DNA of 64,000 nucleotides from Methanosarcina acetivorans C2A (GCF_000007345.1 NC_003552.1:2170001-2234000), one strand, 5' to 3'. Shown: positions 1-64,000, numbered from the stretch's first letter. Notes: a model not told the origin generated them from the letters alone. Made by a program: numbers and translations.

Positions 1-252
1 ACAATATACTGTAGTGAGCAGCATTGCCCATTCGATTTCGGCGTTATCCGGAAGGGTAAATGTATGACCTATTGTTTTTGCGTCGTTTATTCCCTGATTT
101 GCCGTTCCGTAGTAGCTGTCAACATAGACGCCACCATCTACTGTTCCACTCTGAGCAGGTGTGAGGGGGATTCCGCCTACGTAATTATCAGCAAAGCAGA
201 CTCCACTGCTCAGAATCAGTGTTAACAATATCAAGATTAGTTTTCTGGACGT
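1..252 (-). CDS. DUF3344-type secreted protein, N-terminal part
   Basis: Partial gene running off the left edge of the window; 84 codons are visible. The protein opens with a basic start and a hydrophobic segment (RKLILILLTLILSSGVCFA) that reads as a signal peptide, followed by NYVGGIPLTPAQSGTV and a stretch ending EIEWAMLLTTVYC, the pattern I associate with the DUF3344 cell-surface family of Methanosarcina. An AGGAGG ribosome-binding site lies 8 nt before an ACG at 250-252, and no ATG, GTG or TTG occurs in frame between the upstream TAG and that ACG. The next in-frame TTG is six codons in and would remove the basic N-terminus. Either ACG initiates or an ATG has mutated. Role unknown; probably exported. 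Confidence 0.6.
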
Positions 253-433
253 AAATTTTTCCTCCTGTACTTGGTTCTAGACAAAATTCCTGAATTCTGT
301 GTAAATAAGTTCCTGACAGAGAGACAGCAGGAATCAAAAATGTTGCCAGAAAATCAGAATAAATAAATTGTCACTATTCTTTGTAAAAAATATCTCATGC
401 ACCTATTTTATGGCAGTTGGGGGATCAATTCCC

Positions 434-568
434 GGTAGTGTAGTGAATGTCCTGTAAAATTAAAATATCAGGAAGTTGCTTGCTGGATAATTCCGTCTCA
501 GACGCCCACTTTTTTCCATAGTACGCAAACATTTGATGTCAAATTTACAGAAAATTAGGCACACTACC
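434..568. mobile_element. Possible MITE with GGTAGTGT ends
   Basis: The segment starts GGTAGTGTAGTG and ends CACACTACC, so the outer 8 bp are exact inverted repeats, and the similarity continues imperfectly inward to a shared CTGTAAA. It is 135 bp with no coding capacity. I see no target duplication, so this is a probable non-autonomous element or an IS relic rather than a proven one. Confidence 0.4.
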
Positions 569-1547
569 AACGATCCTGCTTCTAATAGGAGATGTTTTTA
601 CATATCTATCTTAAGTTCATTTCCTTCAAAGATTTCTTTCTCGATATTTACTTAATAATTAATACAAATATTTACATTATTCATAACTTTTCAGATATAT
701 CAATTTTTCTAAACAATTTATGAGCGTACCAGATTTCAGATGTTGGCACGTTAAATGCTGTGTATTTCAGAAGTGTATTCATTCAAAATTTTATTAAATT
801 ATGCTTAACATAACGATTTTAACCATGAATATTTTATCCCGGACCTGTCACTTCAGTAAAAATGAAACCAGCAAATGATATATCAAATATGATGTGGTTA
901 TTTGTGAATAAATAATACTTTTGTAACTAATAATAAAATTCTTCAATTACAAAACTATACTACTATAGATATTAATAATATTCTTTTAGATAACAAACAA
1001 TAAATCATAGTTCATATTGAGAAGTTACATTCTGTCTGGAAATGTTTGAGATTGCTGAGAAAAAATAAACAAAAATATCCTGGAGATGTCTTCTTAGAAA
1101 CTTTTTATTATTCTCTGGTTTCTTCCTATCCACGGCAGAGTTGTGATTCATAACCGTATGCGAGAATTAAGGGTACAATTATAGGTATATTTTTCTTTAG
1201 TTGGTCTGTAAATAGATAAATCAAAAAATAGGCGTTGATTAAATTGCGTGGTCATGGTCGTAGATATTTTATTGGAATGGTGGGTTTGAAAGGTCGTTTA
1301 AGATTAGCGGAGTAAAAATATGATTATAAGTCTATAAGATCAAACAATCAATTGCAGAAAAAGGCATAGTGGGAAATGTTTTGCGTGCCTTCAACGAATA
1401 TTTTTAACGTTAAAACACGGAAAAACAAATTTCCTGTTATGACGTGAGGGTTACCAGCTCACTTCTAACCCGTCAGGAATTTCTTAATGGATCATTAATC
1501 AACCAGGTCAAATGAGTGAAGTAGACCCTGTTAAGGTGAAGAAGATA

Positions 1548-1717
1548 AGTAAAATACATGCTTAAGTAAAATACATGCTTAAGTAAAATACATGCTTAAG
1601 TAAAATACATGCTTAAGTAAAATACATGCTTAAGTAAAATACACGCTTAAGTAAAATACATGCTTAAGTAAAATACATGCTTAAGTAAAATACATGCTTA
1701 AGTAAAATACATGCTCA
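1548..1717. repeat. 17-bp tandem repeat, ten copies
   Basis: Ten head-to-tail copies of AGTAAAATACATGCTTA. Eight are exact; the copy at 1633 has ACACGC instead of ACATGC and the last ends in CTCA. The spacing has no unique spacers, so it is not a CRISPR array, and 17 is not a multiple of 3, so it does not encode a repeated peptide. Confidence 0.95.
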
Positions 1718-2073
1718 CTTTAGTGAAATTAAAATACTCAATACTAGCCAACTTTCATTTTTTTTAACTTTAAATTTTTTTGCATTCGTAATTTTTCTGG
1801 GTCTGTTTGGGATAGAAAATATCTATTTTCAGGTTCAAATCTGTTCAAAATAGGCTGTGAAGAGAGCCTGAATTGAGAGTAAAGTTTTTTCCCTTTCAGC
1901 TTTTTAGTGTGACGGTGCAGCATAGGGGATTTATCTAACTCTCTAACATTCCTTCCGTTTTTATAGCTATGAAAATTTATTGCAAACTATTATAATCTCT
2001 AAATATATAACTTGTGTAGAAGTTTGGAGTTATTTCCAAGACTTTCTATTGTATATTAAAAAGTATCGAATAA

Positions 2074-2234
2074 CAGGCTGTCTCAAAACTCAAACCATTT
2101 CTACAATTGGATAATGAGCAACGTTGAATTTAAAAACAAGACCACCTAAATTAGAGAAATTTATACATGAATTAACCTTGTAGTAGAAAAATTTGACACA
2201 ATTGTAGAATTAACTTTAGTTTTGAGACAGCCTG
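2074..2234 (+). mobile_element. 161-bp MITE, copy 1
   Basis: Terminal inverted repeats CAGGCTGTCTCAAAACT at both ends, with a looser match continuing to TTCTACAATTG. The same 161-bp sequence occurs at 28936-29096 (inverted) and 44339-44499; this copy differs from them at one base. GAATAA flanks both sides here and is a likely target duplication. No coding capacity. Confidence 0.9.
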
Positions 2235-2976
2235 GAATAAGATTCTAATTGAGAGGAAAGTAGATTTTCCTTCAAATTTAAGGGATTGGAGGCACGAATG
2301 GAGGAAGAATCCATTCTGAATCTCATTTTTCACTTTTTTCAAGCTCTGCACACTTGGTACGGTCAAACAATGTCAAAATATATAAATTTCGTGGACATAT
2401 AAATTGTGTAAATTGGACTTTTTTTAGAAAAAACTCTCAGTAATAAAATGACATGTGTATACAAAGAGAGTCTTAGTTTTTTTAGTCTTTTTAGTAAGTA
2501 TATTGCACTATCAGATGTAAGTATATTGCACTATCTGATAGATCAGTTTCAGAACTTAATACCCTCTCATTGGTCATCGGTTAAGGAATTTTCTTGCCTG
2601 AAGGATATCGATTTTGCACCAAAAGTCGCCTTAAATTTTGTCCTTTTTACATGAAATCGATACCCAGTTCCAACTCCCGATAGGATACAGTTTTTGAGAA
2701 CTGTTACGAAAATGGAGGCAATTTATCATGATTCCTCACTTAACCGAGACGCATGAATACCCTCTACCTTCTTTAAATATCCTCTACCTTCTTTTTTGGT
2801 GAAGCTGGTCTTATTCTGGTATTTCTTGATTACTTCCAGCCAGTTCCACCCGAAAAATCATTTTTGTTTTTTGCTTGTACCGGAAGTAAGCATAAAACCG
2901 TCAGTGGAACTTATTTAGCGTGACTGCCGGATAAGATGCAAGTTCCTGATTCGACCCGATTTTCCAGAAAAGCCTT

Positions 2977-3186
2977 TCATGCAGTACTTACTTGGATGTT
3001 CTTGAGGGGTTCCGACTCATGAACAGCTCCCGGACAAATAGGGGATTCATTTACAGCTCTGTTACTTTTTTTCAGGCATCTAAAATCAGTTTCATACGGA
3101 GAGACATATTCCATTATTTTCTGGCAAAATCCGTAGGATCTGTTATATATTTCGCATTCTCCACACGTTGATGGCGTCTTGTCCGT
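2977..3186 (-). CDS. Small cysteine-rich protein, non-standard start
   Basis: A 69-codon frame with five cysteines, including a CGEC pair near the N-terminus, a GFCQK motif, FRCLKK and SPICPG. This spacing suggests a small metal-binding protein. An AAGGAGG ribosome-binding site sits just upstream, but the codon at the expected start is ACG (3184-3186), or ATA immediately before it, not ATG/GTG/TTG. A TATA-like ATTTAAAG stretch lies upstream of the Shine-Dalgarno. No family recognised. It could be a functional gene using a near-cognate start or a pseudogene that lost its ATG. Confidence 0.4.
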   Translation of the reverse strand, partial: TDKTPSTCGECEIYNRSYGFCQKIMEYVSPYETDFRCLKKSNRAVNESPICPGAVHESEPLKNIQVSTA

Positions 3187-3782
3187 TATTTCGCCTCCTT
3201 ATATTACTTTAAATAATGATTTTTTTAAATCACCGTGGGAATCTTCAATTGGGCGTTCCACAGTGGCAAGTTCTTATAGACAGATTTTACATCACTATTA
3301 TTAAATTTCTTCGTTTTTTTCCAGATATCCTGTAATTGATGGCATCAAACTATACGTATTATTTAATTCAGTTTTATGAGTATCTTACTTGCTCTCATAC
3401 CTTAAAAGCTTATACTTCAAGCGGGAAAAAGAAAAGCAAATCTAAACCTGATCATAAAAATCTGAAGTCGGAAGAAAAAAGCTTCTTGAGGAAGATTATC
3501 TACCATTACTTGAGTGAGTAGATTGTTAAAAGCTAAGGATTGGAAAAATAGCTAAATGTATCAAAAGAATGGGTAAGATCTAAAGGCACCTTGCACTTTT
3601 GTTTTGGGATATAGGTAATACGAAAAAAGCAACTTATGTGTAAGAACTGTGCTCAACCATTAATTCTCAAAAGCCCCCATCTCGAAAAATGATTCGAGTT
3701 ATATAAGGTCTGCATAATAGAAAAGTCTATTTTTTGTTTAAAATTATGTGATTGACGTACACTATCAAAAAGATTTTTAGTT
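3187..3782. other. Intergenic, no supported gene
   Basis: AT-rich spacer. One 61-codon plus-strand frame (3336-3521) has a lysine/serine-rich end but no clear ribosome-binding site or recognisable domain, so it is not called. Confidence 0.5.
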
Positions 3783-4685
3783 TTAAAAGGATTTTTCTAT
3801 GCTTTTACAGATAGCAGTTTTAGCTTCCATGTAAGAGTTAATTGCTATATTCATTGTTCCATTAACATTGATAATCTTCATGTTAAATATTTTTGCAAAT
3901 TCGGAAGCATTTCTATGAAAATTAACATCTTTATAGTTTTGATTATTAATCTTAAAAAGAAGACTATACATCGGAGAAATTAGATATTTTCTGATCTTTT
4001 TGTATGATTCAGAAGATTTGTAATTAGTTTCATTCAGGTCGGAAAGTACCATTGGTGTTGCATATATGGCTCCTTTGCCATTTCCTGATAACATCATTTT
4101 TGTGTAAATCTCGTTTCCTCCAAGTGCTACACTTATACAGTCATCGACAATATTTCTTCCATCGTCCCTCAGAAAATAAACAGGACAACCAAGTTGTTGC
4201 AATTCTGCCTTCATTTTTTCAGAACTAAAGCCACATTTTCCATAAAATAAGAGAATACCATTCGAGATTTTTGACATTTCTCTGGCATTCAGATACACTT
4301 CAGATTGCAAAGTATCAACATTCGAATGTAACTCTTTTCTAAGAAGATTCACAACAACAGTTAATCCCTGTTTCTTCTCTTTACGAAGTATAAAATCGTA
4401 TATTTTCTTACAGAAAGGAATAATCGAAAACTTCCTCGAAAAATTACCGGGAGGCTCTCTGAGTGACTCTCTGAGCGACTCTCTATTGATTTCCGATACA
4501 ACAGGATACAGCCTGTCAGACGGAAACATAAAAGGCTTAAGATTTTCAGACTTGAGTTTTTTTACAAATCGGAAACTGTTTCTGTTCTCTACTACAAATA
4601 GCCTTTTGATTTCAGGATCTTTAGAGAGAACATATACTAATTCATCTTCAAGCATTTCACAGGCAACTATACTTAAGACCGGCAT
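3783..4685 (-). CDS. DUF1638 domain protein, copy 1
   Basis: 300 aa, paralogous to the upstream 266-aa neighbour. Shared motifs: an N-terminal MPV(L/M)SI..C.ML(E/Q)DE(L/I), TVVVNL, LHS followed by LKSEVY, SNGIL(L/I)FYG.CG, a GC pair before a DD dyad, and DDCI...(L/V)GG. This is the DUF1638 pattern; the family is of unknown biochemical function and is often encoded near corrinoid methyltransferase genes, so a one-carbon role is an inference from family context. Compared with its neighbour it carries an insertion of about 35 residues around position 70-105, beginning with a duplicated ESLR unit. It follows its neighbour by 12 nt and is probably co-transcribed with it. It ends the operon; the following 600 bp are gene-free. 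Confidence 0.75.
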   Translation of the reverse strand: MPVLSIVACEMLEDELVYVLSKDPEIKRLFVVENRNSFRFVKKLKSENLKPFMFPSDRLYPVVSEINRESLRESLREPPGNFSRKFSIIPFCKKIYDFILRKEKKQGLTVVVNLLRKELHSNVDTLQSEVYLNAREMSKISNGILLFYGKCGFSSEKMKAELQQLGCPVYFLRDDGRNIVDDCISVALGGNEIYTKMMLSGNGKGAIYATPMVLSDLNETNYKSSESYKKIRKYLISPMYSLLFKINNQNYKDVNFHRNASEFAKIFNMKIINVNGTMNIAINSYMEAKTAICKSIEKSF

Positions 4686-4697
4686 AATTATCTTTTC

Positions 4698-5498
4698 TTA
4701 ACAGCTATCACAGATTTCATCCTTTATCGAAAGATAACATTTCTCGAATATTTCCTGATTACCGCTGATCTCAAAAGTACTGTATCCGAATAATTGAGCA
4801 TATTCTTCGATCTTTGCATCGATGTTCTTCACATATGTAAGCCCTGTATTGACTTTTGCAACTCTTGAATAGCCTGCCAGGTCATTGATCATTTTTGCCA
4901 TTTTCAACGCCTTTTCAGGATCAGAATGAAGTTTATTGATGTTTAAAAGTTCTTTCCATGAGCTGGCATACATGGGTGTAAAGAAGAAAGCAGGCTCTTT
5001 GCTGTGGGTTTTAAGCAATTTAAGGTAGTTTGCACCCCCGCCTACCGTTGCTCCGATGCAGTCATCTACAACTCTTTCATCATCCTTTAGTATCCGCACC
5101 GTACAGCCATCTTTTTCCAGACAAAAATCCTCCTCCACATTACCCAGAACATTACCGCAAAGGCCGTAAAAAATGAGTATCCCATTGGAGAACGGTATCA
5201 TTTCCCTGATATTTTGATAGACTTCGGATTTCAATATTTTTGGTACTGAATGAAGCCCGAGTTTCATAAGGTTGACTACAACAGTGAGTTCATTCCTGTC
5301 GATATTATTAAGCACCTTTGGTAGCTTTTCGAACGGAATAATATCATAACATATATGCTGTTCATCTATTTTTTCGGAAAATTCAGCGATATTCCCATTT
5401 GCTACAATTAAAATTCTCTTTATTTGGGAATCGTTTGCAATCAGCCAAATTATTTCATCTTGAAGCATTTTACAACCTAAAATACTCATAACGGGCAT
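4698..5498 (-). CDS. DUF1638 domain protein, copy 2
   Basis: 266 aa with the DUF1638 signature: CKMLQDE near the start, TVVVNLMKLGLHS, GILIFYGLCGN (conserved Cys), CTVRILKDD and DDCIGATVGGG. The conserved Cys and Asp residues suggest a metal or redox site, but no activity is established for the family. GGAGGAG precedes the ATG. A perfect 22-bp palindrome lies 84 nt upstream of the start (5582-5603), between this gene and the TetR gene, implying its own TetR-controlled promoter. The tandem pair probably arose by duplication. Confidence 0.78.
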   Translation of the reverse strand: MPVMSILGCKMLQDEIIWLIANDSQIKRILIVANGNIAEFSEKIDEQHICYDIIPFEKLPKVLNNIDRNELTVVVNLMKLGLHSVPKILKSEVYQNIREMIPFSNGILIFYGLCGNVLGNVEEDFCLEKDGCTVRILKDDERVVDDCIGATVGGGANYLKLLKTHSKEPAFFFTPMYASSWKELLNINKLHSDPEKALKMAKMINDLAGYSRVAKVNTGLTYVKNIDAKIEEYAQLFGYSTFEISGNQEIFEKCYLSIKDEICDSC

Positions 5499-5581
5499 TA
5501 CAAATCTCCTCCAAATTTATTTTATGTATCCTACTAGTTTCAATTCTTTAGAGCAAAAAATTGATTTGATAATTAGAATCC

Positions 5582-5603
5582 ATCTACCTATATATAGGTA
5601 GAT
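5582..5603. promoter_or_regulatory. TetR operator, perfect 22-bp palindrome
   Basis: Half-site ATCTACCTATA followed exactly by its reverse complement. It lies between the tetR stop and the first DUF1638 start. Closely similar palindromes built on ATCTA(C/T)CT..A occur at 7374-7413 before the QueG-like gene. Size and symmetry are typical for a TetR-dimer site. Confidence 0.7.
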
Positions 5604-5620
5604 TCGGGATGGGAAAAAAA

Positions 5621-6199
5621 TCAATCCTTCCACCCAAGATCAGATTTGATTAAGGAAATAGATCTGACAAGTGTTTTTCTACCCTGGATGCTAGATAACA
5701 GTCTGGCACCCATCAATGTTTCGACTACCAATTCCGCGCGTGCTTCGACAGGGTCTGAAAAATTGAATTCCCCTTTTTCCAGGCCGGTTCTGAGAACTTT
5801 GGAAATCCAATCTAATATACAATGCAGTAGCAGCAGATTTTGCTTTTTAACTTCCTCCGGAAGTTCTTCAAAATCAAGGATCACTGAGCCAGGAGGGCAG
5901 ATACTTTTACCTTCATCAAACTCCTTCAATGCATAATCGAAATAGTATTGAAGCTGCTCACGAGCAGACCCTCCAGACTCCACAATTCGGGCAATATGCT
6001 CGACTAAGTTCTTTCTGCTCTCTTCAAGCAAGGCAGCAACCAAATCTTCTTTTTTAGGGTAGTAATGATGTATTGAAGAGTTTTTTATCCCCAGTTTCCG
6101 GGAAATATCCTTATAACTAAATCCATTATAACCCTGGCATTGCAAAAAGTGCCTTGCGTAGTGGCGTATTTGTTGATTGGTCTGGCTTATGTCTGTCAT
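5621..6199 (-). CDS. TetR/AcrR family transcriptional regulator
   Basis: 192 aa from the ATG at 6199, chosen because MTDISQTNQQIRHYARHF matches the usual beginning of TetR proteins; an in-frame alternative at 6241 adds 14 atypical residues. The DNA-binding helix-turn-helix is FSYKDISRKLGIKNSSIHHY at about residues 27-46, followed by KKEDLV, the end of the classic TetR_N domain. The rest is a variable helical ligand-binding/dimerisation domain. The gene lies between the DUF1638 pair and the QueG-like gene, on the same strand, and palindromes next to both neighbours suggest that it represses them. The ligand cannot be inferred. Confidence 0.88.
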   Translation of the reverse strand: MTDISQTNQQIRHYARHFLQCQGYNGFSYKDISRKLGIKNSSIHHYYPKKEDLVAALLEESRKNLVEHIARIVESGGSAREQLQYYFDYALKEFDEGKSICPPGSVILDFEELPEEVKKQNLLLLHCILDWISKVLRTGLEKGEFNFSDPVEARAELVVETLMGARLLSSIQGRKTLVRSISLIKSDLGWKD

Positions 6200-6301
6200 A
6201 TAAATACACATGTTTCTTATGAGTACTTGAATAACACTCATTCATATTAAGCTTAGTTTCTGGCCCGGTTCGGATGAAAAACATTTTGCATTTCGTATGC
6301 A

Positions 6302-7313
6302 TTATATACCAAGTTGCTGACAGGCCCACAGCGCAGTATTGCGAATATTCCGATCAGGATTTTCCACGGCTTCTTTGATATATTCATAATACTTCCGGTC
6401 TCCGCTGTTGGCCATAGCTCTCAAAGCATTGCATTTCCATATCCGCAGGCCATCCTGTCCTATATACCAGAACCTGGGCTGAATTACATTAAGGAAGATT
6501 TCTTCATCCATGTTCCATATACTTTCAAGCGACAGATATGGCGCTATATCTGATAAATCAATAAAGTTTTCCATTTCTTCCCATTTGTTTTTATTCCTTG
6601 GACATACATTCTGACAGATGTCACACCCATATCCAGGTCCCCATCTCGGCTCGCAAGCCCTCTGTCTGCGAATTTAACCCGTTTGTGAGTTGAGCGATGC
6701 ACTTTCCCCTGTTCATTGATAAAGGCATGTTCATAGCTCCGGTCGGGCACGAATCTATGCATTTGTTACAGCCATCCGGATAATTTAATGAACGCATAGG
6801 CATATCATATTCCATTTCACTGTCAATTACCCACGTTTCAATGAAGACCCAGGAACCATGTTCTTTCGTGTAGAAAAAGTTGTTCTTGCCTGTACGTCCT
6901 AAGCCGGCATTCACTGCTGCCAGACGGGCGGTAACTATTCCAGAAGCATATTTAATCCCCAGCTCGCCTAAATAAGCATCAAATTCGAGTCTCCAGAAAT
7001 ACTCCTTTGAGTGTTTCGGTCTTCCATCAACCAGGTATGTCTTTCCTATGTAACTATCGAGTTCCTCTGGAATTTTATATTTCCCATATCTTCTCACACA
7101 AACAATAATTGATTTTGCCCACTTTACATTTTTTTGAGGAAAGGCTAGAGGATACAGGTTTTCATATAATGAGCGAGACTCAGAGAAATTTCTAATCCTT
7201 TCATCAAGATGTGATGAGTATTCCTCAACCAAATTCACAGGTGTTATTCCACATAAATCGTAACCTATTTCCAGGGCTTTTTCTTTGGTACAAGATGACA
7301 GATACTGCTCAAT
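6302..7313 (-). pseudogene. QueG-like double [4Fe-4S] protein, frameshifted
   Basis: The gene is split into two frames. The N-terminal frame (to 6621) has EKALEIGYDLCGITP, ARLAAVNAGLGRTGKNN and CNKCIDSCPTGAM, typical of epoxyqueuosine reductase (QueG)-related proteins. After a shift near 6650-6664 the other frame supplies GYGCDICQNVCPRNK, the second cluster motif, then a HEAT-like C-terminus (NALRAMANSGD, RNTALWACQQLGI). Together they make one colinear protein of about 336 residues. The 5' end also lacks a normal start: homology runs past the ATT at 7311-7313, which has GGAGGG 8 nt upstream, to a region with no ATG. The closest family role is cobalamin-dependent reduction in queuosine synthesis, but this archaeal relative may serve something else. 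A sequencing error could also explain the shift. Confidence 0.75.
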
Positions 7314-7373
7314 TTTTTGTCCCTCCGAATTTATACAAAATTTTAAACATTCTTGTTATTTCCCGGACAACAA

Positions 7374-7413
7374 ATCTACCTGCATGCAAGTATCTATCTA
7401 CATGTAGGTAGAT
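7374..7413. promoter_or_regulatory. Double TetR-type operator
   Basis: Two overlapping dyads upstream of the QueG-like gene. The one at 7392-7413 has half-sites ATCTATCTACA and ATCTACCTACA (one mismatch); the one at 7374-7395 starts ATCTACCTGCA and is weaker. They match the palindrome at 5582-5603, so the same TetR protein probably binds both places. Confidence 0.6.
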
Positions 7414-7479
7414 ATTTTCCTATAAGTAGATAACGGTTAAAATCTCCGGCTTTGGAAACTACCCGAAATACCTTAACAA

Positions 7480-7740
7480 AGATGTATTCTTTCAGATGAA
7501 CTGTCATTCCTTCTGGTAGATCTGTTTGGAATAAGGTTTATCGAGAGTAGTATCATCGATAATAAAAAACCAACTTCTGGAGTGATAAGGTCCTTGACCT
7601 CTTCCCATAAAGCCTCCGTGTCCTGAGGATGCCTTAGAAAAAGGCGAGCAAAAGCGCCATGAGCTGGACGATTGGAGTCAAAAAACTGCATTTAGAAGCT
7701 TCAGTACATCTAAAGACTCGCGAAGAAGCAATGGGAACGT
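7480..7740 (-). pseudogene. Transposase remnant (DDTTLDKPY type)
   Basis: A short minus-strand frame reads HGAFARLFLRHPQDTEALWE and EVKDLITPEVGFLL, then after a one-base shift IIDDTTLDKPYSKQIYQKE. The IDDTTLDKPY motif is the first catalytic-Asp region of a DDE transposase of the IS701/IS4-like kind. The rest of the transposase is absent, so this is a truncated, frameshifted relic. The surrounding 7.7-8.1 kb has no other gene. Confidence 0.6.
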
Positions 7741-8212
7741 TGACGTAAAAACCGTTTTCACCCAGCTAATGAGCTTCACAACTCTTTACAAATTTACGGA
7801 ACCTTGTAGAGGTAGTCTCTTTTTCCACCCGCAGAAACTTCTGGATAGTAAAATAATCATACAGCGACGTGAGAGGGAGACTACGTGAGTACGGGTAAAG
7901 GTTTCAGGCTAATGGAAACTGCCAGTGAGTTGTATTCTATCTTTGTTCATGGAGAAAACTAATCTTGTAAAATGCAGGGGGATGTAGGTTTTTTCCCCTA
8001 TCGTGAAGTCTCTTCTACGAAGGGTTATCTACCTTTTTTCTTGTAAATTTATTCCGGAATGAAATATGTGCAAAAGGTTACTGGAATACACATCAGCAAA
8101 TTAGTACATTTGAATGCCGGTTAAGTATATATTAATAACTAACAACTCTTCTATTGTAAGTCAATGTCTTTGGCTGGCACTCAACCATAAAGAATATGAA
8201 GGAGTTCTAAAT
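7741..8212. other. Intergenic, IS debris likely
   Basis: No gene. Contains inverted GTAGTCTC / GGAGACTAC motifs about 70 bp apart that may be the worn end of the adjacent transposase relic, and a TATA-like AAGTATATATTA just before the next gene. Confidence 0.4.
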
Positions 8213-8911
8213 ATGAAAGTACTTGGCATATCGGGAAGTCCGAGGGCAGAATCACGTTCAGGCTCTATTAAAGTTGTACAGAAAATTCTAGAGAACACAG
8301 GATGTGAATATGAGCTTATTTCACTGCATGGTAAAAACATAGGTGGCTGCATCGGATGTATGGCATGCGCTGATGACAATGTATGCAAATTAAATGATGA
8401 CCTGAAAACCATACGTGATAAGATTGTTGAAGCTGATGCTTATGTTTTGAGTGGTGTCAATTATTTCAACACATTGAACGCAATAATGCATTCTTTCCTT
8501 GAAAGATGGTATCAATTCAGGCACCGTGAAGCTGATATTCTCTGGGGAAAACTTGCAGTTACTGTGAGTCTTGGAGGTTTTGCCCCTTCTCCGCCTGCTG
8601 AACTTCTAAACACATTCTGTTTAGTTAACTTAATCAAAGTTATAGATACTGTTCAAGGAATAGGTGCTTTTGGTTGCTGTTATTGCGGATATGGTGAAGA
8701 CTGCAAGGTAGGTGGACACTATGCTAAAAATGGACCAAACTCTCCAATCAACGCGAGTACGATTCCTGATGTTACAAAGGATGAAAAAGTGATGCTTGCA
8801 GCTGAGCGGGCAGGCAAAAAGCTTGGTGAGCAACTGCGCTCTGCTGACTATAGCCGTGAGAAAACAGCACAAGAAGTTATGGAAGCTAGGAGAGCTAATC
8901 ACAAAAGATAA
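8213..8911 (+). CDS. Iron-sulfur flavoprotein / FMN reductase family
   Basis: 232 aa from the ATG at 8213, preceded by GAAGGAG. MKVLGISGSPRAESRSGS is the flavodoxin-fold FMN-phosphate loop of NADPH-dependent FMN reductases. CIGCMACADDNVC (CX2CX2CX5C) is a compact [4Fe-4S] motif as in Isf proteins of Methanosarcina. DAYVLSGVNYFNTLNAIMHSF matches the conserved ligand-contact region. A further cysteine-rich stretch (GAFGCCYCGYGEDCKVGGHY) is extra. Isf-type proteins pass electrons between ferredoxin and flavin. It stands alone on the plus strand next to the TetR/QueG-like cluster; whether it shares regulation is not visible. Confidence 0.85.
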   Translation: MKVLGISGSPRAESRSGSIKVVQKILENTGCEYELISLHGKNIGGCIGCMACADDNVCKLNDDLKTIRDKIVEADAYVLSGVNYFNTLNAIMHSFLERWYQFRHREADILWGKLAVTVSLGGFAPSPPAELLNTFCLVNLIKVIDTVQGIGAFGCCYCGYGEDCKVGGHYAKNGPNSPINASTIPDVTKDEKVMLAAERAGKKLGEQLRSADYSREKTAQEVMEARRANHKR

Positions 8912-9086
8912 TAATTTATAAGCTTCTTTAAGTATTGTTCATTCGCATCAGTTATAAAACTGATGCTATTTTTAATATTAAGCAAATATCATAAAAAATA
9001 GTGCAGAGTTATAGATCGTGTCTAAACAGACAACTGTTATAAAAAGTTAGTGTTTCAAAATCAGGAATCTTGACTTATATCATTCT

Positions 9087-9330
9087 TCAACATCCTCCCT
9101 CCCACACTTTAAACCATTTCCTCACACGTTTATTCATAGTAAACGGTTTATTTTCTTTCGCATTTTTCTTCATGTAATGCAATGTACCCTTAGAAAAGCC
9201 CAATCTCTTCCAGTCAACATACTAAATATTGAAAATCTTTTCCCTGATTTCTTGAGAATCAATTTTCTCAATTTCATACTCATGCCTAACAAAGTCCAGT
9301 TTCTCTTTTTGCTCATGAGAAAATAGTTAA
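9087..9330 (-). pseudogene. Possible Cas1 C-terminal remnant
   Basis: Minus-strand translation gives FSHEQKEKLDFVRHEYEIEK, then IDSQEIREKIFNI, a TAG (9222-9224), and VDWKRLGFSKGTLHYMKKNA followed by KPFTMNKRVRKW. The LGFSKGTLHYMK block resembles the extreme C-terminus of some archaeal Cas1 proteins as I remember them. No N-terminal part, no other cas gene and no CRISPR array are visible. The family call is uncertain; the coding-like character of the fragment is more secure. Confidence 0.4.
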
Positions 9331-9414
9331 CCCCTTACCTTCAAAAAGATAACATTGAGCAGCAGAAAAGAGATTAATAGATTAATTCATTTATCTGTTA
9401 ATGGTGAGATCCTT

Positions 9415-10017
9415 ATGGATAATATCAAAGCTACTGAACAAATTTCTAACGCGATCCTGGAGAACATTTACCAGCGTCGATCCGTGCGCAACTATTCCGA
9501 TAAGGAAGTTTCCGACGAAATAATTAAGGAAATTATCCGGGCGGGAACATATGCACCAAGCGCCGTGAATAAGCAGCCGTGGCGGTTTGTAGTCGTGAAA
9601 AATAGGCAGCTCATTGATAAATATGATGACCTTGCCAGGAAGGCTTTCCTTTCCGTATACGGGGATACCGACAATCCGGACCTGATCGGATATGTACAGT
9701 ATTTATCAAAACCGACAACCCGGATACTCTATGGGGCACCTGTTTTCATCCTGGTATTCGCGGCTCCCGACGTTATCGACGACAGGGACTGTGCTCTGGC
9801 GGCGGAAAACATGATGCTTGCAGCTCGCTCTTTAGGGATCGGTAGCTGCTGGATTGGTCTGGCAGCAGGCCTGGGTAGCGATACGGAATTCCTGAAGGAA
9901 GTGGGAGTGCCGGAGGGATATAAGCTTATCGCACCCCTGATCTTTGGATACCCGGCGAAGGATAATCAGAAGGCACCTGCCCGTAATGCCGATGTCATAT
10001 TAAAATGGGTTGATTAA
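9415..10017 (+). CDS. Nitroreductase family protein
   Basis: 200 aa from the ATG at 9415 (GGTGAG upstream); a start at 9355 would add 20 unlikely residues. IYQRRSVRNYSDKEVSDE is the FMN-binding RRSVR motif, APSAVNKQPWRFVVV the second conserved block, and LAAENMMLAARSLGIGSCWI the C-terminal flavin contact region. It is a full-length minimal nitroreductase fold enzyme binding FMN and using NAD(P)H, acting as a dimer in the cytoplasm. Substrate unknown. It follows the Cas1-like relic by about 85 bp and ends 215 bp before the convergent rpoP, so it is probably a single-gene unit. Confidence 0.9.
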   Translation: MDNIKATEQISNAILENIYQRRSVRNYSDKEVSDEIIKEIIRAGTYAPSAVNKQPWRFVVVKNRQLIDKYDDLARKAFLSVYGDTDNPDLIGYVQYLSKPTTRILYGAPVFILVFAAPDVIDDRDCALAAENMMLAARSLGIGSCWIGLAAGLGSDTEFLKEVGVPEGYKLIAPLIFGYPAKDNQKAPARNADVILKWVD

Positions 10018-10232
10018 TCTCAAAATTTGCTTTCGGTTTCCCATCAACAATTTGACAAATTAACAAAATAATGAATTGCAAACTAAAGAATCAAAATAGA
10101 ATTAGGTATGTACTGTCCGGACAGGAAGCATCTATCCTTTGTCCGTCCAGGTACTCGAAAATAATTTTGTATCCAAACAACCTTTTATTTCTTGAGTTTC
10201 TTGCTTGCCAAGAGGAGTAACTAAGATACTCC

Positions 10233-10370
10233 TTACTCGGCCTTGATGCGTTTGATGGTTGTAGGACGCTCTTTTACCAGGATCCTGTGTCCGCAGTACG
10301 GACACCTTATACCTGTGTACTCGTAGTCAATTTCCACTTTCTGTTTACAGCGAGTGCACTTATATCCCAT
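10233..10370 (-). CDS. rpoP: RNA polymerase subunit P (Rpo12)
   Basis: 45 aa. [20 protein letters not shown] is followed by [15 protein letters not shown], giving the CX2C...CX2C zinc ribbon and the KRI tail of archaeal RpoP, homologous to eukaryotic Rpb12. It is the last gene of the exosome/ribosomal superoperon, 29 nt after rpl37ae. It stabilises the assembly platform of RNA polymerase. Confidence 0.95.
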
Positions 10371-10399
10371 ACAACCTCACGTACCTGAAAAGTGTTTGT

Positions 10400-10717
<318 letters not shown>

Positions 10718-10849
10718 CTAAGGGATAGAAATCCGGAACCCTTCTGCTGGCCGGTCAGCCTTAAGCTAAGGTTCTTCTATCACCCTGAGACGTGCACTTA
10801 GACCGTAATACTGGCATTTAATATTTATATTTAATTAATCCTGCCCGAT

Positions 10850-11641
10850 TTACTCACTTTTTGCAAGCCCTTCAAGGTAGAGTCCCCTGAGTTCGGCTGC
10901 CTTTTCGAGTGCCAGGTCTATTGCCTCGAACAGCTCTGCCTCGGTAAGAGGGGAAATGCCCATTTTCTGCATGCCTGCAACAGACCCGTCCGAACTTGAA
11001 ACTATGGTCAGTTTCGTTTCGCAAACTGCTTCTTCATCAAGGGATGGGTCAACCATCAGCTTTGAGCCTATCTTTGCAATAGTTATACCGACAGGCATCT
11101 CTTTCATCGCAAGGGGTACATCTTCGCCCAGTCCCTGCTGCTCGTTAGGGACCATGGTGGTCATGAGTGCTGCAATTGCAGCAAGACAGGATGCATCAAT
11201 GATATTTCCGTCATCGTTCAGGACGTGGACGTCTATAAAGACAATCCAGACGGATTCTCCAACCGTTATGCAAAGCTTCTTTATATCAATTGCGCCCGAT
11301 TCCCTGATCCCTCTGTCAACGACCCTTGCCATTTCGATTGCTTCTTCTCTGGGTGGCCCTGGCTCGAATTCGGGAGAAGCTATCGGGTTAAGCTCAAGAT
11401 TGGTAATAATCACGCCTTCGTCCTGAGAATCCGGGAATGGAGTTCCGGTCTGAAGCTTCACACCTACAAGGACCTGGGTGTTTCCGAGGGTAACTTTTGC
11501 AGAACCTTCGGCTTTGACAATAACGTTTGTTTCAAGCTTGAGATCCCTGAAATCTTTAAACCCGCGTCCGTCCTGACGCTTACCTTTGATCATCAGGTTG
11601 TAAATATAGTCCTTCTTAAGTGTGGCTATGATTTCACTCAT
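10850..11641 (-). CDS. rrp42: Exosome core protein Rrp42
   Basis: 263 aa from the ATG at 11641 (GAGGTG just upstream), overlapping the rrp41 stop; a GTG at 11650 is an alternative. RNase PH fold: KGKRQDGRGFKDFRDLKLET, LGNTQVLVGVKLQTGTPFPD, PGPPREEAIEMARVVDRGIR. Rrp42 is the non-catalytic partner of Rrp41 in the hexameric (Rrp41-Rrp42)3 ring that degrades or tails RNA from the 3' end. The overlap with rrp41 implies translational coupling of the two equimolar subunits. Confidence 0.97.
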   Translation of the reverse strand: MSEIIATLKKDYIYNLMIKGKRQDGRGFKDFRDLKLETNVIVKAEGSAKVTLGNTQVLVGVKLQTGTPFPDSQDEGVIITNLELNPIASPEFEPGPPREEAIEMARVVDRGIRESGAIDIKKLCITVGESVWIVFIDVHVLNDDGNIIDASCLAAIAALMTTMVPNEQQGLGEDVPLAMKEMPVGITIAKIGSKLMVDPSLDEEAVCETKLTIVSSSDGSVAGMQKMGISPLTEAELFEAIDLALEKAAELRGLYLEGLAKSE

Positions 11642-13244
11642 CTTTTTCACCTCTGTTTTCGGCTTCAGAGGGGTTTTTTACTACCTTCCAGGGACCTTCG
11701 GATTTTTCTTCTTCAGGCTCTTCTGCTGCCTCTACTGCTTCGGCAGCTTCCTCAACTTCGACCTCGGCTTCTATTTCAGGCTCAGAAACTTCTTCCGAAG
11801 CAGGACTTTCCTCGACTTCGACTTCTTCTTTAAGAGCTTCCTCTTCAAGTCCCTCGGTTTCAGCCTCAAGCTCAATTTCTTCTTCAGCTTCTCCAGAATC
11901 AGCTTCTTTCTCAAGCCTGGCCTCAATTTCTTCAAACTCTTTGATTTCAGGAGTACCCTCTAAAGAAGCTTCAAATTCAGTCTCTTCTTCAAGAGGTTCC
12001 TCTTCGAATTCTTCCAGATCTTCTTCTAAGTCTTCCTCTAAGCCTTCTTCAGCTTCCTCTAAGTCTTCTTCAGCTTCTTCTAAGTCTTCTTCAGCTTCTT
12101 CTAAGTCTTCTTCAGCTTCTTCCAAGTCTTCTTCAGCTTCTTCCAAGTCTTCTTCAGCTTCTTCCAAGTCTTCTTCAGCTTCTTCCAAGTCTTCTTCAGC
12201 TTCTTCTTCCAAGCCTTCTTCAGCTTCTTCCAAGCCTTCTTCAGCTTCTTCCAAGTCTTCTTCAGCTTCTTCTTCCAAGCCTTCTTCAGCTTCTTCTTCG
12301 ACTTCCTCTTCTTCAAATTCTTCTTCAATCTCTTCCTCTTCTTCGGAGTCAGGGATTACCTCGCTGGAAAAAAGGATATCAGGCTCAGAGATTTCCTCCA
12401 GACCCTCTACTTCGAGTTCTTCAGCTTCTTCAGCAGCTTCTTCCGAAACAAACTCGGGGGCCGGTAAGGACTCGGCTTCGGCTTCAGTTTCGGTTTCTGC
12501 AGCTTCTGCCGCAGGTTCCTCAACAGGAGTTTCAAACTTCTTTCTAAGGACAGCCTGCTGAAGTGCGAGGATCTCTCTGCAGCCCTTCTTTACAAGCTCA
12601 AGCCCTTTCTTGATTTCTTCAGGTGTAAGGTGCCCATCCATCTGGACAAGAGTAATTTCTCCCTCCTGGGTCATTGCTACGGGGAAGTCAGCTTCTCCGT
12701 AGTTATCCTCTTCCTTATTCAGATCAAGCACAATCTGCCCGTCAACCTTCCCGAAAGCACAGGAGGTAATAAGGCCTTTCATTGGGATTCCGGCATCTGC
12801 AAGAGCTATACTGGAAGCGTTAATTGCTGCTGTCCTTGTCCCTGCATCGGCCTGAAGCACTTCTACGAAAATGTCAATTGCTGTCTTAGGGTACAGCTCA
12901 GCCAGGATCACAGGCTCGAAAGCTTCCCTGGAAACTTTTGAGATTTCAATGCTCCGCCTGCTAGGGCCCGGACGAGCGCGGTCCTCCACGGAGAATGATG
13001 CCATATTGTATTTGTAGCGGATTACTGCCGAATCTGCGCGCTGGCTGCGGCGGGGATGAGCTTCCCTGGGGCCGAACACGCCTACCAAGATCTTATTCCT
13101 GCCCCATTCAAGATAACATGAACCATCGGCTCGCGAAAGTACACCGATCTCAATTTTCATGGGCCTAATCTCATCCGCACGTCTCCCGTCAAGGCGCAGC
13201 CCATCGTCAGTGATTAATATTAAGTTTTCAGGTTTCTCACTCAT
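11634..13244 (-). CDS. rrp41: Exosome catalytic subunit Rrp41 with long acidic tail
   Basis: 536 aa, more than twice the usual 240-250. Residues 1 to about 235 are a normal RNase PH domain: DGLRLDGRRADEIRPMKIEI, RPGPSRRSIEISKVSREAFE (RNA/phosphate-binding arginines), TRTAAINASSIALADAGIPM, and the catalytic region VLDLNKEEDNYGEADFPVAM. The remaining 300 residues are almost entirely Glu with Ala/Leu, containing about a dozen heptads of the form EEAEEDL, and finish with GPWKVVKNPSEAENRGEKDE. The tail should be disordered or helical and strongly negative. It starts the ring with rrp42 and follows rrp4 by 78 nt. Acidic Rrp41 extensions are known in Methanosarcina; the length here is set by tandem duplication. 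Confidence 0.95.
   Translation of the reverse strand: MSEKPENLILITDDGLRLDGRRADEIRPMKIEIGVLSRADGSCYLEWGRNKILVGVFGPREAHPRRSQRADSAVIRYKYNMASFSVEDRARPGPSRRSIEISKVSREAFEPVILAELYPKTAIDIFVEVLQADAGTRTAAINASSIALADAGIPMKGLITSCAFGKVDGQIVLDLNKEEDNYGEADFPVAMTQEGEITLVQMDGHLTPEEIKKGLELVKKGCREILALQQAVLRKKFETPVEEPAAEAAETETEAEAESLPAPEFVSEEAAEEAEELEVEGLEEISEPDILFSSEVIPDSEEEEEIEEEFEEEEVEEEAEEGLEEEAEEDLEEAEEGLEEAEEGLEEEAEEDLEEAEEDLEEAEEDLEEAEEDLEEAEEDLEEAEEDLEEAEEDLEEAEEGLEEDLEEDLEEFEEEPLEEETEFEASLEGTPEIKEFEEIEARLEKEADSGEAEEEIELEAETEGLEEEALKEEVEVEESPASEEVSEPEIEAEVEVEEAAEAVEAAEEPEEEKSEGPWKVVKNPSEAENRGEKDE
12010..12310. repeat. 21-bp tandem repeat inside rrp41
   Basis: Plus-strand unit close to CTTCAGCTTCTTCTAAGTCTT, repeated about 13 times with small changes (TCC for TCT, GCC for GTC, extra CTT triplets). 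In the rrp41 frame each unit is EEAEED/GL. All changes keep frame, so the array expands and shrinks by whole codons. Confidence 0.9.
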
Positions 13245-13322
13245 ACTCTAATCTCCAAACAACTCCTAAACCAAAATACTCTAGAGAAGCTTACCTAAAA
13301 TTCTTTTAGCTCTATCCGGAAT

Positions 13323-14105
13323 TCAATTCTTCGGGTCCAGCAGTACATCGATCTTCCGGTATATCTCTTCGGAATGATCTTCCTTTGTTGCAGTCACACC
13401 TTCCGTCTCATTTTTAAAAAACCCAACAGGTTTGGACTCTTTCTGTCTAATCCGTTCATTTTTCAAAAAATTGTAGATCCGGTCTGTCAATCCGGAACGC
13501 TGGGCTTCAAGTTCTATTTTCCGGAGAGCCTTACTCAAAAGTTCTATGTCCTCATCCTTTCCATCGATCCATATTCTGCCGTTCTGGCCTACGAAAATGC
13601 TGCAGTTTGTCTCTTTCTTCAGCATGGATATCATGGAACCACCGTGTCCTATTACACGGGGGACTTTTACAGACTCAACTTTAATAATCTGACCTGTTTT
13701 GAGTTTATGAAGGCTCGGGTCCCTCAGGGCAAGCTCGACTTTCATGGAGCTATCTACATCTTTAACCCTGAGGATTACCGAATCACCTACGTTCAGAATT
13801 TCAGGCATCTCCCGGGATTCGACTCTTCTCGGATACTCGGATACATGGAGCAGACCGTCATAAGGAGCTGCAATATCAAATATCCAGTTGGATGGAGTAA
13901 CCACAATAACGATCCCTATCACCACATCATTTGCTGAGGGGATATACGCTCCCGCAAGTGGGATCACTCCAACTTTATCCTCTTTGAGGTTTTCAATACC
14001 GCAAAGCGAAGAATAGATCTTGTCGTTCTTGACATACGTCCCGTATCCGGCTTTTTTCTGGTTTTCGGATAACAGGTCACCAGGGATCACTATTTTTTTA
14101 TCCAT
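13323..14105 (-). CDS. rrp4: Exosome cap protein Rrp4
   Basis: 260 aa with the order N-terminal domain (PGDLLSE.....GYGTYV), S1 domain (SNWIFDIAAPYDGLLHVSEY through KVELALRDPSLHKLKTGQII) and KH domain (VPRVIGHGGSMISMLKKETN with GRIWIDGKDEDI). The lysine-rich linker and C-terminal tail are variable. Rrp4 forms the RNA-recruiting cap on the Rrp41/42 ring. It begins 11 nt after the SBDS stop codon. Confidence 0.97.
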   Translation of the reverse strand: MDKKIVIPGDLLSENQKKAGYGTYVKNDKIYSSLCGIENLKEDKVGVIPLAGAYIPSANDVVIGIVIVVTPSNWIFDIAAPYDGLLHVSEYPRRVESREMPEILNVGDSVILRVKDVDSSMKVELALRDPSLHKLKTGQIIKVESVKVPRVIGHGGSMISMLKKETNCSIFVGQNGRIWIDGKDEDIELLSKALRKIELEAQRSGLTDRIYNFLKNERIRQKESKPVGFFKNETEGVTATKEDHSEEIYRKIDVLLDPKN

Positions 14106-14116
14106 CCAACATCCTC

Positions 14117-14809
14117 TTATAAAAGTTTAGTCTGAGCCTCTCCCTTTGTGAGATGATTTATAAGAGCGTAAAAATCAGTCTGGACTCCTGCAGGAATCCT
14201 CACTACTGCAATCCATGAGCCGTCACCCTGCCATTCTTCCTTCGTAATGGTTCCGACTTTGGAAATATCTCCATATGCCTTTGGGGCATATTCGGGAGGG
14301 ATTTTCACAGCGATATTGATTTCTTCAAAGCGTATGGGGATGAGCGGGCGAATGGCTTTCATTGTTATGGTTACCAGCTGATCTACGCTTTTTAAAGGGT
14401 CTATATGCACTTTTGCCTCTTCCATCGCTCTTTCTATCCGTGCGGGAGGGTGAGGTGCTCTAGTTTGAGGGTTTATAGCATTTCTGGAAATGGTATAGAT
14501 AACCTTTTTCTTTTTCTCTTCAAGCATTCGTTTTCTCTGCTCAGCGGTGAGTTGAAGCTCTCCGCTTTTCAGGATCACGGCAGCAATCTCAAAGGGGTCG
14601 GTTGTCTCAAAAGAGTTGAGAATATCGGACTCTGCTGCCCGGTCCCCTCTGTTTGCATCTTCGAAGATAGTCTCAACTGCCAGAATGTCTTCGAGGTTTA
14701 CTTCCTCTCCTCGCTTGTAGGCCAGAGCCCCTTCGGGCTCGACCAGGACTTCGAAATGTTTGCTGCCTCTTTTGAGCCGGGCAGTCACTGCCTCGTCCAG
14801 GGACACCAT
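14117..14809 (-). CDS. SBDS/Sdo1 ribosome maturation protein
   Basis: 230 aa. [20 protein letters not shown] and [20 protein letters not shown] form the FYSH domain; [20 protein letters not shown] is the middle helical domain; [20 protein letters not shown] through [20 protein letters not shown] is the C-terminal ferredoxin-like domain. The Shwachman-Bodian-Diamond family acts in late 60S/50S maturation. Placement between psmA and rrp4 is the standard archaeal exosome-proteasome gene order. Confidence 0.96.
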
Positions 14810-14887
14810 TTTCGAATACCTTCTCTTAAATGTGAGTTTGAGAATCAGAAACTCTCTGATTGCTCATTCTTTAAATATTTATAGGTT

Positions 14888-15637
14888 TTATTCGCTGCTT
14901 TCAGTTCCCTTGTGTTTCTCAAGGATCTGCTGAACGTAGTTCTCAACTTCCTCAGGCCCCAGTTTTCTGAATTTCTTGTCCTCAAGGGATACAACGCCTA
15001 CCTCAAGGGTTCCGGCATCGAACTTGCCTTCAGCTGCTTTATAAAGTGCATCCATTCCGAGGAGGATAGCAGCGTCCATATTCATATCTTCCCTGTAGTC
15101 CGCCTCAAAGACCTCAACAACTGCATTTCTGCCTGCGCCTATGGCGGTTGCCTTGTACTCGAGGAGAGCACCGCTCGGGTCGGTCTCAAAGAGCCTTGGT
15201 TTGTTGTCGTCAACGCCTGCGATCAGGAGGGCAGTTCCGTATGGGCGAACTCCTCCGTACTGGGTGTAGGTCTGCTTGTGGTCGCAAATTTTCTTGGAGA
15301 TTACCTCCACACCTATGGGTTCGTCATAAGAAACCCTGTTTACCTGGGCTTCTACGCGGGCCCTGTCAACAAGGGAACGGGCGTCGGCCACGAGCCCTGA
15401 GGTTGCGGCTCCGATATGTTCATCAATCTGGAATATTTTTTCGATTGATTCGGCTTCAACAAGCCTGCTTGTAATCCGCTTGTCAACCAGCAGCACTACC
15501 CCGTCGGCTGCCTTGATTCCCACGGCTGTTGTTCCCCTTTTGACCGCTTCGCGGGCATACTCTACCTGGAAAAGTCTTCCGTCAGGGCTGAAAACCGTAA
15601 TTGCCCTGTCATAACCCATCTGTGGTGCCATCTGCAT
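14888..15637 (-). CDS. psmA: 20S proteasome alpha subunit
   Basis: 249 aa. [20 protein letters not shown] and [16 protein letters not shown] form the alpha signature with gate-forming N-terminus; [20 protein letters not shown] and [20 protein letters not shown] match the alpha-subunit core. Alpha rings cap the 20S core and dock activating ATPases; the Cdc48/VAT-like ATPase near 60 kb is a plausible unfoldase partner but that is inference. Start could also be the ATG two codons in. It heads the psmA-SBDS-exosome transcription unit after a 1.95-kb gap. Confidence 0.97.
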
Positions 15638-16575
15638 ATTCCGTATCTCCTTGCCTTAATTTATGTTCCATATTGTTTCAATTTTTCCCGGCGAGAAACC
15701 GGCTATTTTTCCTTAGGGATTTCAAATCCGCAGAATCTTCAGCTAAAATACCGCATGCCCAAAAAAGGCTTTGGTCGGTAAGCATTATTTAACCTGTGCG
15801 GATACCCCGAAAGCTCAGGAGCTTAAAGTCCCCGACCCAGCGTTCAGGTAAGGAAATCGATTTTTGATCCCTATAACGTATTTCTTCCTTATTAGAGTTT
15901 TTAGCCATTTACGCGGGACTTTCAATCCTGACAGAGTTTTTCCCGGTGAAACCCGTGGGAAATATCCCGGTTACAGGGAGTTTACAGGCACTTTTACCCT
16001 GCAAGGTACGCGTTTTTCGGGCTTAAACCGGACTCCCATACTATAGTGATTTTTTGGCAGGGTCTGAAGGTCCGTTCCGATGTTAACTATGTCCTTAATA
16101 AAGTGTATTTACTCAGTTATAATGCTTATGAGAGTCTGAAACTTTTCCGGGGCTTAATTTCCGATTCAGGGCATGTGAAGAAGAATTTTTCTATTATACT
16201 CCGTCTGCACTTGAAATTAGAAACATTCCCTATCCAGGCCTCAGCCACTTATGCGTAAACTGCCAGGAGTCACGGCAAAGCTGCTCTTCTGTCAATCAGT
16301 TCTGCCCATCAATATTATACTTTGTTACACTAATACTCATTCATTATAGTATATATTAGACAGCTTATTAGACAATTAAAGTAACTTATTTGACTGTTAA
16401 TCCGACAGTTCATATGCCGTTTCCGAACTTAGCAACGGCAGGTTTCAGCCTAAAAGTTCCAGCTGATATTCGGTTTTTACTTCATATAAATAAGACGGGA
16501 TATAAACAAGACCACATATAAACCCTATGACCCAATGTGTGTCTGTTGTATGTATAATGAGGATAGCTGCATTTA

Positions 16576-16705
16576 GAGCCTATCCGAAAAGTGTTGTGAC
16601 CTACTGTAACTTACCATTAGCAATATGCAAAACCGAAGAGGACGCCCTGCTATTATAGACCTGCTGTAACTTTTCGATCGCATTACCGACTTTTCGGATA
16701 GGCAC
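16576..16705. mobile_element. MITE with GCCTATCCGAAAAGT ends
   Basis: The left end GAGCCTATCCGAAAAGT and the right end ACTTTTCGGATAGGCAC form near-perfect inverted repeats (15 identical bases). The element is about 130 bp and noncoding. TTA flanks both ends as a possible 3-bp target duplication. Confidence 0.7.
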
Positions 16706-16724
16706 TTAATCAGATTTGTGTTTA

Positions 16725-17535
16725 ATGGTGGTTTTGGATCAATAAATTGCATTATTTGGAATGTCCAAAGCGGAATCTTTTGTTTTTCTGTTTGACTCCG
16801 TATAGCTACACTTGTCTCGCCCGTCACATAAGAAAAGAAGTAACAGACGAAAAAGTAACAGGCGAATTCATATTTTCATCAGGATAAACTGAATTCAAAG
16901 CTGTCTTCATTCTCCGAAGAATACTTCCCTCAAATTCAAAAAGCAGAAAAAGAAAAAGAAGAAACAGAGTTATTGGTTTCTAAATCACTTTTACATGGTA
17001 GTTTCTTACGCCTAATCACTCTTTTTTATTTGCTGGCTTTTATCTCTCATTTATCCTGCTTTCGGCAGGTAACTTGTTTTTTTCGTAATATTTTTACTGA
17101 TAGCGTTTTTGCTAGAAAACACATTATTCCTGATACTAGACATTATTGCAAAAACGACTCATTGTTTATATATGCCGTGAGATTTGGGTCATATGTTAAC
17201 CAGTTTTGAACCCAACATATATTACATAATGTTTGAAAAACGCCATCATTAAAAATACTTAAAATCTAATGTCGACCTGCCGACTATAGGATTTATTCTT
17301 CTTTTCAGTCATTTTTGGGAAAGACCGCTCTCCTGCGTCTAGCGGGACAAGAACGACAGAATACAGCTAACGACCTTACATGGATCGGAGAAATCGTAAT
17401 TTGACCTATCGAGTAAATATTTACAGAAATGCCATAAATTAGTCCTCTTGAGCGAGCGAAGCGAGTGAAAAGGACCTCGTGCTCCCGAAGCGAAACTCGG
17501 GAAGCGAAGCTCGGGTGCCGAAGCGCAATTCTGGA
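16725..17535 (+). repeat. Dispersed intergenic repeat, member R1
   Basis: Shares blocks with the segments near 25.7, 31.3, 46.6 and 47.8 kb: the AATCTTTTGTTTTTCTG block, an ACAGGCGAATTC block, GACCGCTCTCCTGCGTCT and a final CTTGAGCGAGCGAAGCGAG / CTCCCGAAGCGAAACTCGGG module. This member lacks a good TATA-plus-hairpin core. Its GC-rich end faces the 3' end of rnp2. Confidence 0.65.
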
Positions 17536-17587
17536 AGCAAAAAAAATAGTGAACTTTCTAGAAATTTGATTCCAGGGCTTCAGAAGC

Positions 17588-17986
17588 TTAGTCTACTTTG
17601 CCTGGGGTCTTCCTCGAATCCCTTTTTTCATGTATTTCAGGCTCAAAGACCGTGTAATCCTTCAGAAATTTTTCCGTGGCTTTCTTAACGGTGCCTGAGG
17701 CTCCCAGTACATGCAGAGTTGCCCTTTTTCCGTTGACCCGTGTCAGAGTTGCCAAGGCGGCTCTCGTTTCCTTTACTCTGGTGTGAGAGCACTGGATGAT
17801 CCCCTTTCCGGCTTCGAATCCCAGCACCCTGATATCACAGTCGCTGGTTGTAATATCTCCGAGCAGCGAGGAAGCCGAGGAAATAACTTCTTTTACAATA
17901 TCGCCTCTGCCTGCAGGTTCTTCCGAAATCAGCTCAAAGGCAAGATAGCGTTTTTTAGTGCGGAGTGAAGGCAGCAGGCGTTTCAA
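17588..17986 (-). CDS. rnp2: RNase P protein component 2 (Pop5)
   Basis: 132 aa. MKRLLPSLRTKKRYLAFELI is the Pop5/Rpp14 start; TLTRVNGKRATLHVLGASGT and KKATEKFLKDY give the conserved C-terminal half of the alpha-beta sandwich. Pop5 pairs with Rpp30 to activate the catalytic domain of RNase P RNA. Overlaps rnp3 by 4 nt (ATGA type), so the two partners are translationally coupled. Confidence 0.93.
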   Translation of the reverse strand: MKRLLPSLRTKKRYLAFELISEEPAGRGDIVKEVISSASSLLGDITTSDCDIRVLGFEAGKGIIQCSHTRVKETRAALATLTRVNGKRATLHVLGASGTVKKATEKFLKDYTVFEPEIHEKRDSRKTPGKVD

Positions 17987-18694
17987 AAGAGATCCTCTCC
18001 TTCAAGCACTTCAATCCCTTTCTTTATATATCCAGGACCCGGGCGATTCTTTGCGATGATTTTTTCCGGAACAGTACTTATGGCCTCAAGAGCCTCGTCC
18101 TCTTCAAGCCCGCAAACTTCCGCAAGGGCAAGCATTTCCATTGGGGAGCGCAGGTCAAAGCAGGACATGGCATCACTGCAAAGGACAAGGGACACATCGT
18201 ATTTCCTTGCGAGTTCAAGGTTTGATTTGAGGTCGGAGAGCAGGCGGATGCGTCTTGAGCCGCGGGAATGAAGCAGGGGTCTTAGGATTATGCCTATTGC
18301 TACTCCATTTTCTGCTGCTGCTTTTGCCAGCACCTGGTTTAAGCCGCTGCTCCGGTCAAAAGCGGGGTGGTTAAGGATGTCTACCCTGGGGTTTTCGAGC
18401 GCAGCCCGGTTGACGGCTTCGGACCCTCCGTGCACGATCAGGACGTCCATTGAATTCCTGAATTTTCCGATCAAACTGTGCAGTTTTGAGGGGTTTTCTT
18501 CCACAAGCTCAATTCCCCTGAAGACTTCAAAACCCTCAATGAAAGGCAGTATCGGCTTCCTGTCAGGGAGTCGGTCAGAATGGTTGGCAAGGGCAATCCC
18601 GCTGAACCCGAAATGCCGGCCAAGGGACACCTGTTCCTGGGCAGTACTATCTCCGTCCGGAACTGCATGAACGCAAAAATCATAAAATTTAGGC

Positions 18695-18702
<8 letters not shown>
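17983..18702 (-). CDS. rnp3: RNase P protein component 3 (Rpp30)
   Basis: 239 aa, start TTG at 18702. YDFCVHAVPDGDSTAQEQVS, GFSGIALANHSD, VLIVHGGSEAVNRAALENPR and VDILNHPAFDRSSGLNQVLA match the TIM-barrel Rpp30 family, followed by VAIGIILRPLLHSRG.RR and LCSDAMSCFDLRSP. It functions as the Pop5 partner in pre-tRNA 5' processing. Start overlaps the end of the upstream RNA-binding gene by 8 nt. Confidence 0.94.
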
Positions 18703-20121
<1,419 letters not shown>

Positions 20122-20661
20122 ATGAAAAAAGGAATTTTACATCGGGTCATAATTTTTCTCTTTATCTCAGCCGTCCTGACCGCCCAACCCGTGATGGCTG
20201 AAACGGAAGCTGGATGGGAAACAGAAGAAAACCTATCCATATCAGACATGCCGGAATCACTTGCAGATAGTATAAACTCTCTTTTCGAAGTAATAAATGT
20301 GGTTCTTGGTTCTTTTAACAATTTTTTACAGTGGGCAGTCGGATTACTGGATCTTGCGAGTTCCATGCTGGAATCTTTAGAACAGACCCTCGGGCTTGTT
20401 GATTCAAACACGGAATTGGCAAACTCAAGCGGGAATCTGGGCTATGTATTTGATTCGATAAACCAGAGTAAAGAAGAAATAAACATGAGCAAGCAAATGA
20501 TAGTTTTTGAGATTGAGGCTGTAAACTCTACTCTTGAAGTCATCAATTCCGATCAGGAACCGATGGGTTCGAACCTTGGTCAGGTATTTGATTCGTTAAA
20601 TAAGAGTAAAGAAGAAATAAACATGAGCAGGGAAATGGTAGGTTTTGATATTGGGGTGTGA
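20122..20661 (+). pseudogene. Secreted repeat protein, cut by IS605 element
   Basis: About 179 aa from the ATG at 20122 (TGAGG six bases upstream; earlier in-frame starts at 20110 and 20116). Signal peptide: MKKGILHRVIIFLFISAVLT through PVMAE. The mature part is hydrophilic with two copies of a unit containing (Y/Q)VFDS(I/L)N(Q/K)SKEEINMS(K/R) (M). The third part of the second unit stops at GFDIGV, exactly where the right end of the IS200/IS605 element begins, so the C-terminus is lost. Function unknown; probably exported with coiled-coil repeats. Confidence 0.65.
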
Positions 20662-20753
20662 ACTGCCACTCAGTTAAAGACTGAGTGGCTTCTTGGTTCA
20701 TCCACCCTCTATTGAGGGCAAGTCCCCAAGCTCTTCCCCACGTTCCGTGGGTG
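20658..20753 (-). ncRNA. IS605 right end / omega-RNA-like scaffold
   Basis: Directly downstream of tnpB on its strand are three hairpins in a row: CCCACG-ttc-CGTGGG (20737-20751), CCCTC-tatt-GAGGG (20705-20718) and GCCACTCAG-7 nt-CTGAGTGGC (20665-20689). A terminal palindrome next to the element boundary is the TnpA-recognised right end of IS200/IS605, and the same segment in active elements is transcribed as the TnpB guide RNA. The guide would be host sequence below 20658. Confidence 0.6.
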
Positions 20754-21866
20754 TTACAATCCAATTAGATTTTGATCTATGAGAGCGAATTTCTTGATAT
20801 TTATAGCGGCATTTATGTCTCTATCATGTTTTGTTTTACAATCAGGGCAAGTCCATTCTCTGTCTTTTAACTGAAGCTCTTTATTGCGGTATCCACATAC
20901 GCTACAGAGCTTAGAAGAAGGCTCAAACTGCCCTATTCTCAGGATAGTTTTTCCAAACAATTAAGTTTTGTATTCTAACTTTGTTACAAAGCTACTCCAT
21001 GCAGAATCACTTATAGCCTGGGCTAAATGATGATTCTTAACCATACCTTTAACATTCAGAGTTTCCAGAGCTACAGCTTGGTTTTCGCTAACAAGTCTAA
21101 ATGAGAGTTTGTTCTGGAAGTCACTCCTCTGATTCGTTATTTTGTCATGGAGTATAGCAAGCCTTTGTTTGGCTTTTGCCCTGTTCTTAGAACCTTTTTG
21201 TTTCCTTGACACTCTTTTTTGAAGAACTTTAAGCCTTTGAAGTGAATTTTTCAGGTATTTAGGATTCTCAATCTTTTCACCTGTGGAAAGGACAGCAAAA
21301 TCTTTGATACCTACATCTATACCTACCGTAGTTGATTCTGAAAAAGATTGCTTTGCTGGAAGTTCTCTACCGTTTTCTACAAGGATATTGATGTAGTAAT
21401 TCCCTTTACAAGACCTTGACACTGTGGCTGTTTTTAGTTCACCTTCAAACTTCCGGTGAAGAACTGCTTTAATCTCGCCAATCTTGGGAAGTTTTACAGT
21501 ATTGTTTTCAAAGTTCACAAAGTAGTGCTGAGGTACAGGGAAAGATTGTACCGGATTCTTTTTTGATTTAAACTTAGGGAATCCGTTCTTTTCTCTGAAA
21601 AATCGAGTGAAGGAAGACTCAACCTGTTTAGTCATTCCCTGAAGGGATTGAGAATTGACCTCTCCTAACCATTCATTAGAAACCTTTAACGTAGGAATTA
21701 ATTTGTTCAAGTCAAATCTGGAAATTGATTTCCCCGTTTGTTCGTAAGCTTTAATTTTTTGATCAAGTGCCCAATTGTAGACAAATCTACAGCTACCTAT
21801 ATGCTGATTTAATTGAACAGCTTGTGTAGTCGTAGGATAGAGTCTAAATTTGAACGCTTTCATCAT
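20754..21866 (-). pseudogene. tnpB: TnpB nuclease with a single in-frame stop
   Basis: 370 codons in one frame, interrupted by TAA at 20961-20963. N-terminus MMKAFKFRLYPTTTQAVQLN; RuvC-like residues GIDVGIKDFAVLS (Asp), ALETLNVKGM (Glu) before the stop; after it SKLCSVCGYRNKEL and CPDCKTKHDRDINAAINI give the zinc finger and last catalytic Asp. All key residues are present in the combined frame. The family normally has Glu or another residue where TAA stands (YK.E.FGKT), so one base change (GAA to TAA) would explain it. TnpB is an RNA-guided DNA nuclease; without its last Asp and zinc finger the short product should be inactive. TAA is not the pyrrolysine codon. Confidence 0.88.
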
Positions 21867-21969
21867 ACAAAGGTATTATATGTTTTAACAATTTATATAG
21901 TTTCTGGTAAATATAAAATAGAGGCAGGGAATCATACCAAATTTTTGTTAATGTATCATATTATCTTTG

Positions 21970-23911
21970 AGTCTATCCCAAAACTCAAAATTTGCTTTTT
22001 TGGATCTCTTAATTTAAGTAACCAACAAAGCTTCTGATTACGAAAGCAATCTTGAATTATTTTGATAATTGAGGTTTTACCATTTTTCTTTAAATTACTT
22101 CTTTTTTTAAAATAACAATAAAAAAGGATTATTTCATCGAAATATTATTTATTGGTCTTTAAAATACCATTTCAAATCAAATAATAAGGATTATACCTAA
22201 TTAAACCTATTTTAAGGTACCAATCTAAAAATAAACCTTAATAAGGTATAATCCATGATAAAAATTGTTGGTAAGGGATATAAGTATTTTTTGCTTCAGT
22301 TGAGTGACTTTTTAGAGATTACAAAAACAATAGTTGTAAGCTTGAAGAGTGTTGAAGGCAGGAAAAAATATGAAAAGATATTTGGAAGAAAATTCGAAGA
22401 CAAAAAGGACAATTCAAGAATTCTTACCGTTCACGTTAACCAGTCAACGCTTGCAAGCTTTATAGGTAATTTTTTTGAAAAAACGATATGTATCACCACT
22501 TTCAAGGACCATTTTCTTTTTAAAAATTCAAAATTTAAAATTATGTTCCTGAAGAGTGATAAAAAGAATAAGAAAAAAGCAGAAAACAGTAGACATTGTG
22601 TCATATCTGCGTATCAAAGAGTACTGTTTGATTTCTTTGAGGACATAATAAATGTCCTCAAACGGAAAATTAATGTCCCTTACAAGGTTAAACCTTTAAT
22701 TGTGAAGAGTAAGGACTATATGGAGAATGTTCTTCCTCTGAGTCAAATACTCGCTTTTCAAAATCTTAAAAAATTTAGAGGATATTTGAGGAACATTTTT
22801 GAATTAAACCCTTCGCTTGGTTCTTATTTTAATGACATTCAGGTATCAATGGGGTATAAACCTCAACTTGAAGAATTATCTTTCAATAATATTTTCAAGC
22901 TAGAGTTATCAAGATGCAAACTTGGATATTCTAATCTTGAATCATTTATCAGAGATTACAACCAGAACCAAGCTCTAAGGAATGAATTAAAAATCAAAAG
23001 CGGAGAAAAGATTACTCTTTCTTCTTATCGACGAAACCTAAAAATGATTTATCCTTATCTGGACACATATGCAGAATTACTAATCCAAGAATGTAGAAAT
23101 CTTAACCTTATTGGTGACAAAATCTGGATTTGGGATCGAAGATTTTTTGAGTGTAATTGCAGTGGTTTGAAAAATAAAGAGACTGGACAGCTTTCCGATC
23201 CAGATGCTGGACATTATGTCAAGAAAACAGGTAAATTTAGTGTATTATCAGGAACAGGATACACTGATACATGTATTGTTGATAGCTGGTGGGGTTTACC
23301 TGTTTATTGGGATGCAGTAAACGCTAGTAAAAATGACAACACCATATTTCAGGATACAATAAACCAATGTATGAAATCAGCAACAGAAAAACCGTTTTTT
23401 GTGGTCGCTGATGCAGGACCTGATAGTCATCTTTCCAATGAAACAGTAATTGAGAAAGGGGTTATTCCAGTCATAGCTGCAAGAGCGAATAGTGTTGGAA
23501 ATATCTTGAAAACAGAAAAGGGGAACCACTTCAGAGCTCAATACGTCCCAAGAATTTATCATAAATTGCTTGGAAAATTGTACAATATAAGAACCACTGT
23601 TGAAAGGAAAAATTCAAACGATGTTGTTGGATACAATAGATCAAAAACACCAACCAGAGGAAGTGAATGGGCTAAAATCTATGTATCGATAAGCAATATT
23701 GCCGCATTACTTACGGCACTTACAGCTTTTAAAGTTGGAAGACATGATCTGATAAGAGCACCAGGAGCTTTTAGAAGGTTGAATATCTGAGCAAGTAAAA
23801 GCAATTTTTTTAAAAAAAAGGAAGTTTAGTGCTTTTAATTTGATTTTAAAGCATTAATAGTGAAATTGGCAAAGGCTCAATTGAGATTAAAACTGGGTTT
23901 TGGGATGAGCT
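21970..23911 (+). mobile_element. 1.94-kb insertion sequence inside tnpA
   Basis: Left end AGTCTATCCCAAAACTC and right end (reverse complement) AGCTCATCCCAAAACCC are inverted repeats; CTTTG stands on both flanks (21965-21969 and 23912-23916) as a 5-bp target duplication. It carries one transposase gene (22255-23790). The left 100 bp resemble the MITE at 52372-52500. Confidence 0.82.
22255..23790 (+). CDS. DDE transposase (IS4/IS5-like superfamily)
   Basis: 511 aa. The catalytic half runs from KIWIWDRRFFECNCSG through SDPDAGHYVKKTGKFSVLSG, PFFVVADAGPDSHLSN (second Asp) and IRTTVERKNSNDVVGYNRSK (Glu), a DDE order with the conserved Y..R..R/K pattern. The N-terminus is lysine-rich and probably binds the ends. 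The frame is intact, so the IS may be active. Exact IS family not assigned; the 5-bp duplication and size would suit IS1634-like elements. Confidence 0.85.
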   Translation: MIKIVGKGYKYFLLQLSDFLEITKTIVVSLKSVEGRKKYEKIFGRKFEDKKDNSRILTVHVNQSTLASFIGNFFEKTICITTFKDHFLFKNSKFKIMFLKSDKKNKKKAENSRHCVISAYQRVLFDFFEDIINVLKRKINVPYKVKPLIVKSKDYMENVLPLSQILAFQNLKKFRGYLRNIFELNPSLGSYFNDIQVSMGYKPQLEELSFNNIFKLELSRCKLGYSNLESFIRDYNQNQALRNELKIKSGEKITLSSYRRNLKMIYPYLDTYAELLIQECRNLNLIGDKIWIWDRRFFECNCSGLKNKETGQLSDPDAGHYVKKTGKFSVLSGTGYTDTCIVDSWWGLPVYWDAVNASKNDNTIFQDTINQCMKSATEKPFFVVADAGPDSHLSNETVIEKGVIPVIAARANSVGNILKTEKGNHFRAQYVPRIYHKLLGKLYNIRTTVERKNSNDVVGYNRSKTPTRGSEWAKIYVSISNIAALLTALTAFKVGRHDLIRAPGAFRRLNI

Positions 23912-24317
23912 CTTTGTTTGCAAATATCGAAAACAGATACTTGAACCGATTAGCGAAGAGCTTAAACAGATTGTCTTTGATATTTCAAAAGAATCAGATT
24001 TTGATATTCTTGAAATGGACACTGACAAAGACCATATACATTTCTTAATTAAGAGTGGACCCAGTTAGTGTTTTGTCAATAGTTAGAAAACTAAAACAAG
24101 AGTCCACTAACAGGTTATGCAAAACACAAAAAGAATATATGGAAAAGTATTGTTGGGGTGAAAATACGTGGCTCTTCGCTGTTTCGAGTGGGTAACTTAC
24201 ATTCATCTCCAAAATGTCGAAGCAGCATATCTAAAATTTAGAACCATTTATGGTTGAAAATCACATTCAAGATCGATGTTTCTCGTTTTGGCCTAGCTAT
24301 TTTCTAACTGAGTAATT

Positions 24318-25490
24318 CTTTTGATGGTCAATTTGTATTTGATTGGTATTATATATTAAGAATTATATGTTTATATTATGGGGAAAAGAGGTCCTAAACC
24401 ACAATTTACTGACGTTGCCTGCCCGAATAAAGGCTGCAAGCTCTACGGCCTTACTGGTCAAGGCAATGTTACTGGAAATGGAACTTACATCAGCCGTGGA
24501 GAAAAAACAAGGAGATATCGTTGCAATGAATGTGGCATAGCATTTTGCGACCATACAGGCACTTTCTATCATGATCTTCGCAAAGATGATAAAACAATCG
24601 ATTTAGCTTTAAAAATGTCTATGAAAGGAATGAGCATTCAAGCCATTGCCGATGTTTTAGAGATACAACCTGCCAGTGTAAAGCGCTGGCTAGCCCGTGT
24701 AGCTGAACAATGCGATAAAGTAAATGATACTATGATGAAGAACGTGGATGTGTCAAAGGTAGAAATGGACGAACTATGGGTTATAATCCAAAAAAATAGT
24801 TCCAAGGATGAAAAATTATGAAGATGATGGGCCTTGGATGTGGGTAGCTTTTGTACCAGGTTGTAGGCTAATACTTGATTTTATAATAGGTCCAAGAAAA
24901 CAGTATGTTGCAGACAAACTGGTCGAGTTAATCGATAAACATCTTTCAGATAAAATCCCTCTTTTTGTCACAGATGGGTTGAACTTTTATAGAGAAGCGC
25001 TTTTGAAACAATTTGGAGTTTTAAAAGAGTTTCCAAGAACTGGGAAAAGAGGAAGACCAAAGAAACCAAAAATAGTTCCCTCTGAGGATTTGAGGTATGC
25101 TCAGGTAGTCAAAACAAGAGTAAATGGAGTGCTTGAGAAAGTAGAGAAGAAGATCATTTTTGGAGAAGACATTGAACAAAGCGAAATCTCAACAACTTTA
25201 CTGGAAAGACAAAACCTAACCTTCAGGCAGGATAACAACAGAGTGTCAAGGAAAACAATAGGGTTTTCAAAGGTGAAAGAATGGTTAGAATACCAAATGA
25301 AGCTCTATTGCACGCATTTTAACTTCTGTAGAGGGCATGGAGGATTAGGGTACAAAGATCAAAGAGGGGTTGAATGCAAAAATACACCTGCAAGAGAAGC
25401 AGGAATTGCGGATTCAAAATGGACTTTAAAGGAGCTGATGAAATTCAGGTGTTTTAAAACATCAATCGGATAAAGATGGACCATCGAAGG
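24318..25490 (+). mobile_element. IS1-like insertion sequence
   Basis: Left end CTTTTGATGGTCAATTTGTA and right end (reverse complement) CCTTCGATGGTCCATCTTTA form imperfect inverted repeats of about 27 bp; both continue into GATTG. It encodes an IS1-type transposase in two overlapping frames. It adjoins the left part of the IS605 element. Confidence 0.75.
24378..25473 (+). pseudogene. IS1-family transposase in two frames
   Basis: Frame 1 (24378-24821): RYRCNECGIAFCDHTGTFYH with upstream CPNKGCKLYG zinc motifs, SIQAIADVLEIQPASVKRWL helix-turn-helix, VEMDELW with the first catalytic Asp. Frame 2 (24808-25473): DDGPWMWVAFVPGCRLI, PLFVTDGLNFYREAL, RKTIGFSKVKEWLEYQMKLY and FNFCRGHGGLGYK. The overlap is 14 nt and moving from frame 1 to 2 needs +1 (or -2). 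Classic IS1 uses -1, so I treat this as a probable frameshift mutation, with a programmed shift as alternative. Confidence 0.7.
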
Positions 25491-25496
25491 TTTGAG

Positions 25497-25630
25497 GTGA
25501 TTCCATATTGATAAGTCGTTTGTACTCGTTTTTGAAATTGTTGATCCGCAAAATAAAGTAATCTTCTGAGATTTTGCCCATCATGACACGGTTTACAAAA
25601 TATCCTGATTTTATAAAGACTCTCCTCTTG
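25497..25630 (-). pseudogene. Unidentified gene fragment beside IS1-like element
   Basis: Minus-strand frame KRRVFIKSGYFVNRVMMGKI continuing SEDYFILRINNFKNEYKRL has ordinary protein composition but starts nowhere and abuts the IS1-like right end. Probably the tail of a gene disrupted by insertions. No family recognised. Confidence 0.3.
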
Positions 25631-25659
25631 CTTATTGACGTGCTTTTTTAAGAGAAACA

Positions 25660-26150
25660 GAGATATTGGTGGTTCTGTATCAACCAGTTGATATTATTCA
25701 GATGCCTGAAACTAAGATCTTTTGTTTTTTGATTCTACTCCTTGCAGGGCTGAACTTTTCTCTTCTACAGCGCAAAAAAGGAACAGATGAATTTAGATCT
25801 TGACTTGGAGGACTTTGTTAAAACTCACAGATAAATATAAGCGTCTCCGCCAGCTTGTCTGGCGGCACTGCACAAAAGCAAAAGAAGAGATGAATGAAGA
25901 ATGATACTGAAATTGATACGTTTTAGCCTGTTGTGCTTCTTTTAAACGCACAAACACCTTCAGCAGCTATTACTTGCTAACCTGTTGTTTTCATTCTTCT
26001 ATCTATTTTTTGTTTTTTTGAGAAAGACTGCTCTCCTGCGTCTATTCACTTAATTATTGCTTTTAAGTTAGTCCGCTTGAGCGAAGCTCACTTCTTAACC
26101 ACAAGTTAGTTCTCTTGAGTGAACCGACGCGGAGTGAAAAGAACGGTTAA
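25660..26150 (+). repeat. Dispersed intergenic repeat, member R2
   Basis: Full member: GATCTTTTGTTTTTTGATTC block, ACAGATGAATTTAG, a TATA-like GATAAATATAAGCG, hairpin CCGCCAG-cttgt-CTGGCGG, then GACTGCTCTCCTGCGTCT and CTTGAGCGAAGC modules. Very similar to 47765-48235. Its end faces the 3' end of topA. Confidence 0.85.
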
Positions 26151-26346
26151 GATTTTTAAACATATAAAAGAATTTAAATATGATAAAGGTAGTTGTAAAA
26201 TATGATGACAAAGTTCAGGAAAAATTTGCTCTCAACTATCGGATGGTTTATTATCTGGCTTGTTGTAAGGGTGTATTTGAATATTTAAGCCCTTCAACCT
26301 CTTCCTCAACAAAAAAGAATACCGAAAAGCTCCGGAATACGTTTCT

Positions 26347-28878
26347 TCACTTGCTCTCTTTCCGTCTGCTCGCAGTAGAAGATAATTTTGAAACTCTACC
26401 GGAAGCCGGGCTTTCCGCTTTTCTCGGCATACTTCTCGTTTCCGGTGTGCTTTTTGCTTCCGGTGTTCTTCCTGCTCTTACCTTCGGTGCAGGAACTGAA
26501 GAAGCAGCAGCAACTTTTGCCTGATCCCTGGGCTCAGTTCTGGAGCCTGCTTGTTTCCAGTATTTCCGGCCTTCCGGACAGCGCCGGTTTACACAGAAAT
26601 CAAGTTCCGGTTTTTCCTCTTCTTTTAGCCGGAACAGCTTCCAACCGCAGGTCTCACAGGTTTTATCAAGCAGGGTCAGTTTTCCGGTCTTCGGGACCGA
26701 ATGCGTGTACCCACAGCGTTTCGTGCAGCCCAGGAAACGGCTGTCTTTAAAGGAGATCAGGAACATGCTCCCGTCACATTCTGGGCAGGGTCCCACTGTT
26801 TCGGGGGGGTAGCATTCCTTTTCAAGCTCACATTTAAAGCAGGGACCTATGCCGACAGCCCAGTTGTATTTATTGCCTACCTTCAGGACAGCTGCACCTC
26901 CCTTCTTGCATTCCTTACTCCGGAGCACCGTGAGAGCTCCGGTTTTCGGTAGAGGGAAAGAGTTTCTGCAGTCGGGATAGCCTGTGCAACCCACAAAACG
27001 CCCTGTGTCCGTCTGCACGATCCTGAGCACATGCCCGCAGGCCTTGCAGGTCCCGATATAGTTTTTCTTGTCTTCGAGGGCGGCTTCGTCTTTGATCGTG
27101 CCAGCAATGTTTGAGGTCAGTTCTTTTTTGTTTGCTTCAAGCTGGGCATACATCTCTTTTATCAGGGCCGTGCCCTCGGCAAGGGCAGCTTCGAACTCTT
27201 TTTTTCCATCCTCTACTTCCTGAATCAGGGCTTCGATTTTTGCACGGATGTCCGGTCTGACAAGGATCGGGACGGTAAGGGAAAGTCCGTCCATCAGAGT
27301 AAAGCCCGTGTCCAGGATCGAGACGGTCTTTCCCTTTGTCTCGAAATATCCGCGCTTTTTGTTTGTCTCGATATGGGTCGGTGCTGTTGCTTTTGTCCCT
27401 ATCCCGTGCTTGTCCATAAGGGTCAGGAGCTCGGCTTCGGTCAGCTTCTTCGGAGGGCTGGTTTTGGACTTGGTATTGCTCAGCTTTTTTACATCCACTT
27501 TTTCTTTTTCCTCTACAAAGGGGAGAAGCTTATCTTTTTTGTTTTCAAAGGGATAGACTTCGAGCCAGCCCGCATCTTTAAGCACGGTCCCCGAGGAGTC
27601 AAAAGGCTCTTCCCGGACCTGCAGGTGAAGGTGAGTCTTTTCAAAAACTGCTGCAGGCATAAGGTTTGCCAGGAAATGTCTTGCAATAAGGTCATAGACC
27701 TCTGCCGCGTGCGGGATGGTTACTGCAGCGCTGATTTCTCCCTTTGCAGCCACCCGGATGGGGTGGATAGGAGGGTGGTCGTGCGCATCTTTGTCCCCGT
27801 TCTTCGGAACTATCGGGGCAGAGAGGATTGATTCGGCAAAGGGCTTATACTCTTTCTGTCTTGCAAAATCAAATAACAGGGTCTTGAAGTCGAAGTCGTC
27901 TGCATATTTGTTTGTCTCTGTCCTGGGGTAGCTTGTAAACCCTGCGAGGTAAAGCTGTTCGGCAACTTCAAGAGCAACTTCCGGGCTAATTCCCAGAAAC
28001 TTTGAAGCCCTCTTGAGAAACTCCGTGGTGTTGAGCGGGTTCGGAGGGCTGGTCTTTGCTTCCTTTACCGTTTTCTTTACAACAAAGCCTTCTTTTGCTC
28101 CCTTTAATCTTTTGAAGATCTCCGCTGCCTTTTCTTTGTCGTGAATATTTCCTGCCCTGTGGGTGCCCTCGAAATCCCCGCCTTTTGCTCCGAAAATTGC
28201 AGTAATCTTCCAGAAGTCCTTTGCCTTAAAAGCCCGGATTGCCTTTTCCCTTTCGTAAACAAAACCGCAGGTAGGCGTCTGACAGGGACCGATTGAAAGG
28301 ATATCTTTTGTCCTTGCCTTCTCCCGGACCGAAAGCGTAACAAAACGTGTGAAAGCCGCACCCATTTTCAGGTCAAGTATCTGTCTGGTTTCCGCAGCCA
28401 TTGCCAGGTTATGATCTGGGTCTACGGGGCTTTCAAAAGCTTTTCTTACCTCTTTTGGGGACAGGGCTGAAAAGCGTGCCCTTGCAACAGGCACGTCAGT
28501 AACCTCTTCGGCAAGGGTCTTTGCCTCAAACCCTATGTTTTCCCCTTCCCTGTCATAGTCGCATGCAAGGATAATTTTGTCTGCCCTTTTTGCCAGTTTT
28601 TTTATTGCAGTTGCATACTCTGCCCTTGTCACGAACTTTTCAGGGTCAACCCCGAGCAGCGTACCCGGGTTAACCTCACTCCATTTGTTGTATTGTTCTG
28701 GAAAATCATAGTTCATGATGTGCCCGGATAACCCCATCACGAGCCATTCTTCCCCTTTCCATTTAAACTCATAAGCAGGCAGCCCTTCTACCGAGATTTT
28801 ATCCACTTCCCCATCGCCCAGGATGCTCGCTATCTGGGCTGCTGCCTTATTCTTTTCTGCAAATGCGACAACTGTCAT
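26347..28878 (-). CDS. topA: DNA topoisomerase I (type IA)
   Basis: 843 aa. Toprim domain with SGHIMNYDFP and the metal-binding ACDYDREGENIG (about residues 105-116); the core includes REKARTKDILSIGPCQTPTC and the active-site tyrosine in LAGFTSYPRTETNKY (Y317); KHGIGTKATAPTHIETNKKR is the conserved core motif. The C-terminus has three zinc-ribbon units (CKACGHVLR..CTGYPDC, CFKCELEKEC..CPEC..CTKRCGY, CETCGWKL..CVNRRC) and a basic Arg/Lys/Ser tail. It relaxes negatively supercoiled DNA. It is a single gene; convergent repeat R2 lies downstream, a MITE upstream. Confidence 0.96.
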   Translation of the reverse strand: MTVVAFAEKNKAAAQIASILGDGEVDKISVEGLPAYEFKWKGEEWLVMGLSGHIMNYDFPEQYNKWSEVNPGTLLGVDPEKFVTRAEYATAIKKLAKRADKIILACDYDREGENIGFEAKTLAEEVTDVPVARARFSALSPKEVRKAFESPVDPDHNLAMAAETRQILDLKMGAAFTRFVTLSVREKARTKDILSIGPCQTPTCGFVYEREKAIRAFKAKDFWKITAIFGAKGGDFEGTHRAGNIHDKEKAAEIFKRLKGAKEGFVVKKTVKEAKTSPPNPLNTTEFLKRASKFLGISPEVALEVAEQLYLAGFTSYPRTETNKYADDFDFKTLLFDFARQKEYKPFAESILSAPIVPKNGDKDAHDHPPIHPIRVAAKGEISAAVTIPHAAEVYDLIARHFLANLMPAAVFEKTHLHLQVREEPFDSSGTVLKDAGWLEVYPFENKKDKLLPFVEEKEKVDVKKLSNTKSKTSPPKKLTEAELLTLMDKHGIGTKATAPTHIETNKKRGYFETKGKTVSILDTGFTLMDGLSLTVPILVRPDIRAKIEALIQEVEDGKKEFEAALAEGTALIKEMYAQLEANKKELTSNIAGTIKDEAALEDKKNYIGTCKACGHVLRIVQTDTGRFVGCTGYPDCRNSFPLPKTGALTVLRSKECKKGGAAVLKVGNKYNWAVGIGPCFKCELEKECYPPETVGPCPECDGSMFLISFKDSRFLGCTKRCGYTHSVPKTGKLTLLDKTCETCGWKLFRLKEEEKPELDFCVNRRCPEGRKYWKQAGSRTEPRDQAKVAAASSVPAPKVRAGRTPEAKSTPETRSMPRKAESPASGRVSKLSSTASRRKESK

Positions 28879-28935
28879 GGTGAAAAACCTGAACTCCTTG
28901 ATACGGATAAAAACTGAAATGTGAAAAGATCTAAG

Positions 28936-29096
28936 CAGGCTGTCTCAAAACTAAAGTTAATTCTACAATTGTGTCAAATTTTTCTACTACAAGGTTAATT
29001 CATGTGTAAATTTCTCTAATTTAGGTGGTCTTGTTTTTAAATTCAACGTTGCTCATTATCCAATTGTAGAAATGGTTTGAGTTTTGAGACAGCCTG
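28936..29096 (-). mobile_element. 161-bp MITE, copy 2
   Basis: Inverted orientation relative to the other two copies and identical in sequence to copy 3. Terminal repeats CAGGCTGTCTCAAAACT. TAAG on both sides is the likely 4-bp target duplication. Lies between the divergent topA and thiC promoters. Confidence 0.9.
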
Positions 29097-29599
29097 TAAG
29101 GGTTTCTTTTTTGCTTCCGTTCTTATTTTTCTTTCCCGGATTTTTTTCAGAATTATTCCCGGGTTCTTTCCTGAATATTTCCCAAGTCTCTTTCCTGGCA
29201 TCTTTCTTGATGTCTTTACTTAATTCTTTCTTGATGCCGTTCTTACAGAGTTTGTCTGTACGCGCTCCTTAAACTCTGAATCGCATGGATCGTTAAGAAC
29301 CATTGTACCGGATCTTTATAAATGCAATTCCTGCAAGCAGTTTTCTTGATTTTTATTTCTTGATTTTTACGGCAAATATGTATATACAAGTAATATGCAC
29401 GTAATATATGCATCACAAGTGTGATGTGTTCGTAATGTACAAATCAAACACAATATTCACATTATATCTGTAAGGAACTACACATGATTTATATATTTCG
29501 CCATTTATAGATTATTGAGTGGCTTTCCGCAAAATGAAAAGTTATATATCAGTATACCGTTTGTTCTACTTTGCAACCCAGGCTCATAGAGCTTGATTA

Positions 29600-29720
29600 G
29601 TGCAATGATCGGTGTAGTGAAGAATCGGAATAGTGGATTGTTGAAATTAATCGTTGCAGTTGGTCGTTATAGTTAATCAATATTAGTTGATCGCTGCAGT
29701 TAATCACTGGTAATCCTTAT
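29600..29720 (+). promoter_or_regulatory. Repeated motif in thiC leader
   Basis: Related 9-16-base units recur: ATTAATCGTTGCAGTTGG, AGTTAATCAATATTAG, TTGATCGCTGCAGTTAATC. They lie 70-190 bp before thiC and might be operators for a ThiR-type thiamine-responsive regulator, which is known to control archaeal thiC; that link is inference. Confidence 0.35.
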
Positions 29721-29789
29721 AGCTGAATCGTTCTGTACAATTGATACATTCTTATACTTACCCATTCCCCCTCATCATACGGAGTAACA

Positions 29790-31076
29790 ATGACGCTGAT
29801 GGAAGACGCTAAAAAGGGAATCGTCACCCCCTCAATAGAAGCCGTGGCAAAAGCTGAAGGAATAGATGCCGAAACTGTCCGCTCCTGCGTGGCAAAGGGC
29901 CTGATAGCTATTCCGAAGAATAACAGGCGAGAAACCCTCCCTATCGGTATTGGCAAATACATGAGTACAAAGATCAACGCCAATGTCGGCACATCAAGGG
30001 ACTGCATCGACATCGATGCCGAAGTAGAGAAAGCAAAAGCTGCAGAAGCCTTCGGGGCTCATGCGGTAATGGACCTCTCAACCGGTGGGGACCTGAATGA
30101 GATCCGGACCCGCATCCTTAAAGCCGTAAACATCCCTGTAGGCACCGTCCCGATCTACCAGGCTGCAGCGTCCCAGAAAGTTGTCGTGGAAATGACCTCG
30201 GACGATATGTTCAACGCTGTCCGGAAGCACGCCGAACAGGGTGTGGATTTTGTGACCGTGCATGCCGGGGTCAACTTAAATTCCCTCGAACGCCTGCGTC
30301 AGAGCGACCGGATCATGAACGTGGTCAGCCGCGGGGGTTCATTTACCCTTGCCTGGATGCTCCACAACGGGGAAGACAACCCATTCTATGCCGAATTTGA
30401 CTATCTTCTTGAAATAGCAAAAGAATACGACATGACCCTCAGCCTTGGAGACGGCATGCGCCCTGGCTGTATTGCCGATGCTTCAGACCGCCCCAAGTTT
30501 ATGGAGTTTATCACCCTCGGAGAGCTTGTAAAACGCTCAAGGGCAGCCAATGTCCAGACCTTTGTGGAAGGTCCCGGTCACGTGCCCTTAAATGAGATCG
30601 AGCTCAGCGTCCGAGGCATGAAAGAGCTCTGCGACGGAGCTCCCCTCTACCTCCTCGGCCCCCTGGTGACCGATATCGCTCCCGGCTTTGACCACATCAC
30701 CGGAGCAATCGGAGGTGCAGTTGCCGGGATGTACGGCACGGACTTCCTCTGCATGGTAACCCCTTCCGAACACCTCGCCCTCCCCTCCCTCGAAGACATC
30801 AAAGAGGGCCTGTTCGTAACAAAGCTCGCAGCCCACACAATTGACCTCATAAAAGAAGGCCCGAGAGAACGTGCATGGAGGCAGGATACGGCCATGGCCT
30901 ATGCCCGCAGGGACCTTGACTGGGAAAAGCAGTTCGAACTTGCAATCGATGGCGACCGGGCCCGCAAAATCCGGGACGCACGAAAGACGGAAAGCGACGC
31001 CTGTTCCATGTGCGGCGAACTCTGTGCAGTTAAGATCGTAAAAGAAGCTTTCGGGGAAAAGAAGGCAGAAGAGTGA
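29790..31076 (+). CDS. thiC: Phosphomethylpyrimidine synthase ThiC
   Basis: 428 aa, start ATG with CGGAG upstream. Blocks typical of Thi[11 protein letters not shown]-like [110 protein letters not shown]. The C-terminal CSMCGELC carries the cluster cysteines of this radical SAM enzyme. It converts aminoimidazole ribotide to hydroxymethylpyrimidine phosphate for thiamine. It is about the size of archaeal ThiC and monocistronic. Confidence 0.97.
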
Positions 31077-31644
31077 AGCCAGAAGAGTAAAGCCAGAAGA
31101 GTAATTTTTTTATGTCCTCTTCTTTCGATTCTATTTCCTCTTTCAATTTGTTTTCTTCTTTCAATTCCTTTTTTATTCTCAAATGGATTGGCGGTTCTTT
31201 ATTTATCGATTTGTATAATTCAGAGCACCCGGAGATGATACGTTCATTTTTCTCTTCTGCGTCCTACCAGGATCAAGCCGGTCTCCTGAGGTAAAAAATA
31301 ACAGGTGAATTCAGGCTTGTATTAAGAGAATCTGAATACTATGAAAAAAAGTCTCCCTTACTCGAAAAACTTCTCAGTAACCCGAAAAACGGTATTTAAT
31401 CCACAGATAAATATAAGCGCCTCCGCCAGCTTGTCTGGTGGCACTGCCCAAAAAAGAAAGAAATACATATTTGAGAGAGATCAGACAGAACTTCAATCTT
31501 TTTGATCTGTTTGATTCTCTCTTATTTACAGGCATCAGCAGTATTTTTTACTTTCCGAAATTTGTACTCTTTCTTCTTTCTTCTTTACCGTCTTTTTGGG
31601 ACAGACCGCTCTCCTGCGTCTCTTACTTTACCATTGTTTTTAAG
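31077..31644. other. Intergenic, repeat R3
   Basis: After thiC there are direct repeats of GCCAGAAGAGTAA(A) (31077-31103) and pyrimidine-rich DNA; the rest (31290 on) is repeat family member R3. No gene supported. Confidence 0.6.
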
Positions 31645-31700
31645 TTAGTCTTCTTGAGCGCAGCGAAAAGGACCGCGTACCCCCGAGGCGCAATTCGGGC
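31290..31700 (+). repeat. Dispersed intergenic repeat, member R3
   Basis: Contains AACAGGTGAATTCAGG, TATA-like GATAAATATAAGCG, hairpin CCGCCAG-cttgt-CTGGTGG (one G-T wobble), GACCGCTCTCCTGCGTCT and CCGCGTACCCCCGAGGCGCA. Its last 55 bp overlap the 3' end of the convergent DUF2156 gene. Confidence 0.85.
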
Positions 31701-32586
31701 GTTTAAGCGAATACACTTCGATCATGTGGTGCGGATGATATCTCAGCTTTGCCTCTCTGAGACCGCCTACTCCGAGGTCGCTTTCCCGGTTGATGTACTC
31801 CACCTCACTTACAAGAACCGCTGCAGTTTCCTCATTGATAGCCTTATAGATCCCTTCACAGTCCGGGAGACCTTTCTCAAAGTGGATGAGCGCCGTGTCC
31901 GTGTTGAGACGCTCATAGAGGGTAATGGCACCAATCTCGGAATCTACCCGGATCAGAAGGCCCTGCAGGGGAAGTTCGTTGAAATGTTCTACCGCATAGC
32001 GAGCAGCTCCGACCTCACTGGCAAGGACTAAATTTTTCCTGCATCCTTTCCATTCGGACCACTTTTTGAGGAATTTTATTACTTCTTTCAGGTTTCCGGG
32101 TGTTACCGGTTCAACCGTGCTCGAGCAGTTCTTCCGGAACCGGTTGAGGTGGCTGCGTATTTTCTGGTACTTCTTCCCCGGGAGTTCCGCAAGGTCGGAT
32201 GCCCTGTACACATATTCGAAATTGTTCCGGTCCGGCATGAGCGCTAGTTCGGGATCGAGCTCCTGCAGCCACTGTGCAGTATCCGGATCAATGAGCTCAA
32301 TGGGAGTTTCGTCGCTCACATCCAGCGCCAGTCGTATAAGCTCACGCATAAGTTCAGGGTTCCTGGGACCTATCGGCGGGTGGAACCTGGTAACTCCTTC
32401 GGTAGTGCACGAGATAATCACATTTCCATTTACGTATGCGTACCTGTACGGTGTAAAATGGTTCCAACAGACCATGTTCGTGAAGGTGTTGCTGCTATGG
32501 GTTTGCGGGAAAAACGCATAATGACTCTCGAAAAAGGCCCTGTCTGAAAGCATGACCGGCTTGAAATCTTCCAGGCTGAGCATCAA
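31645..32586 (-). CDS. DUF2156 (LPG synthetase-like GNAT) protein
   Basis: 313 aa. FKPVMLSDRAFFESHYAFFP, CWNHFTPYRYAYVNGNVIIS, HPPIGPRNPE and the C-terminal YKAINEETAAVLVSEVEYIN with REAKLRYHPHHMIEVYSLKR match DUF2156, a double GNAT-fold family related to the C-terminal domain of lysyl-phosphatidylglycerol synthetase. The archaeal substrate is unknown. The last 17 codons (after YSLKR) are supplied by repeat R3, which also provides the stop codon; natural family members would be expected to end near YSLK. Confidence 0.85.
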   Translation of the reverse strand: MMLSLEDFKPVMLSDRAFFESHYAFFPQTHSSNTFTNMVCWNHFTPYRYAYVNGNVIISCTTEGVTRFHPPIGPRNPELMRELIRLALDVSDETPIELIDPDTAQWLQELDPELALMPDRNNFEYVYRASDLAELPGKKYQKIRSHLNRFRKNCSSTVEPVTPGNLKEVIKFLKKWSEWKGCRKNLVLASEVGAARYAVEHFNELPLQGLLIRVDSEIGAITLYERLNTDTALIHFEKGLPDCEGIYKAINEETAAVLVSEVEYINRESDLGVGGLREAKLRYHPHHMIEVYSLKRPNCASGVRGPFRCAQED

Positions 32587-33148
32587 AAATCACCCTTAGA
32601 AACAGAGAAAGAATATTCTGAAACTGCAATGCGTGAATTTGCCGGTGTTTGCGTCTGTTCCCTCATTTTTAGTATTTCTCCGGTTTGAGTTCGAATTACG
32701 TTAAGGTTTAGAAAATAACTGGTAATTCGGAATGCTCTTCACTTTCCATTAATAGTGCCAGATATTTTCTTAATGCCAGATATTTTCTTAATGCCAGATC
32801 TTCTTTTAGTTCTGAACAGGATCTTCATCTGGCTTTAAATTTGTTTAAGTGGACTAAAAAGGTATAATCAGTAATTAACAGTTATTCAGGCATTAATAAT
32901 ATGTCCAGTCTTATGAAGTCCCATATGATAAAATTTTTTACTAAATAATTGTTCAGTCTTCAGGACTCATGCAGGGTAAGCTCACTTCCACAAAATGCAT
33001 TAAACTTCTACAAAATACATTAAAATATGATCCTCAATCTAATAGTTTACACGTTTGAATACAGAAAATAAAGCATATGCAGCCTCTTAAGATTTTATGG
33101 GATTATATTAATTGATCAACTTAATAAAGGAATAAAAAAGGAATAAAA
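32587..33148. other. Intergenic, no gene
   Basis: Contains about three 18-bp direct repeats built on TTAATGCCAGATATTTTC (32755-32812). AT-rich with no coding signal. Confidence 0.6.
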
Positions 33149-33646
33149 ATGGCTGAAATTGAGACAAAAACCGGTTTGAATATCCGTACTGCGAAAAAAG
33201 AAGATGTTTCCCTTGTTCTTGAATTTGTCAAAAGCATTGCTGAGTTCGAAAAACTCTCTCATCTGGTCAAAGCCACCGAAAAGAGCCTGGCAGAGTCCAT
33301 GTTTGGGGAAAAGGCCTATGCCGAGGTTTTCTTTGCCGAACTTGATGGGGTGCCTGCGGGCTTTACGGTCTTTTTCCACAACTTCTCCACCTTTGTAGGG
33401 AGGCAGGGGCTCTATATCGAAGACATTTTCGTGAAACCCGAATTCCGGGGAAAAGGAATTGGAAAAGCAATGTTCCTCCACTGCGTGAAGCTTGCAAAAG
33501 AGCGGAACTGTGGAAGGATGGAGTGGACAGTGCTCGACTGGAACCCTGCCAGAGAGTTCTATGAGTACTTCGGAGCAGGCCCTGTTGACGGCTGGCACAT
33601 TTACAGGATGGGGTCGGACAAATTCGAAAGTGCGCTTGAAAAATAA
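33149..33646 (+). CDS. GNAT family N-acetyltransferase (SSAT-like)
   Basis: 165 aa. LNIRTAKKEDVSLVLEFVKS, GVPAGFTVFFHNFSTFVGRQ, GLYIEDIFVKPEFRGKGIGK (acetyl-CoA pyrophosphate loop R-x-x-G-K-G-I-G) and WTVLDWNPAREFYEYFGAGP. Gene order of motifs, including NFSTF.GR.GLY(I/L)ED, is that of diamine (spermidine/thialysine-type) acetyltransferases. The amine substrate is not proven. AAGGAATAAAA precedes the ATG. Confidence 0.92.
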   Translation: MAEIETKTGLNIRTAKKEDVSLVLEFVKSIAEFEKLSHLVKATEKSLAESMFGEKAYAEVFFAELDGVPAGFTVFFHNFSTFVGRQGLYIEDIFVKPEFRGKGIGKAMFLHCVKLAKERNCGRMEWTVLDWNPAREFYEYFGAGPVDGWHIYRMGSDKFESALEK

Positions 33647-33745
33647 GTTTGAGAGAGCCTGCACAGGCTCCTGTCCAACTCTTATCCTCTCCCACCCTGT
33701 TGACGCAGCTCTTAAAGGCCCTTTCCCGGATTAAGCATCCAGGGT

Positions 33746-34153
33746 TTATGTTGTGTCTTCCTGCCGGATAAAAGAGTGGTGTTCCAGGCGTTGAATTCTT
33801 TTTTCAAGGTTTTCTATTTGGTCCCGGATTTCTTCTCCTGCGGCTCCTTCGCCAGAAGCTGAAGTTTCAATCCTCTGACCGGTTTTTCCTGCAAGTTCCT
33901 GAATCGTCTCCATGTACTTTTCTGGCTTCATGACCGGGAAAGTTTCGAACCTGCAAAGCCCTATAAAGGGAAGGTTTGCAGCCGCGTAAACCTTTTCGTC
34001 ATCAGCTTCATAAATCAAGAACATCCGGTAGCCTGCGAGGTCCATCCACTCATCGATTACTTTCAAACCCTGCGGGTACTCATAGTTCACGTAGCAACTC
34101 TTGACTTTTTCGGAGTCTTTCGGCTCCCAGGTGATGATGTCCATCAATAACAT
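33746..34153 (-). CDS. DUF3303 family protein with coiled-coil tail
   Basis: 135 aa from the ATG at 34153; a longer frame to 34234 adds 27 residues that do not look conserved. LLMDIITWEPKDSEKVKSCY, QGLKVIDEWMDLAGYRMFLI, YEADDEKVYAAANLPFIGLC and FETFPVMKPEKYMETI are the DUF3303 core, a small ferredoxin-like fold. The end EIRDQIENLEKRIQRLEHHS predicts a short coiled coil. Function unknown; convergent with the GNAT gene. Confidence 0.75.
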   Translation of the reverse strand: MLLMDIITWEPKDSEKVKSCYVNYEYPQGLKVIDEWMDLAGYRMFLIYEADDEKVYAAANLPFIGLCRFETFPVMKPEKYMETIQELAGKTGQRIETSASGEGAAGEEIRDQIENLEKRIQRLEHHSFIRQEDTT

Positions 34154-34498
34154 TGTACCTGATACCCCCAATATTAAAAATAGATCCAAATTCTGTTCTA
34201 TTGAACTTGAATCGGATTCAAGAATACATTTCACAAAGTTAAGTGTTGTTTCTCTTCAAACGGGCATATACTTTCAGGAAGGAATTTTTCGAAAAATGGT
34301 TCAGAAAAAAGGTTCGGAAAAAAAGGTTCGGAAAAAAGGTTTGGAGAAAGACCTGAAACATGGCCTGGCCAGAAAAAATACATAATTAGCTGGTGAATTC
34401 CATCTTCCCTATCGAGAAGATAATTTTTTATGATACAGAGTTAATCATATTTTAAAGGACTTTTGGCACTCTGCCAACCTGTCTAAGGGGGAAATAGT

Positions 34499-35944
34499 AT
34501 GCAAATAATTCCATTTTTTGTTAGAGGCATCGCACACAGTTCATATATTCTTGCAGGGAAGAAAAGCTGTGCGATCATTGACCCGCAAAGGGACGTAGAG
34601 ATCTATATAAGAGAGGCAAAATCCAGGGGTCTGAAAATTACCCACATCCTGGAGACCCATCTGCACGCAGATTTTGTCTCCGGGCATATGGACCTTGCCG
34701 AACTTACGGGAGCGCCTATATACGCCCCTGAAGCTGCAAAATGTGAGTTTGAACATGTCGGGCTTGTTGAAGGGGATACGTTCGAAATCGAGGACATGAC
34801 TGTAAAGGTACTGGAAACTCCGGGGCATACCCCTGAACATATAAGTTATGTGGTTTCGGATACTTCCAGAGGGCCTGACCCTACGGCTGTTTTTTGCGGG
34901 GACACCCTTTTTGTGGGAGATGTGGGCAGACCTGACCTCTTTCCAGGAAAAGCCAGAGAACTGGCTTCCACGCTTTATGACAGCCTGCACAAAAAATTGC
35001 TCTCCCTTCCTGATTCCTGCGAGGTCTATCCTGCGCATGGAGAAGGCTCTCTATGCGGGAGGGCTATGGGTGCCAAACGTTCGAGTACAATCGGATACGA
35101 ACGCAAATACAATTATGCCCTTCAGATCCCTGATAGGGAGGGGTTCATAGAAAACCTGACAACCGATATGCCTCCTGCCCCCTACCATTTTAGCCGTTGC
35201 TCCGAAATCAACCGGAAAGGGCCCACAAAACTCAGAGAAATTCCGCCCCCGAAAGAGCTTCCTCCGGGGGAGTTTTTCAGGTTTGCCGGTAGGGACAACA
35301 CAGAAGTTCTTGACAGCCGCCACTATGACAATTTCGGGGGAGAGCATGTCCCAGGCGCCTGGTGCATCGACCTCAGGAGTAATTTTGCTACCTACGCGGG
35401 CTGGCTCCTACCTCCCGAAAGGCAGATCCTACTCGTCTCGGATAGCGAGAAAGATGCAAGGGAATCTGCGGTCTGGCTGCACCGGGTTGGGCTTGACAGG
35501 ATAGCCGGTTTTCTTAGCGGGGAAATGTTTGCCTGGGCAACTGCTGGATTAAGGGCTTCCCATGTGTCCCAGGTATCGATTCCTGAACTCTACGAATGGG
35601 TCCGAAGTAAAAACCCTCCTTTGATTCTGGATGTCAGGGCTTCTTCCGAGTATGAGAGCTTCCATATAGAGAATGCATTAAATATTCAGGTTCAGGACCT
35701 GAGGAAAAGGTACAGGGAACTTGACCCAGAAGCTGAGTATGCAGTAATTTGCAGCACGGGGCAAAGGTCAGGTATTGGGTGCAGCATTCTCAAGAAACAC
35801 GGATTTTCCAGGGTGAATAACGCGGCAGGCGGAATGACCGGATACAATGCCGCAGGTTTCGGACCGGAATGTCCTATGTGCGCTCTTTCCTGGGCTGGAA
35901 AAGCAGGCAAGAAAGAGGTAGTGCCCATCCAGAAGGGGAAATGA
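34499..35944 (+). CDS. MBL-fold hydrolase fused to two rhodanese domains
   Basis: 481 aa. The metallo-beta-lactamase domain (1 to about 250) has ETHLHADFVSGH (His54, His56, Asp58, His63), ETPGHTPEHISYV, FCGDTLFVGDVGRPDL and YPAHGEGSLCG. Next come a degenerate rhodanese (about 255-355) and a second rhodanese with active-site loop VICSTGQRSG and cysteine. This architecture is that of persulfide dioxygenase/rhodanese (ETHE1-like) proteins, acting on glutathione- or coenzyme-persulfides and detoxifying sulfide; in an anaerobe the real substrate is uncertain. Strong AGGGGGAAATAGT before the ATG. Single gene. Confidence 0.93.
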   Translation: MQIIPFFVRGIAHSSYILAGKKSCAIIDPQRDVEIYIREAKSRGLKITHILETHLHADFVSGHMDLAELTGAPIYAPEAAKCEFEHVGLVEGDTFEIEDMTVKVLETPGHTPEHISYVVSDTSRGPDPTAVFCGDTLFVGDVGRPDLFPGKARELASTLYDSLHKKLLSLPDSCEVYPAHGEGSLCGRAMGAKRSSTIGYERKYNYALQIPDREGFIENLTTDMPPAPYHFSRCSEINRKGPTKLREIPPPKELPPGEFFRFAGRDNTEVLDSRHYDNFGGEHVPGAWCIDLRSNFATYAGWLLPPERQILLVSDSEKDARESAVWLHRVGLDRIAGFLSGEMFAWATAGLRASHVSQVSIPELYEWVRSKNPPLILDVRASSEYESFHIENALNIQVQDLRKRYRELDPEAEYAVICSTGQRSGIGCSILKKHGFSRVNNAAGGMTGYNAAGFGPECPMCALSWAGKAGKKEVVPIQKGK

Positions 35945-36901
35945 AAAGAGGGTTATTTTCGTTATGAAGTTTTACTGAGGCAGTGGGTGCTGGCTCTTCT
36001 GGACCGGTTTCCCTTTTCTGCCAATTTCTCTTTCCACAAACCCCCCTTTTTCCAAATTCTCTTTCCACCAATTTTCCTTTTCTACTGATCCCCTTCTTAC
36101 CAGTTTCCCGTTTTCATTTCCATTCTTTACCCCCCATTCTTTACCCCCATTCTTTACCTCACTCATGCAGCTTCGGCTTAAATGTAGAGGAATGGCATCA
36201 GCAAAGTCCCCCTACACCTCCCTCTATATATCCCTCTGCATCCCTCTATATAGGTTTTATTGAAAATTTTCAGATCGAAAAATTGGTAATGGAAATTTTT
36301 TCACTAATTTTAGGAGCATCCTTCCCGAAAAGTAGGCTGATAAAATGTGTATCGGGTAGAGAAAGTTTCAGTTTATTTCATTCCGGAAAGTTGCGATTTT
36401 TACCAGGTTTGATTTATGGAACATGAGATCCGCTTTTACCGGCTATGCAGAGGCAAGGGGGGGCTCTGTGAATTGATCCTATGCCTATGGTATCTTATGA
36501 AAACTTCCAGCGTGGCCCTTCAGTGTATCCAGTAATTTTTGAGGGCAGGGCAGCTGTTGAACTGTATCTCAAGTTAAAGAGTATGCTCCTGAAAATAGTA
36601 GATCATGGGTCAAGGTTTACAGAATGGTTTTAATAATTTCCCTCAATTGCGTTTATCCTCTTTTTCCTTCTCCGGGGAGGGGCACCGGATGGGTTGAGGA
36701 TTCCCTGATTCCGAACACTTCAGGCCTGTTTTTATCTCCTTACCGGGATTTTCCTGTCACTTTTAGAGTTATGAGAGAGGGCTGAAAATGCAGAACACTG
36801 CCTAAAAATTAACGGGCCTGGCAGATAAATATTTATAATAAGTATAAGTACTTTATAATGAGTTAAAAACATAAAAGAACTTTATAGTGGGGGAAGACAT
36901 A
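35945..36901. other. Intergenic, pyrimidine-rich
   Basis: 36000-36170 is C/T-rich with three CATTCTTTACCCC repeats. A 50-codon plus-strand frame lies at 36481-36633 (listed separately). TATA-like AATATTTATAATAAG near 36828-36842 probably serves the next gene. Confidence 0.55.
36481..36633 (+). CDS. Possible 50-aa protein
   Basis: Frame MPMVSYENFQRGPSVYPVIF, then GRAAVELYLKLKSMLL and ending FTEWF. Amino-acid composition is ordinary and codon use reasonable, but there is no ribosome-binding site and no known domain, so this may be a gene relic or chance. Confidence 0.22.
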   Translation: MPMVSYENFQRGPSVYPVIFEGRAAVELYLKLKSMLLKIVDHGSRFTEWF

Positions 36902-37309
36902 ATGAAAATTAGAGTAGTTAGTTCCAGGGAAGAGATTTTTACACTTAACCCTAATGAGCGTGTTGTTCATCTGGCTTTCAGGCCTTCGAACAAAGACATT
37001 TTTGCACTGGTGGAAACCTGTCCGAAGATTGAGGTTATTCAGCTGCCTAAATCTTACAGGCGCACGGTTTCAAAGTCCATAGAAATGTTCCTTGAGATGC
37101 AGAGAATCCAGCTTATTGAGGGTGACGTCTGGGGACACAGGAAAGACATTAATGAATATTACAGTATCCCGTCCTCAGTGATTGAAAAGATCAGAGAACT
37201 GAAGATGGAAGGTACACCTGCTGAGAGAATCGAAGAAAAGGTTGCAAGGGAAAGCAAGCTGAACCCTGAAATGGTTGCTTACATCCTGACAAAGGAAGCT
37301 CCGGCCTGA
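36902..37309 (+). CDS. DUF1699 family protein
   Basis: 135 aa from the ATG at 36902 (GGGGG 8 nt before). KIRVVSSREEIFTLNPNERV, FRPSNKDIFALVETCPKIEV, IQLPKSYRRTVSKSIEMFLE and IQLIEGDVWGHRKDINEYYS are conserved blocks of this methanogen-restricted family. The C-terminus is helical. Function unknown. Basic and hydrophilic with no membrane segment, so probably cytoplasmic. Confidence 0.8.
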   Translation: MKIRVVSSREEIFTLNPNERVVHLAFRPSNKDIFALVETCPKIEVIQLPKSYRRTVSKSIEMFLEMQRIQLIEGDVWGHRKDINEYYSIPSSVIEKIRELKMEGTPAERIEEKVARESKLNPEMVAYILTKEAPA

Positions 37310-37948
37310 AGTCTTGTCAGCATAGACTTTATCCTATATGGGATTTTCCTTATACTCTTCAATGCAGATAAGAAATGTTGAAAGGAATCTTTCAAACCCT
37401 TATTTGTTGTTACAATCTCCAGCTTAGAGCTTTGAGTTTAAGGGGCCTGAAGTTTCATGTCCTGAAAAATAATTAACATATATCTGGTAAAAGCTATCAG
37501 GGCAGATAACTTCAGGTAGACCCCATCAGTTTTTTCACTGTAAATATAGCTGTAAATATAGCTGTAAATAAACCAAATGTTCATTTCGCAAATGCTCATT
37601 TTTTATTTTTTTGTAAATCCTGCATGTCATAATATTTTATCAATATTGTGTAGTTTTTTCGAATTAAATTAGACCTATCAGGTCAGACTTATCAGATTTG
37701 AGCCTATCATGTCAAACCTGAACCTATAAAGTCAGAGTTATCGAGTTTGGATTTCCCAGATTAGACTTTTTGTCAGTGTTTACCTTCGGGTACCCGGGCT
37801 TATTAAGAGTACCTAGCTTATTAAAAGACTCTGCTTTTTGGATCGAAAGGGAGAGAAAACGTAATAACTTATATATTTTTGGCGACTGTAATCTTTTTAG
37901 TCTTATCTGCGATCTTTTGAACCTTATAAAAATACAGGAGACTGAAGG
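37310..37948. other. Intergenic before winged-helix regulator
   Basis: Degenerate 14-16-bp repeats (CTATCAGGTCAGAC, TTATCAGATTTGAG, CTATCATGTCAAAC, TTATCGAGTTTGG) at 37674-37752 and TATA-like ACTTATATATTTTTG near 37867. The repeats could be autoregulatory sites for the next gene. Confidence 0.5.
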
Positions 37949-38746
37949 GTGAAACTGGAACTGATAGAGCTGATTTTTCTTTCCGATAAGCGAAAACAGT
38001 TATTGCTTTTTCTGAAAAGCGGGCCCAAAAATATGGATGAAATCACGGAAGCCCTTCAGGCAGCTTCCACTTCTATCCTCCCCCAGATAAAAAAATTAAA
38101 AGATATGTCCCTGGTCGTTCAGGTAGACAAGATCTACGCTCTTTCTCCTATAGGCAAGGTCCTCGTTGAAAAAATGCAGCCCTTGATCAGCACCGTAGAA
38201 CTTTTTGAAGATAACTTTGATTACTGGTCGGAAAAAGACCTTCAGGGAATTCCATCTTCCTTCAGAAAGCGGCTTGGAGAACTTGGGAAATGTAAACTGA
38301 TACAGCCTGACCTGGACCGCATGTTTGAACTTGACCCGGAAGTTGTGGAAAACCTTTCTAAGTCCAGCAGTGTTCTTGAAGCCATAGCCTACTTTAACCA
38401 GCCTCTGATCTCTCTCTGCCAGGAGCTTGCAAAAAAGGGAACAGAATTCACTTTTCTCTTGTCGGAGTCGGTGTTTGAACGGTACTCTACAGATTATACT
38501 GAAGACTTCAGACTTATGATGTCTCTAGATAACGTGAAATTTTACCGGTATTCGGGAGAAATGAAGATTGCAAATCTTGCTGTTAGTGAGAAGTTTTTCC
38601 TGATATCCCTTTTCCCAAAGAACCAGAGGCATTTTGACAGAGAGAACCTTGTAAGTTACGAACCCTCAGCCATTCAGCTGGGCACCGAACTATTCAACGA
38701 ACTGCTTCTGGATTCAACGCTGGTTACCGAAATTCCTCAGAAATGA
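37949..38746 (+). CDS. Winged-helix regulator with FilR1 (DUF1724) domain
   Basis: 265 aa from GTG (GGAG upstream). Residues 1-80 are a winged helix: IFLSDKRKQLLLFLKSGPKN, MDEITEALQAASTSILPQIK, KLKDMSLVVQVDKIYALSPI GK. Residues 120-260 match the FilR1 effector domain (LIQPDLDRMFELDPEVVENL, FTFLLSESVFERY, FLISLFPKNQRHFDRENLVS). Many Methanosarcina regulators of methyltransferase genes (Msr type) share this plan. No target is evident; autoregulation is possible. The next frame follows immediately. Confidence 0.85.
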   Translation: MKLELIELIFLSDKRKQLLLFLKSGPKNMDEITEALQAASTSILPQIKKLKDMSLVVQVDKIYALSPIGKVLVEKMQPLISTVELFEDNFDYWSEKDLQGIPSSFRKRLGELGKCKLIQPDLDRMFELDPEVVENLSKSSSVLEAIAYFNQPLISLCQELAKKGTEFTFLLSESVFERYSTDYTEDFRLMMSLDNVKFYRYSGEMKIANLAVSEKFFLISLFPKNQRHFDRENLVSYEPSAIQLGTELFNELLLDSTLVTEIPQK

Positions 38747-38860
38747 GTAAAACTGCCAGAAAAACTGGAGAAATCTCCCCAGGAAACGATCACAGAAGGC
38801 AGGAGTATAATAGGTTTCTACGAACAGAAGGCAGCTTACAGTAAAGAACTAAAACTCCTT

Positions 38861-39280
38861 ATGATTACAGGGCTGCTCCTTATCCTGGAATTTTACATCT
38901 TTTCCTTGATCGGGCTTTTCGGTTTTGGGATCGATCCTGAAGAAAGGTACATTCTGCCACTTATCCTTCTCATTTACCTTGCTGCAATGTGGAGCTTTTT
39001 TGGCATGCGATTCCTGATAAGTTCCGACAGCGTGGTTGCGGTTTTTCCACCTTTCAGGTACAGAATTCCCTTTTCCGAGATCATCTCGGTGGAGATTACG
39101 AAAAAATTCCCCTGGTATACGGGATGGGGCGTCAGAATCTGGGGCCGCAGGCTAATTTTTGCGGGAAAGCACGCAAAAGCTGTGGCAATCAGAAAAGATA
39201 GGGGCTTTTTCAGGACTGTTATCCTGGTTTCCGAAAATCCTGATGAATTCAGGAAACGAGTGGAAATGGCCCTGAAATAA
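38861..39280 (+). CDS. Membrane protein with two N-terminal TM helices
   Basis: 139 aa from ATG at 38861: MITGLLLILEFYIFSLIGLF and YILPLILLIYLAAMWSFFGM are two membrane segments, then a soluble PH-like part (SSDSVVAVFPPFRYRIPFSE through RRLIFAGKHAKAVAIRK). The same frame is open back to the regulator stop (38744-38746) and encodes a protein-like LPEKLEKSPQETITEGRSII GFYEQKAAYSKELKL segment, so the true protein may be 38 residues longer, but only GTA stands where a start is expected. Probably co-transcribed with the regulator. Function unknown. Confidence 0.6.
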   Translation: MITGLLLILEFYIFSLIGLFGFGIDPEERYILPLILLIYLAAMWSFFGMRFLISSDSVVAVFPPFRYRIPFSEIISVEITKKFPWYTGWGVRIWGRRLIFAGKHAKAVAIRKDRGFFRTVILVSENPDEFRKRVEMALK

Positions 39281-39611
39281 TTCAGGCCACTCATTTTTTG
39301 ACAGCCCTGGATAGGTTATTTTTGAAATTCAAAAGTCTTCATTTTTAACAGGGCTTTCTTTTAAGTCAAGCTTTCCTTTGTGCCCAGTCTGTTTCCTCTT
39401 TTCGGAGTAAAGTTTAGTTCGTCACTCCAGTCAGGTTACCATTTTATTCTCATTTATTGCTGCCTTTACTTTCTTGAGGCTTTTATTTTATTGCTGCCTT
39501 TACTTTCCGAGGTTTTTTATTTTGTTGCTGCCTTACCTTAGGTTACATTTACTTTAGCTACCTTACCTTATTGCGCCTTTAATTCAGCTACCTTTATTTT
39601 ATTGCTGCTTT
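39281..39611. other. T-rich intergenic repeats
   Basis: Direct repeats of TTTTATTGCTGCCTTTACTTT and CAGCTACCTTTATTTT-like units (39440-39620) between two convergent genes. Similar CAGCTACCTTTA units recur near 44526-44600 before ilvD. Confidence 0.6.
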
Positions 39612-40061
39612 TTACTCTGCCTTTGTGCCTTTGTGCTTTACTTTTTCTGCAATGTCAATGCCCAGCCGTTTGCATTCCTGCAGATCCTTGTCAGTGGGTT
39701 TATGTAGGATCCGGAGTACGGGATCCATCACAGTCATTCCCATTTCCCGCATCTTTTCAGCTATAAGTATTGGAGCTTCTCCGCTCCACCCGTAAGACCC
39801 GAAAGCAGCTCCTATCTTCCCCTGTGGGTTTGAGGCAACAAGGGTTTCGTCCATGAATTTTTCCATGGGCAGCAACATTTTGTAGTAAAAAGTCGAAGAA
39901 CCGACGGCAATTGCTTCGGCTTCTTTGAGTTCGTCGAGTTTCACATCATAGAAACTGATGACTTGTACATCCACATTCTTTGATTCAATCCCATTTCCTA
40001 TAGCCTCAGCCATAGCTTTTGTATTCCCTGAGGTACTGAGATAGACTACTATTGCTTTCAA
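39612..40061 (-). CDS. Flavodoxin
   Basis: 149 aa, TTG start after GGGGGAT. AIVVYLSTSGNTKAMAEAIG is the FMN phosphate loop; AEAIAVGSSTFYYKMLLPME and GAAFGSYGWSGEAPILIAEK give the two ring-contact loops; the end IDIAEK is typical. Short-chain flavodoxin of the methanogen type, an electron carrier that could replace ferredoxin. Single gene downstream of, and on the same strand as, the PAS-GAF sensor. Confidence 0.92.
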   Translation of the reverse strand: MKAIVVYLSTSGNTKAMAEAIGNGIESKNVDVQVISFYDVKLDELKEAEAIAVGSSTFYYKMLLPMEKFMDETLVASNPQGKIGAAFGSYGWSGEAPILIAEKMREMGMTVMDPVLRILHKPTDKDLQECKRLGIDIAEKVKHKGTKAE

Positions 40062-40265
40062 CCTGTATCCCCCTCTAGCGATCTAATGTATGATTAATGC
40101 AAACCCCGGAAAAAGGAGAGCAAAAACCGGCAGTTGCGTATCTAAAGCTCAGGGCTTGAAGGCATACCCTGGAGCTTTCTCTCCCCAATTCAGCAATAGT
40201 TATAAAAATTATTTTAAATAAGGATTTCGTCTCCCGGATATAGCTCAAGCTCCAGGCAGCTGCCC

Positions 40266-42032
40266 TTATCTAAGGTCTGCCTCTATGCGAATGGGGGCTA
40301 TATAGTTCACTACCTGAAGGGCAATGCTTTCCAGGAAATTGCGGACGTTCTGGGGAATCCTGTCCACAGTATGGGATGCAAAGTTCAGGCTGCCTATTAT
40401 CTCACCCCTGTGCTTCATGGGGATGACGGCAACGGCAGTGATCCTTTCAGTTTTTAACAGTTCTGCCATTTCTTCAGCATAAAAATCCAGTTTGTAAATG
40501 GGTTTCTCAATCCAGACCTGTTTTGCTTCAGGAGAGTCAGCCCTGTATGTAGAAACCCTTTTCACAAATTCGGAGGAAAGCCCCCTGTGCGCCACCAGGT
40601 TAATCTGCTCCAGGAGCTCGTCTTTTAAGTATATGCCTCCGGCATCAATCTCTTCTATGTGCAGGCAGGCATCAAGGATATGAGAAAGCATGGTCTTAAG
40701 ACTCATGGTGCTGCTCAGAGACTTCCCGAGTTCCCGTTGAATATCGAGCATTTCCTGCGCTTCCTTTCTCTCGGTAACATCAACAACTATTCCCTGAAAG
40801 TGGACCGGGACGGCTTCGCTATCACGCTGGATATACGTCCTCTCCTCAACCCAGCGGATTTCACCATCCCCTGTTAAGATCCGGTATTCCATCTCAAAAA
40901 AGTCAAAGCCCTCCCGAATTGCGCGTTCAAGGCTTTCGGAAACCGAATTGATGTCCTCTTTATGAATTATATCCCCGTAAAGAAGTCTACCCGAAGTGAA
41001 ATCTGCTACGGTGTATCCGAACTGTGTAATATTTTCCGAAACGAACTCTACAGGCCAGTTTTCCATGTTTTTCCACAGGAAAGCTACTGCTGAGCTGTTA
41101 TTGATTATAGTTTTCAGCATTTTCTGCATTTTGAGGGATTTTCTCAGGGCTTCTTCGATTTTTTTCCGCGGGGTTATATCCAGCACTATCCCCTGAAAGC
41201 CGATCACTTTCCCATCCCTCTCTCTCTGGATAAAGGTTCTTTCGTTAACCCAGCGCAGGTCTCCAGCTTTTGTAAAAATCCTGTATTCCGAATTGAAGCT
41301 TACCTCGCCTTTCTGGATCCGTCGATCAAGTTCTTTTTCAACCCTTTTCAGGTCATCGGGATGCATTGTCTTCCCGTACAGGACTTTCTGCGAAATAAAA
41401 TCCTCAACCGTATATCCAAATTGTACCACATTATCCGAGACAAAAACTGCGGGCCAGTATTTTTCATCCCTCCAAAGAAAGGCAACTGCCGGGCTGTTGT
41501 TGATTACCGTGGTCAGCACTTTCTGCATCTTAAGAACTTTTTCCAGTTCTTCTTCGCTCTGCTTCCGTTCGGTGATGTCAAGCACCACTCCCTGAAAGTG
41601 AGTTACCGCTCCCTCCGGGTCTCTCTGGATGAAGGTCCTCTCGTTTACCCAGCGCATTTCCCCGGCTTTTGTAAAAATCCTGTATTCCATATTAAAATCT
41701 GGAGCTCCACTCTGTATTCTTTTTTCAAGCTCCTCCTCAACTTTTGCAAGGTCATCAGGATGTATAATATCCCCGTACAGTATCCTTCCCGAGATGAAAT
41801 CTTCTACCGTGTATCCAAAGTTCACCACGTTTTCCGAAACAAATTCTGCAGGCCATTTTTTTTCGTTTTTCCAGAGAAATACAACTACCTGACTGTTATT
41901 GATTATAGTTTTCAGGGCTTCTTCCCTTTCCAGAGCTGCATGGAGGGCTTTTCCCCTTTCACCGTCCTCAGCATCTGCTACGTGAGGAGAGATGTTTAGT
42001 TCGCCTCTGCTTTCTGAAGTCTCACTGTCCAT
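40266..42032 (-). CDS. Triple-PAS plus GAF sensor without kinase
   Basis: 588 aa. Three PAS/PAC repeats of about 130 residues, each with KTIINNS..VAFLW, FVS.N...FGYTV.DF.SG..LYGD.IH, EYRI.T..G..RWV.ERT.IQRD and FQGIV.D(I/V)TERK; then a GAF domain (QRELGKSLSSTMSLKTMLSH through VAVIPMKHRGEIIGSLNFAS). It ends at RIEADLR, the junction where relatives continue into another PAS or a histidine kinase. There is no HATPase or receiver domain, so it probably signals by protein contact or is a truncated kinase. No membrane segment: cytoplasmic sensing. Confidence 0.88.
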   Translation of the reverse strand: MDSETSESRGELNISPHVADAEDGERGKALHAALEREEALKTIINNSQVVVFLWKNEKKWPAEFVSENVVNFGYTVEDFISGRILYGDIIHPDDLAKVEEELEKRIQSGAPDFNMEYRIFTKAGEMRWVNERTFIQRDPEGAVTHFQGVVLDITERKQSEEELEKVLKMQKVLTTVINNSPAVAFLWRDEKYWPAVFVSDNVVQFGYTVEDFISQKVLYGKTMHPDDLKRVEKELDRRIQKGEVSFNSEYRIFTKAGDLRWVNERTFIQRERDGKVIGFQGIVLDITPRKKIEEALRKSLKMQKMLKTIINNSSAVAFLWKNMENWPVEFVSENITQFGYTVADFTSGRLLYGDIIHKEDINSVSESLERAIREGFDFFEMEYRILTGDGEIRWVEERTYIQRDSEAVPVHFQGIVVDVTERKEAQEMLDIQRELGKSLSSTMSLKTMLSHILDACLHIEEIDAGGIYLKDELLEQINLVAHRGLSSEFVKRVSTYRADSPEAKQVWIEKPIYKLDFYAEEMAELLKTERITAVAVIPMKHRGEIIGSLNFASHTVDRIPQNVRNFLESIALQVVNYIAPIRIEADLR

Positions 42033-43146
42033 TTTCTTCCAACCGCCTGCACAGGAATTTTTACTAATCTCTTCCTGGATAGTACCTGTAAACTGCAGAT
42101 CCGCCTGAGGGTACGCCAGATCACAAAATTGCCTGTCTCCGCTTGTATGCGAATTTACAAGTCCGTATATTTGCTATCAGCATGTTTGCCTGTAGTTTTA
42201 CGTTCGATTTTAGTTATATAATTGCATTTTTATCAAATATCAGTTTTTTTGATCCCAGGATCTCTTTTTCCAGTTTAACGGCGCCGGGCGAAGGCGAAAA
42301 GTATTTATATATAAATTATAACGCTTTCCAAAAGCCGTTTATGCCTCCTGTATTCATTTTTGCAGCATAATGGAAATCTATATATACTACTTTAAAGGTA
42401 ATAAGATTCCGTATTCCGTATTTGTGATACGGGCCTGCCAGCCAGAAAAACTCCATTACCACCACCAATAAACAGCTGGCTGGAGAAAAACTGTGAACCC
42501 GCAGGATCTGTCATGAACCCTTCACGAACCCCAACAAAAGAATAACAACATCCATCCGGATGTAAACCGACCAAAAATTAAGCTAAAGCGGGTTTCAGAA
42601 AAATATACAGTACCGTGAATACCCGCGAATACGGAATACATAAAATGGCAAAAGCCTGAGATGGCTAAAAAATAAAAAACGGCTAAAAAATAAAAAACGG
42701 CTAAAAAATAAAAAATGGCTAAAAAATAAAAAATGGCTAAAAAATAAAAAACGACTAAAAAATAAAAAACGGCTAAAAAATAAAAAATGGCTAAAAAATA
42801 AAAAATGGCTAAAAAATAAAAAATGGCTAAAGTCTGAAAAGTTAAAGTGGAAAAATAGTCCAAAAAACATAAAACCTCCATAAAAGGATCTCGGTAAGGT
42901 TTTGAGGGAGCCTTACTGCGATTCCTTTGATTCTAAAACTATTTTCCCAATCAATTTACTTATTTATGTTATTCTTATTTCTATCGCTTGTACCTTAGTT
43001 TCGTTTACTTTAGGTTTTTTTTACCTTGGTTTTGTTTACTTTAGTTTTGCTTATCTCAGTCCTCTTGCCGACTTTCTTTCCTGTTCCCTATTTGCTTTCG
43101 ATAACAGTTATCATGGTTTCTTCAAACTGTTCTTACCTTTTTCCTT
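42033..43146. other. 1.1-kb intergenic with 18-bp tandem repeat
   Basis: Nine-plus units of an 18-bp repeat at 42661-42835 and a T-rich stretch (42930-43140). Long frames here are products of the repeat (for example a hydrophobic FYFLAI repeat) and not genes. Confidence 0.7.
42661..42835. repeat. 18-bp tandem repeat
   Basis: Nine full copies of AYGGCTAAAAAATAAAAA (Y is T or C; one copy has CGACT) plus a partial tenth. The period is a multiple of three, so all six frames show six-residue repeats, which explains the long hydrophobic minus-strand frame. Confidence 0.95.
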
Positions 43147-43947
43147 TTATTTTTCAATATCTGCTTCTATCTCCAGCCTTACCATCCTGATGTGGACATA
43201 TCCCTCATTATCCAGAGGGTGAAGTTTGATAAAATTAACTGCAAGCTCATCTATGAATTCCTCTTTCAAATTCTCGGGCACCCTCTGTGTAAATGGGTGC
43301 CAGGTTGAGGCAAACCAGCCAGAAAGCCCCTCTTTTCCCTTAAGAGTCATATCTTTTGAGTACAGTTCCGCTCTCCTGACTGAAAACCCTGCATTTTTGA
43401 GCCATTTTCCATATTCTTCAGGCCCGTAAAAACCGTATGGAAAAACAAAATTTCCAAAATAAGGGCTCCATTTCTCATCTTCAAGCATAGAGTTAAGGAC
43501 CAGAAGGACTTCCGCAGCATTTCCCCTTCCCCCAAACTGGGCAAGCAGCTTTCCTTCGGGCCTCAGGCTTTTCAAAAAGCCTTTCAGGACGGTTTCGATG
43601 GCTTTTGGTTCCTTTATCCAGTGAAGAGCAGCATTCGAAAAAATAACATCGAATTCGGATTCAAAAGGCACGTTTCCTGCATCCATCAACATGAAGGAAA
43701 GGTTCGGGAACTGCTCTTTGGGGTAGTGGTTTTTTGCAAAACAAACCATTGCTTCGGAAAGGTCAATTCCAAGTACAGAACCTTCAGGCAGTCTCTTTGC
43801 GATTTCGGCACTGAGTTTTCCATCTCCGCAACCGACATCAAGCACTCTTTCGTTGCCTTTGAGAGGGAATTTTGTGAGGAGTTCAATCCCCCAGCTTTTC
43901 TGGGCTGAAGAACTGAACGCATAAAGCTCGGGATTCCAGCAGTACAT
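43147..43947 (-). CDS. SAM-dependent methyltransferase (class I)
   Basis: 266 aa. RVLDVGCGDGKLSAEIAKRL is motif I; VLGIDLSEAMVCFAKNHYPK the acidic post-motif; FDVIFSNAALHWIKEPKAIE motif II/III; LRPEGKLLAQFGGRGNAAEV motif IV. The layout and SNAALHW resemble trans-aconitate methyltransferase and malonyl-ACP methyltransferase BioC-like enzymes. Substrate unknown. Start MYCWNPELYAFSSSAQKSWG is typical of that subgroup (W.p..Y...s..Q..w). Single gene. Confidence 0.88.
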   Translation of the reverse strand: MYCWNPELYAFSSSAQKSWGIELLTKFPLKGNERVLDVGCGDGKLSAEIAKRLPEGSVLGIDLSEAMVCFAKNHYPKEQFPNLSFMLMDAGNVPFESEFDVIFSNAALHWIKEPKAIETVLKGFLKSLRPEGKLLAQFGGRGNAAEVLLVLNSMLEDEKWSPYFGNFVFPYGFYGPEEYGKWLKNAGFSVRRAELYSKDMTLKGKEGLSGWFASTWHPFTQRVPENLKEEFIDELAVNFIKLHPLDNEGYVHIRMVRLEIEADIEK

Positions 43948-44809
43948 GAAAAGACTCTACTCTGTCCCGAAATATAACTTTGGGTCTTAAAGAGAAGAAA
44001 AAGGCTATGAAAATGAAAAACTATACAGTAAAAGAGGCCATACAGGCAAGAAAAAGAATCTGGTGAACGGGAACTACCCTGTTATGGTTAAATTTTTTTG
44101 ATGTGTTTCTTGGGTGTGCTTCTTGGGTGTGATCTTGTAGATGTAGGTAGGGTAGGTCCGTTCACTGTCCTAAATTCAAAATTCTTGACGGGCTATATAA
44201 TTATTTTGATACAATTATAGTAAATGCCCTTTTTGTGACATTATATGACAATTTTAGTGGCTCAAACGGATATTTTTTCCAGGAATTACCCTTTCATGCC
44301 ATAGGTCGGGGGTATTCTTTCCGGAAAACACATTGAAACAGGCTGTCTCAAAACTCAAACCATTTCTACAATTGGATAATGAGCAACGTTGAATTTAAAA
44401 ACAAGACCACCTAAATTAGAGAAATTTACACATGAATTAACCTTGTAGTAGAAAAATTTGACACAATTGTAGAATTAACTTTAGTTTTGAGACAGCCTGG
44501 AAAGATGTTTTTTGATCTGTCCTTTTCAGCTACCTTTATTCGGAACTTTTGTCGCCGCCTTTAGTCAGTATTTTTCAGCTACCTTTAGTCAGTATTTCTC
44601 ATCCACTTTTATTCGGCACTCTTTTCAGCGGCCTTTCTTCGGTACTTTTTTAGCCAGGCTCTTCATATTTAGATTTCCGGTATTTTTCTCCGTGGTTTTT
44701 TACAGCTTTTTCTTCCCCAACCTGTTTATACTATGAAGTTTTTTCCTATCTATACATTAGAACTAATTCAATTATAATTTCCAATATCAAGATCACAAGG
44801 AGACTTACA
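43948..44809. other. Intergenic before ilvD, MITE copy 3
   Basis: Contains the third 161-bp MITE (44339-44499) and T-rich repeats with CAGCTACCTTTA.TC.G (44526-44650). TATA-like CTGTTTATACTATG near 44720 is a candidate ilvD promoter. No gene. Confidence 0.6.
44339..44499 (+). mobile_element. 161-bp MITE, copy 3
   Basis: Same orientation as copy 1; identical to copy 2 inverted. Ends CAGGCTGTCTCAAAACT. GAAA on both flanks is a likely 4-bp target duplication. No internal gene. Confidence 0.9.
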
Positions 44810-46471
44810 ATGAGAAGCGCCATTATTAAAGAGGGGCCTGAACGTGCTGCTAATCGTTCCCTCCTGAAAGCAACCGGGGTTACGGATTCGGAAATGAAGA
44901 AACCGTTCATAGCGGTTGTCAATTCCTGGAATGAAATAGTCCCTGGCCATATTCACCTGGATAAACTTGCTGAAGCTGTTAAAGCCGGGATCAGGAACGC
45001 AGGGGGAGTTCCTTTTGAGTTCCATACCATAGGAGTCTGCGATGGGCTTGCAATGGGGCATGAGGGTATGAAATATTCCCTCCCGAGCAGGGAGGTTATA
45101 GAGGACACGATCGAACTGATGGTCAGAGCCCACCAGTTTGACGGAATGGTCCTTATCCCTACCTGTGATAAGATCGTGCCTGGACATCTGATGGCAGCAG
45201 GCAGGCTTGATATTCCTGCCATTGTTGTAACCGGAGGGCCAATGCTCCCAGGATACGTGGATGACAAATACACCGACCTCATCTCAGTCTTTGAAGGGGT
45301 CGGAGCCTATAGCGCAGGCAAACTTTCCGAAGCCGAACTTAAAAGGCTTGAAAACCTGTCCTGTGCAGGAGCAGGTTCCTGTGCCGGGATGTTTACTGCA
45401 AACACAATGGCCTGCATGACTGAAGCCCTCGGGCTGAGCCTACCCGGCTGTGCAACTGCCCATGCAGTGGATGCAAAAAAGGTTCGTATTGCCAAGGAAT
45501 CCGGAGAGCGTATTGTTGCGCTTGTAAAAGAGAACCTGACCCCGAGGAAGATTGTTACTCAGAAGTCCTTTGAAAATGCCATAATGGTCGATATGGCAGT
45601 CGGAGGAAGCACAAACACCACATTACATCTTCCTGCCCTTGCCCATGAGTTCGGGCTTGAGCTGCCCCTTAAGACCTTTGATGAACTGAGCAGGACAACT
45701 CCCCACCTGATTTCCCTCCGACCCGGAGGTCCCAATTTCATGTTGCACTTCGACAGGGCAGGCGGAGTCGAGGCTGTCGTGCAGAGGCTTGCTTCAAAAC
45801 TCCACCTTGACCAGCTTACAGTCAACGGCAAAACTATCGGGGAAAACCTGGACGAGCTTGAAATAGTTAACCCGAAGCTGAATGCGGAGATCATTACAAC
45901 CCTCGAAAACCCAATCCATGCCGAAGGAGGAATTGCAGTCCTCAAAGGCAGCCTTGCTCCAGACGGCTCAGTTGTCAAACAGGCTGCAGTTGACCCGAAA
46001 ATGCGCGTCCATACGGGTCCTGCAAAAGTGTATGACTGTGAAGAAGACGCCATGAAGAGCATCCTTGCAGGAGATGTAAAACCCGGAGATATTGTCGTTA
46101 TCCGGTACGAAGGCCCCAAAGGAGGACCAGGCATGCGCGAAATGCTTGCAGCCACAGCCGCAATCGGAGGCATGGGCCTGCTCGAGTCCGTGGCTCTGAT
46201 AACTGATGGGCGCTTCTCCGGAGGTACCCGCGGGCCATGTATAGGGCATGTCTCTCCTGAAGCCAGCGAAGGAGGGCCAATAGGGCTTGTAAAAGATGGG
46301 GACCTTATCGAAATCAACATTCCTGAAAGGATCCTGAATCTGAAAGTCACTGAAGAAGAGCTCGAAAAGCGTAAAGCTGCCTTTGTGCCCCCTAAAAAAG
46401 AGGTCACGGGTTACCTTGCCAGGTACCAGCGTTCCGTCCATTCCGCAAACACTGGCGGAATAGTGGACTGA
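44810..46471 (+). CDS. ilvD: Dihydroxy-acid dehydratase
   Basis: 553 aa; AAGGAG precedes the [63 protein letters not shown] and [20 protein letters not shown] include the conserved Fe-S cluster cysteines; [22 protein letters not shown] and [20 protein letters not shown] are C-terminal signatures. It catalyses the third common step of valine and isoleucine biosynthesis. It stands alone, unlike ilvBNC in other organisms. Confidence 0.97.
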
Positions 46472-47019
46472 AGCAGTCTAATATTTTATTTTCACGGAGG
46501 ACTATTCTCCGTTTATTCTTTTCTGAATTAATGGATTTTCTTTCATTTACTCTATTTTTTCCTTTTGTGAAGGGCCGCCAGACAAGCTGGCAGGAGCGCT
46601 TATATGTATTTGTGAATTTAAATGCGGTTTCCGGGGTAAGGAGAAACATTCTTTGGACAAAAGGAAGACAGTTCTGAATTCAGTGTTTTCCTGGTGACAG
46701 TATGGATTCGCATGTTATTCTCTTCTTGTGCTGAAGACGAGACTTTAGCTCTGAAATGAGCAGGGCAGAAAAACAAAAGATTCCAGATTTGGATGTTCTG
46801 GATAATATCACCCGATTAATCAGAATCACCAGATATTCTTAAGAGCAGAGTATACTGCTTCCGGGAAACGTTTATAGCGCCTGAAAACTATCTTTGGTTT
46901 AGCTCTGAATTCAAAGCCATTTATTCAAAGCGAGATATTCAAACTTATTTATTCAAACCAACAGTTTAAAACCAGTATCCAAAAACATCTTTTATTGGGA
47001 GATTCAGGAGACTGAAATT
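46472..47019. other. Intergenic, inverted repeat R5
   Basis: Includes member R5 of the dispersed repeat family in reverse orientation (46560-46840). No gene. The stretch just before 47020 has GGAG at 47007-47010. Confidence 0.5.
46560..46840 (-). repeat. Dispersed intergenic repeat, member R5
   Basis: Reverse-complement reading gives CAGAACATCCAAATCTGG, AATCTTTTGTTTTTCTG, then CAAATACATATAAGCGC (TATA-like) and hairpin CTGCCAG-cttgt-CTGGCGG. The GC-rich 3' module is missing. Confidence 0.8.
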
Positions 47020-47199
47020 CTGGAAGTAGAGGGGTTATGTTCAATCTGCGGGCGCCCGGCTAAACTTCATACCTGCCCTTTATGCGGAAAACTCGTATGC
47101 AGTCAGTGCATGGATCGCAGAAAAGGAATCTGTATTAGTTGTGCAGGCGGGAGAAAAGGTTCGGTACCCGGCCCGGGGGAGACCGGGATATTTAAGTAA
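47020..47199 (+). CDS. Small zinc-finger protein, non-standard start
   Basis: 59 codons. EVEGLCSICGRPAKLHTCPL followed by CGKLVCSQCMDRRKGICISC shows eight cysteines as four CX2C pairs plus a His, a cross-brace zinc finger of the HIT/B-box/FYVE kind. GGAG lies 9 nt before a CTG (47020-47022) and 6 nt before an ATT; no ATG/GTG/TTG is in frame upstream of the cysteines. Either a near-cognate start is used or the start was lost. Role unknown; such fingers mediate protein contacts. Confidence 0.5.
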   Translation: MEVEGLCSICGRPAKLHTCPLCGKLVCSQCMDRRKGICISCAGGRKGSVPGPGETGIFK

Positions 47200-47307
47200 A
47201 AAATCAAAAATCGAAAATGAATTTCGGGAAGAGTAGCCTGAATTTTGAAGCACTTATGAGAGATTCCTGCCTACAGGCTTACTTTCTTCTGGCTTATTTT
47301 CATTAGC

Positions 47308-47664
47308 TTACCAGCCGTGAATTTCTCCTTCAGGTTCTTCCTCATCATGGTAAAAACGGAATTCTTTCTTATCGGTATCTTCTGCAAACACAAATTTCTC
47401 GTCGATTCCTATTTTTGCAAATGTAAGCGCATCATCCCCATCTCTCACAGCTGGCAGGATATCCAGATCTACATGATCCCTGATACCGCTTTCCGGAAGA
47501 AAAGCCGTAATGATGAACCAGTCAATTCCTCCTGCATAGTCTTTGCTTACATAACGGCTGCTGCCTGGCGGAATCTTGGTAGCTTTCTGAGCTATTTCGG
47601 TCCCGTCAGCCCGGTAAGCCACAAAACGAATGGTATGGTTTGTTTTATTCTTTATTATAGCCAT
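47308..47664 (-). CDS. Hypothetical 118-aa protein
   Basis: MAIIKNKTNHTIRFVAYRAD, GTEIAQKATKIPPGSSRYVS and DKKEFRFYHDEEEPEGEIHG. Predicted beta-rich, small and acidic at the C-terminus, no signal peptide or membrane segment; the N-terminal N.T...I.F......G...A....IPPG.S pattern is reminiscent of thin beta-sandwich proteins. Not recognised beyond that. The opposite strand also has a long frame but of poorer composition. Confidence 0.55.
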   Translation of the reverse strand: MAIIKNKTNHTIRFVAYRADGTEIAQKATKIPPGSSRYVSKDYAGGIDWFIITAFLPESGIRDHVDLDILPAVRDGDDALTFAKIGIDEKFVFAEDTDKKEFRFYHDEEEPEGEIHGW

Positions 47665-48601
47665 TATACTACTCCCCTATCTTAATCCGCTGGGAATTTC
47701 CCATTTTAAGGAATTTTATCTAATGTATCTAATTCTGGAGAGTAAATACTTTCGGTTGCAAAAATTTGGTGGTCCTGTATTAATTAGTTGATATTATTCA
47801 GATATCTGAAACTGGGATCTTTTGTTTTTCGATTCTACTCCTTGCAGGGCTGAACTTTTCCCTTCCACAACGCAAAAAAGAAACAGGTGAATTTATGTCT
47901 TGACCTGGGGGACCTTATTAAAATTCATAGGTAAATATAAGCGCCTCCGCCAGCTTGTCTGACGGCCCTTCACAAAAGGAAAAAACCGAGTAAATGAAAG
48001 AGTAAGAAAGACTGCATATCTGCCACTTTAACCTTTTTGATTCTATTTCTCATTCACAAGCGTCTACAGAATATGTCATTTTCTAACTACTGTTTTTCTT
48101 CTTTCTTCCTTACTCTTTTCTCACGAGGAAAGCCGCTCTCCTGCGTCTCTTTATTTTACCATTGTTTTTAAGTTAGTCTGCTTGAGCGGAGCGAAACAGA
48201 CCGCGTACTCCCGAGGCGCAATTCGGGTGGTGCAACTCTTCCGGAACAGGAATGACACGGTATAACGTATAAGGCTATATGGGGCAGAATTCAGAAGTTT
48301 GAGTCAGAATTGTTTTTCTTCAAAAGTATCAACCATGTAAAGGTGGACGATCAAAAATTTGGAAATATTTTTTCACGATTTAAAAATGCATTATCTTTGA
48401 CTACAGCCGCTGCTGTTTAATCTGGTTTTTTTGCAGCTCAATCAGCGCGCCATTTTATCCAACCTGTGTGTAACAGATAAAAAAAGTAATTCCTGTAGAG
48501 CAGCTCAGATTCCTAAATATTAATTATATAGCCGACTGCAACCGAAAAAAAGAGAAAAGGACCGGCTAGTGAGAAAGAATCAAGCTAGGTATTCGAACAA
48601 A
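47665..48601. other. Intergenic, repeat R4
   Basis: Mostly repeat family member R4 (47765-48235), then 370 bp with no gene up to the convergent mtxH. Confidence 0.6.
47765..48235 (+). repeat. Dispersed intergenic repeat, member R4
   Basis: Full member, closely related to R2: TGATATTATTCAGATAT, GATCTTTTGTTTTTCGATTC, CTCCTTGCAGGGCTGAAC, TATA-like GGTAAATATAAGCG, hairpin CCGCCAG-cttgt-CTGACGG (one mismatch), GCCGCTCTCCTGCGTCT, and CCCGA-8 nt-TCGGG at its end. Confidence 0.85.
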
Positions 48602-49534
48602 TTAAACCAGCAGGTTAATCGGGTGCCTGCTTGCGGGTTCTATATCAAGGTCAGCCACAGCTTCTGCAATCATGATATCGCTCATTGCAGCCATAGGGAA
48701 AACGTACTGGGCATACTCTATCGGCCCGTAGAGGATGAAGTCCCCGGCAGCCGCCTGCTGGAGACAGGTAGAGCCTACATCGCAGATCTTATACAGGACA
48801 GGGTTCTTTTCCTTCTGCCTGTTCAGCCAGTTCCAGGCTGAGGGAGCATTGTGAATTCCCGAGCCTGTGGGATATCCCCATTTTGCCTTAGCAGTAATTG
48901 TCATCCTGAGGGCTATTCCGGCTCCGTTTCCCATGGGAGTGATACTCGGATCGATAAGTTTGTTTACGATTCCGCATCTGTCTGCAATTGAGAGCAGACC
49001 CTCTTCCAACAGCCCTGCTCCTGTTTCAAGCATTTCCATCCTGCCCCGGAGGGAGGAGTCCATTGCATTAAAACCGAGGATAATAGAGCTGTCAATATCG
49101 GACTGTGCAAGAGCCTCGATTTCAGAAGTAGTTATGCTCATGTTTATGGAGTTGTAAACCGCCCGGTCTGCAAGCCCTATTTCACTCACATACCGTGATG
49201 CATGTGCACGCACTGTCCCTTCGGGAGAATCGATAAGAAAAGGAGATTCTGATACTTCTGCAATAAAATCAATGTAGCGAGTGATGCTTTCCTGAGTTGT
49301 GCCAAAGATATGGACCATATGAGGATTCCCGGTCATATCCGAACCCACTTCCTGCAAGTTTACGAGCTTCTCGGCAGCGATCCGATCAAAGAGCCCTTTT
49401 GCAGCATCTTCCACGATTTCGTGTTTATTGTAAAAAATAGTCCCTGCAAGTAAGGTAGGCAGTTCTCCAGGCTGTCCGCCTACCTTTATCCCTGCAATGT
49501 TAGCAATTTCCTGTTCTTTCTGGAACTTAAACAT
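48602..49534 (-). CDS. mtxH: MtxH, MtrH-like methyltransferase subunit
   Basis: 310 aa from ATG at 49534 (GAGGG seven bases upstream). MFKFQKEQEIANIAGIKVGG QPGELPTLLAGTIFYNKHEI is the MtrH start; SDIDSSIILGFNAMDSSLRG and GNGAGIALRMTITAKAKWGY and PTGSGIHNAPSAWNWLNR are further MtrH blocks. MtrH transfers methyl between tetrahydrosarcinapterin and the corrinoid of MtrA. Here the gene is outside the mtr operon and follows mtxX and mtxA, matching the mtxXAH set described in Methanosarcina. Methyl donor or acceptor unknown. Confidence 0.9.
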   Translation of the reverse strand: MFKFQKEQEIANIAGIKVGGQPGELPTLLAGTIFYNKHEIVEDAAKGLFDRIAAEKLVNLQEVGSDMTGNPHMVHIFGTTQESITRYIDFIAEVSESPFLIDSPEGTVRAHASRYVSEIGLADRAVYNSINMSITTSEIEALAQSDIDSSIILGFNAMDSSLRGRMEMLETGAGLLEEGLLSIADRCGIVNKLIDPSITPMGNGAGIALRMTITAKAKWGYPTGSGIHNAPSAWNWLNRQKEKNPVLYKICDVGSTCLQQAAAGDFILYGPIEYAQYVFPMAAMSDIMIAEAVADLDIEPASRHPINLLV

Positions 49535-49791
49535 CTTTACGCCCTCAAAATCCACACTTCTCAAAATACATTTACTTCTTATACTTACTTCTTATGATTA
49601 ATTCCCTTACTTCTTGTGACCAACTTGCTTAATTGGATTCCCGGTTTCTTTCTTATGATCTCAGGATTCGAATTAACTTTCTTAATTACAAGACATCCAT
49701 ATAATACATACTAATTAAAAATATATTTTCAAACTGACATCATTCTTGAGAGAGGAATCTTCCTGATGGAGAATCCAAGGCTTTTCTGCCT

Positions 49792-50385
49792 TCAGAGGCT
49801 TTCTGCCAGGCAGATAATTCCTGCCATAGAATCCATTACGAGTTCTTCTGAAATTATCACATCCCCCGAAGAAGGAACCGCAAAAGACGCCTGCCTTTTT
49901 TTCGGGGCGCAAACAACCACTGGCTCTTCAGGGTATACTTCGCCCTTATCCCTGTAATCCTCAACAATCTTTCGGATCTCTTCGGGGTCATTTAACCCTA
50001 TTCTGTCCAGGAGAGTTACCTGCCGCTGGAAACGGTCTACTGCTTCTCTGGAGATATTTTCTATAAAGGGAATAGCCCCCTGCGACCCTACAATTCTGCC
50101 TTTTTCGTCAATCCCGTTTGCATGGATTGCAAGCAGAGAATGGCCTGCCAGATGGCCCCTTGACTCGGTTCCGCAGACGAGCACATACCGGATATTGGAG
50201 TTTGAGATTACGTTCACGATTATTTTTTCTACACCCAGGTTTTCAGTCTTCGAACTTCCCCAGATAGCTGCATTGGGGAAAGCCTCGAGGTGGCTTGCAA
50301 GGGTTACGACTGCAATCCTGGAATCCGGTTTTCCTGTGACATAGTCCCCTCTTACAGGGGGCCAGTTCTCTGCAATGGTCTTCAG
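49792..50385 (-). CDS. mtxA: MtxA, MtrA-like corrinoid protein
   Basis: 197 codons. Reading upstream of the GTG at 50217 gives [40 protein letters not shown] and [20 protein letters not shown], clear MtrA N-terminal sequence, then [20 protein letters not shown] with the His expected to ligate cobalt, and [12 protein letters not shown]. The frame begins at CTG 50383-50385, which overlaps the mtxX TGA as CTGA in place of the usual ATGA; no other start is in frame. AGGTGA is upstream. The C-terminal membrane anchor of MtrA is absent, so it is probably soluble. Confidence 0.8.
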
Positions 50386-51239
50386 CGAATCACCTTTTTT
50401 CTTTCCTTGTGAAGATAGGAGAGGGCACTTGCAAGCATGATTGCTTTTGTGAAATGTCCGCCTACCCTGGATGTGTCAACAAATACGTAATCGTCCATTA
50501 ATACCGGAGCTCCGAGCCCGTCGCCTCCGCCGAGGAAAGCAATGGTCCGGAAAATAAGGTTGCCCGAAATTCCGTCAGGGGCAACGATAAAGTTTGATTC
50601 CTTTATTGCGTCTTCAATAAGAATTGTATAGTGCTTGGCATTGATTCCGAGTCCCAGAGCCCTTGCAGCTACGAATTCCCCGTCTGCGAGGGTTCTGTCC
50701 ACACGCCTGTCCCTTCCTAGATCTCCTATCCTGCCCCCGGACAGCACTCCCACTACAGGCTCGACTCCCAGCCTCCTTATGTGCTCTGCACCAAGGATAA
50801 TCATACGGAGTTTGTCTGCAATCGTGTTTCCTTCGTCTATTCCGACAGGAGCGAGAAAAAAGGGGGTCTCATCCGCGGTCAGAAGAAGAGCAAGTCGGCA
50901 AACCCTTTTCATACCCAGGGCTTCTTTGAGATTTGAAAGGGTTCCGGACGCCTTTGCAGTGCCTCTTATGGCAGCATCCACCTTTCTTGAAACCAGGAGT
51001 TCGGAAAGGACTTTTTCGGGGTCTTTAGTATCCACAACCTCAAGGTCTGTCCCGATCCTGTCAATCTCTTTTTTGTCTCCCACAAGGACAACCTGTGCAT
51101 ATCCCAGGACCTGAGCTCTCCATGCACTCTCAAGAGTTTTGGGATTCGGGTCCCTGATTCCCATAGCTACTCTTGCCCTGTTCATTCGGGCTCGTGCTTC
51201 GATAGCCTCGAGGAGGGCATACATGCCGTTCTTTTCCAT
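50382..51239 (-). CDS. mtxX: MtxX, phosphotransacetylase-like methyltransferase subunit
   Basis: 285 aa from ATG at 51239; an upstream GTG-type start at 51371 adds an unlikely 44 residues partly within repeat R6. [83 protein letters not shown] and [20 protein letters not shown] match MtxX, a member of the phosphate acetyl/butyryltransferase superfamily. First gene of mtxXAH. Role in the methyl-transfer system is unproven. Confidence 0.9.
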
Positions 51240-51329
51240 ATCTATCCAGACTTTTATGTAAGATTTGAAGTAGTTCAAAGAAAAACAAACACAAACATTA
51301 ATTAATTTTGCCCTTCCCGAGTTTTGCCA

Positions 51330-51410
51330 GCAGAGTTGCGGCTCTGCAGTACGCTGTCCTTTTCGCTCCACTTCGTTTCGCTCAAGAGGACTACTTAATG
51401 GGTCTTAGTA
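51330..51410 (-). repeat. Dispersed repeat, partial member R6
   Basis: GTCCTTTTCGCTCCACTTCG followed by TTTCGCTCAAGAGGACTAC, the GC-rich module, in reverse orientation, nearly identical to 57316-57348. Lies just upstream of mtxX. Confidence 0.75.
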
Positions 51411-51502
51411 GCAAGATGTGCTCAAAAGGACTAACTTTTGGGCAGTTAACGTTGTTTAGGGTGGAGGAATGAATTATATGTTACGTTTTTTTCCTGAAAT
51501 GG

Positions 51503-51838
51503 GTGCTGGAAAATGTGAGGATTGAGTTTCTTGAAGAAAATGCAAGATTGAAGCACAGGATCTGGTCGGCAGAACTCCGGGTTGAAAACCTTGAGAAAAT
51601 AGTTCATTCTAAAATTTTCCTGAATCAAAACAGAATTAGCGGGAGGTTGATAGAACTTTTCGAAAAAAGGGATTATGAAGCAATAGAGGAGTATCTGAGT
51701 GAAGTTCTAACTCTTGAAACGCAGATAGAGAAAAACGGGAAAACAGTAGAGGACATCGAGGAAATTGTACTTGCAGAAGGGGGTTTGAATGGAAGATGGC
51801 TGTGTATTATCATTCAATACTTCATGCCAAAAGCATGA
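51503..51838 (+). CDS. Coiled-coil protein at edge of provirus remnant
   Basis: 111 aa: NVRIEFLEENARLKHRIWSA, ELRVENLEKIVHSKIFLNQN and TLETQIEKNGKTVEDIEEIV are heptad-like helices. No family recognised; probably a provirus gene. The end (WLCIIIQYFMPKA) runs into a 13-bp inverted repeat at 51815-51845, which suggests that the original C-terminus is lost. Confidence 0.4.
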   Translation: MLENVRIEFLEENARLKHRIWSAELRVENLEKIVHSKIFLNQNRISGRLIELFEKRDYEAIEEYLSEVLTLETQIEKNGKTVEDIEEIVLAEGGLNGRWLCIIIQYFMPKA

Positions 51839-51845
51839 AGTATTG
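51815..51845. repeat. Perfect 13-bp inverted repeat
   Basis: CAATACTTCATGC, five bases, then GCATGAAGTATTG. A strong hairpin in RNA or DNA; it is not followed by a T-run, so not a simple terminator. May mark a transposition scar. Confidence 0.8.
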
Positions 51846-51884
51846 TGTATTGGACGCGTTGAACAAAAAGAACAGTGTTCCTAA

Positions 51885-52124
51885 TGGGCTGAAGTTCTTG
51901 CAGCTGAGAAGTACTACACTGAAAAATCCAGGTATGAAAGGGGAGTTCAGGAAGAAGAGGACGAAGCCAAAGCAGAGGAACGGAAGGAGCTGTATAATCA
52001 ACACAAAGAGACTCCTGCCGATCAAGTGAACGCTGGAACAATTGACTGGAAACAGATTGAAGGCGTTTTCGATATGAGGTCTGACAGAATCGCAAAAAAT
52101 TACGTTACCTCTCGTATTAAATAA
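51885..52124 (+). pseudogene. Provirus gene fragment
   Basis: Open frame without a start: AEKYYTEKSRYERGVQEEED then ELYNQHKETPADQVNAGTID and VFDMRSDRIAKNYVTSRIK, charged and helical. It precedes the terminase fragment, where a small terminase or DNA-binding gene often sits; assignment is a guess. Confidence 0.35.
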
Positions 52125-52371
52125 GAGGGGCTAATCTGTTGCATGAACTGTGCAAAGTGGACCAGGGATGAGATCTGCAAGGAATCTAAACAAAGTACTG
52201 ACGCTTCGTTCACCTGCAGAAACTTCTCAAAAAGGTGATACATGAAATGACGACGCGGCAGATACTCTGGATACTAAACCAGCATCCATTCCATTCCAGA
52301 CTTCCGGATCAAACACCCGGGCCCTGAAGCGTATAATTTTCCTTCAGAACCTGTTCATAATTCTCCTTGAG

Positions 52372-52500
52372 CTGATCCCAAAACTCAAAAATCGCTTCGT
52401 TGAATCTCGATATTGGAATAATCAATCGAGCTATTGATTACGAAAGTAGTTATGAAACTCTTATGCATGTGGAAATAATATTGTTTTTGGGATAGGCTCC
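52372..52500. mobile_element. MITE related to the 1.94-kb IS
   Basis: Ends GAGCTGATCCCAAAACTC and (reverse complement) GGAGCCTATCCCAAAAAC. Inside, AATCTCGATATT, GATTACGAAAG and other segments align with the left 100 bp of the IS at 21970. About 129 bp, noncoding. It sits inside the provirus remnant next to the terminase fragment. Confidence 0.65.
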
Positions 52501-52526
52501 TTGTATAGGACTCATACTGGAAACCA

Positions 52527-52786
52527 CCTGAGCCGAATCCGTAAGCTCATTATATGAACAAGACCGAGTGTATCACGCAGGTTCGTATCCTTACCTTAAG
52601 GGTCAGATGTGCGATTGGGTCTCTGGTGAAAGTGAATCACCTGATAGAATCGATACTCTTGTATGGACAATCACGGAACTGATGGGAAAAGAACCTCACG
52701 TACAGGCTGCTATGACCTGGGACGGCGTTGGCGTGGTAGGGAGGTTTCAGAACATAAATAACATGAAAGCATTGATTAAAACATGA
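52527..52786 (+). pseudogene. Phage terminase large-subunit C-terminal fragment
   Basis: AESVSSLYEQDRVYHAGSYP followed by QMCDWVSGESESPDRIDTLV and WTITELMG. The ALYEQGRVHH..P.LE.QMC.W.....SPDRLDALVWALTEL pattern is the conserved C-terminus of phage terminase large subunits (nuclease domain). The N-terminal ATPase is missing and a stop lies just upstream. Confidence 0.7.
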
Positions 52787-52986
52787 AGATTATCTGTAGA
52801 TGCGGACAGATAACAGAAGCAGACAACATAGAATGTGATCTCGGGGGCTTTTGTAGTACTGTAAGTCATTTATTCGTGTGCCCTAATTGTGGAGAGGTAT
52901 ATTACATTTCGATCACTCAAAAGAGATCTCACATTGTTGAAGTTAACTTTCCTTTTTATAGTCGGTTTCCAAAACCGACACCATAA
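52783..52986 (+). CDS. Small zinc-ribbon protein, provirus-linked
   Basis: 67 aa; the ATG overlaps the terminase stop (ATGA). CRCGQITEADNIECDLGGFC and LFVCPNCGEVYYISITQKR contain CX1C and CX2C pairs. No family known; overlap with terminase suggests an original viral gene. Confidence 0.4.
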   Translation: MKIICRCGQITEADNIECDLGGFCSTVSHLFVCPNCGEVYYISITQKRSHIVEVNFPFYSRFPKPTP

Positions 52987-53077
52987 AACTTTTTTCATTC
53001 TTCAAATCTATCATTTCTCCAAAAAAATCTCAACTCCCTCCCGTCGGTGCGACCCTGGGTCAAATCAGTTCTGATGA

Positions 53078-53915
53078 GTATGCAAACTACACCAGAACGT
53101 TAGACTGGCTTAAAAATACAAAGAACAAGATGCCTATAACAACAAGATGCCTGTAACAGATTCGGCTCTCAGGGAAGACTCTTTCAACGTAGACCCACTG
53201 ATCAAGGGCACAATTGTTCCTTATGAAGAACGTTTTGTTGCAGGACTATAACATCAAGACTGCCGACAATAAACGGTTTGTTCAGGCAACAGATGACATC
53301 ACTGCTTATCTGAAAGAAATCGCTTTGATGGAGGCCTTCCGGGAAGATGCCAAGGACCTCCTGATCCTGACAGGTCACAGTTACTGGCGCCGGGACTATT
53401 AGCCAGGATCTGAGCAGCTGGCAAGACTGGCCAAGCTAGATCCTGCATCCATGAAGACCTATACTGATCCCTGGGACAGCAATATTGTTGCATACTATCA
53501 GCACGTCGAGGTTCCGGAAAGTTAGACCGTAGACTCGACTACAAAAACAGTGGGTTGCTGGTTTATCCCTGAAGGCTTCCTTACATCCAGGGGGAGTTCG
53601 AAGATGAAAAGGCAAGGGAGATTTTCGACCAGCTCGCACAGAAGTATAAGATTCAGGACAAGCAGAACTTCAGAGTATATTCGGCCGGTAGGATCATTGC
53701 CATGCACAGAGTCAAACCTGGAGATCCTGCCTCACCTGGAGATACTGTCCCTATTGACAGCGTAGTTCTAGCTATCCAGCTGAAGAGATTGCTCCTCGTC
53801 AACAGCTCTAATCTTGTTTTCAGAGTTCTCAGCCCGTTCATTCATGTTGTTTCTGGAACACTTTTTGAGATTACTGATTACGAAGGCAACAAGAGACCGC
53901 TTGCAACTCCTGAAA
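53078..53915 (+). pseudogene. Phage portal protein remnant
   Basis: Pieces in changing frames: DDITAYLKEIALMEAFREDA KDLLILTGHSYWRRDY, then (after TAG) LARLAKLDPASMKTYTDPWD, then EDEKAREIFDQLAQKYKIQD, FRVYSAGRIIAMHRVKPGDP and DSVVLAIQLKRLLLVNSSNL. The order, including LDP.S(M/I)...DP and the HRVKPGD.. segment, looks like a portal (head-tail connector) protein. Several shifts and stops: not functional. Confidence 0.5.
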
Positions 53916-54341
53916 GTACTAACGCTTTTTCTATATGATCAGCTACGGATAGTACTCCCCGGATGTCTTCTTTTTTGGAATTCGTCTATTTTCCATAAGT
54001 GGCCTTGAGCTTGCGGTAGATCTAGGCAGCGTAGGTAATTGAATATTATAAAAATCTCTGACACCAGTTAATTTAGCTTTTACAGACATCGGGGCAATGT
54101 CGGAACTTTCAAGCGATTCCCGAAACTCGCGCAACTCATTGAAAATTCGTCTTTCCCTCATCAACTTATCGGATCTGATATCTTCTTCTGACTCTATGAT
54201 AATTTGTTCTGGAGTCTTCCCTACGATCTCGGTGTAAGCTCATAAGCTGTCGGTGTACCCTTCTCTGGTTTTTTTCTTTGCACCGATACCGGACAGCCAA
54301 TTTTTTATATACGAATCTTCAATTAGTTCTTTAGTATTCAT
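53890..54341 (-). pseudogene. Tyrosine recombinase (integrase) remnant
   Basis: From the ATG at 54341: [26 protein letters not shown] then TGA, AYTEIVGKTPEQIIIESEED, MRERRIFNELREFRESLESS and SVKAKLTGVRDFYNIQLPTL are the core-binding domain of Methanosarcina XerC/D-like integrases; after a frameshift DIRGVLSVADHIEKALVLSG begins the catalytic domain, which is then lost at the junction with the portal fragment. Lies at the right boundary of the provirus, next to rfcL. Confidence 0.7.
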
Positions 54342-54421
54342 GCTGTTTTCACCTACTCACTAACTTTATTAATTTAGATAAGGTTTCATATAAGGAAATT
54401 TTCTTATTGGTATGGTTTAAG

Positions 54422-56230
54422 ATGATGTCGGCAATCGAATGGGCTGAAAAATACCGACCCCGGACCCTTGAGGATGTCGTGGGGAACAAGAAAGCAGTGC
54501 GGGATTTCAGGGCATGGGCTGAGGAATGGCAGTCCCGGATTCCTGAAACGAGAGCAGTGATCCTCTACGGGCCTGCAGGGATAGGAAAGACTTCAAGTGC
54601 TCATGCTCTGGCCAGGGATATGGATTGGGATGTTATCGAACTCAATGCGAGCGACCAGAGGACTGCAGGGGTTATTGAGAAGATTGCTGGCTCTGCAGCG
54701 TCAATGAATACTCTTTTTGGGAGCAAGAGGCTCATTATCCTTGATGAGGCGGACAATATCCACGGGACTGCAGACCGGGGCGGGATGAGGGCGATTTCCG
54801 GAATCATAAAAGGAACACTTCAGCCGATTGTGCTTATTGCAAATGACATTTATGGGTTAACACCCACAATCCGGAACCTTTGCCTGGAAATAAAGTTCGG
54901 ATCCGTACAGAGCCGTTCTATGGTCCCTGCTTTGAAAAAGGTCTGTGGGGCTGAGGGAGTTTATTGCAGCCAGGAAGCTCTCCTGCAGATTGCAGAAAAT
55001 GCGGGAGGAGATTTCAGGAGTGCCATAAATGACCTTCAGGCTGCAGCGAGCGGGAAGGAAAAGCTCGAAGTTGAGGATATCGGGACTGCGGGCAGGGATG
55101 TCAAGGAGAATATCTTTAAGGCGATGCAGAAGATCTTTAAAAGCACTGACTGTAAAAAGGCGCTTGAATCGGCATACGGGCTTGATGAAAGTCCTGAAGA
55201 CCTTGTGCACTGGATTGATGAAAATTTGCCTATCCAGTATGCTCGCAAGGACGGAAACCTCGAAGATATAAAGACGGGATTTGGCTACCTTTCAAAAGCA
55301 GACCTCTATCTGGGACGTGTAAAAAAGCGCCAGAATTACAGGATGTGGAGATATGCCAGCATGCTCATGGTCTGCGGGGCTGCCCTTTCAAAAACAAAAC
55401 CGTATCCGGGCTTCATCAAATATCAGCAGCCTTCACTCTGGAGACGGCTCGGACAGACCCGTTCGAAGCGGGACATGCGGGACAATATTGCTTCGAAAAT
55501 CGGGGAGCACAGTTTTGAGTCAATGCACTACTCCAGGAACAACCTCCTCGGGCTTTATTCCCGCATGCTGAAGGACGAGGAATCTGCAGTGGAAGTTACC
55601 GCAAATCTCGGACTTGAGCTTGAAGAACTGATGTACCTTACAGGAAGTGCAAAGGCAAGCAAAAAACTGCAGAAAATTTATGACAAGGCGCAGAAACTTC
55701 TTGAAGAGGGTAAGAATGAAACTGCAGACCCGGACTTTTTTAAGGCTCCTGTGCCTGCAGTGGACAACAAGCAGAGAACCCTCAGCTGCCCTGTTATAAT
55801 TCAGGAGGAAGAAGAGAAACCTCAAAAGGAAGGTTCTGCCGGCAAATCTGATCCTCCTGGCCCCCACAGCTCGGAAAGAAAGCAGAAAACCCTTAACATG
55901 GGATTTGACTCCCTGCTTGAGACCTCCGAAAAGAAAGAAAATTCGGAGAAAAAAGAGAATTCCGGGTATCTACTGGTGGATGATCCGAAACCTGCAGAAA
56001 AGAATTTATTTTCTTTTTCCCCCTCTCTGCTGGAAAAGAAAAACTTTTCCGAATCTGTAGAGCAGAAAACCTCCTCTAAGCCTTCGAAAAAGGGGAATCC
56101 GGCTAACAATGAGCCTTCAAAACAAAAGATATTGGATAAAGTTACACCTACCGAAAGTGTGCAGGATAATGCAGGAGATGGGGCAAAGAAAGCCGAGCCT
56201 AAAAACCAGAAGACACTTTTTGACTTTTAA
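54422..56230 (+). CDS. rfcL: Replication factor C large subunit
   Basis: 602 aa from ATG at 54422 (54425 also possible). [20 protein letters not shown], Walker [35 protein letters not shown] (Walker B) and [12 protein letters not shown] (sensor 2) form the AAA+ clamp loader; the C-terminal third is Lys/Glu/Ser-rich and ends KNQKTLFDF, a PCNA-interacting (PIP) motif. Internal KQKTLNMGF and KQRTL look like extra PIP-like copies. RfcL with RfcS loads the PCNA clamp at primer ends. No small subunit nearby. No obvious Shine-Dalgarno. Confidence 0.97.
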
Positions 56231-56491
56231 ATCATTATAGAGCGTTAATCGCTTATTTTTTTCCGGGTTGGAGAATTCGGAAAAATTCTTTTTTGTTTGC
56301 CTCACACTTTCTTTAAAGCTTCCTTTCTGAAGAGAGCCATCTCAGGCAAGTTTAAGCTTTGCATCTTACTCTGCTTCAGATTTAAAAGGACAAGGGCACA
56401 GGTTGGATTTTTTGCTATTTATACAGCGGGCAGACGGATTCGGAGCTTACAAATAATACTTACTGCTGCTAAAGAGAAATTGAAGTTTTAT

Positions 56492-56581
56492 GTGAGCGGA
56501 ACTGAGAGATTGACTTGAATGAAAGAAGAAGTTGCTGGTGGCGGGGGAAGTTTGGACTGGAGTTCGCTCACATATAATACA
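56492..56581. repeat. GAGCG...CGCTC inverted-repeat element 1
   Basis: GTGAGCGGAACT at the left, AGTTCGCTCAC at the right; inside GGTGGCGGGGGAAG. Same ends as the two elements below. Confidence 0.65.
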
Positions 56582-56940
56582 ATATAATTGTAGATATAAA
56601 AACTTTTTTAATATATTTATGGAATATTGGTTTGTGCCTGATTTCAGGCATTTTGAAAGCAAAGTTCTCTCTTACTCCTCTCTTTTTTCATCATGCTCTT
56701 CTATTTACTGGTAATCTTATAGATTTTCTGGTTTCTCCGACCATTTTTCTGGATATATTCCAGTTACTAAACCTTTATCCCAGCCATTAAACCGATATCC
56801 CGGATGAAAAATTTCAAAATAGTTAAGAAAAGATGAGATGATAAAGAAAAGTTAAGAAGAGTCTAACAATGTTAAGAAATGTTGAGATCATAATGCTACT
56901 ATCGAACAAAGTTGAGAAAAGAGTCGAGAGAAAAGTTCGT

Positions 56941-57027
56941 GAGCGGGTTTGGGGAGTTTGGGGAATAGTTGGGGGAATAGTTGGGGAATATGGGTTTGGG
57001 GTTATACTATGGAAAAGAGGCCCGCTC
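56941..57027. repeat. G-quadruplex-type element 2
   Basis: GAGCGGG...CCCGCTC ends with GGGGAGTTTGGGGAATAG, then GGGGG and GGGG further on, loops of 5 and 7 bases. A canonical G4 motif on the plus strand. Confidence 0.8.
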
Positions 57028-57249
57028 ACTAAGCATGAGTAGATATTACATACTATAAATAGCTTTCGATAATATTCATAATAAATTATAATTACAGTCT
57101 GATAGTGGTTTATTTCTCAAACCGTTTCTCAACATAGTTTTTCTCTGGAAAATAGGCGTAATCCGGCCAAAAAAATCAGGGTTATTAATGACACTGTAGG
57201 AAACACAGGTAGGAAAGAATAGTACTGATCTTACGTTTGCTAAACATGA

Positions 57250-57420
57250 GCCACCCGAGTTGTGCCACCCGAGTTGTGCCACCCGAATTGCGCCTCGGGA
57301 GTACGCGGTCCTTTTCGCTCCACTTCGTTTCGCTCAAGAGGACTACTTGATGGGTTTGCAGTGAAATTCGCTCAAGGGAACAACTGGTTGCAGTAGCGAG
57401 CTTCTTTCAGAGGGGCCTAA
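57250..57420 (-). repeat. Dispersed repeat, partial member R7
   Basis: GTGCCACCCGA repeats, GCGCCTCGGGAGTACGCGGT, CCTTTTCGCTCCACTTCG and TTTCGCTCAAGAGGACTAC: the GC-rich module in reverse orientation, as in R6. Confidence 0.75.
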
Positions 57421-57634
57421 TTTTCAGTCGATTAATAATTAAGTATTACTTGATATCACCCTGAAGTCCTCTTGAATTCGGAAAAACTGAATTGAGTTAT
57501 GGATTGGTTTTTACGGTTCCACCGAATAAATATTTCATGAGAATTTAGTGCCTTCCGGATAGTATCCTGAAAATCGTATATTATAAAAAACAATATAATT
57601 AAACAAAATAAGTAGGTTATATTAGAAGAAGTAT

Positions 57635-57703
57635 GAGCGGGTTGGGGAGTATGAATTGGGGTGTTGGGGGGTTGGGGTTATCTTACAAAAGAGAGACCCG
57701 CTC
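57635..57703. repeat. G-quadruplex-type element 3
   Basis: GAGCGGG...CCCGCTC ends; inside GGGG, GGGG, GGGGGG, GGGG runs (TTGGGGTGTTGGGGGGTT). Third member of the family. Confidence 0.75.
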
Positions 57704-57940
57704 ACATATTACATCATGCTAATCTCGTATAAATATTTTTTGCTTGTAAGAACTCCGTTTCAAAAGATGCAGAAAGAATGTCTGCAAAGGTAGAACTTTT
57801 TATACTCTCAAAAGGGCCACTTAAAAATATTACTTCTGTCTCAATCTTCATCAGCCCGGATCCAGAATAGGAAGAGAGAACCGAGGGAAATAAAATTATT
57901 ATCATTGCTGGTAATGTTCTGAGCCTTCTCCAAACAAAAG

Positions 57941-57952
57941 ACATATATATAA
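57941..57952 (+). promoter_or_regulatory. TATA box for tRNA-Val leader
   Basis: AAGACATATATATAAC, an archaeal TATA motif about 85 bp before tRNA-Val. Transcription would start near 57970 and include hairpins of the structured leader. Confidence 0.5.
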
Positions 57953-57954
57953 CT

Positions 57955-58018
57955 AGTGACATGTTGGAGTTGCATTTCAGGCAACTGCTTGTAAGGCAAG
58001 CATCTAAAAAATGTCACT
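57955..58018 (+). ncRNA. Predicted three-way-junction RNA before tRNA-Val
   Basis: Closing stem AGTGACAT / ATGTCACT (8 bp), with hairpins GTTGC-atttcag-GCAAC (57969-57985) and TGCTTG-taagg-CAAGCA (57986-58002) back to back. 11 bases separate it from the tRNA. Seen in sequence; expression is unknown. Confidence 0.45.
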
Positions 58019-58029
58019 AATAGCAAACT

Positions 58030-58103
58030 GGGCTCGTGGTCTAGTCGGTCATGACATCGCCTTTACACGGCGGGGATCCTGAGTTCGAATCTCAGCGGGC
58101 CCA
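58030..58103 (+). tRNA. tRNA-Val (anticodon TAC)
   Basis: Acceptor GGGCTCG / CGGGCCC with one T-G wobble; D arm TGGTCTAGTCGGTCATGAC; anticodon arm TCGCC-TTTACAC-GGCG with anticodon TAC; variable GGGATC; T arm CTGAG-TTCGAAT-CTCAG; discriminator A. No encoded CCA and no intron. Reads GUA/GUG-type valine codons. Confidence 0.97.
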
Positions 58104-58371
58104 CTGATCTTTTTTAGTAAAACTATTTGTCAGGACTGGTCAGTTTTTTTTATATAGAAGTAGCTCATATTTGTATTATTGAATAGCAACCGCAGGTTAG
58201 ATTTCCCTTTTAGAACTTAATACATTATATAATACTGATATTGTTATATAGAAAGGGAAACGATAAAGATTAGAATCTTTGTTACCTACAAAAAGATACG
58301 CTTTAATATATTTTGAAAGCGTTGACTCTTACAAAGATTATTTTGAATCTACAGTGGGGGAGGAGTTAGTA

Positions 58372-58599
58372 TTGAAGAGAAGAAGCAGGACGGATATAGC
58401 AGTAGATATTTTAAGAGTTGCGATGAACGGGGCAAAGAAAACACATATCGTATATGAGGTAAATCTTAACTTTAACATTGCTCAGAAGTATCTTGAAATG
58501 TTAAAGGAAAAAGAGCTTATCAGGCACGAAAACGGTGTTTTCATTACAACAGATAAAGGGAAAGTTTTCCAGGAAATGGCTAAAGAGCTTAAACTTTAA
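58372..58599 (+). CDS. Small winged-helix DNA-binding protein
   Basis: 75 aa from TTG at 58372, preceded by GGGGGAGGAG; a longer frame to 58279 is unlikely. RSRTDIAVDILRVAMNGAKK, THIVYEVNLNFNIAQKYLEM, LKEKELIRHENGVFITTDKG K form the ArnR1-type winged helix seen in many Methanosarcina regulators. It follows tRNA-Val by about 270 bp. Target unknown. Confidence 0.82.
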   Translation: MKRRSRTDIAVDILRVAMNGAKKTHIVYEVNLNFNIAQKYLEMLKEKELIRHENGVFITTDKGKVFQEMAKELKL

Positions 58600-59029
58600 G
58601 AAGCTTCCTTTCCTCAGTTAAATTTTTCAAGTTGTTTATCTGTTTTCCTTTTAATTTATTTTCTTTTATTTCTTTGTTTTTCGTGCTTTCTATTTTTCGG
58701 TCTTTCCGGTTTTCGATCGTCCACGATTCATATATTGACGTCTTCCATTATTCTTTAACATTGACGTCTTCCATTATTTTTCAACATTGACCTCTTCCAT
58801 TATTTTTCAACATATTAATTAATAAGTTCGAAAGTGGCAACTCTCCCAAGTGAGGGTAAGGGATGAGTTGTGGCTTCAAAAAGTTATCCTGACTTTAGAA
58901 ATAGGAATCGTGACTTCAAAAGGGACCCGGCAGTCCGGCAGTAAATCACATTGGGATTAATTAAGGAACAATCCTTCTGAACAGTTATGCGCCCCCGTAT
59001 ATATAACGGCATTTGGAAACATATATATT
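58600..59029. other. Intergenic with three 26-bp repeats
   Basis: 58735-58812 is three head-to-tail copies of TTGACGTCTTCCATTATTTT plus six more bases, with minor changes. TATA-like CGTATATATAACGG (58996-59009) before the flavoprotein. Confidence 0.75.
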
Positions 59030-59680
59030 ATGGCGATGAGGGCACTTTTTTTGAACTGCACACTGAAAAAATCACCTCAAATCTCGAACACCCGCGCGCT
59101 TGTGGATAAGGCTGTGATAATTTTTAAAGAGCTTGGGGTTGAAAGTGAGGTCATAAGGATTGTTGACCACAATGTAGCCTTCGGAATTTCTTCAGATGAA
59201 GGAAACGGCGATGAATGGCCTTTTATCCTTCACAAAATTAAAGCCTGCGATATCCTTGTTATAGCAACTCCCATCTGGTTTGGGGTACTCTCTTCGGTAT
59301 CCAAGCTGGTAATAGAGAGGCTGGATGGGACATATATGGAAGGAGATCCCGAAACCGGGCAGTATCCCCTCTACGGAAAGGTTACAGGAGTCATCGTTAC
59401 AGGAAACGAAGACGGAGCACACGATGTATGTTCAACCATACTCTTCAGCCTTACACACCTCGGTTGTACCGTTCCTCCAAATGTGGACTGTTACTGGGTG
59501 GGAGATGCGGGTCCCGGGCCCAGTTATATAGATGCAGGAGGGGATAAGCACCTTTATACTAACCGGACAGTAAGATATATGGCACATAATCTTGTATACT
59601 TCGCAAAACTTCTAAAAGAAAATCCTATCCCTACCAATTTAAAAAAGCTTGACGAGGAGGCTAGGAAGGTAAGTAACTGA
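59030..59680 (+). CDS. Flavodoxin-fold NAD(P)H-dependent reductase
   Basis: 216 aa, ATG at 59030 or 59036. ALFLNCTLKKSPQISNTRAL (FMN loop), ILVIATPIWFGVLSSVSKLV IERLDGT and TGVIVTGNEDGAHDVCSTIL match NADPH-dependent FMN reductase / flavodoxin_2 family. Substrate not known. It starts shortly after a TATA motif and stands 118 bp before the AAA ATPase gene, so may be transcribed with it. Confidence 0.88.
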   Translation: MAMRALFLNCTLKKSPQISNTRALVDKAVIIFKELGVESEVIRIVDHNVAFGISSDEGNGDEWPFILHKIKACDILVIATPIWFGVLSSVSKLVIERLDGTYMEGDPETGQYPLYGKVTGVIVTGNEDGAHDVCSTILFSLTHLGCTVPPNVDCYWVGDAGPGPSYIDAGGDKHLYTNRTVRYMAHNLVYFAKLLKENPIPTNLKKLDEEARKVSN

Positions 59681-59798
59681 AGCCATGCCGGCCTGAAAAG
59701 CCATAAATTGTTTTATTTTTTCAAAAAGCCTCTATACTTTTGACCAGGGGAATACTTTACTGAGGGGGAATATTTTATGAGGAGACGGAGGGTGTTAT

Positions 59799-62093
59799 TT
59801 GACTGAAGAGGATAAATCGACTATAAAACTTAAGGTTGCAGAAGCCGATCAAAGGGATGTCGGAAAAGGGATTGTCCGAATCGACGAAAGATTCAGGGAA
59901 AAACTTGGCCTGAAGCCCTTTGATGTTGTGGAGATTAAAGGAGGGAAATCAACTTCCGCCCTTATAGGCCGTCCTTATCCCAGTGATGCCGGGCTTGATA
60001 TCATCCGCATGGACGGACTAATCCGCACCAATGCAAAAACCAGTATAGGGGAATATGTGGACATCCGCAAAGCAGACTGGAAAGAGGCAAAGAGTGTAAC
60101 CTTTGCTCCTGTAGCCCAGGGCATGCAGATCTATGCCCCAAGTGAAACCCTCAAAGCCGTATTTATGAACCGCACGGTTTCAAAAGGGGATTTCATTTCC
60201 ACCACAAGCCTCAGAAGGTCCAGGGAAAGGGAGACTTTTGGGAAAGGGGTCATGTTTGAAGATTTCTTTCAGGACTTTTTCGGGCAAGGCTTCGGACCAT
60301 CTTTCGGGCTTGGAGAAATTAAACTACAGGTAGTGTCTACCGCTCCTGCGGGAATAGTTAAGATTACGGATATGACACAGGTAGAGCTCCTGCCGGAAGC
60401 TATGGAAATAATCTCCGAACAAAATATCCCTACTGTTATGTATGAGGACCTGGGAGGGCTCAAGGACGCCATCAGCAAGGTAAGGGAAATGATAGAACTG
60501 CCCCTGAAACACCCTGAGCTCTTTGACAGGCTTGGAATCGATGCTCCGAAGGGTGTACTGCTGCAAGGCCCACCCGGAACGGGCAAGACGATGCTTGCAA
60601 AAGCAGTTGCTAACGAGTCGGATGCCTATTTCATTTCCATCAACGGCCCGGAGATAATGTCCAAATACTACGGGGAATCCGAGAGGGCAATTCGGGAGAT
60701 CTTTGAGGATGCCGAAAAGAATGCGCCTGCAATTATCTTCCTGGATGAAATTGACTCGATCGCCCCTAAGAGGGCTGAAGTGACCGGAGAAGTAGAAAGG
60801 AGAGTCGTTGCCCAGCTTCTTTCCCTGATGGACGGGCTTAAGGCCCGCAAGAATGTTATTGTCATAGGGGCAACCAACCGTCCTGAAGCCCTTGACATTG
60901 CACTCCGCCGTCCGGGAAGGTTTGATAGGGAAATTGAACTGAGGGTTCCGGATACGGAAGGAAGGCTTGAGATTTTCCAGATCCACACAAGGGGTATGCC
61001 TCTTGCCGATAATGTTAACCTGATGGACTTTGCCCAAATAACCTACGGGTTTGTGGGGGCCGACATTGCTGCACTCTGCAGGGAAGCAGCCATGAGTGCA
61101 CTTAGACGGATTTTGCCGAAAATTAACCTCAACGAACCTGAAATTTCAAAAGAGATCCTTGATGCCCTGCAAGTCACAAGGGAAGACTTTGAAAATGCCC
61201 TGAAAGATGTCCAGCCATCAGCCATAAGAGAAATCCTGATAGAGGTCCCCAATGTCAGCTGGGAAGATGTGGGCGGTCTTGAAAGAGTAAAAGAGCTTCT
61301 GAAAGAGGTTGTGGAATGGCCTCTGAAGAACCCTGAGTCATACAGGGATATAGGGGTTGAAGCTCCTAAAGGCGTGCTCCTGTATGGGCCTCCGGGTACC
61401 GGAAAGACCCTGCTTGCAAAAGCCATTGCCCACGAGTCCGATGCCAATTTTATAACTGCCAAGGGCAGCGACCTGCTTTCCAAATGGTATGGAGAGTCCG
61501 AAAAGAGGATTGCAGAAGTCTTTACGCGGGCAAGGCAGGTTGCTCCATCCATTATTTTCCTTGACGAACTTGATTCGCTTGCTCCTATCCGCGGGACTTC
61601 CGTAGGCGAGCCTCAGGTTACAGCCAGGATCCTTAACCAGCTACTCTCCGAGATGGACGGGCTTGAAGAACTCAGGGCTGTTGTAGTAATAGGGGCAACC
61701 AACCGACCTGACATAATAGACCCTGCCCTGCTCAGACCCGGGCGTTTTGATGAGCTGATCCTTGTCCCTGTTCCGGATGAGGGAGCCCGCAGGGAAATTT
61801 TCAGGGTCCATACAAAAAATATGGCACTTGCAGAGGATGTTGATATTGAAAAACTCGTTTCTTTTACAGACCAGTATACAGGTGCCGACATTGCAGCTGT
61901 GTGTAAAAAAGCAGGACGGCATGCGCTGCGGGAGGATCTGCACGCAAAAAAAGTCAGACAGAAACACTTCCTGCAAGCGATTGAAGAAACGGGACCATCG
62001 GTCACTCCTGATACGATGAAATACTATGAGGCAATAAAGGGGGAACTGAGAAAAAGGAAGTCTAAGGAAATAGAAAATCCCTATTATGTATAA
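59799..62093 (+). CDS. Cdc48/VAT AAA+ ATPase
   Basis: 764 aa, TTG start after GGAGGGTGTTAT. The N-domain (1 to about 190) has the double-psi barrel ([20 protein letters not shown]) and an extra Phe/Gly-rich loop ([18 protein letters not shown]). D1: Walker A GPPGTGKT (257-264), Walker [10 protein letters not shown] (311-319), [12 protein letters not shown]2: GPPGTGKT (530-537), [21 protein letters not shown]. Both rings look active. Archaeal Cdc48/VAT unfolds proteins and can feed the 20S proteasome; no HbYX-like C-terminal hydrophobic-Tyr-X beyond NPYYV is sure, though YYV does fit that pattern. Near psmA only at the scale of this window. Confidence 0.96.
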
Positions 62094-62129
62094 GTATGAG
62101 AGGAAACTCTATCATGTGTGTTCATAGAG

Positions 62130-62321
62130 GAGTCTTTTTAATTTTTTCTGGTTTTTCTTCAATTTCAAGACAACCACAAAATTTTATCCCAATTTGAGCA
62201 AATCAATTCACTCATTTAAAAATGTGAGTCTTTTTAATTTTTTCTGGTTTTTCTTCAATTTCAAGACAACCACAAAATTTCATCCCAATTTGAGCAAATC
62301 AATTCACTCATTTAAAAATGT
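62130..62321 (+). repeat. 96-bp tandem duplication
   Basis: Two head-to-tail copies (62130-62225 and 62226-62321) differing at one base (T/C before ATCCC). Each includes the IS inverted repeat GAGTCTTTTTAATTTTTTCT, so the terminus is doubled. Confidence 0.95.
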
Positions 62322-62444
62322 TGATTCATTTACACAAGCATTCACCAAAATTTTCCAAATTGTGGAACTATTTTTGTGGGAATTTCCGACAGCTACAGCT
62401 ATAAGCCATCAAGTTTAAGAACTAATTATTCTCCAATTCTAGCA

Positions 62445-63731
62445 TTATCCATATTGGAATCTTGCTCTCATTAAAGGTGAGAAACCTTTCCATTTTCCAG
62501 TGCTGAAACACCGTTTGTTGAAAAAAGTAAATAGATTGTAACAAAAATTAGTTAGTCCATTATTGGTTTTGAATGACCTCGCTTTGTCTACTATATCACA
62601 TATCAAAGAAAATATCTGTTCCATTGTATTATCTGTCTCAGGTGTAAAACCTTTTTTCAAGAAGCTCACATTCTTGCTGAAAATCTCTTCGGCATAAGAA
62701 ATCGCTTTATGAGACGCTTCAGAAAGTTCAAGATCAGAGTTAAATTCTCGTATCTTCTGAATATGCGCAACAGCACTGATAACCGTATCAGAAAGTATCA
62801 ATTGAGATATCTCATTGTAGGTAATCTTATCGTTATCTGGAATCTCTTCAATAGAACTGAATTCCTCATAATACCTCTTACTAACGTTTTTTAATTGATG
62901 AAACACACAAAAAGAATGAGTCACTTCAGGAAAGACCATTTTTACGGCTCCAATGATCGCTTTATCCTCATCAGAAACAATCTTTTTGATTTTATCTTCA
63001 GGAAATCGGTTCTTTATTCGTATAAAAAGAGGCATCAGAGCCTCAATTGTTGGTAACCTCTCAGTTACTTCAAAATCTAAAATGACCTTCTCTTTGGTAG
63101 CAACAACGTAAACAGATTTATATCGCATTTTTTTCCATTCTTTCTTTGTGAGTTTCGTTCCAATAAATTCTTCAAGCTTTTTTTTCCATCCATTCTTGAT
63201 CCAATTCCCATCAACATACAATGTTTCTTCAAAGCTAACTCCTTGGTTCAAAAGTTCTTGCTTTGAAAGTTTTGCTAGTTTCTGTTCATATAACCACAAT
63301 GAAGTGGGACAAGGAGCTCTTCCACAGACATTTATTACTCCTTCTGTATATGTTTCCCCAATTCGCCGAGAATTGTGCAGACTGCATCGTCCATCGTATC
63401 TGACATTTATTTGTGTATCATAATATTCAGAACTGTAATTTGCAGAACCCTGAACACCAATAACCTGATCATGATAATGTTTCTTACAAGTGGGACAAAG
63501 CCAGTATGTAACATTGAGAGATATAGTGCCGTAACGTGATATAATAAAACGAGTGTGATGAGAGTTAACATGTAATTTACTTCCACAACTATCACACTGA
63601 GTAGGGGAGAATATAGAGAACATGGGATAGTATCGATTTCCAACCAAAACTTTTGGCAAAGGAATTATTATTTTGCCGTCAACTATCGTTTTTATCATTG
63701 ATTTATCTATTGCAATGTTTCCTTTTCCCAT
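62445..63731 (-). CDS. Mutator-like (MULE/IS256-type) transposase
   Basis: 428 aa. CDSCGSKLHVNSHHT zinc-like, CPTCKKHYH, YVDGNWIKNGWKKKLEEF (first catalytic Asp), KIKKIVSDEDKAIIGAVKMV, FPEVTHSFCVFHQLKNVSKR (the D...C..H...N signature of MULE transposases), and LPTIEALMPLF. The frame is intact. Transposes by a DDE mechanism. Gene is flanked by the inverted repeats above. Confidence 0.85.
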   Translation of the reverse strand: MGKGNIAIDKSMIKTIVDGKIIIPLPKVLVGNRYYPMFSIFSPTQCDSCGSKLHVNSHHTRFIISRYGTISLNVTYWLCPTCKKHYHDQVIGVQGSANYSSEYYDTQINVRYDGRCSLHNSRRIGETYTEGVINVCGRAPCPTSLWLYEQKLAKLSKQELLNQGVSFEETLYVDGNWIKNGWKKKLEEFIGTKLTKKEWKKMRYKSVYVVATKEKVILDFEVTERLPTIEALMPLFIRIKNRFPEDKIKKIVSDEDKAIIGAVKMVFPEVTHSFCVFHQLKNVSKRYYEEFSSIEEIPDNDKITYNEISQLILSDTVISAVAHIQKIREFNSDLELSEASHKAISYAEEIFSKNVSFLKKGFTPETDNTMEQIFSLICDIVDKARSFKTNNGLTNFCYNLFTFFNKRCFSTGKWKGFSPLMRARFQYG

Positions 63732-63827
63732 AAATAGAAAAAATATATCAATATAATTAAAATTTTATTGTTTTGCACGATATAGAGGGAAAACGAAAAA
63801 CCAGAAAATAATAAAAAGTCTCCCTAT

Positions 63828-64000
63828 TATGGATAGTCCTGGTACTATTTATTTAGCATTCACTGAGTTTTGTTTGACCTATAACCTATTATGTATTTAT
63901 TCCCCATTATTTTTAATATACAATTAATTTGTTTAGACAAGTAGCTCTTTTTTACCGCGAATACATTAATTTTTTGCTACTGTTTAGTAACTTTTTATTT
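63828..64000. other. AT-rich right edge
   Basis: No gene visible in the last 173 bp. Confidence 0.6.

Follow-up and report, generated by a model that had tools for sequence, protein, structure and literature searches.

DUF1638 proteins (PF07796) have been associated with corrinoid and one-carbon metabolism in Phaeobacter and Ruegeria. In Phaeobacter, B12-dependent methionine synthesis needs a DUF1638 protein together with a RamA-like protein; the DUF1638 gene lies at the end of the methionine-synthase operon and its mutants are rescued by methionine, and the authors made no specific proposal for the protein (PMC5764234). In Ruegeria, DUF1638 and RamA are more abundant during growth on glycine betaine (PMC12478193). 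The closest described regulators are the NemR/YxaF-type repressors (E. coli NemR, B. subtilis YxaF), and in NemR the reactive cysteine of the bleach switch is Cys106 (PMC7464077).

The locus of Methanosarcina acetivorans C2A described here brings relatives of these proteins together. It resembles NemR and YxaF in the TetR fold, the helix-turn-helix, the adjacent target operon and an operator adjoining the regulator gene, and the NemR Cys106 cysteine is conserved. Unlike in NemR, the lysine partner of the switch is missing, and unlike for either repressor, the targets are DUF1638, QueG-like and DUF3786 genes; the operator sequence and the effector are not known to match those of NemR or YxaF. 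The DUF1638 genes share family and metabolic association with their bacterial counterparts, but in contrast to the Phaeobacter gene they form a tandem pair, predicted to be controlled by a TetR that has a dedicated operator. The module would be a new local TetR regulon of an ordinary kind and not a new kind of system. The original prediction knew of no description of it, and the three papers found to mention DUF1638 likewise contain none. Literature searches on DUF3786, DUF2115, DUF2099 and TetR in Methanosarcina found nothing relevant, and a preprint on the mlp gene cluster does not mention DUF or hydantoinase-like genes.

Organization of the module

Coordinates refer to the window, the whole 64-kb stretch of DNA that was analyzed, which covers bases 2,170,001-2,234,000 of the one contig, 5,751,492 bp long, that makes up the genome. 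On the minus strand the order of transcription is double dyad, QueG-like gene, tetR, 22-bp palindrome, DUF1638 'b' and DUF1638 'a'; the coordinates originally given were correct.

3783-4685, minus strand: DUF1638 gene 'a', second gene of the pair, 300 aa (PF07796, 8.5e-30, 104 bits)
4698-5498, minus strand: DUF1638 gene 'b', first gene of the pair, 266 aa (PF07796, 6.3e-38, 131 bits)
5582-5603, no strand: putative operator O1, a perfect palindrome of 22 bp in the gap from tetR to the DUF1638 pair, conserved in position
5621-6199, minus strand: tetR-family repressor gene, 192 aa, probable ATG at 6199-6197 (PF00440, 35.5 bits; orthologues)
6302-7312, minus strand: probable QueG-like pseudogene (4Fe-4S, HEAT C-terminus), TTG start at 7312-7310 (TIGR00276 fragments; nucleotide alignment)
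7374-7395, no strand: putative operator O2a, an imperfect dyad sharing 4 nt with O2b
7392-7413, no strand: putative operator O2b, a 22-bp dyad with a single mismatched pair

Both DUF1638 proteins score far above the PF07796 cut-off of 27 bits, and the TetR_N helix-turn-helix domain exceeds its cut-off of 24. A 206-aa tetR reading frame reaching 6241 was rejected as an over-extension in favor of the 192-aa reading.

Palindromes in the M. acetivorans genome

The perfect 22-bp palindrome predicted before the DUF1638 pair is present as O1, ATCTACCTATATATAGGTAGAT, in which all 22 bp are perfectly palindromic. It is the sole perfect palindrome with a half-length of at least 9 (at least 18 bp) in the 64-kb window, where 0.3 would be expected; for half-lengths of at least 11 (at least 22 bp) the expectation in 64 kb is 0.017. 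Two overlapping related dyads were also anticipated before the QueG-like gene, and these are found at 7374-7413 with half-sites in common with O1. O2a (ATCTACCTGCATGCAAGTATCT) is the imperfect member, O2b (ATCTATCTACATGTAGGTAGAT) has one mismatched pair, and both match the O1 palindrome. The centers of the two lie 18 bp apart, and this tandem spacing recurs before tetR in a relative (L058).

Throughout the 5.75-Mb genome, ATCTACCTNNATNNAGGTAGAT occurs with 0 or 1 mismatch at the module sites only. A genome-wide search allowing up to 3 mismatches returned, beyond the three sites of the module, only matches at chance level, adding no further regulon members here, and no operator precedes the flavin-reductase and nitroreductase-like genes at 8213-10017 in this genome. 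The center of O1, CTATATATAG, is TATA-like, and O1 may overlap the promoter. Rfam detected no known RNAs or riboswitches in the gaps of the module; its matches in the window, a tRNA and an eL15 leader, both lie elsewhere.

Conservation of the operator with tetR

TetR orthologues with 60–100% identity were found as 46 copies in 38 of 112 Methanosarcinaceae genomes. A DUF1638 gene directly follows tetR at 42 of these 46 loci, and 'a' keeps its second position in most. Operators were scored against the consensus YTACYTRYATRYARGTAR over 130 nt downstream of the tetR stop, which was possible at 44 loci. The operator was found at 41 (27 with 0, 11 with 1 and 3 with 2 mismatches), compared with 1 of 2200 shuffled gaps at no more than 1 mismatch. 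The palindrome is thus not missing near the orthologues, and its presence beside DUF1638 and tetR genes in relatives bears out what the original prediction had proposed to look for. In most relatives the operator center lies about 28 nt past the end of the tetR reading frame and precedes DUF1638 'b' by about 85 nt. The remaining three loci belong to Methanomethylovorans and carry CTTACTTACTAGTAAGTAAG or a near copy some 20–30 nt before tetR. At three loci (L093, L095 and L096) an amino-acid permease gene takes the place of DUF1638 and the operator is still kept. A palindromic operator that adjoins the regulator gene and is conserved together with it is in keeping with membership in the TetR family.

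The 112 genomes contain 55 exact matches to YTACYTRYATRYARGTAR, 51 of them at the module, versus 5 matches to the reversed pattern, and the genomes without the TetR hold 2 exact matches in total. Among the four off-module matches, that in G088:C116, flanked by a permease gene and by mmp8 genes, may be a relic; those in G055, G061 and G063 look like chance and were not accepted as regulon members. None of the searched genomes has an operator before pyl, ramA or methyltransferase genes. Because no operator precedes them, pyl and ramA are by this test neighbors and not members of the regulon.

The operators fall into two dialects, with CTACCTA-type half-sites at 21 loci and TTACTTA-type half-sites at 20. 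TetR residue 42 (numbered from the initial methionine), in the recognition helix (IKNSSIHHYY here), is serine with CTACCTA and alanine with TTACTTA in all 41 TetRs. Since the Ser/Ala switch is a single change on the tree and residue 167 separates the two sets equally well, this covariation is suggestive of contact but does not prove it. Four genomes (G080, G088, G059 and G043) contain both dialects.

Decay of the QueG-like gene

In three relatives (L059, L062 and L067) the locus is intact and runs operator, QueG-like, DUF3786, tetR, operator, DUF1638, DUF1638. Nucleotide alignment with these three shows 4 nt deleted just after the TTG start, between 7303 and 7304, and 2 nt deleted within the second Fe-S motif, between 6632 and 6633; these deletions account for the frameshift in place of a single extra G. 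The frame opened by the TTG runs for only about 15 codons. Unless both deletions are sequencing errors, the QueG-like gene would be a pseudogene in this genome. Comparison with the relatives indicates that a DUF3786 gene once lying between the QueG-like gene and tetR has been lost. DUF3786 was undetected anywhere in this genome by a search whose control likewise gave no match in any genome. For this genome, the alignment does not support the QueG-like Fe-S gene of the original prediction as an intact gene. The proposed TetR regulon joining this gene to the DUF1638 pair is intact in the three relatives, whereas the working regulon in M. acetivorans probably consists of tetR and the DUF1638 pair. 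With the QueG-like gene decayed and DUF3786 lost, the O2 dyads would now probably serve mainly tetR.

The family of the decayed gene shares with QueG (TIGR00276) the two 4Fe-4S clusters and the HEAT C-terminus, but its best member, the intact protein of L062, reaches 147 bits against the TIGR00276 cut-off of 200 and was not accepted as QueG proper. The two fragments here score 79 and 52 bits. The eight cysteines for two 4Fe-4S clusters are present in L062 and are split by the frameshift here. An intact relative matches the solved QueG structure 5d6s at 1.9e-23; in this alignment GIVPARL, with a gap, stands for MVDTGALVD before the AGLGWIGKN-like motif. The MVDTGALVD segment presumably holds the QueG catalytic aspartate, and it appears not to be conserved in the intact relative.

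The TetR protein and its signal

The solved structures nearest to the TetR are 3on4, 2g7s and NemR (4yze, 2.3e-7), of which NemR is the nearest characterized relative. TetR Cys101 is invariant in all 46 orthologues and aligns with NemR Cys106, while the position of its NemR partner Lys175 is Ser170 in the alignment. A thiol or electrophile stress switch is a first alternative explanation: the NemR-like cysteine would sense oxidants or electrophiles, with the DUF1638 and QueG-like proteins acting as protective or repair reductases. The place of NemR among the nearest solved structures, the invariance of Cys101 and its alignment with the cysteine of the NemR sulfenamide switch, and the flavin-reductase and nitroreductase-like genes adjoining the module are consistent with this proposal. 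However, a serine replaces the lysine, an equivalent of Cys101 also occurs in the two nearest structures, both of them uncharacterized, and the flavin-reductase and nitroreductase-like genes have no operator and are not neighbors of the module in most relatives. We consider a stress switch unlikely. The signal of the TetR cannot be read from its regulon, because operators are absent at pyl, ramA and methyltransferase genes.

DUF1638 proteins and their possible role in corrinoid metabolism

DUF1638 is present in all 51 sampled Methanosarcinaceae genomes, with seven loci in this one; it also occurs in B12-using bacteria. In an alignment of 55 DUF1638 proteins Cys9, Cys114 and Cys147 are invariant and Cys132 is nearly so, and D14-E15, Y111-G112, D146 and T174-P175 are also conserved. 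The AlphaFold2 model of DUF1638 'b' is confident (mean pLDDT 92.6), with alternating strands and helices in a Rossmann-like arrangement. Judged from the order of strands and helices, the cysteines map to strand ends or to positions immediately after them, which suggests that the four could form a metal or Fe-S site. No sequence relative was found in the PDB, and a fold search with the model returned no PDB match below an E-value of 1e-3. A second look gave Z-scores of about 9–10 against diverse P-loop and Rossmann proteins; we took these to reflect a common arrangement only, and not as a clue to function.

At nine Methanosarcina loci the module lies beside pyl genes, most often in the order ramA-pylS-pylB-pylC-pylD-tetR-DUF1638-DUF1638; in the M. 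acetivorans genome pylD is 2 Mb away. Another DUF1638 gene of this genome sits within a cluster encoding MTHFR, an MTHFR C-terminal protein, a pterin-binding (DHPS) protein, FolD and SHMT. The ramA-pylSBCD neighbors, the folate C1 neighbors and the bacterial genetics (PMC5764234) lend support to a one-carbon or corrinoid role. A RACo domain is encoded in 87 of 102 genomes with DUF1638 versus 73 of 194 without it, a comparison confounded by clades, and in one sister family twelve genomes encode DUF1638 but no RACo/RamA domain. The RamA/RACo activases (TIGR04270, PF14574) are neighbors in several relatives and are proposed to share their target proteins with DUF1638; in contrast to them, DUF1638 lacks the ASKHA and ferredoxin domains, and no sequence relation was found. 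We tentatively assign DUF1638 an accessory function in the activation or upkeep of corrinoid proteins, a possible role that we hold with less than even confidence.

A second alternative is a switch for methionine or amino-acid homeostasis, with a TetR that would respond to methionine or to one of its methylated derivatives and would control exporters or accessory proteins of the methionine cycle. The permease found behind the operator at the three loci without DUF1638 is nearest to YjeH (L-methionine/branched-chain), at 136 bits and below the cut-off of 284, and methionine rescues the Phaeobacter DUF1638 mutants (PMC5764234). The match to YjeH does not establish the substrate, however, and the neighbors also include methylamine-linked genes and the methanogenesis-marker gene mmp8. 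A methionine switch seems to us quite improbable.

Discussion

We propose that a TetR dimer would bind the palindrome CTACCTAYATRTAGGTAG at O1 and at the double site O2, the latter fronting an ancestral QueG-like/(DUF3786)/tetR operon. Bound TetR would repress the DUF1638 pair and its own gene, binding over the TATA-like operator center would block the promoter, and a small-molecule effector would release the repressor. In this genome the double site probably now serves mainly tetR autoregulation. The Rossmann-like, four-cysteine DUF1638 proteins may work alongside RamA-type activases, helping to bring corrinoid methyl-transfer proteins into the active state or to keep them there.

The regulatory unit, consisting of the TetR, its operators and the DUF1638 pair, is highly probable, with binding and repression predicted from sequence. 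A reading that assigns the palindromes to a different regulator, or to a structural element of DNA or RNA, and makes the TetR a mere neighbor is very improbable: palindromes can be terminators or sites for other factors, but these are nearly confined to genomes with the TetR and to positions beside tetR, stay in place even where a different gene follows, fall into two classes that track two TetR classes even where both coexist in one genome, and have no Rfam match here. For the explanation as a whole, a local TetR repressor regulon whose DUF1638 pair are most likely corrinoid accessory factors, our confidence is moderate.

A more far-reaching version is doubtful. The two DUF1638 proteins, Rossmann-like and with a metal or Fe-S site made by four cysteines, might constitute with RamA, and in some species also with the QueG-like cobalamin protein and DUF3786, an unrecognized inducible system for corrinoid-protein maturation or rescue, in which the dialects (Ser/Ala-42 with CTACCTA/TTACTTA) would insulate the two or three paralogous modules of a cell for different signals.

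The genetics of M. acetivorans C2A are good, and deletion and reporter tests are straightforward in this organism. The dialects offer two possibly orthogonal repressors from methanogens. A TetR with a defined operator of 18–22 bp provides a handle on this protein family, and knowing its signal should show under which conditions DUF1638 is required.

Genes and repeats around the module

Two redox-type genes adjoin the TetR/DUF1638 module, and no operator was found upstream of either in the window. They are listed here with a repeat-bearing gene that was identified by eye.

8213-8911, +, FMN-reductase-like gene (PF03358)
9417-10017, +, nitroreductase-like gene
11634-13244, -, exosome Rrp41-like protein

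The Rrp41-like protein carries a long, acidic, Glu-rich and repetitive C-terminal tail, and 21-bp tandem repeats are located within its gene at 12009-12335. Elsewhere in the window, a 17-bp unit (TAAGTAAAATACATGCT) is repeated ten times in tandem with 98% matches at 1546-1715, within a long stretch that has no clear genes, and a 96-bp unit is tandemly duplicated in near-exact form (98% matches) at 62130-62321.

DUF1638 loci and variants of the module

One DUF1638 gene of M. acetivorans (locus L105; genome positions 3973240-3973687) appears as two separate fragments scoring 45 and 46 bits, and is probably a broken copy. At locus L203, a hydantoinase/oxoprolinase-like protein (2790-4715) adjoins a DUF1638 gene; of the 79 DUF1638 loci that were retrieved, 7 contain a member of its cluster.

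In three loci of relatives (L093, L095 and L096), an APC permease replaces DUF1638 behind TetR and its putative operator. Upstream of this variant module lie DUF6951 (L093 and L096) and a methanogenesis-marker-8-like gene of cluster C64 (L093 and L095). A permease gene and methanogenesis-marker-8 genes flank an operator match at ~9130 of locus L137 (genome G088, contig C116). No tetR ORF was found beside this match, which is possibly a relic or a target regulated in trans.
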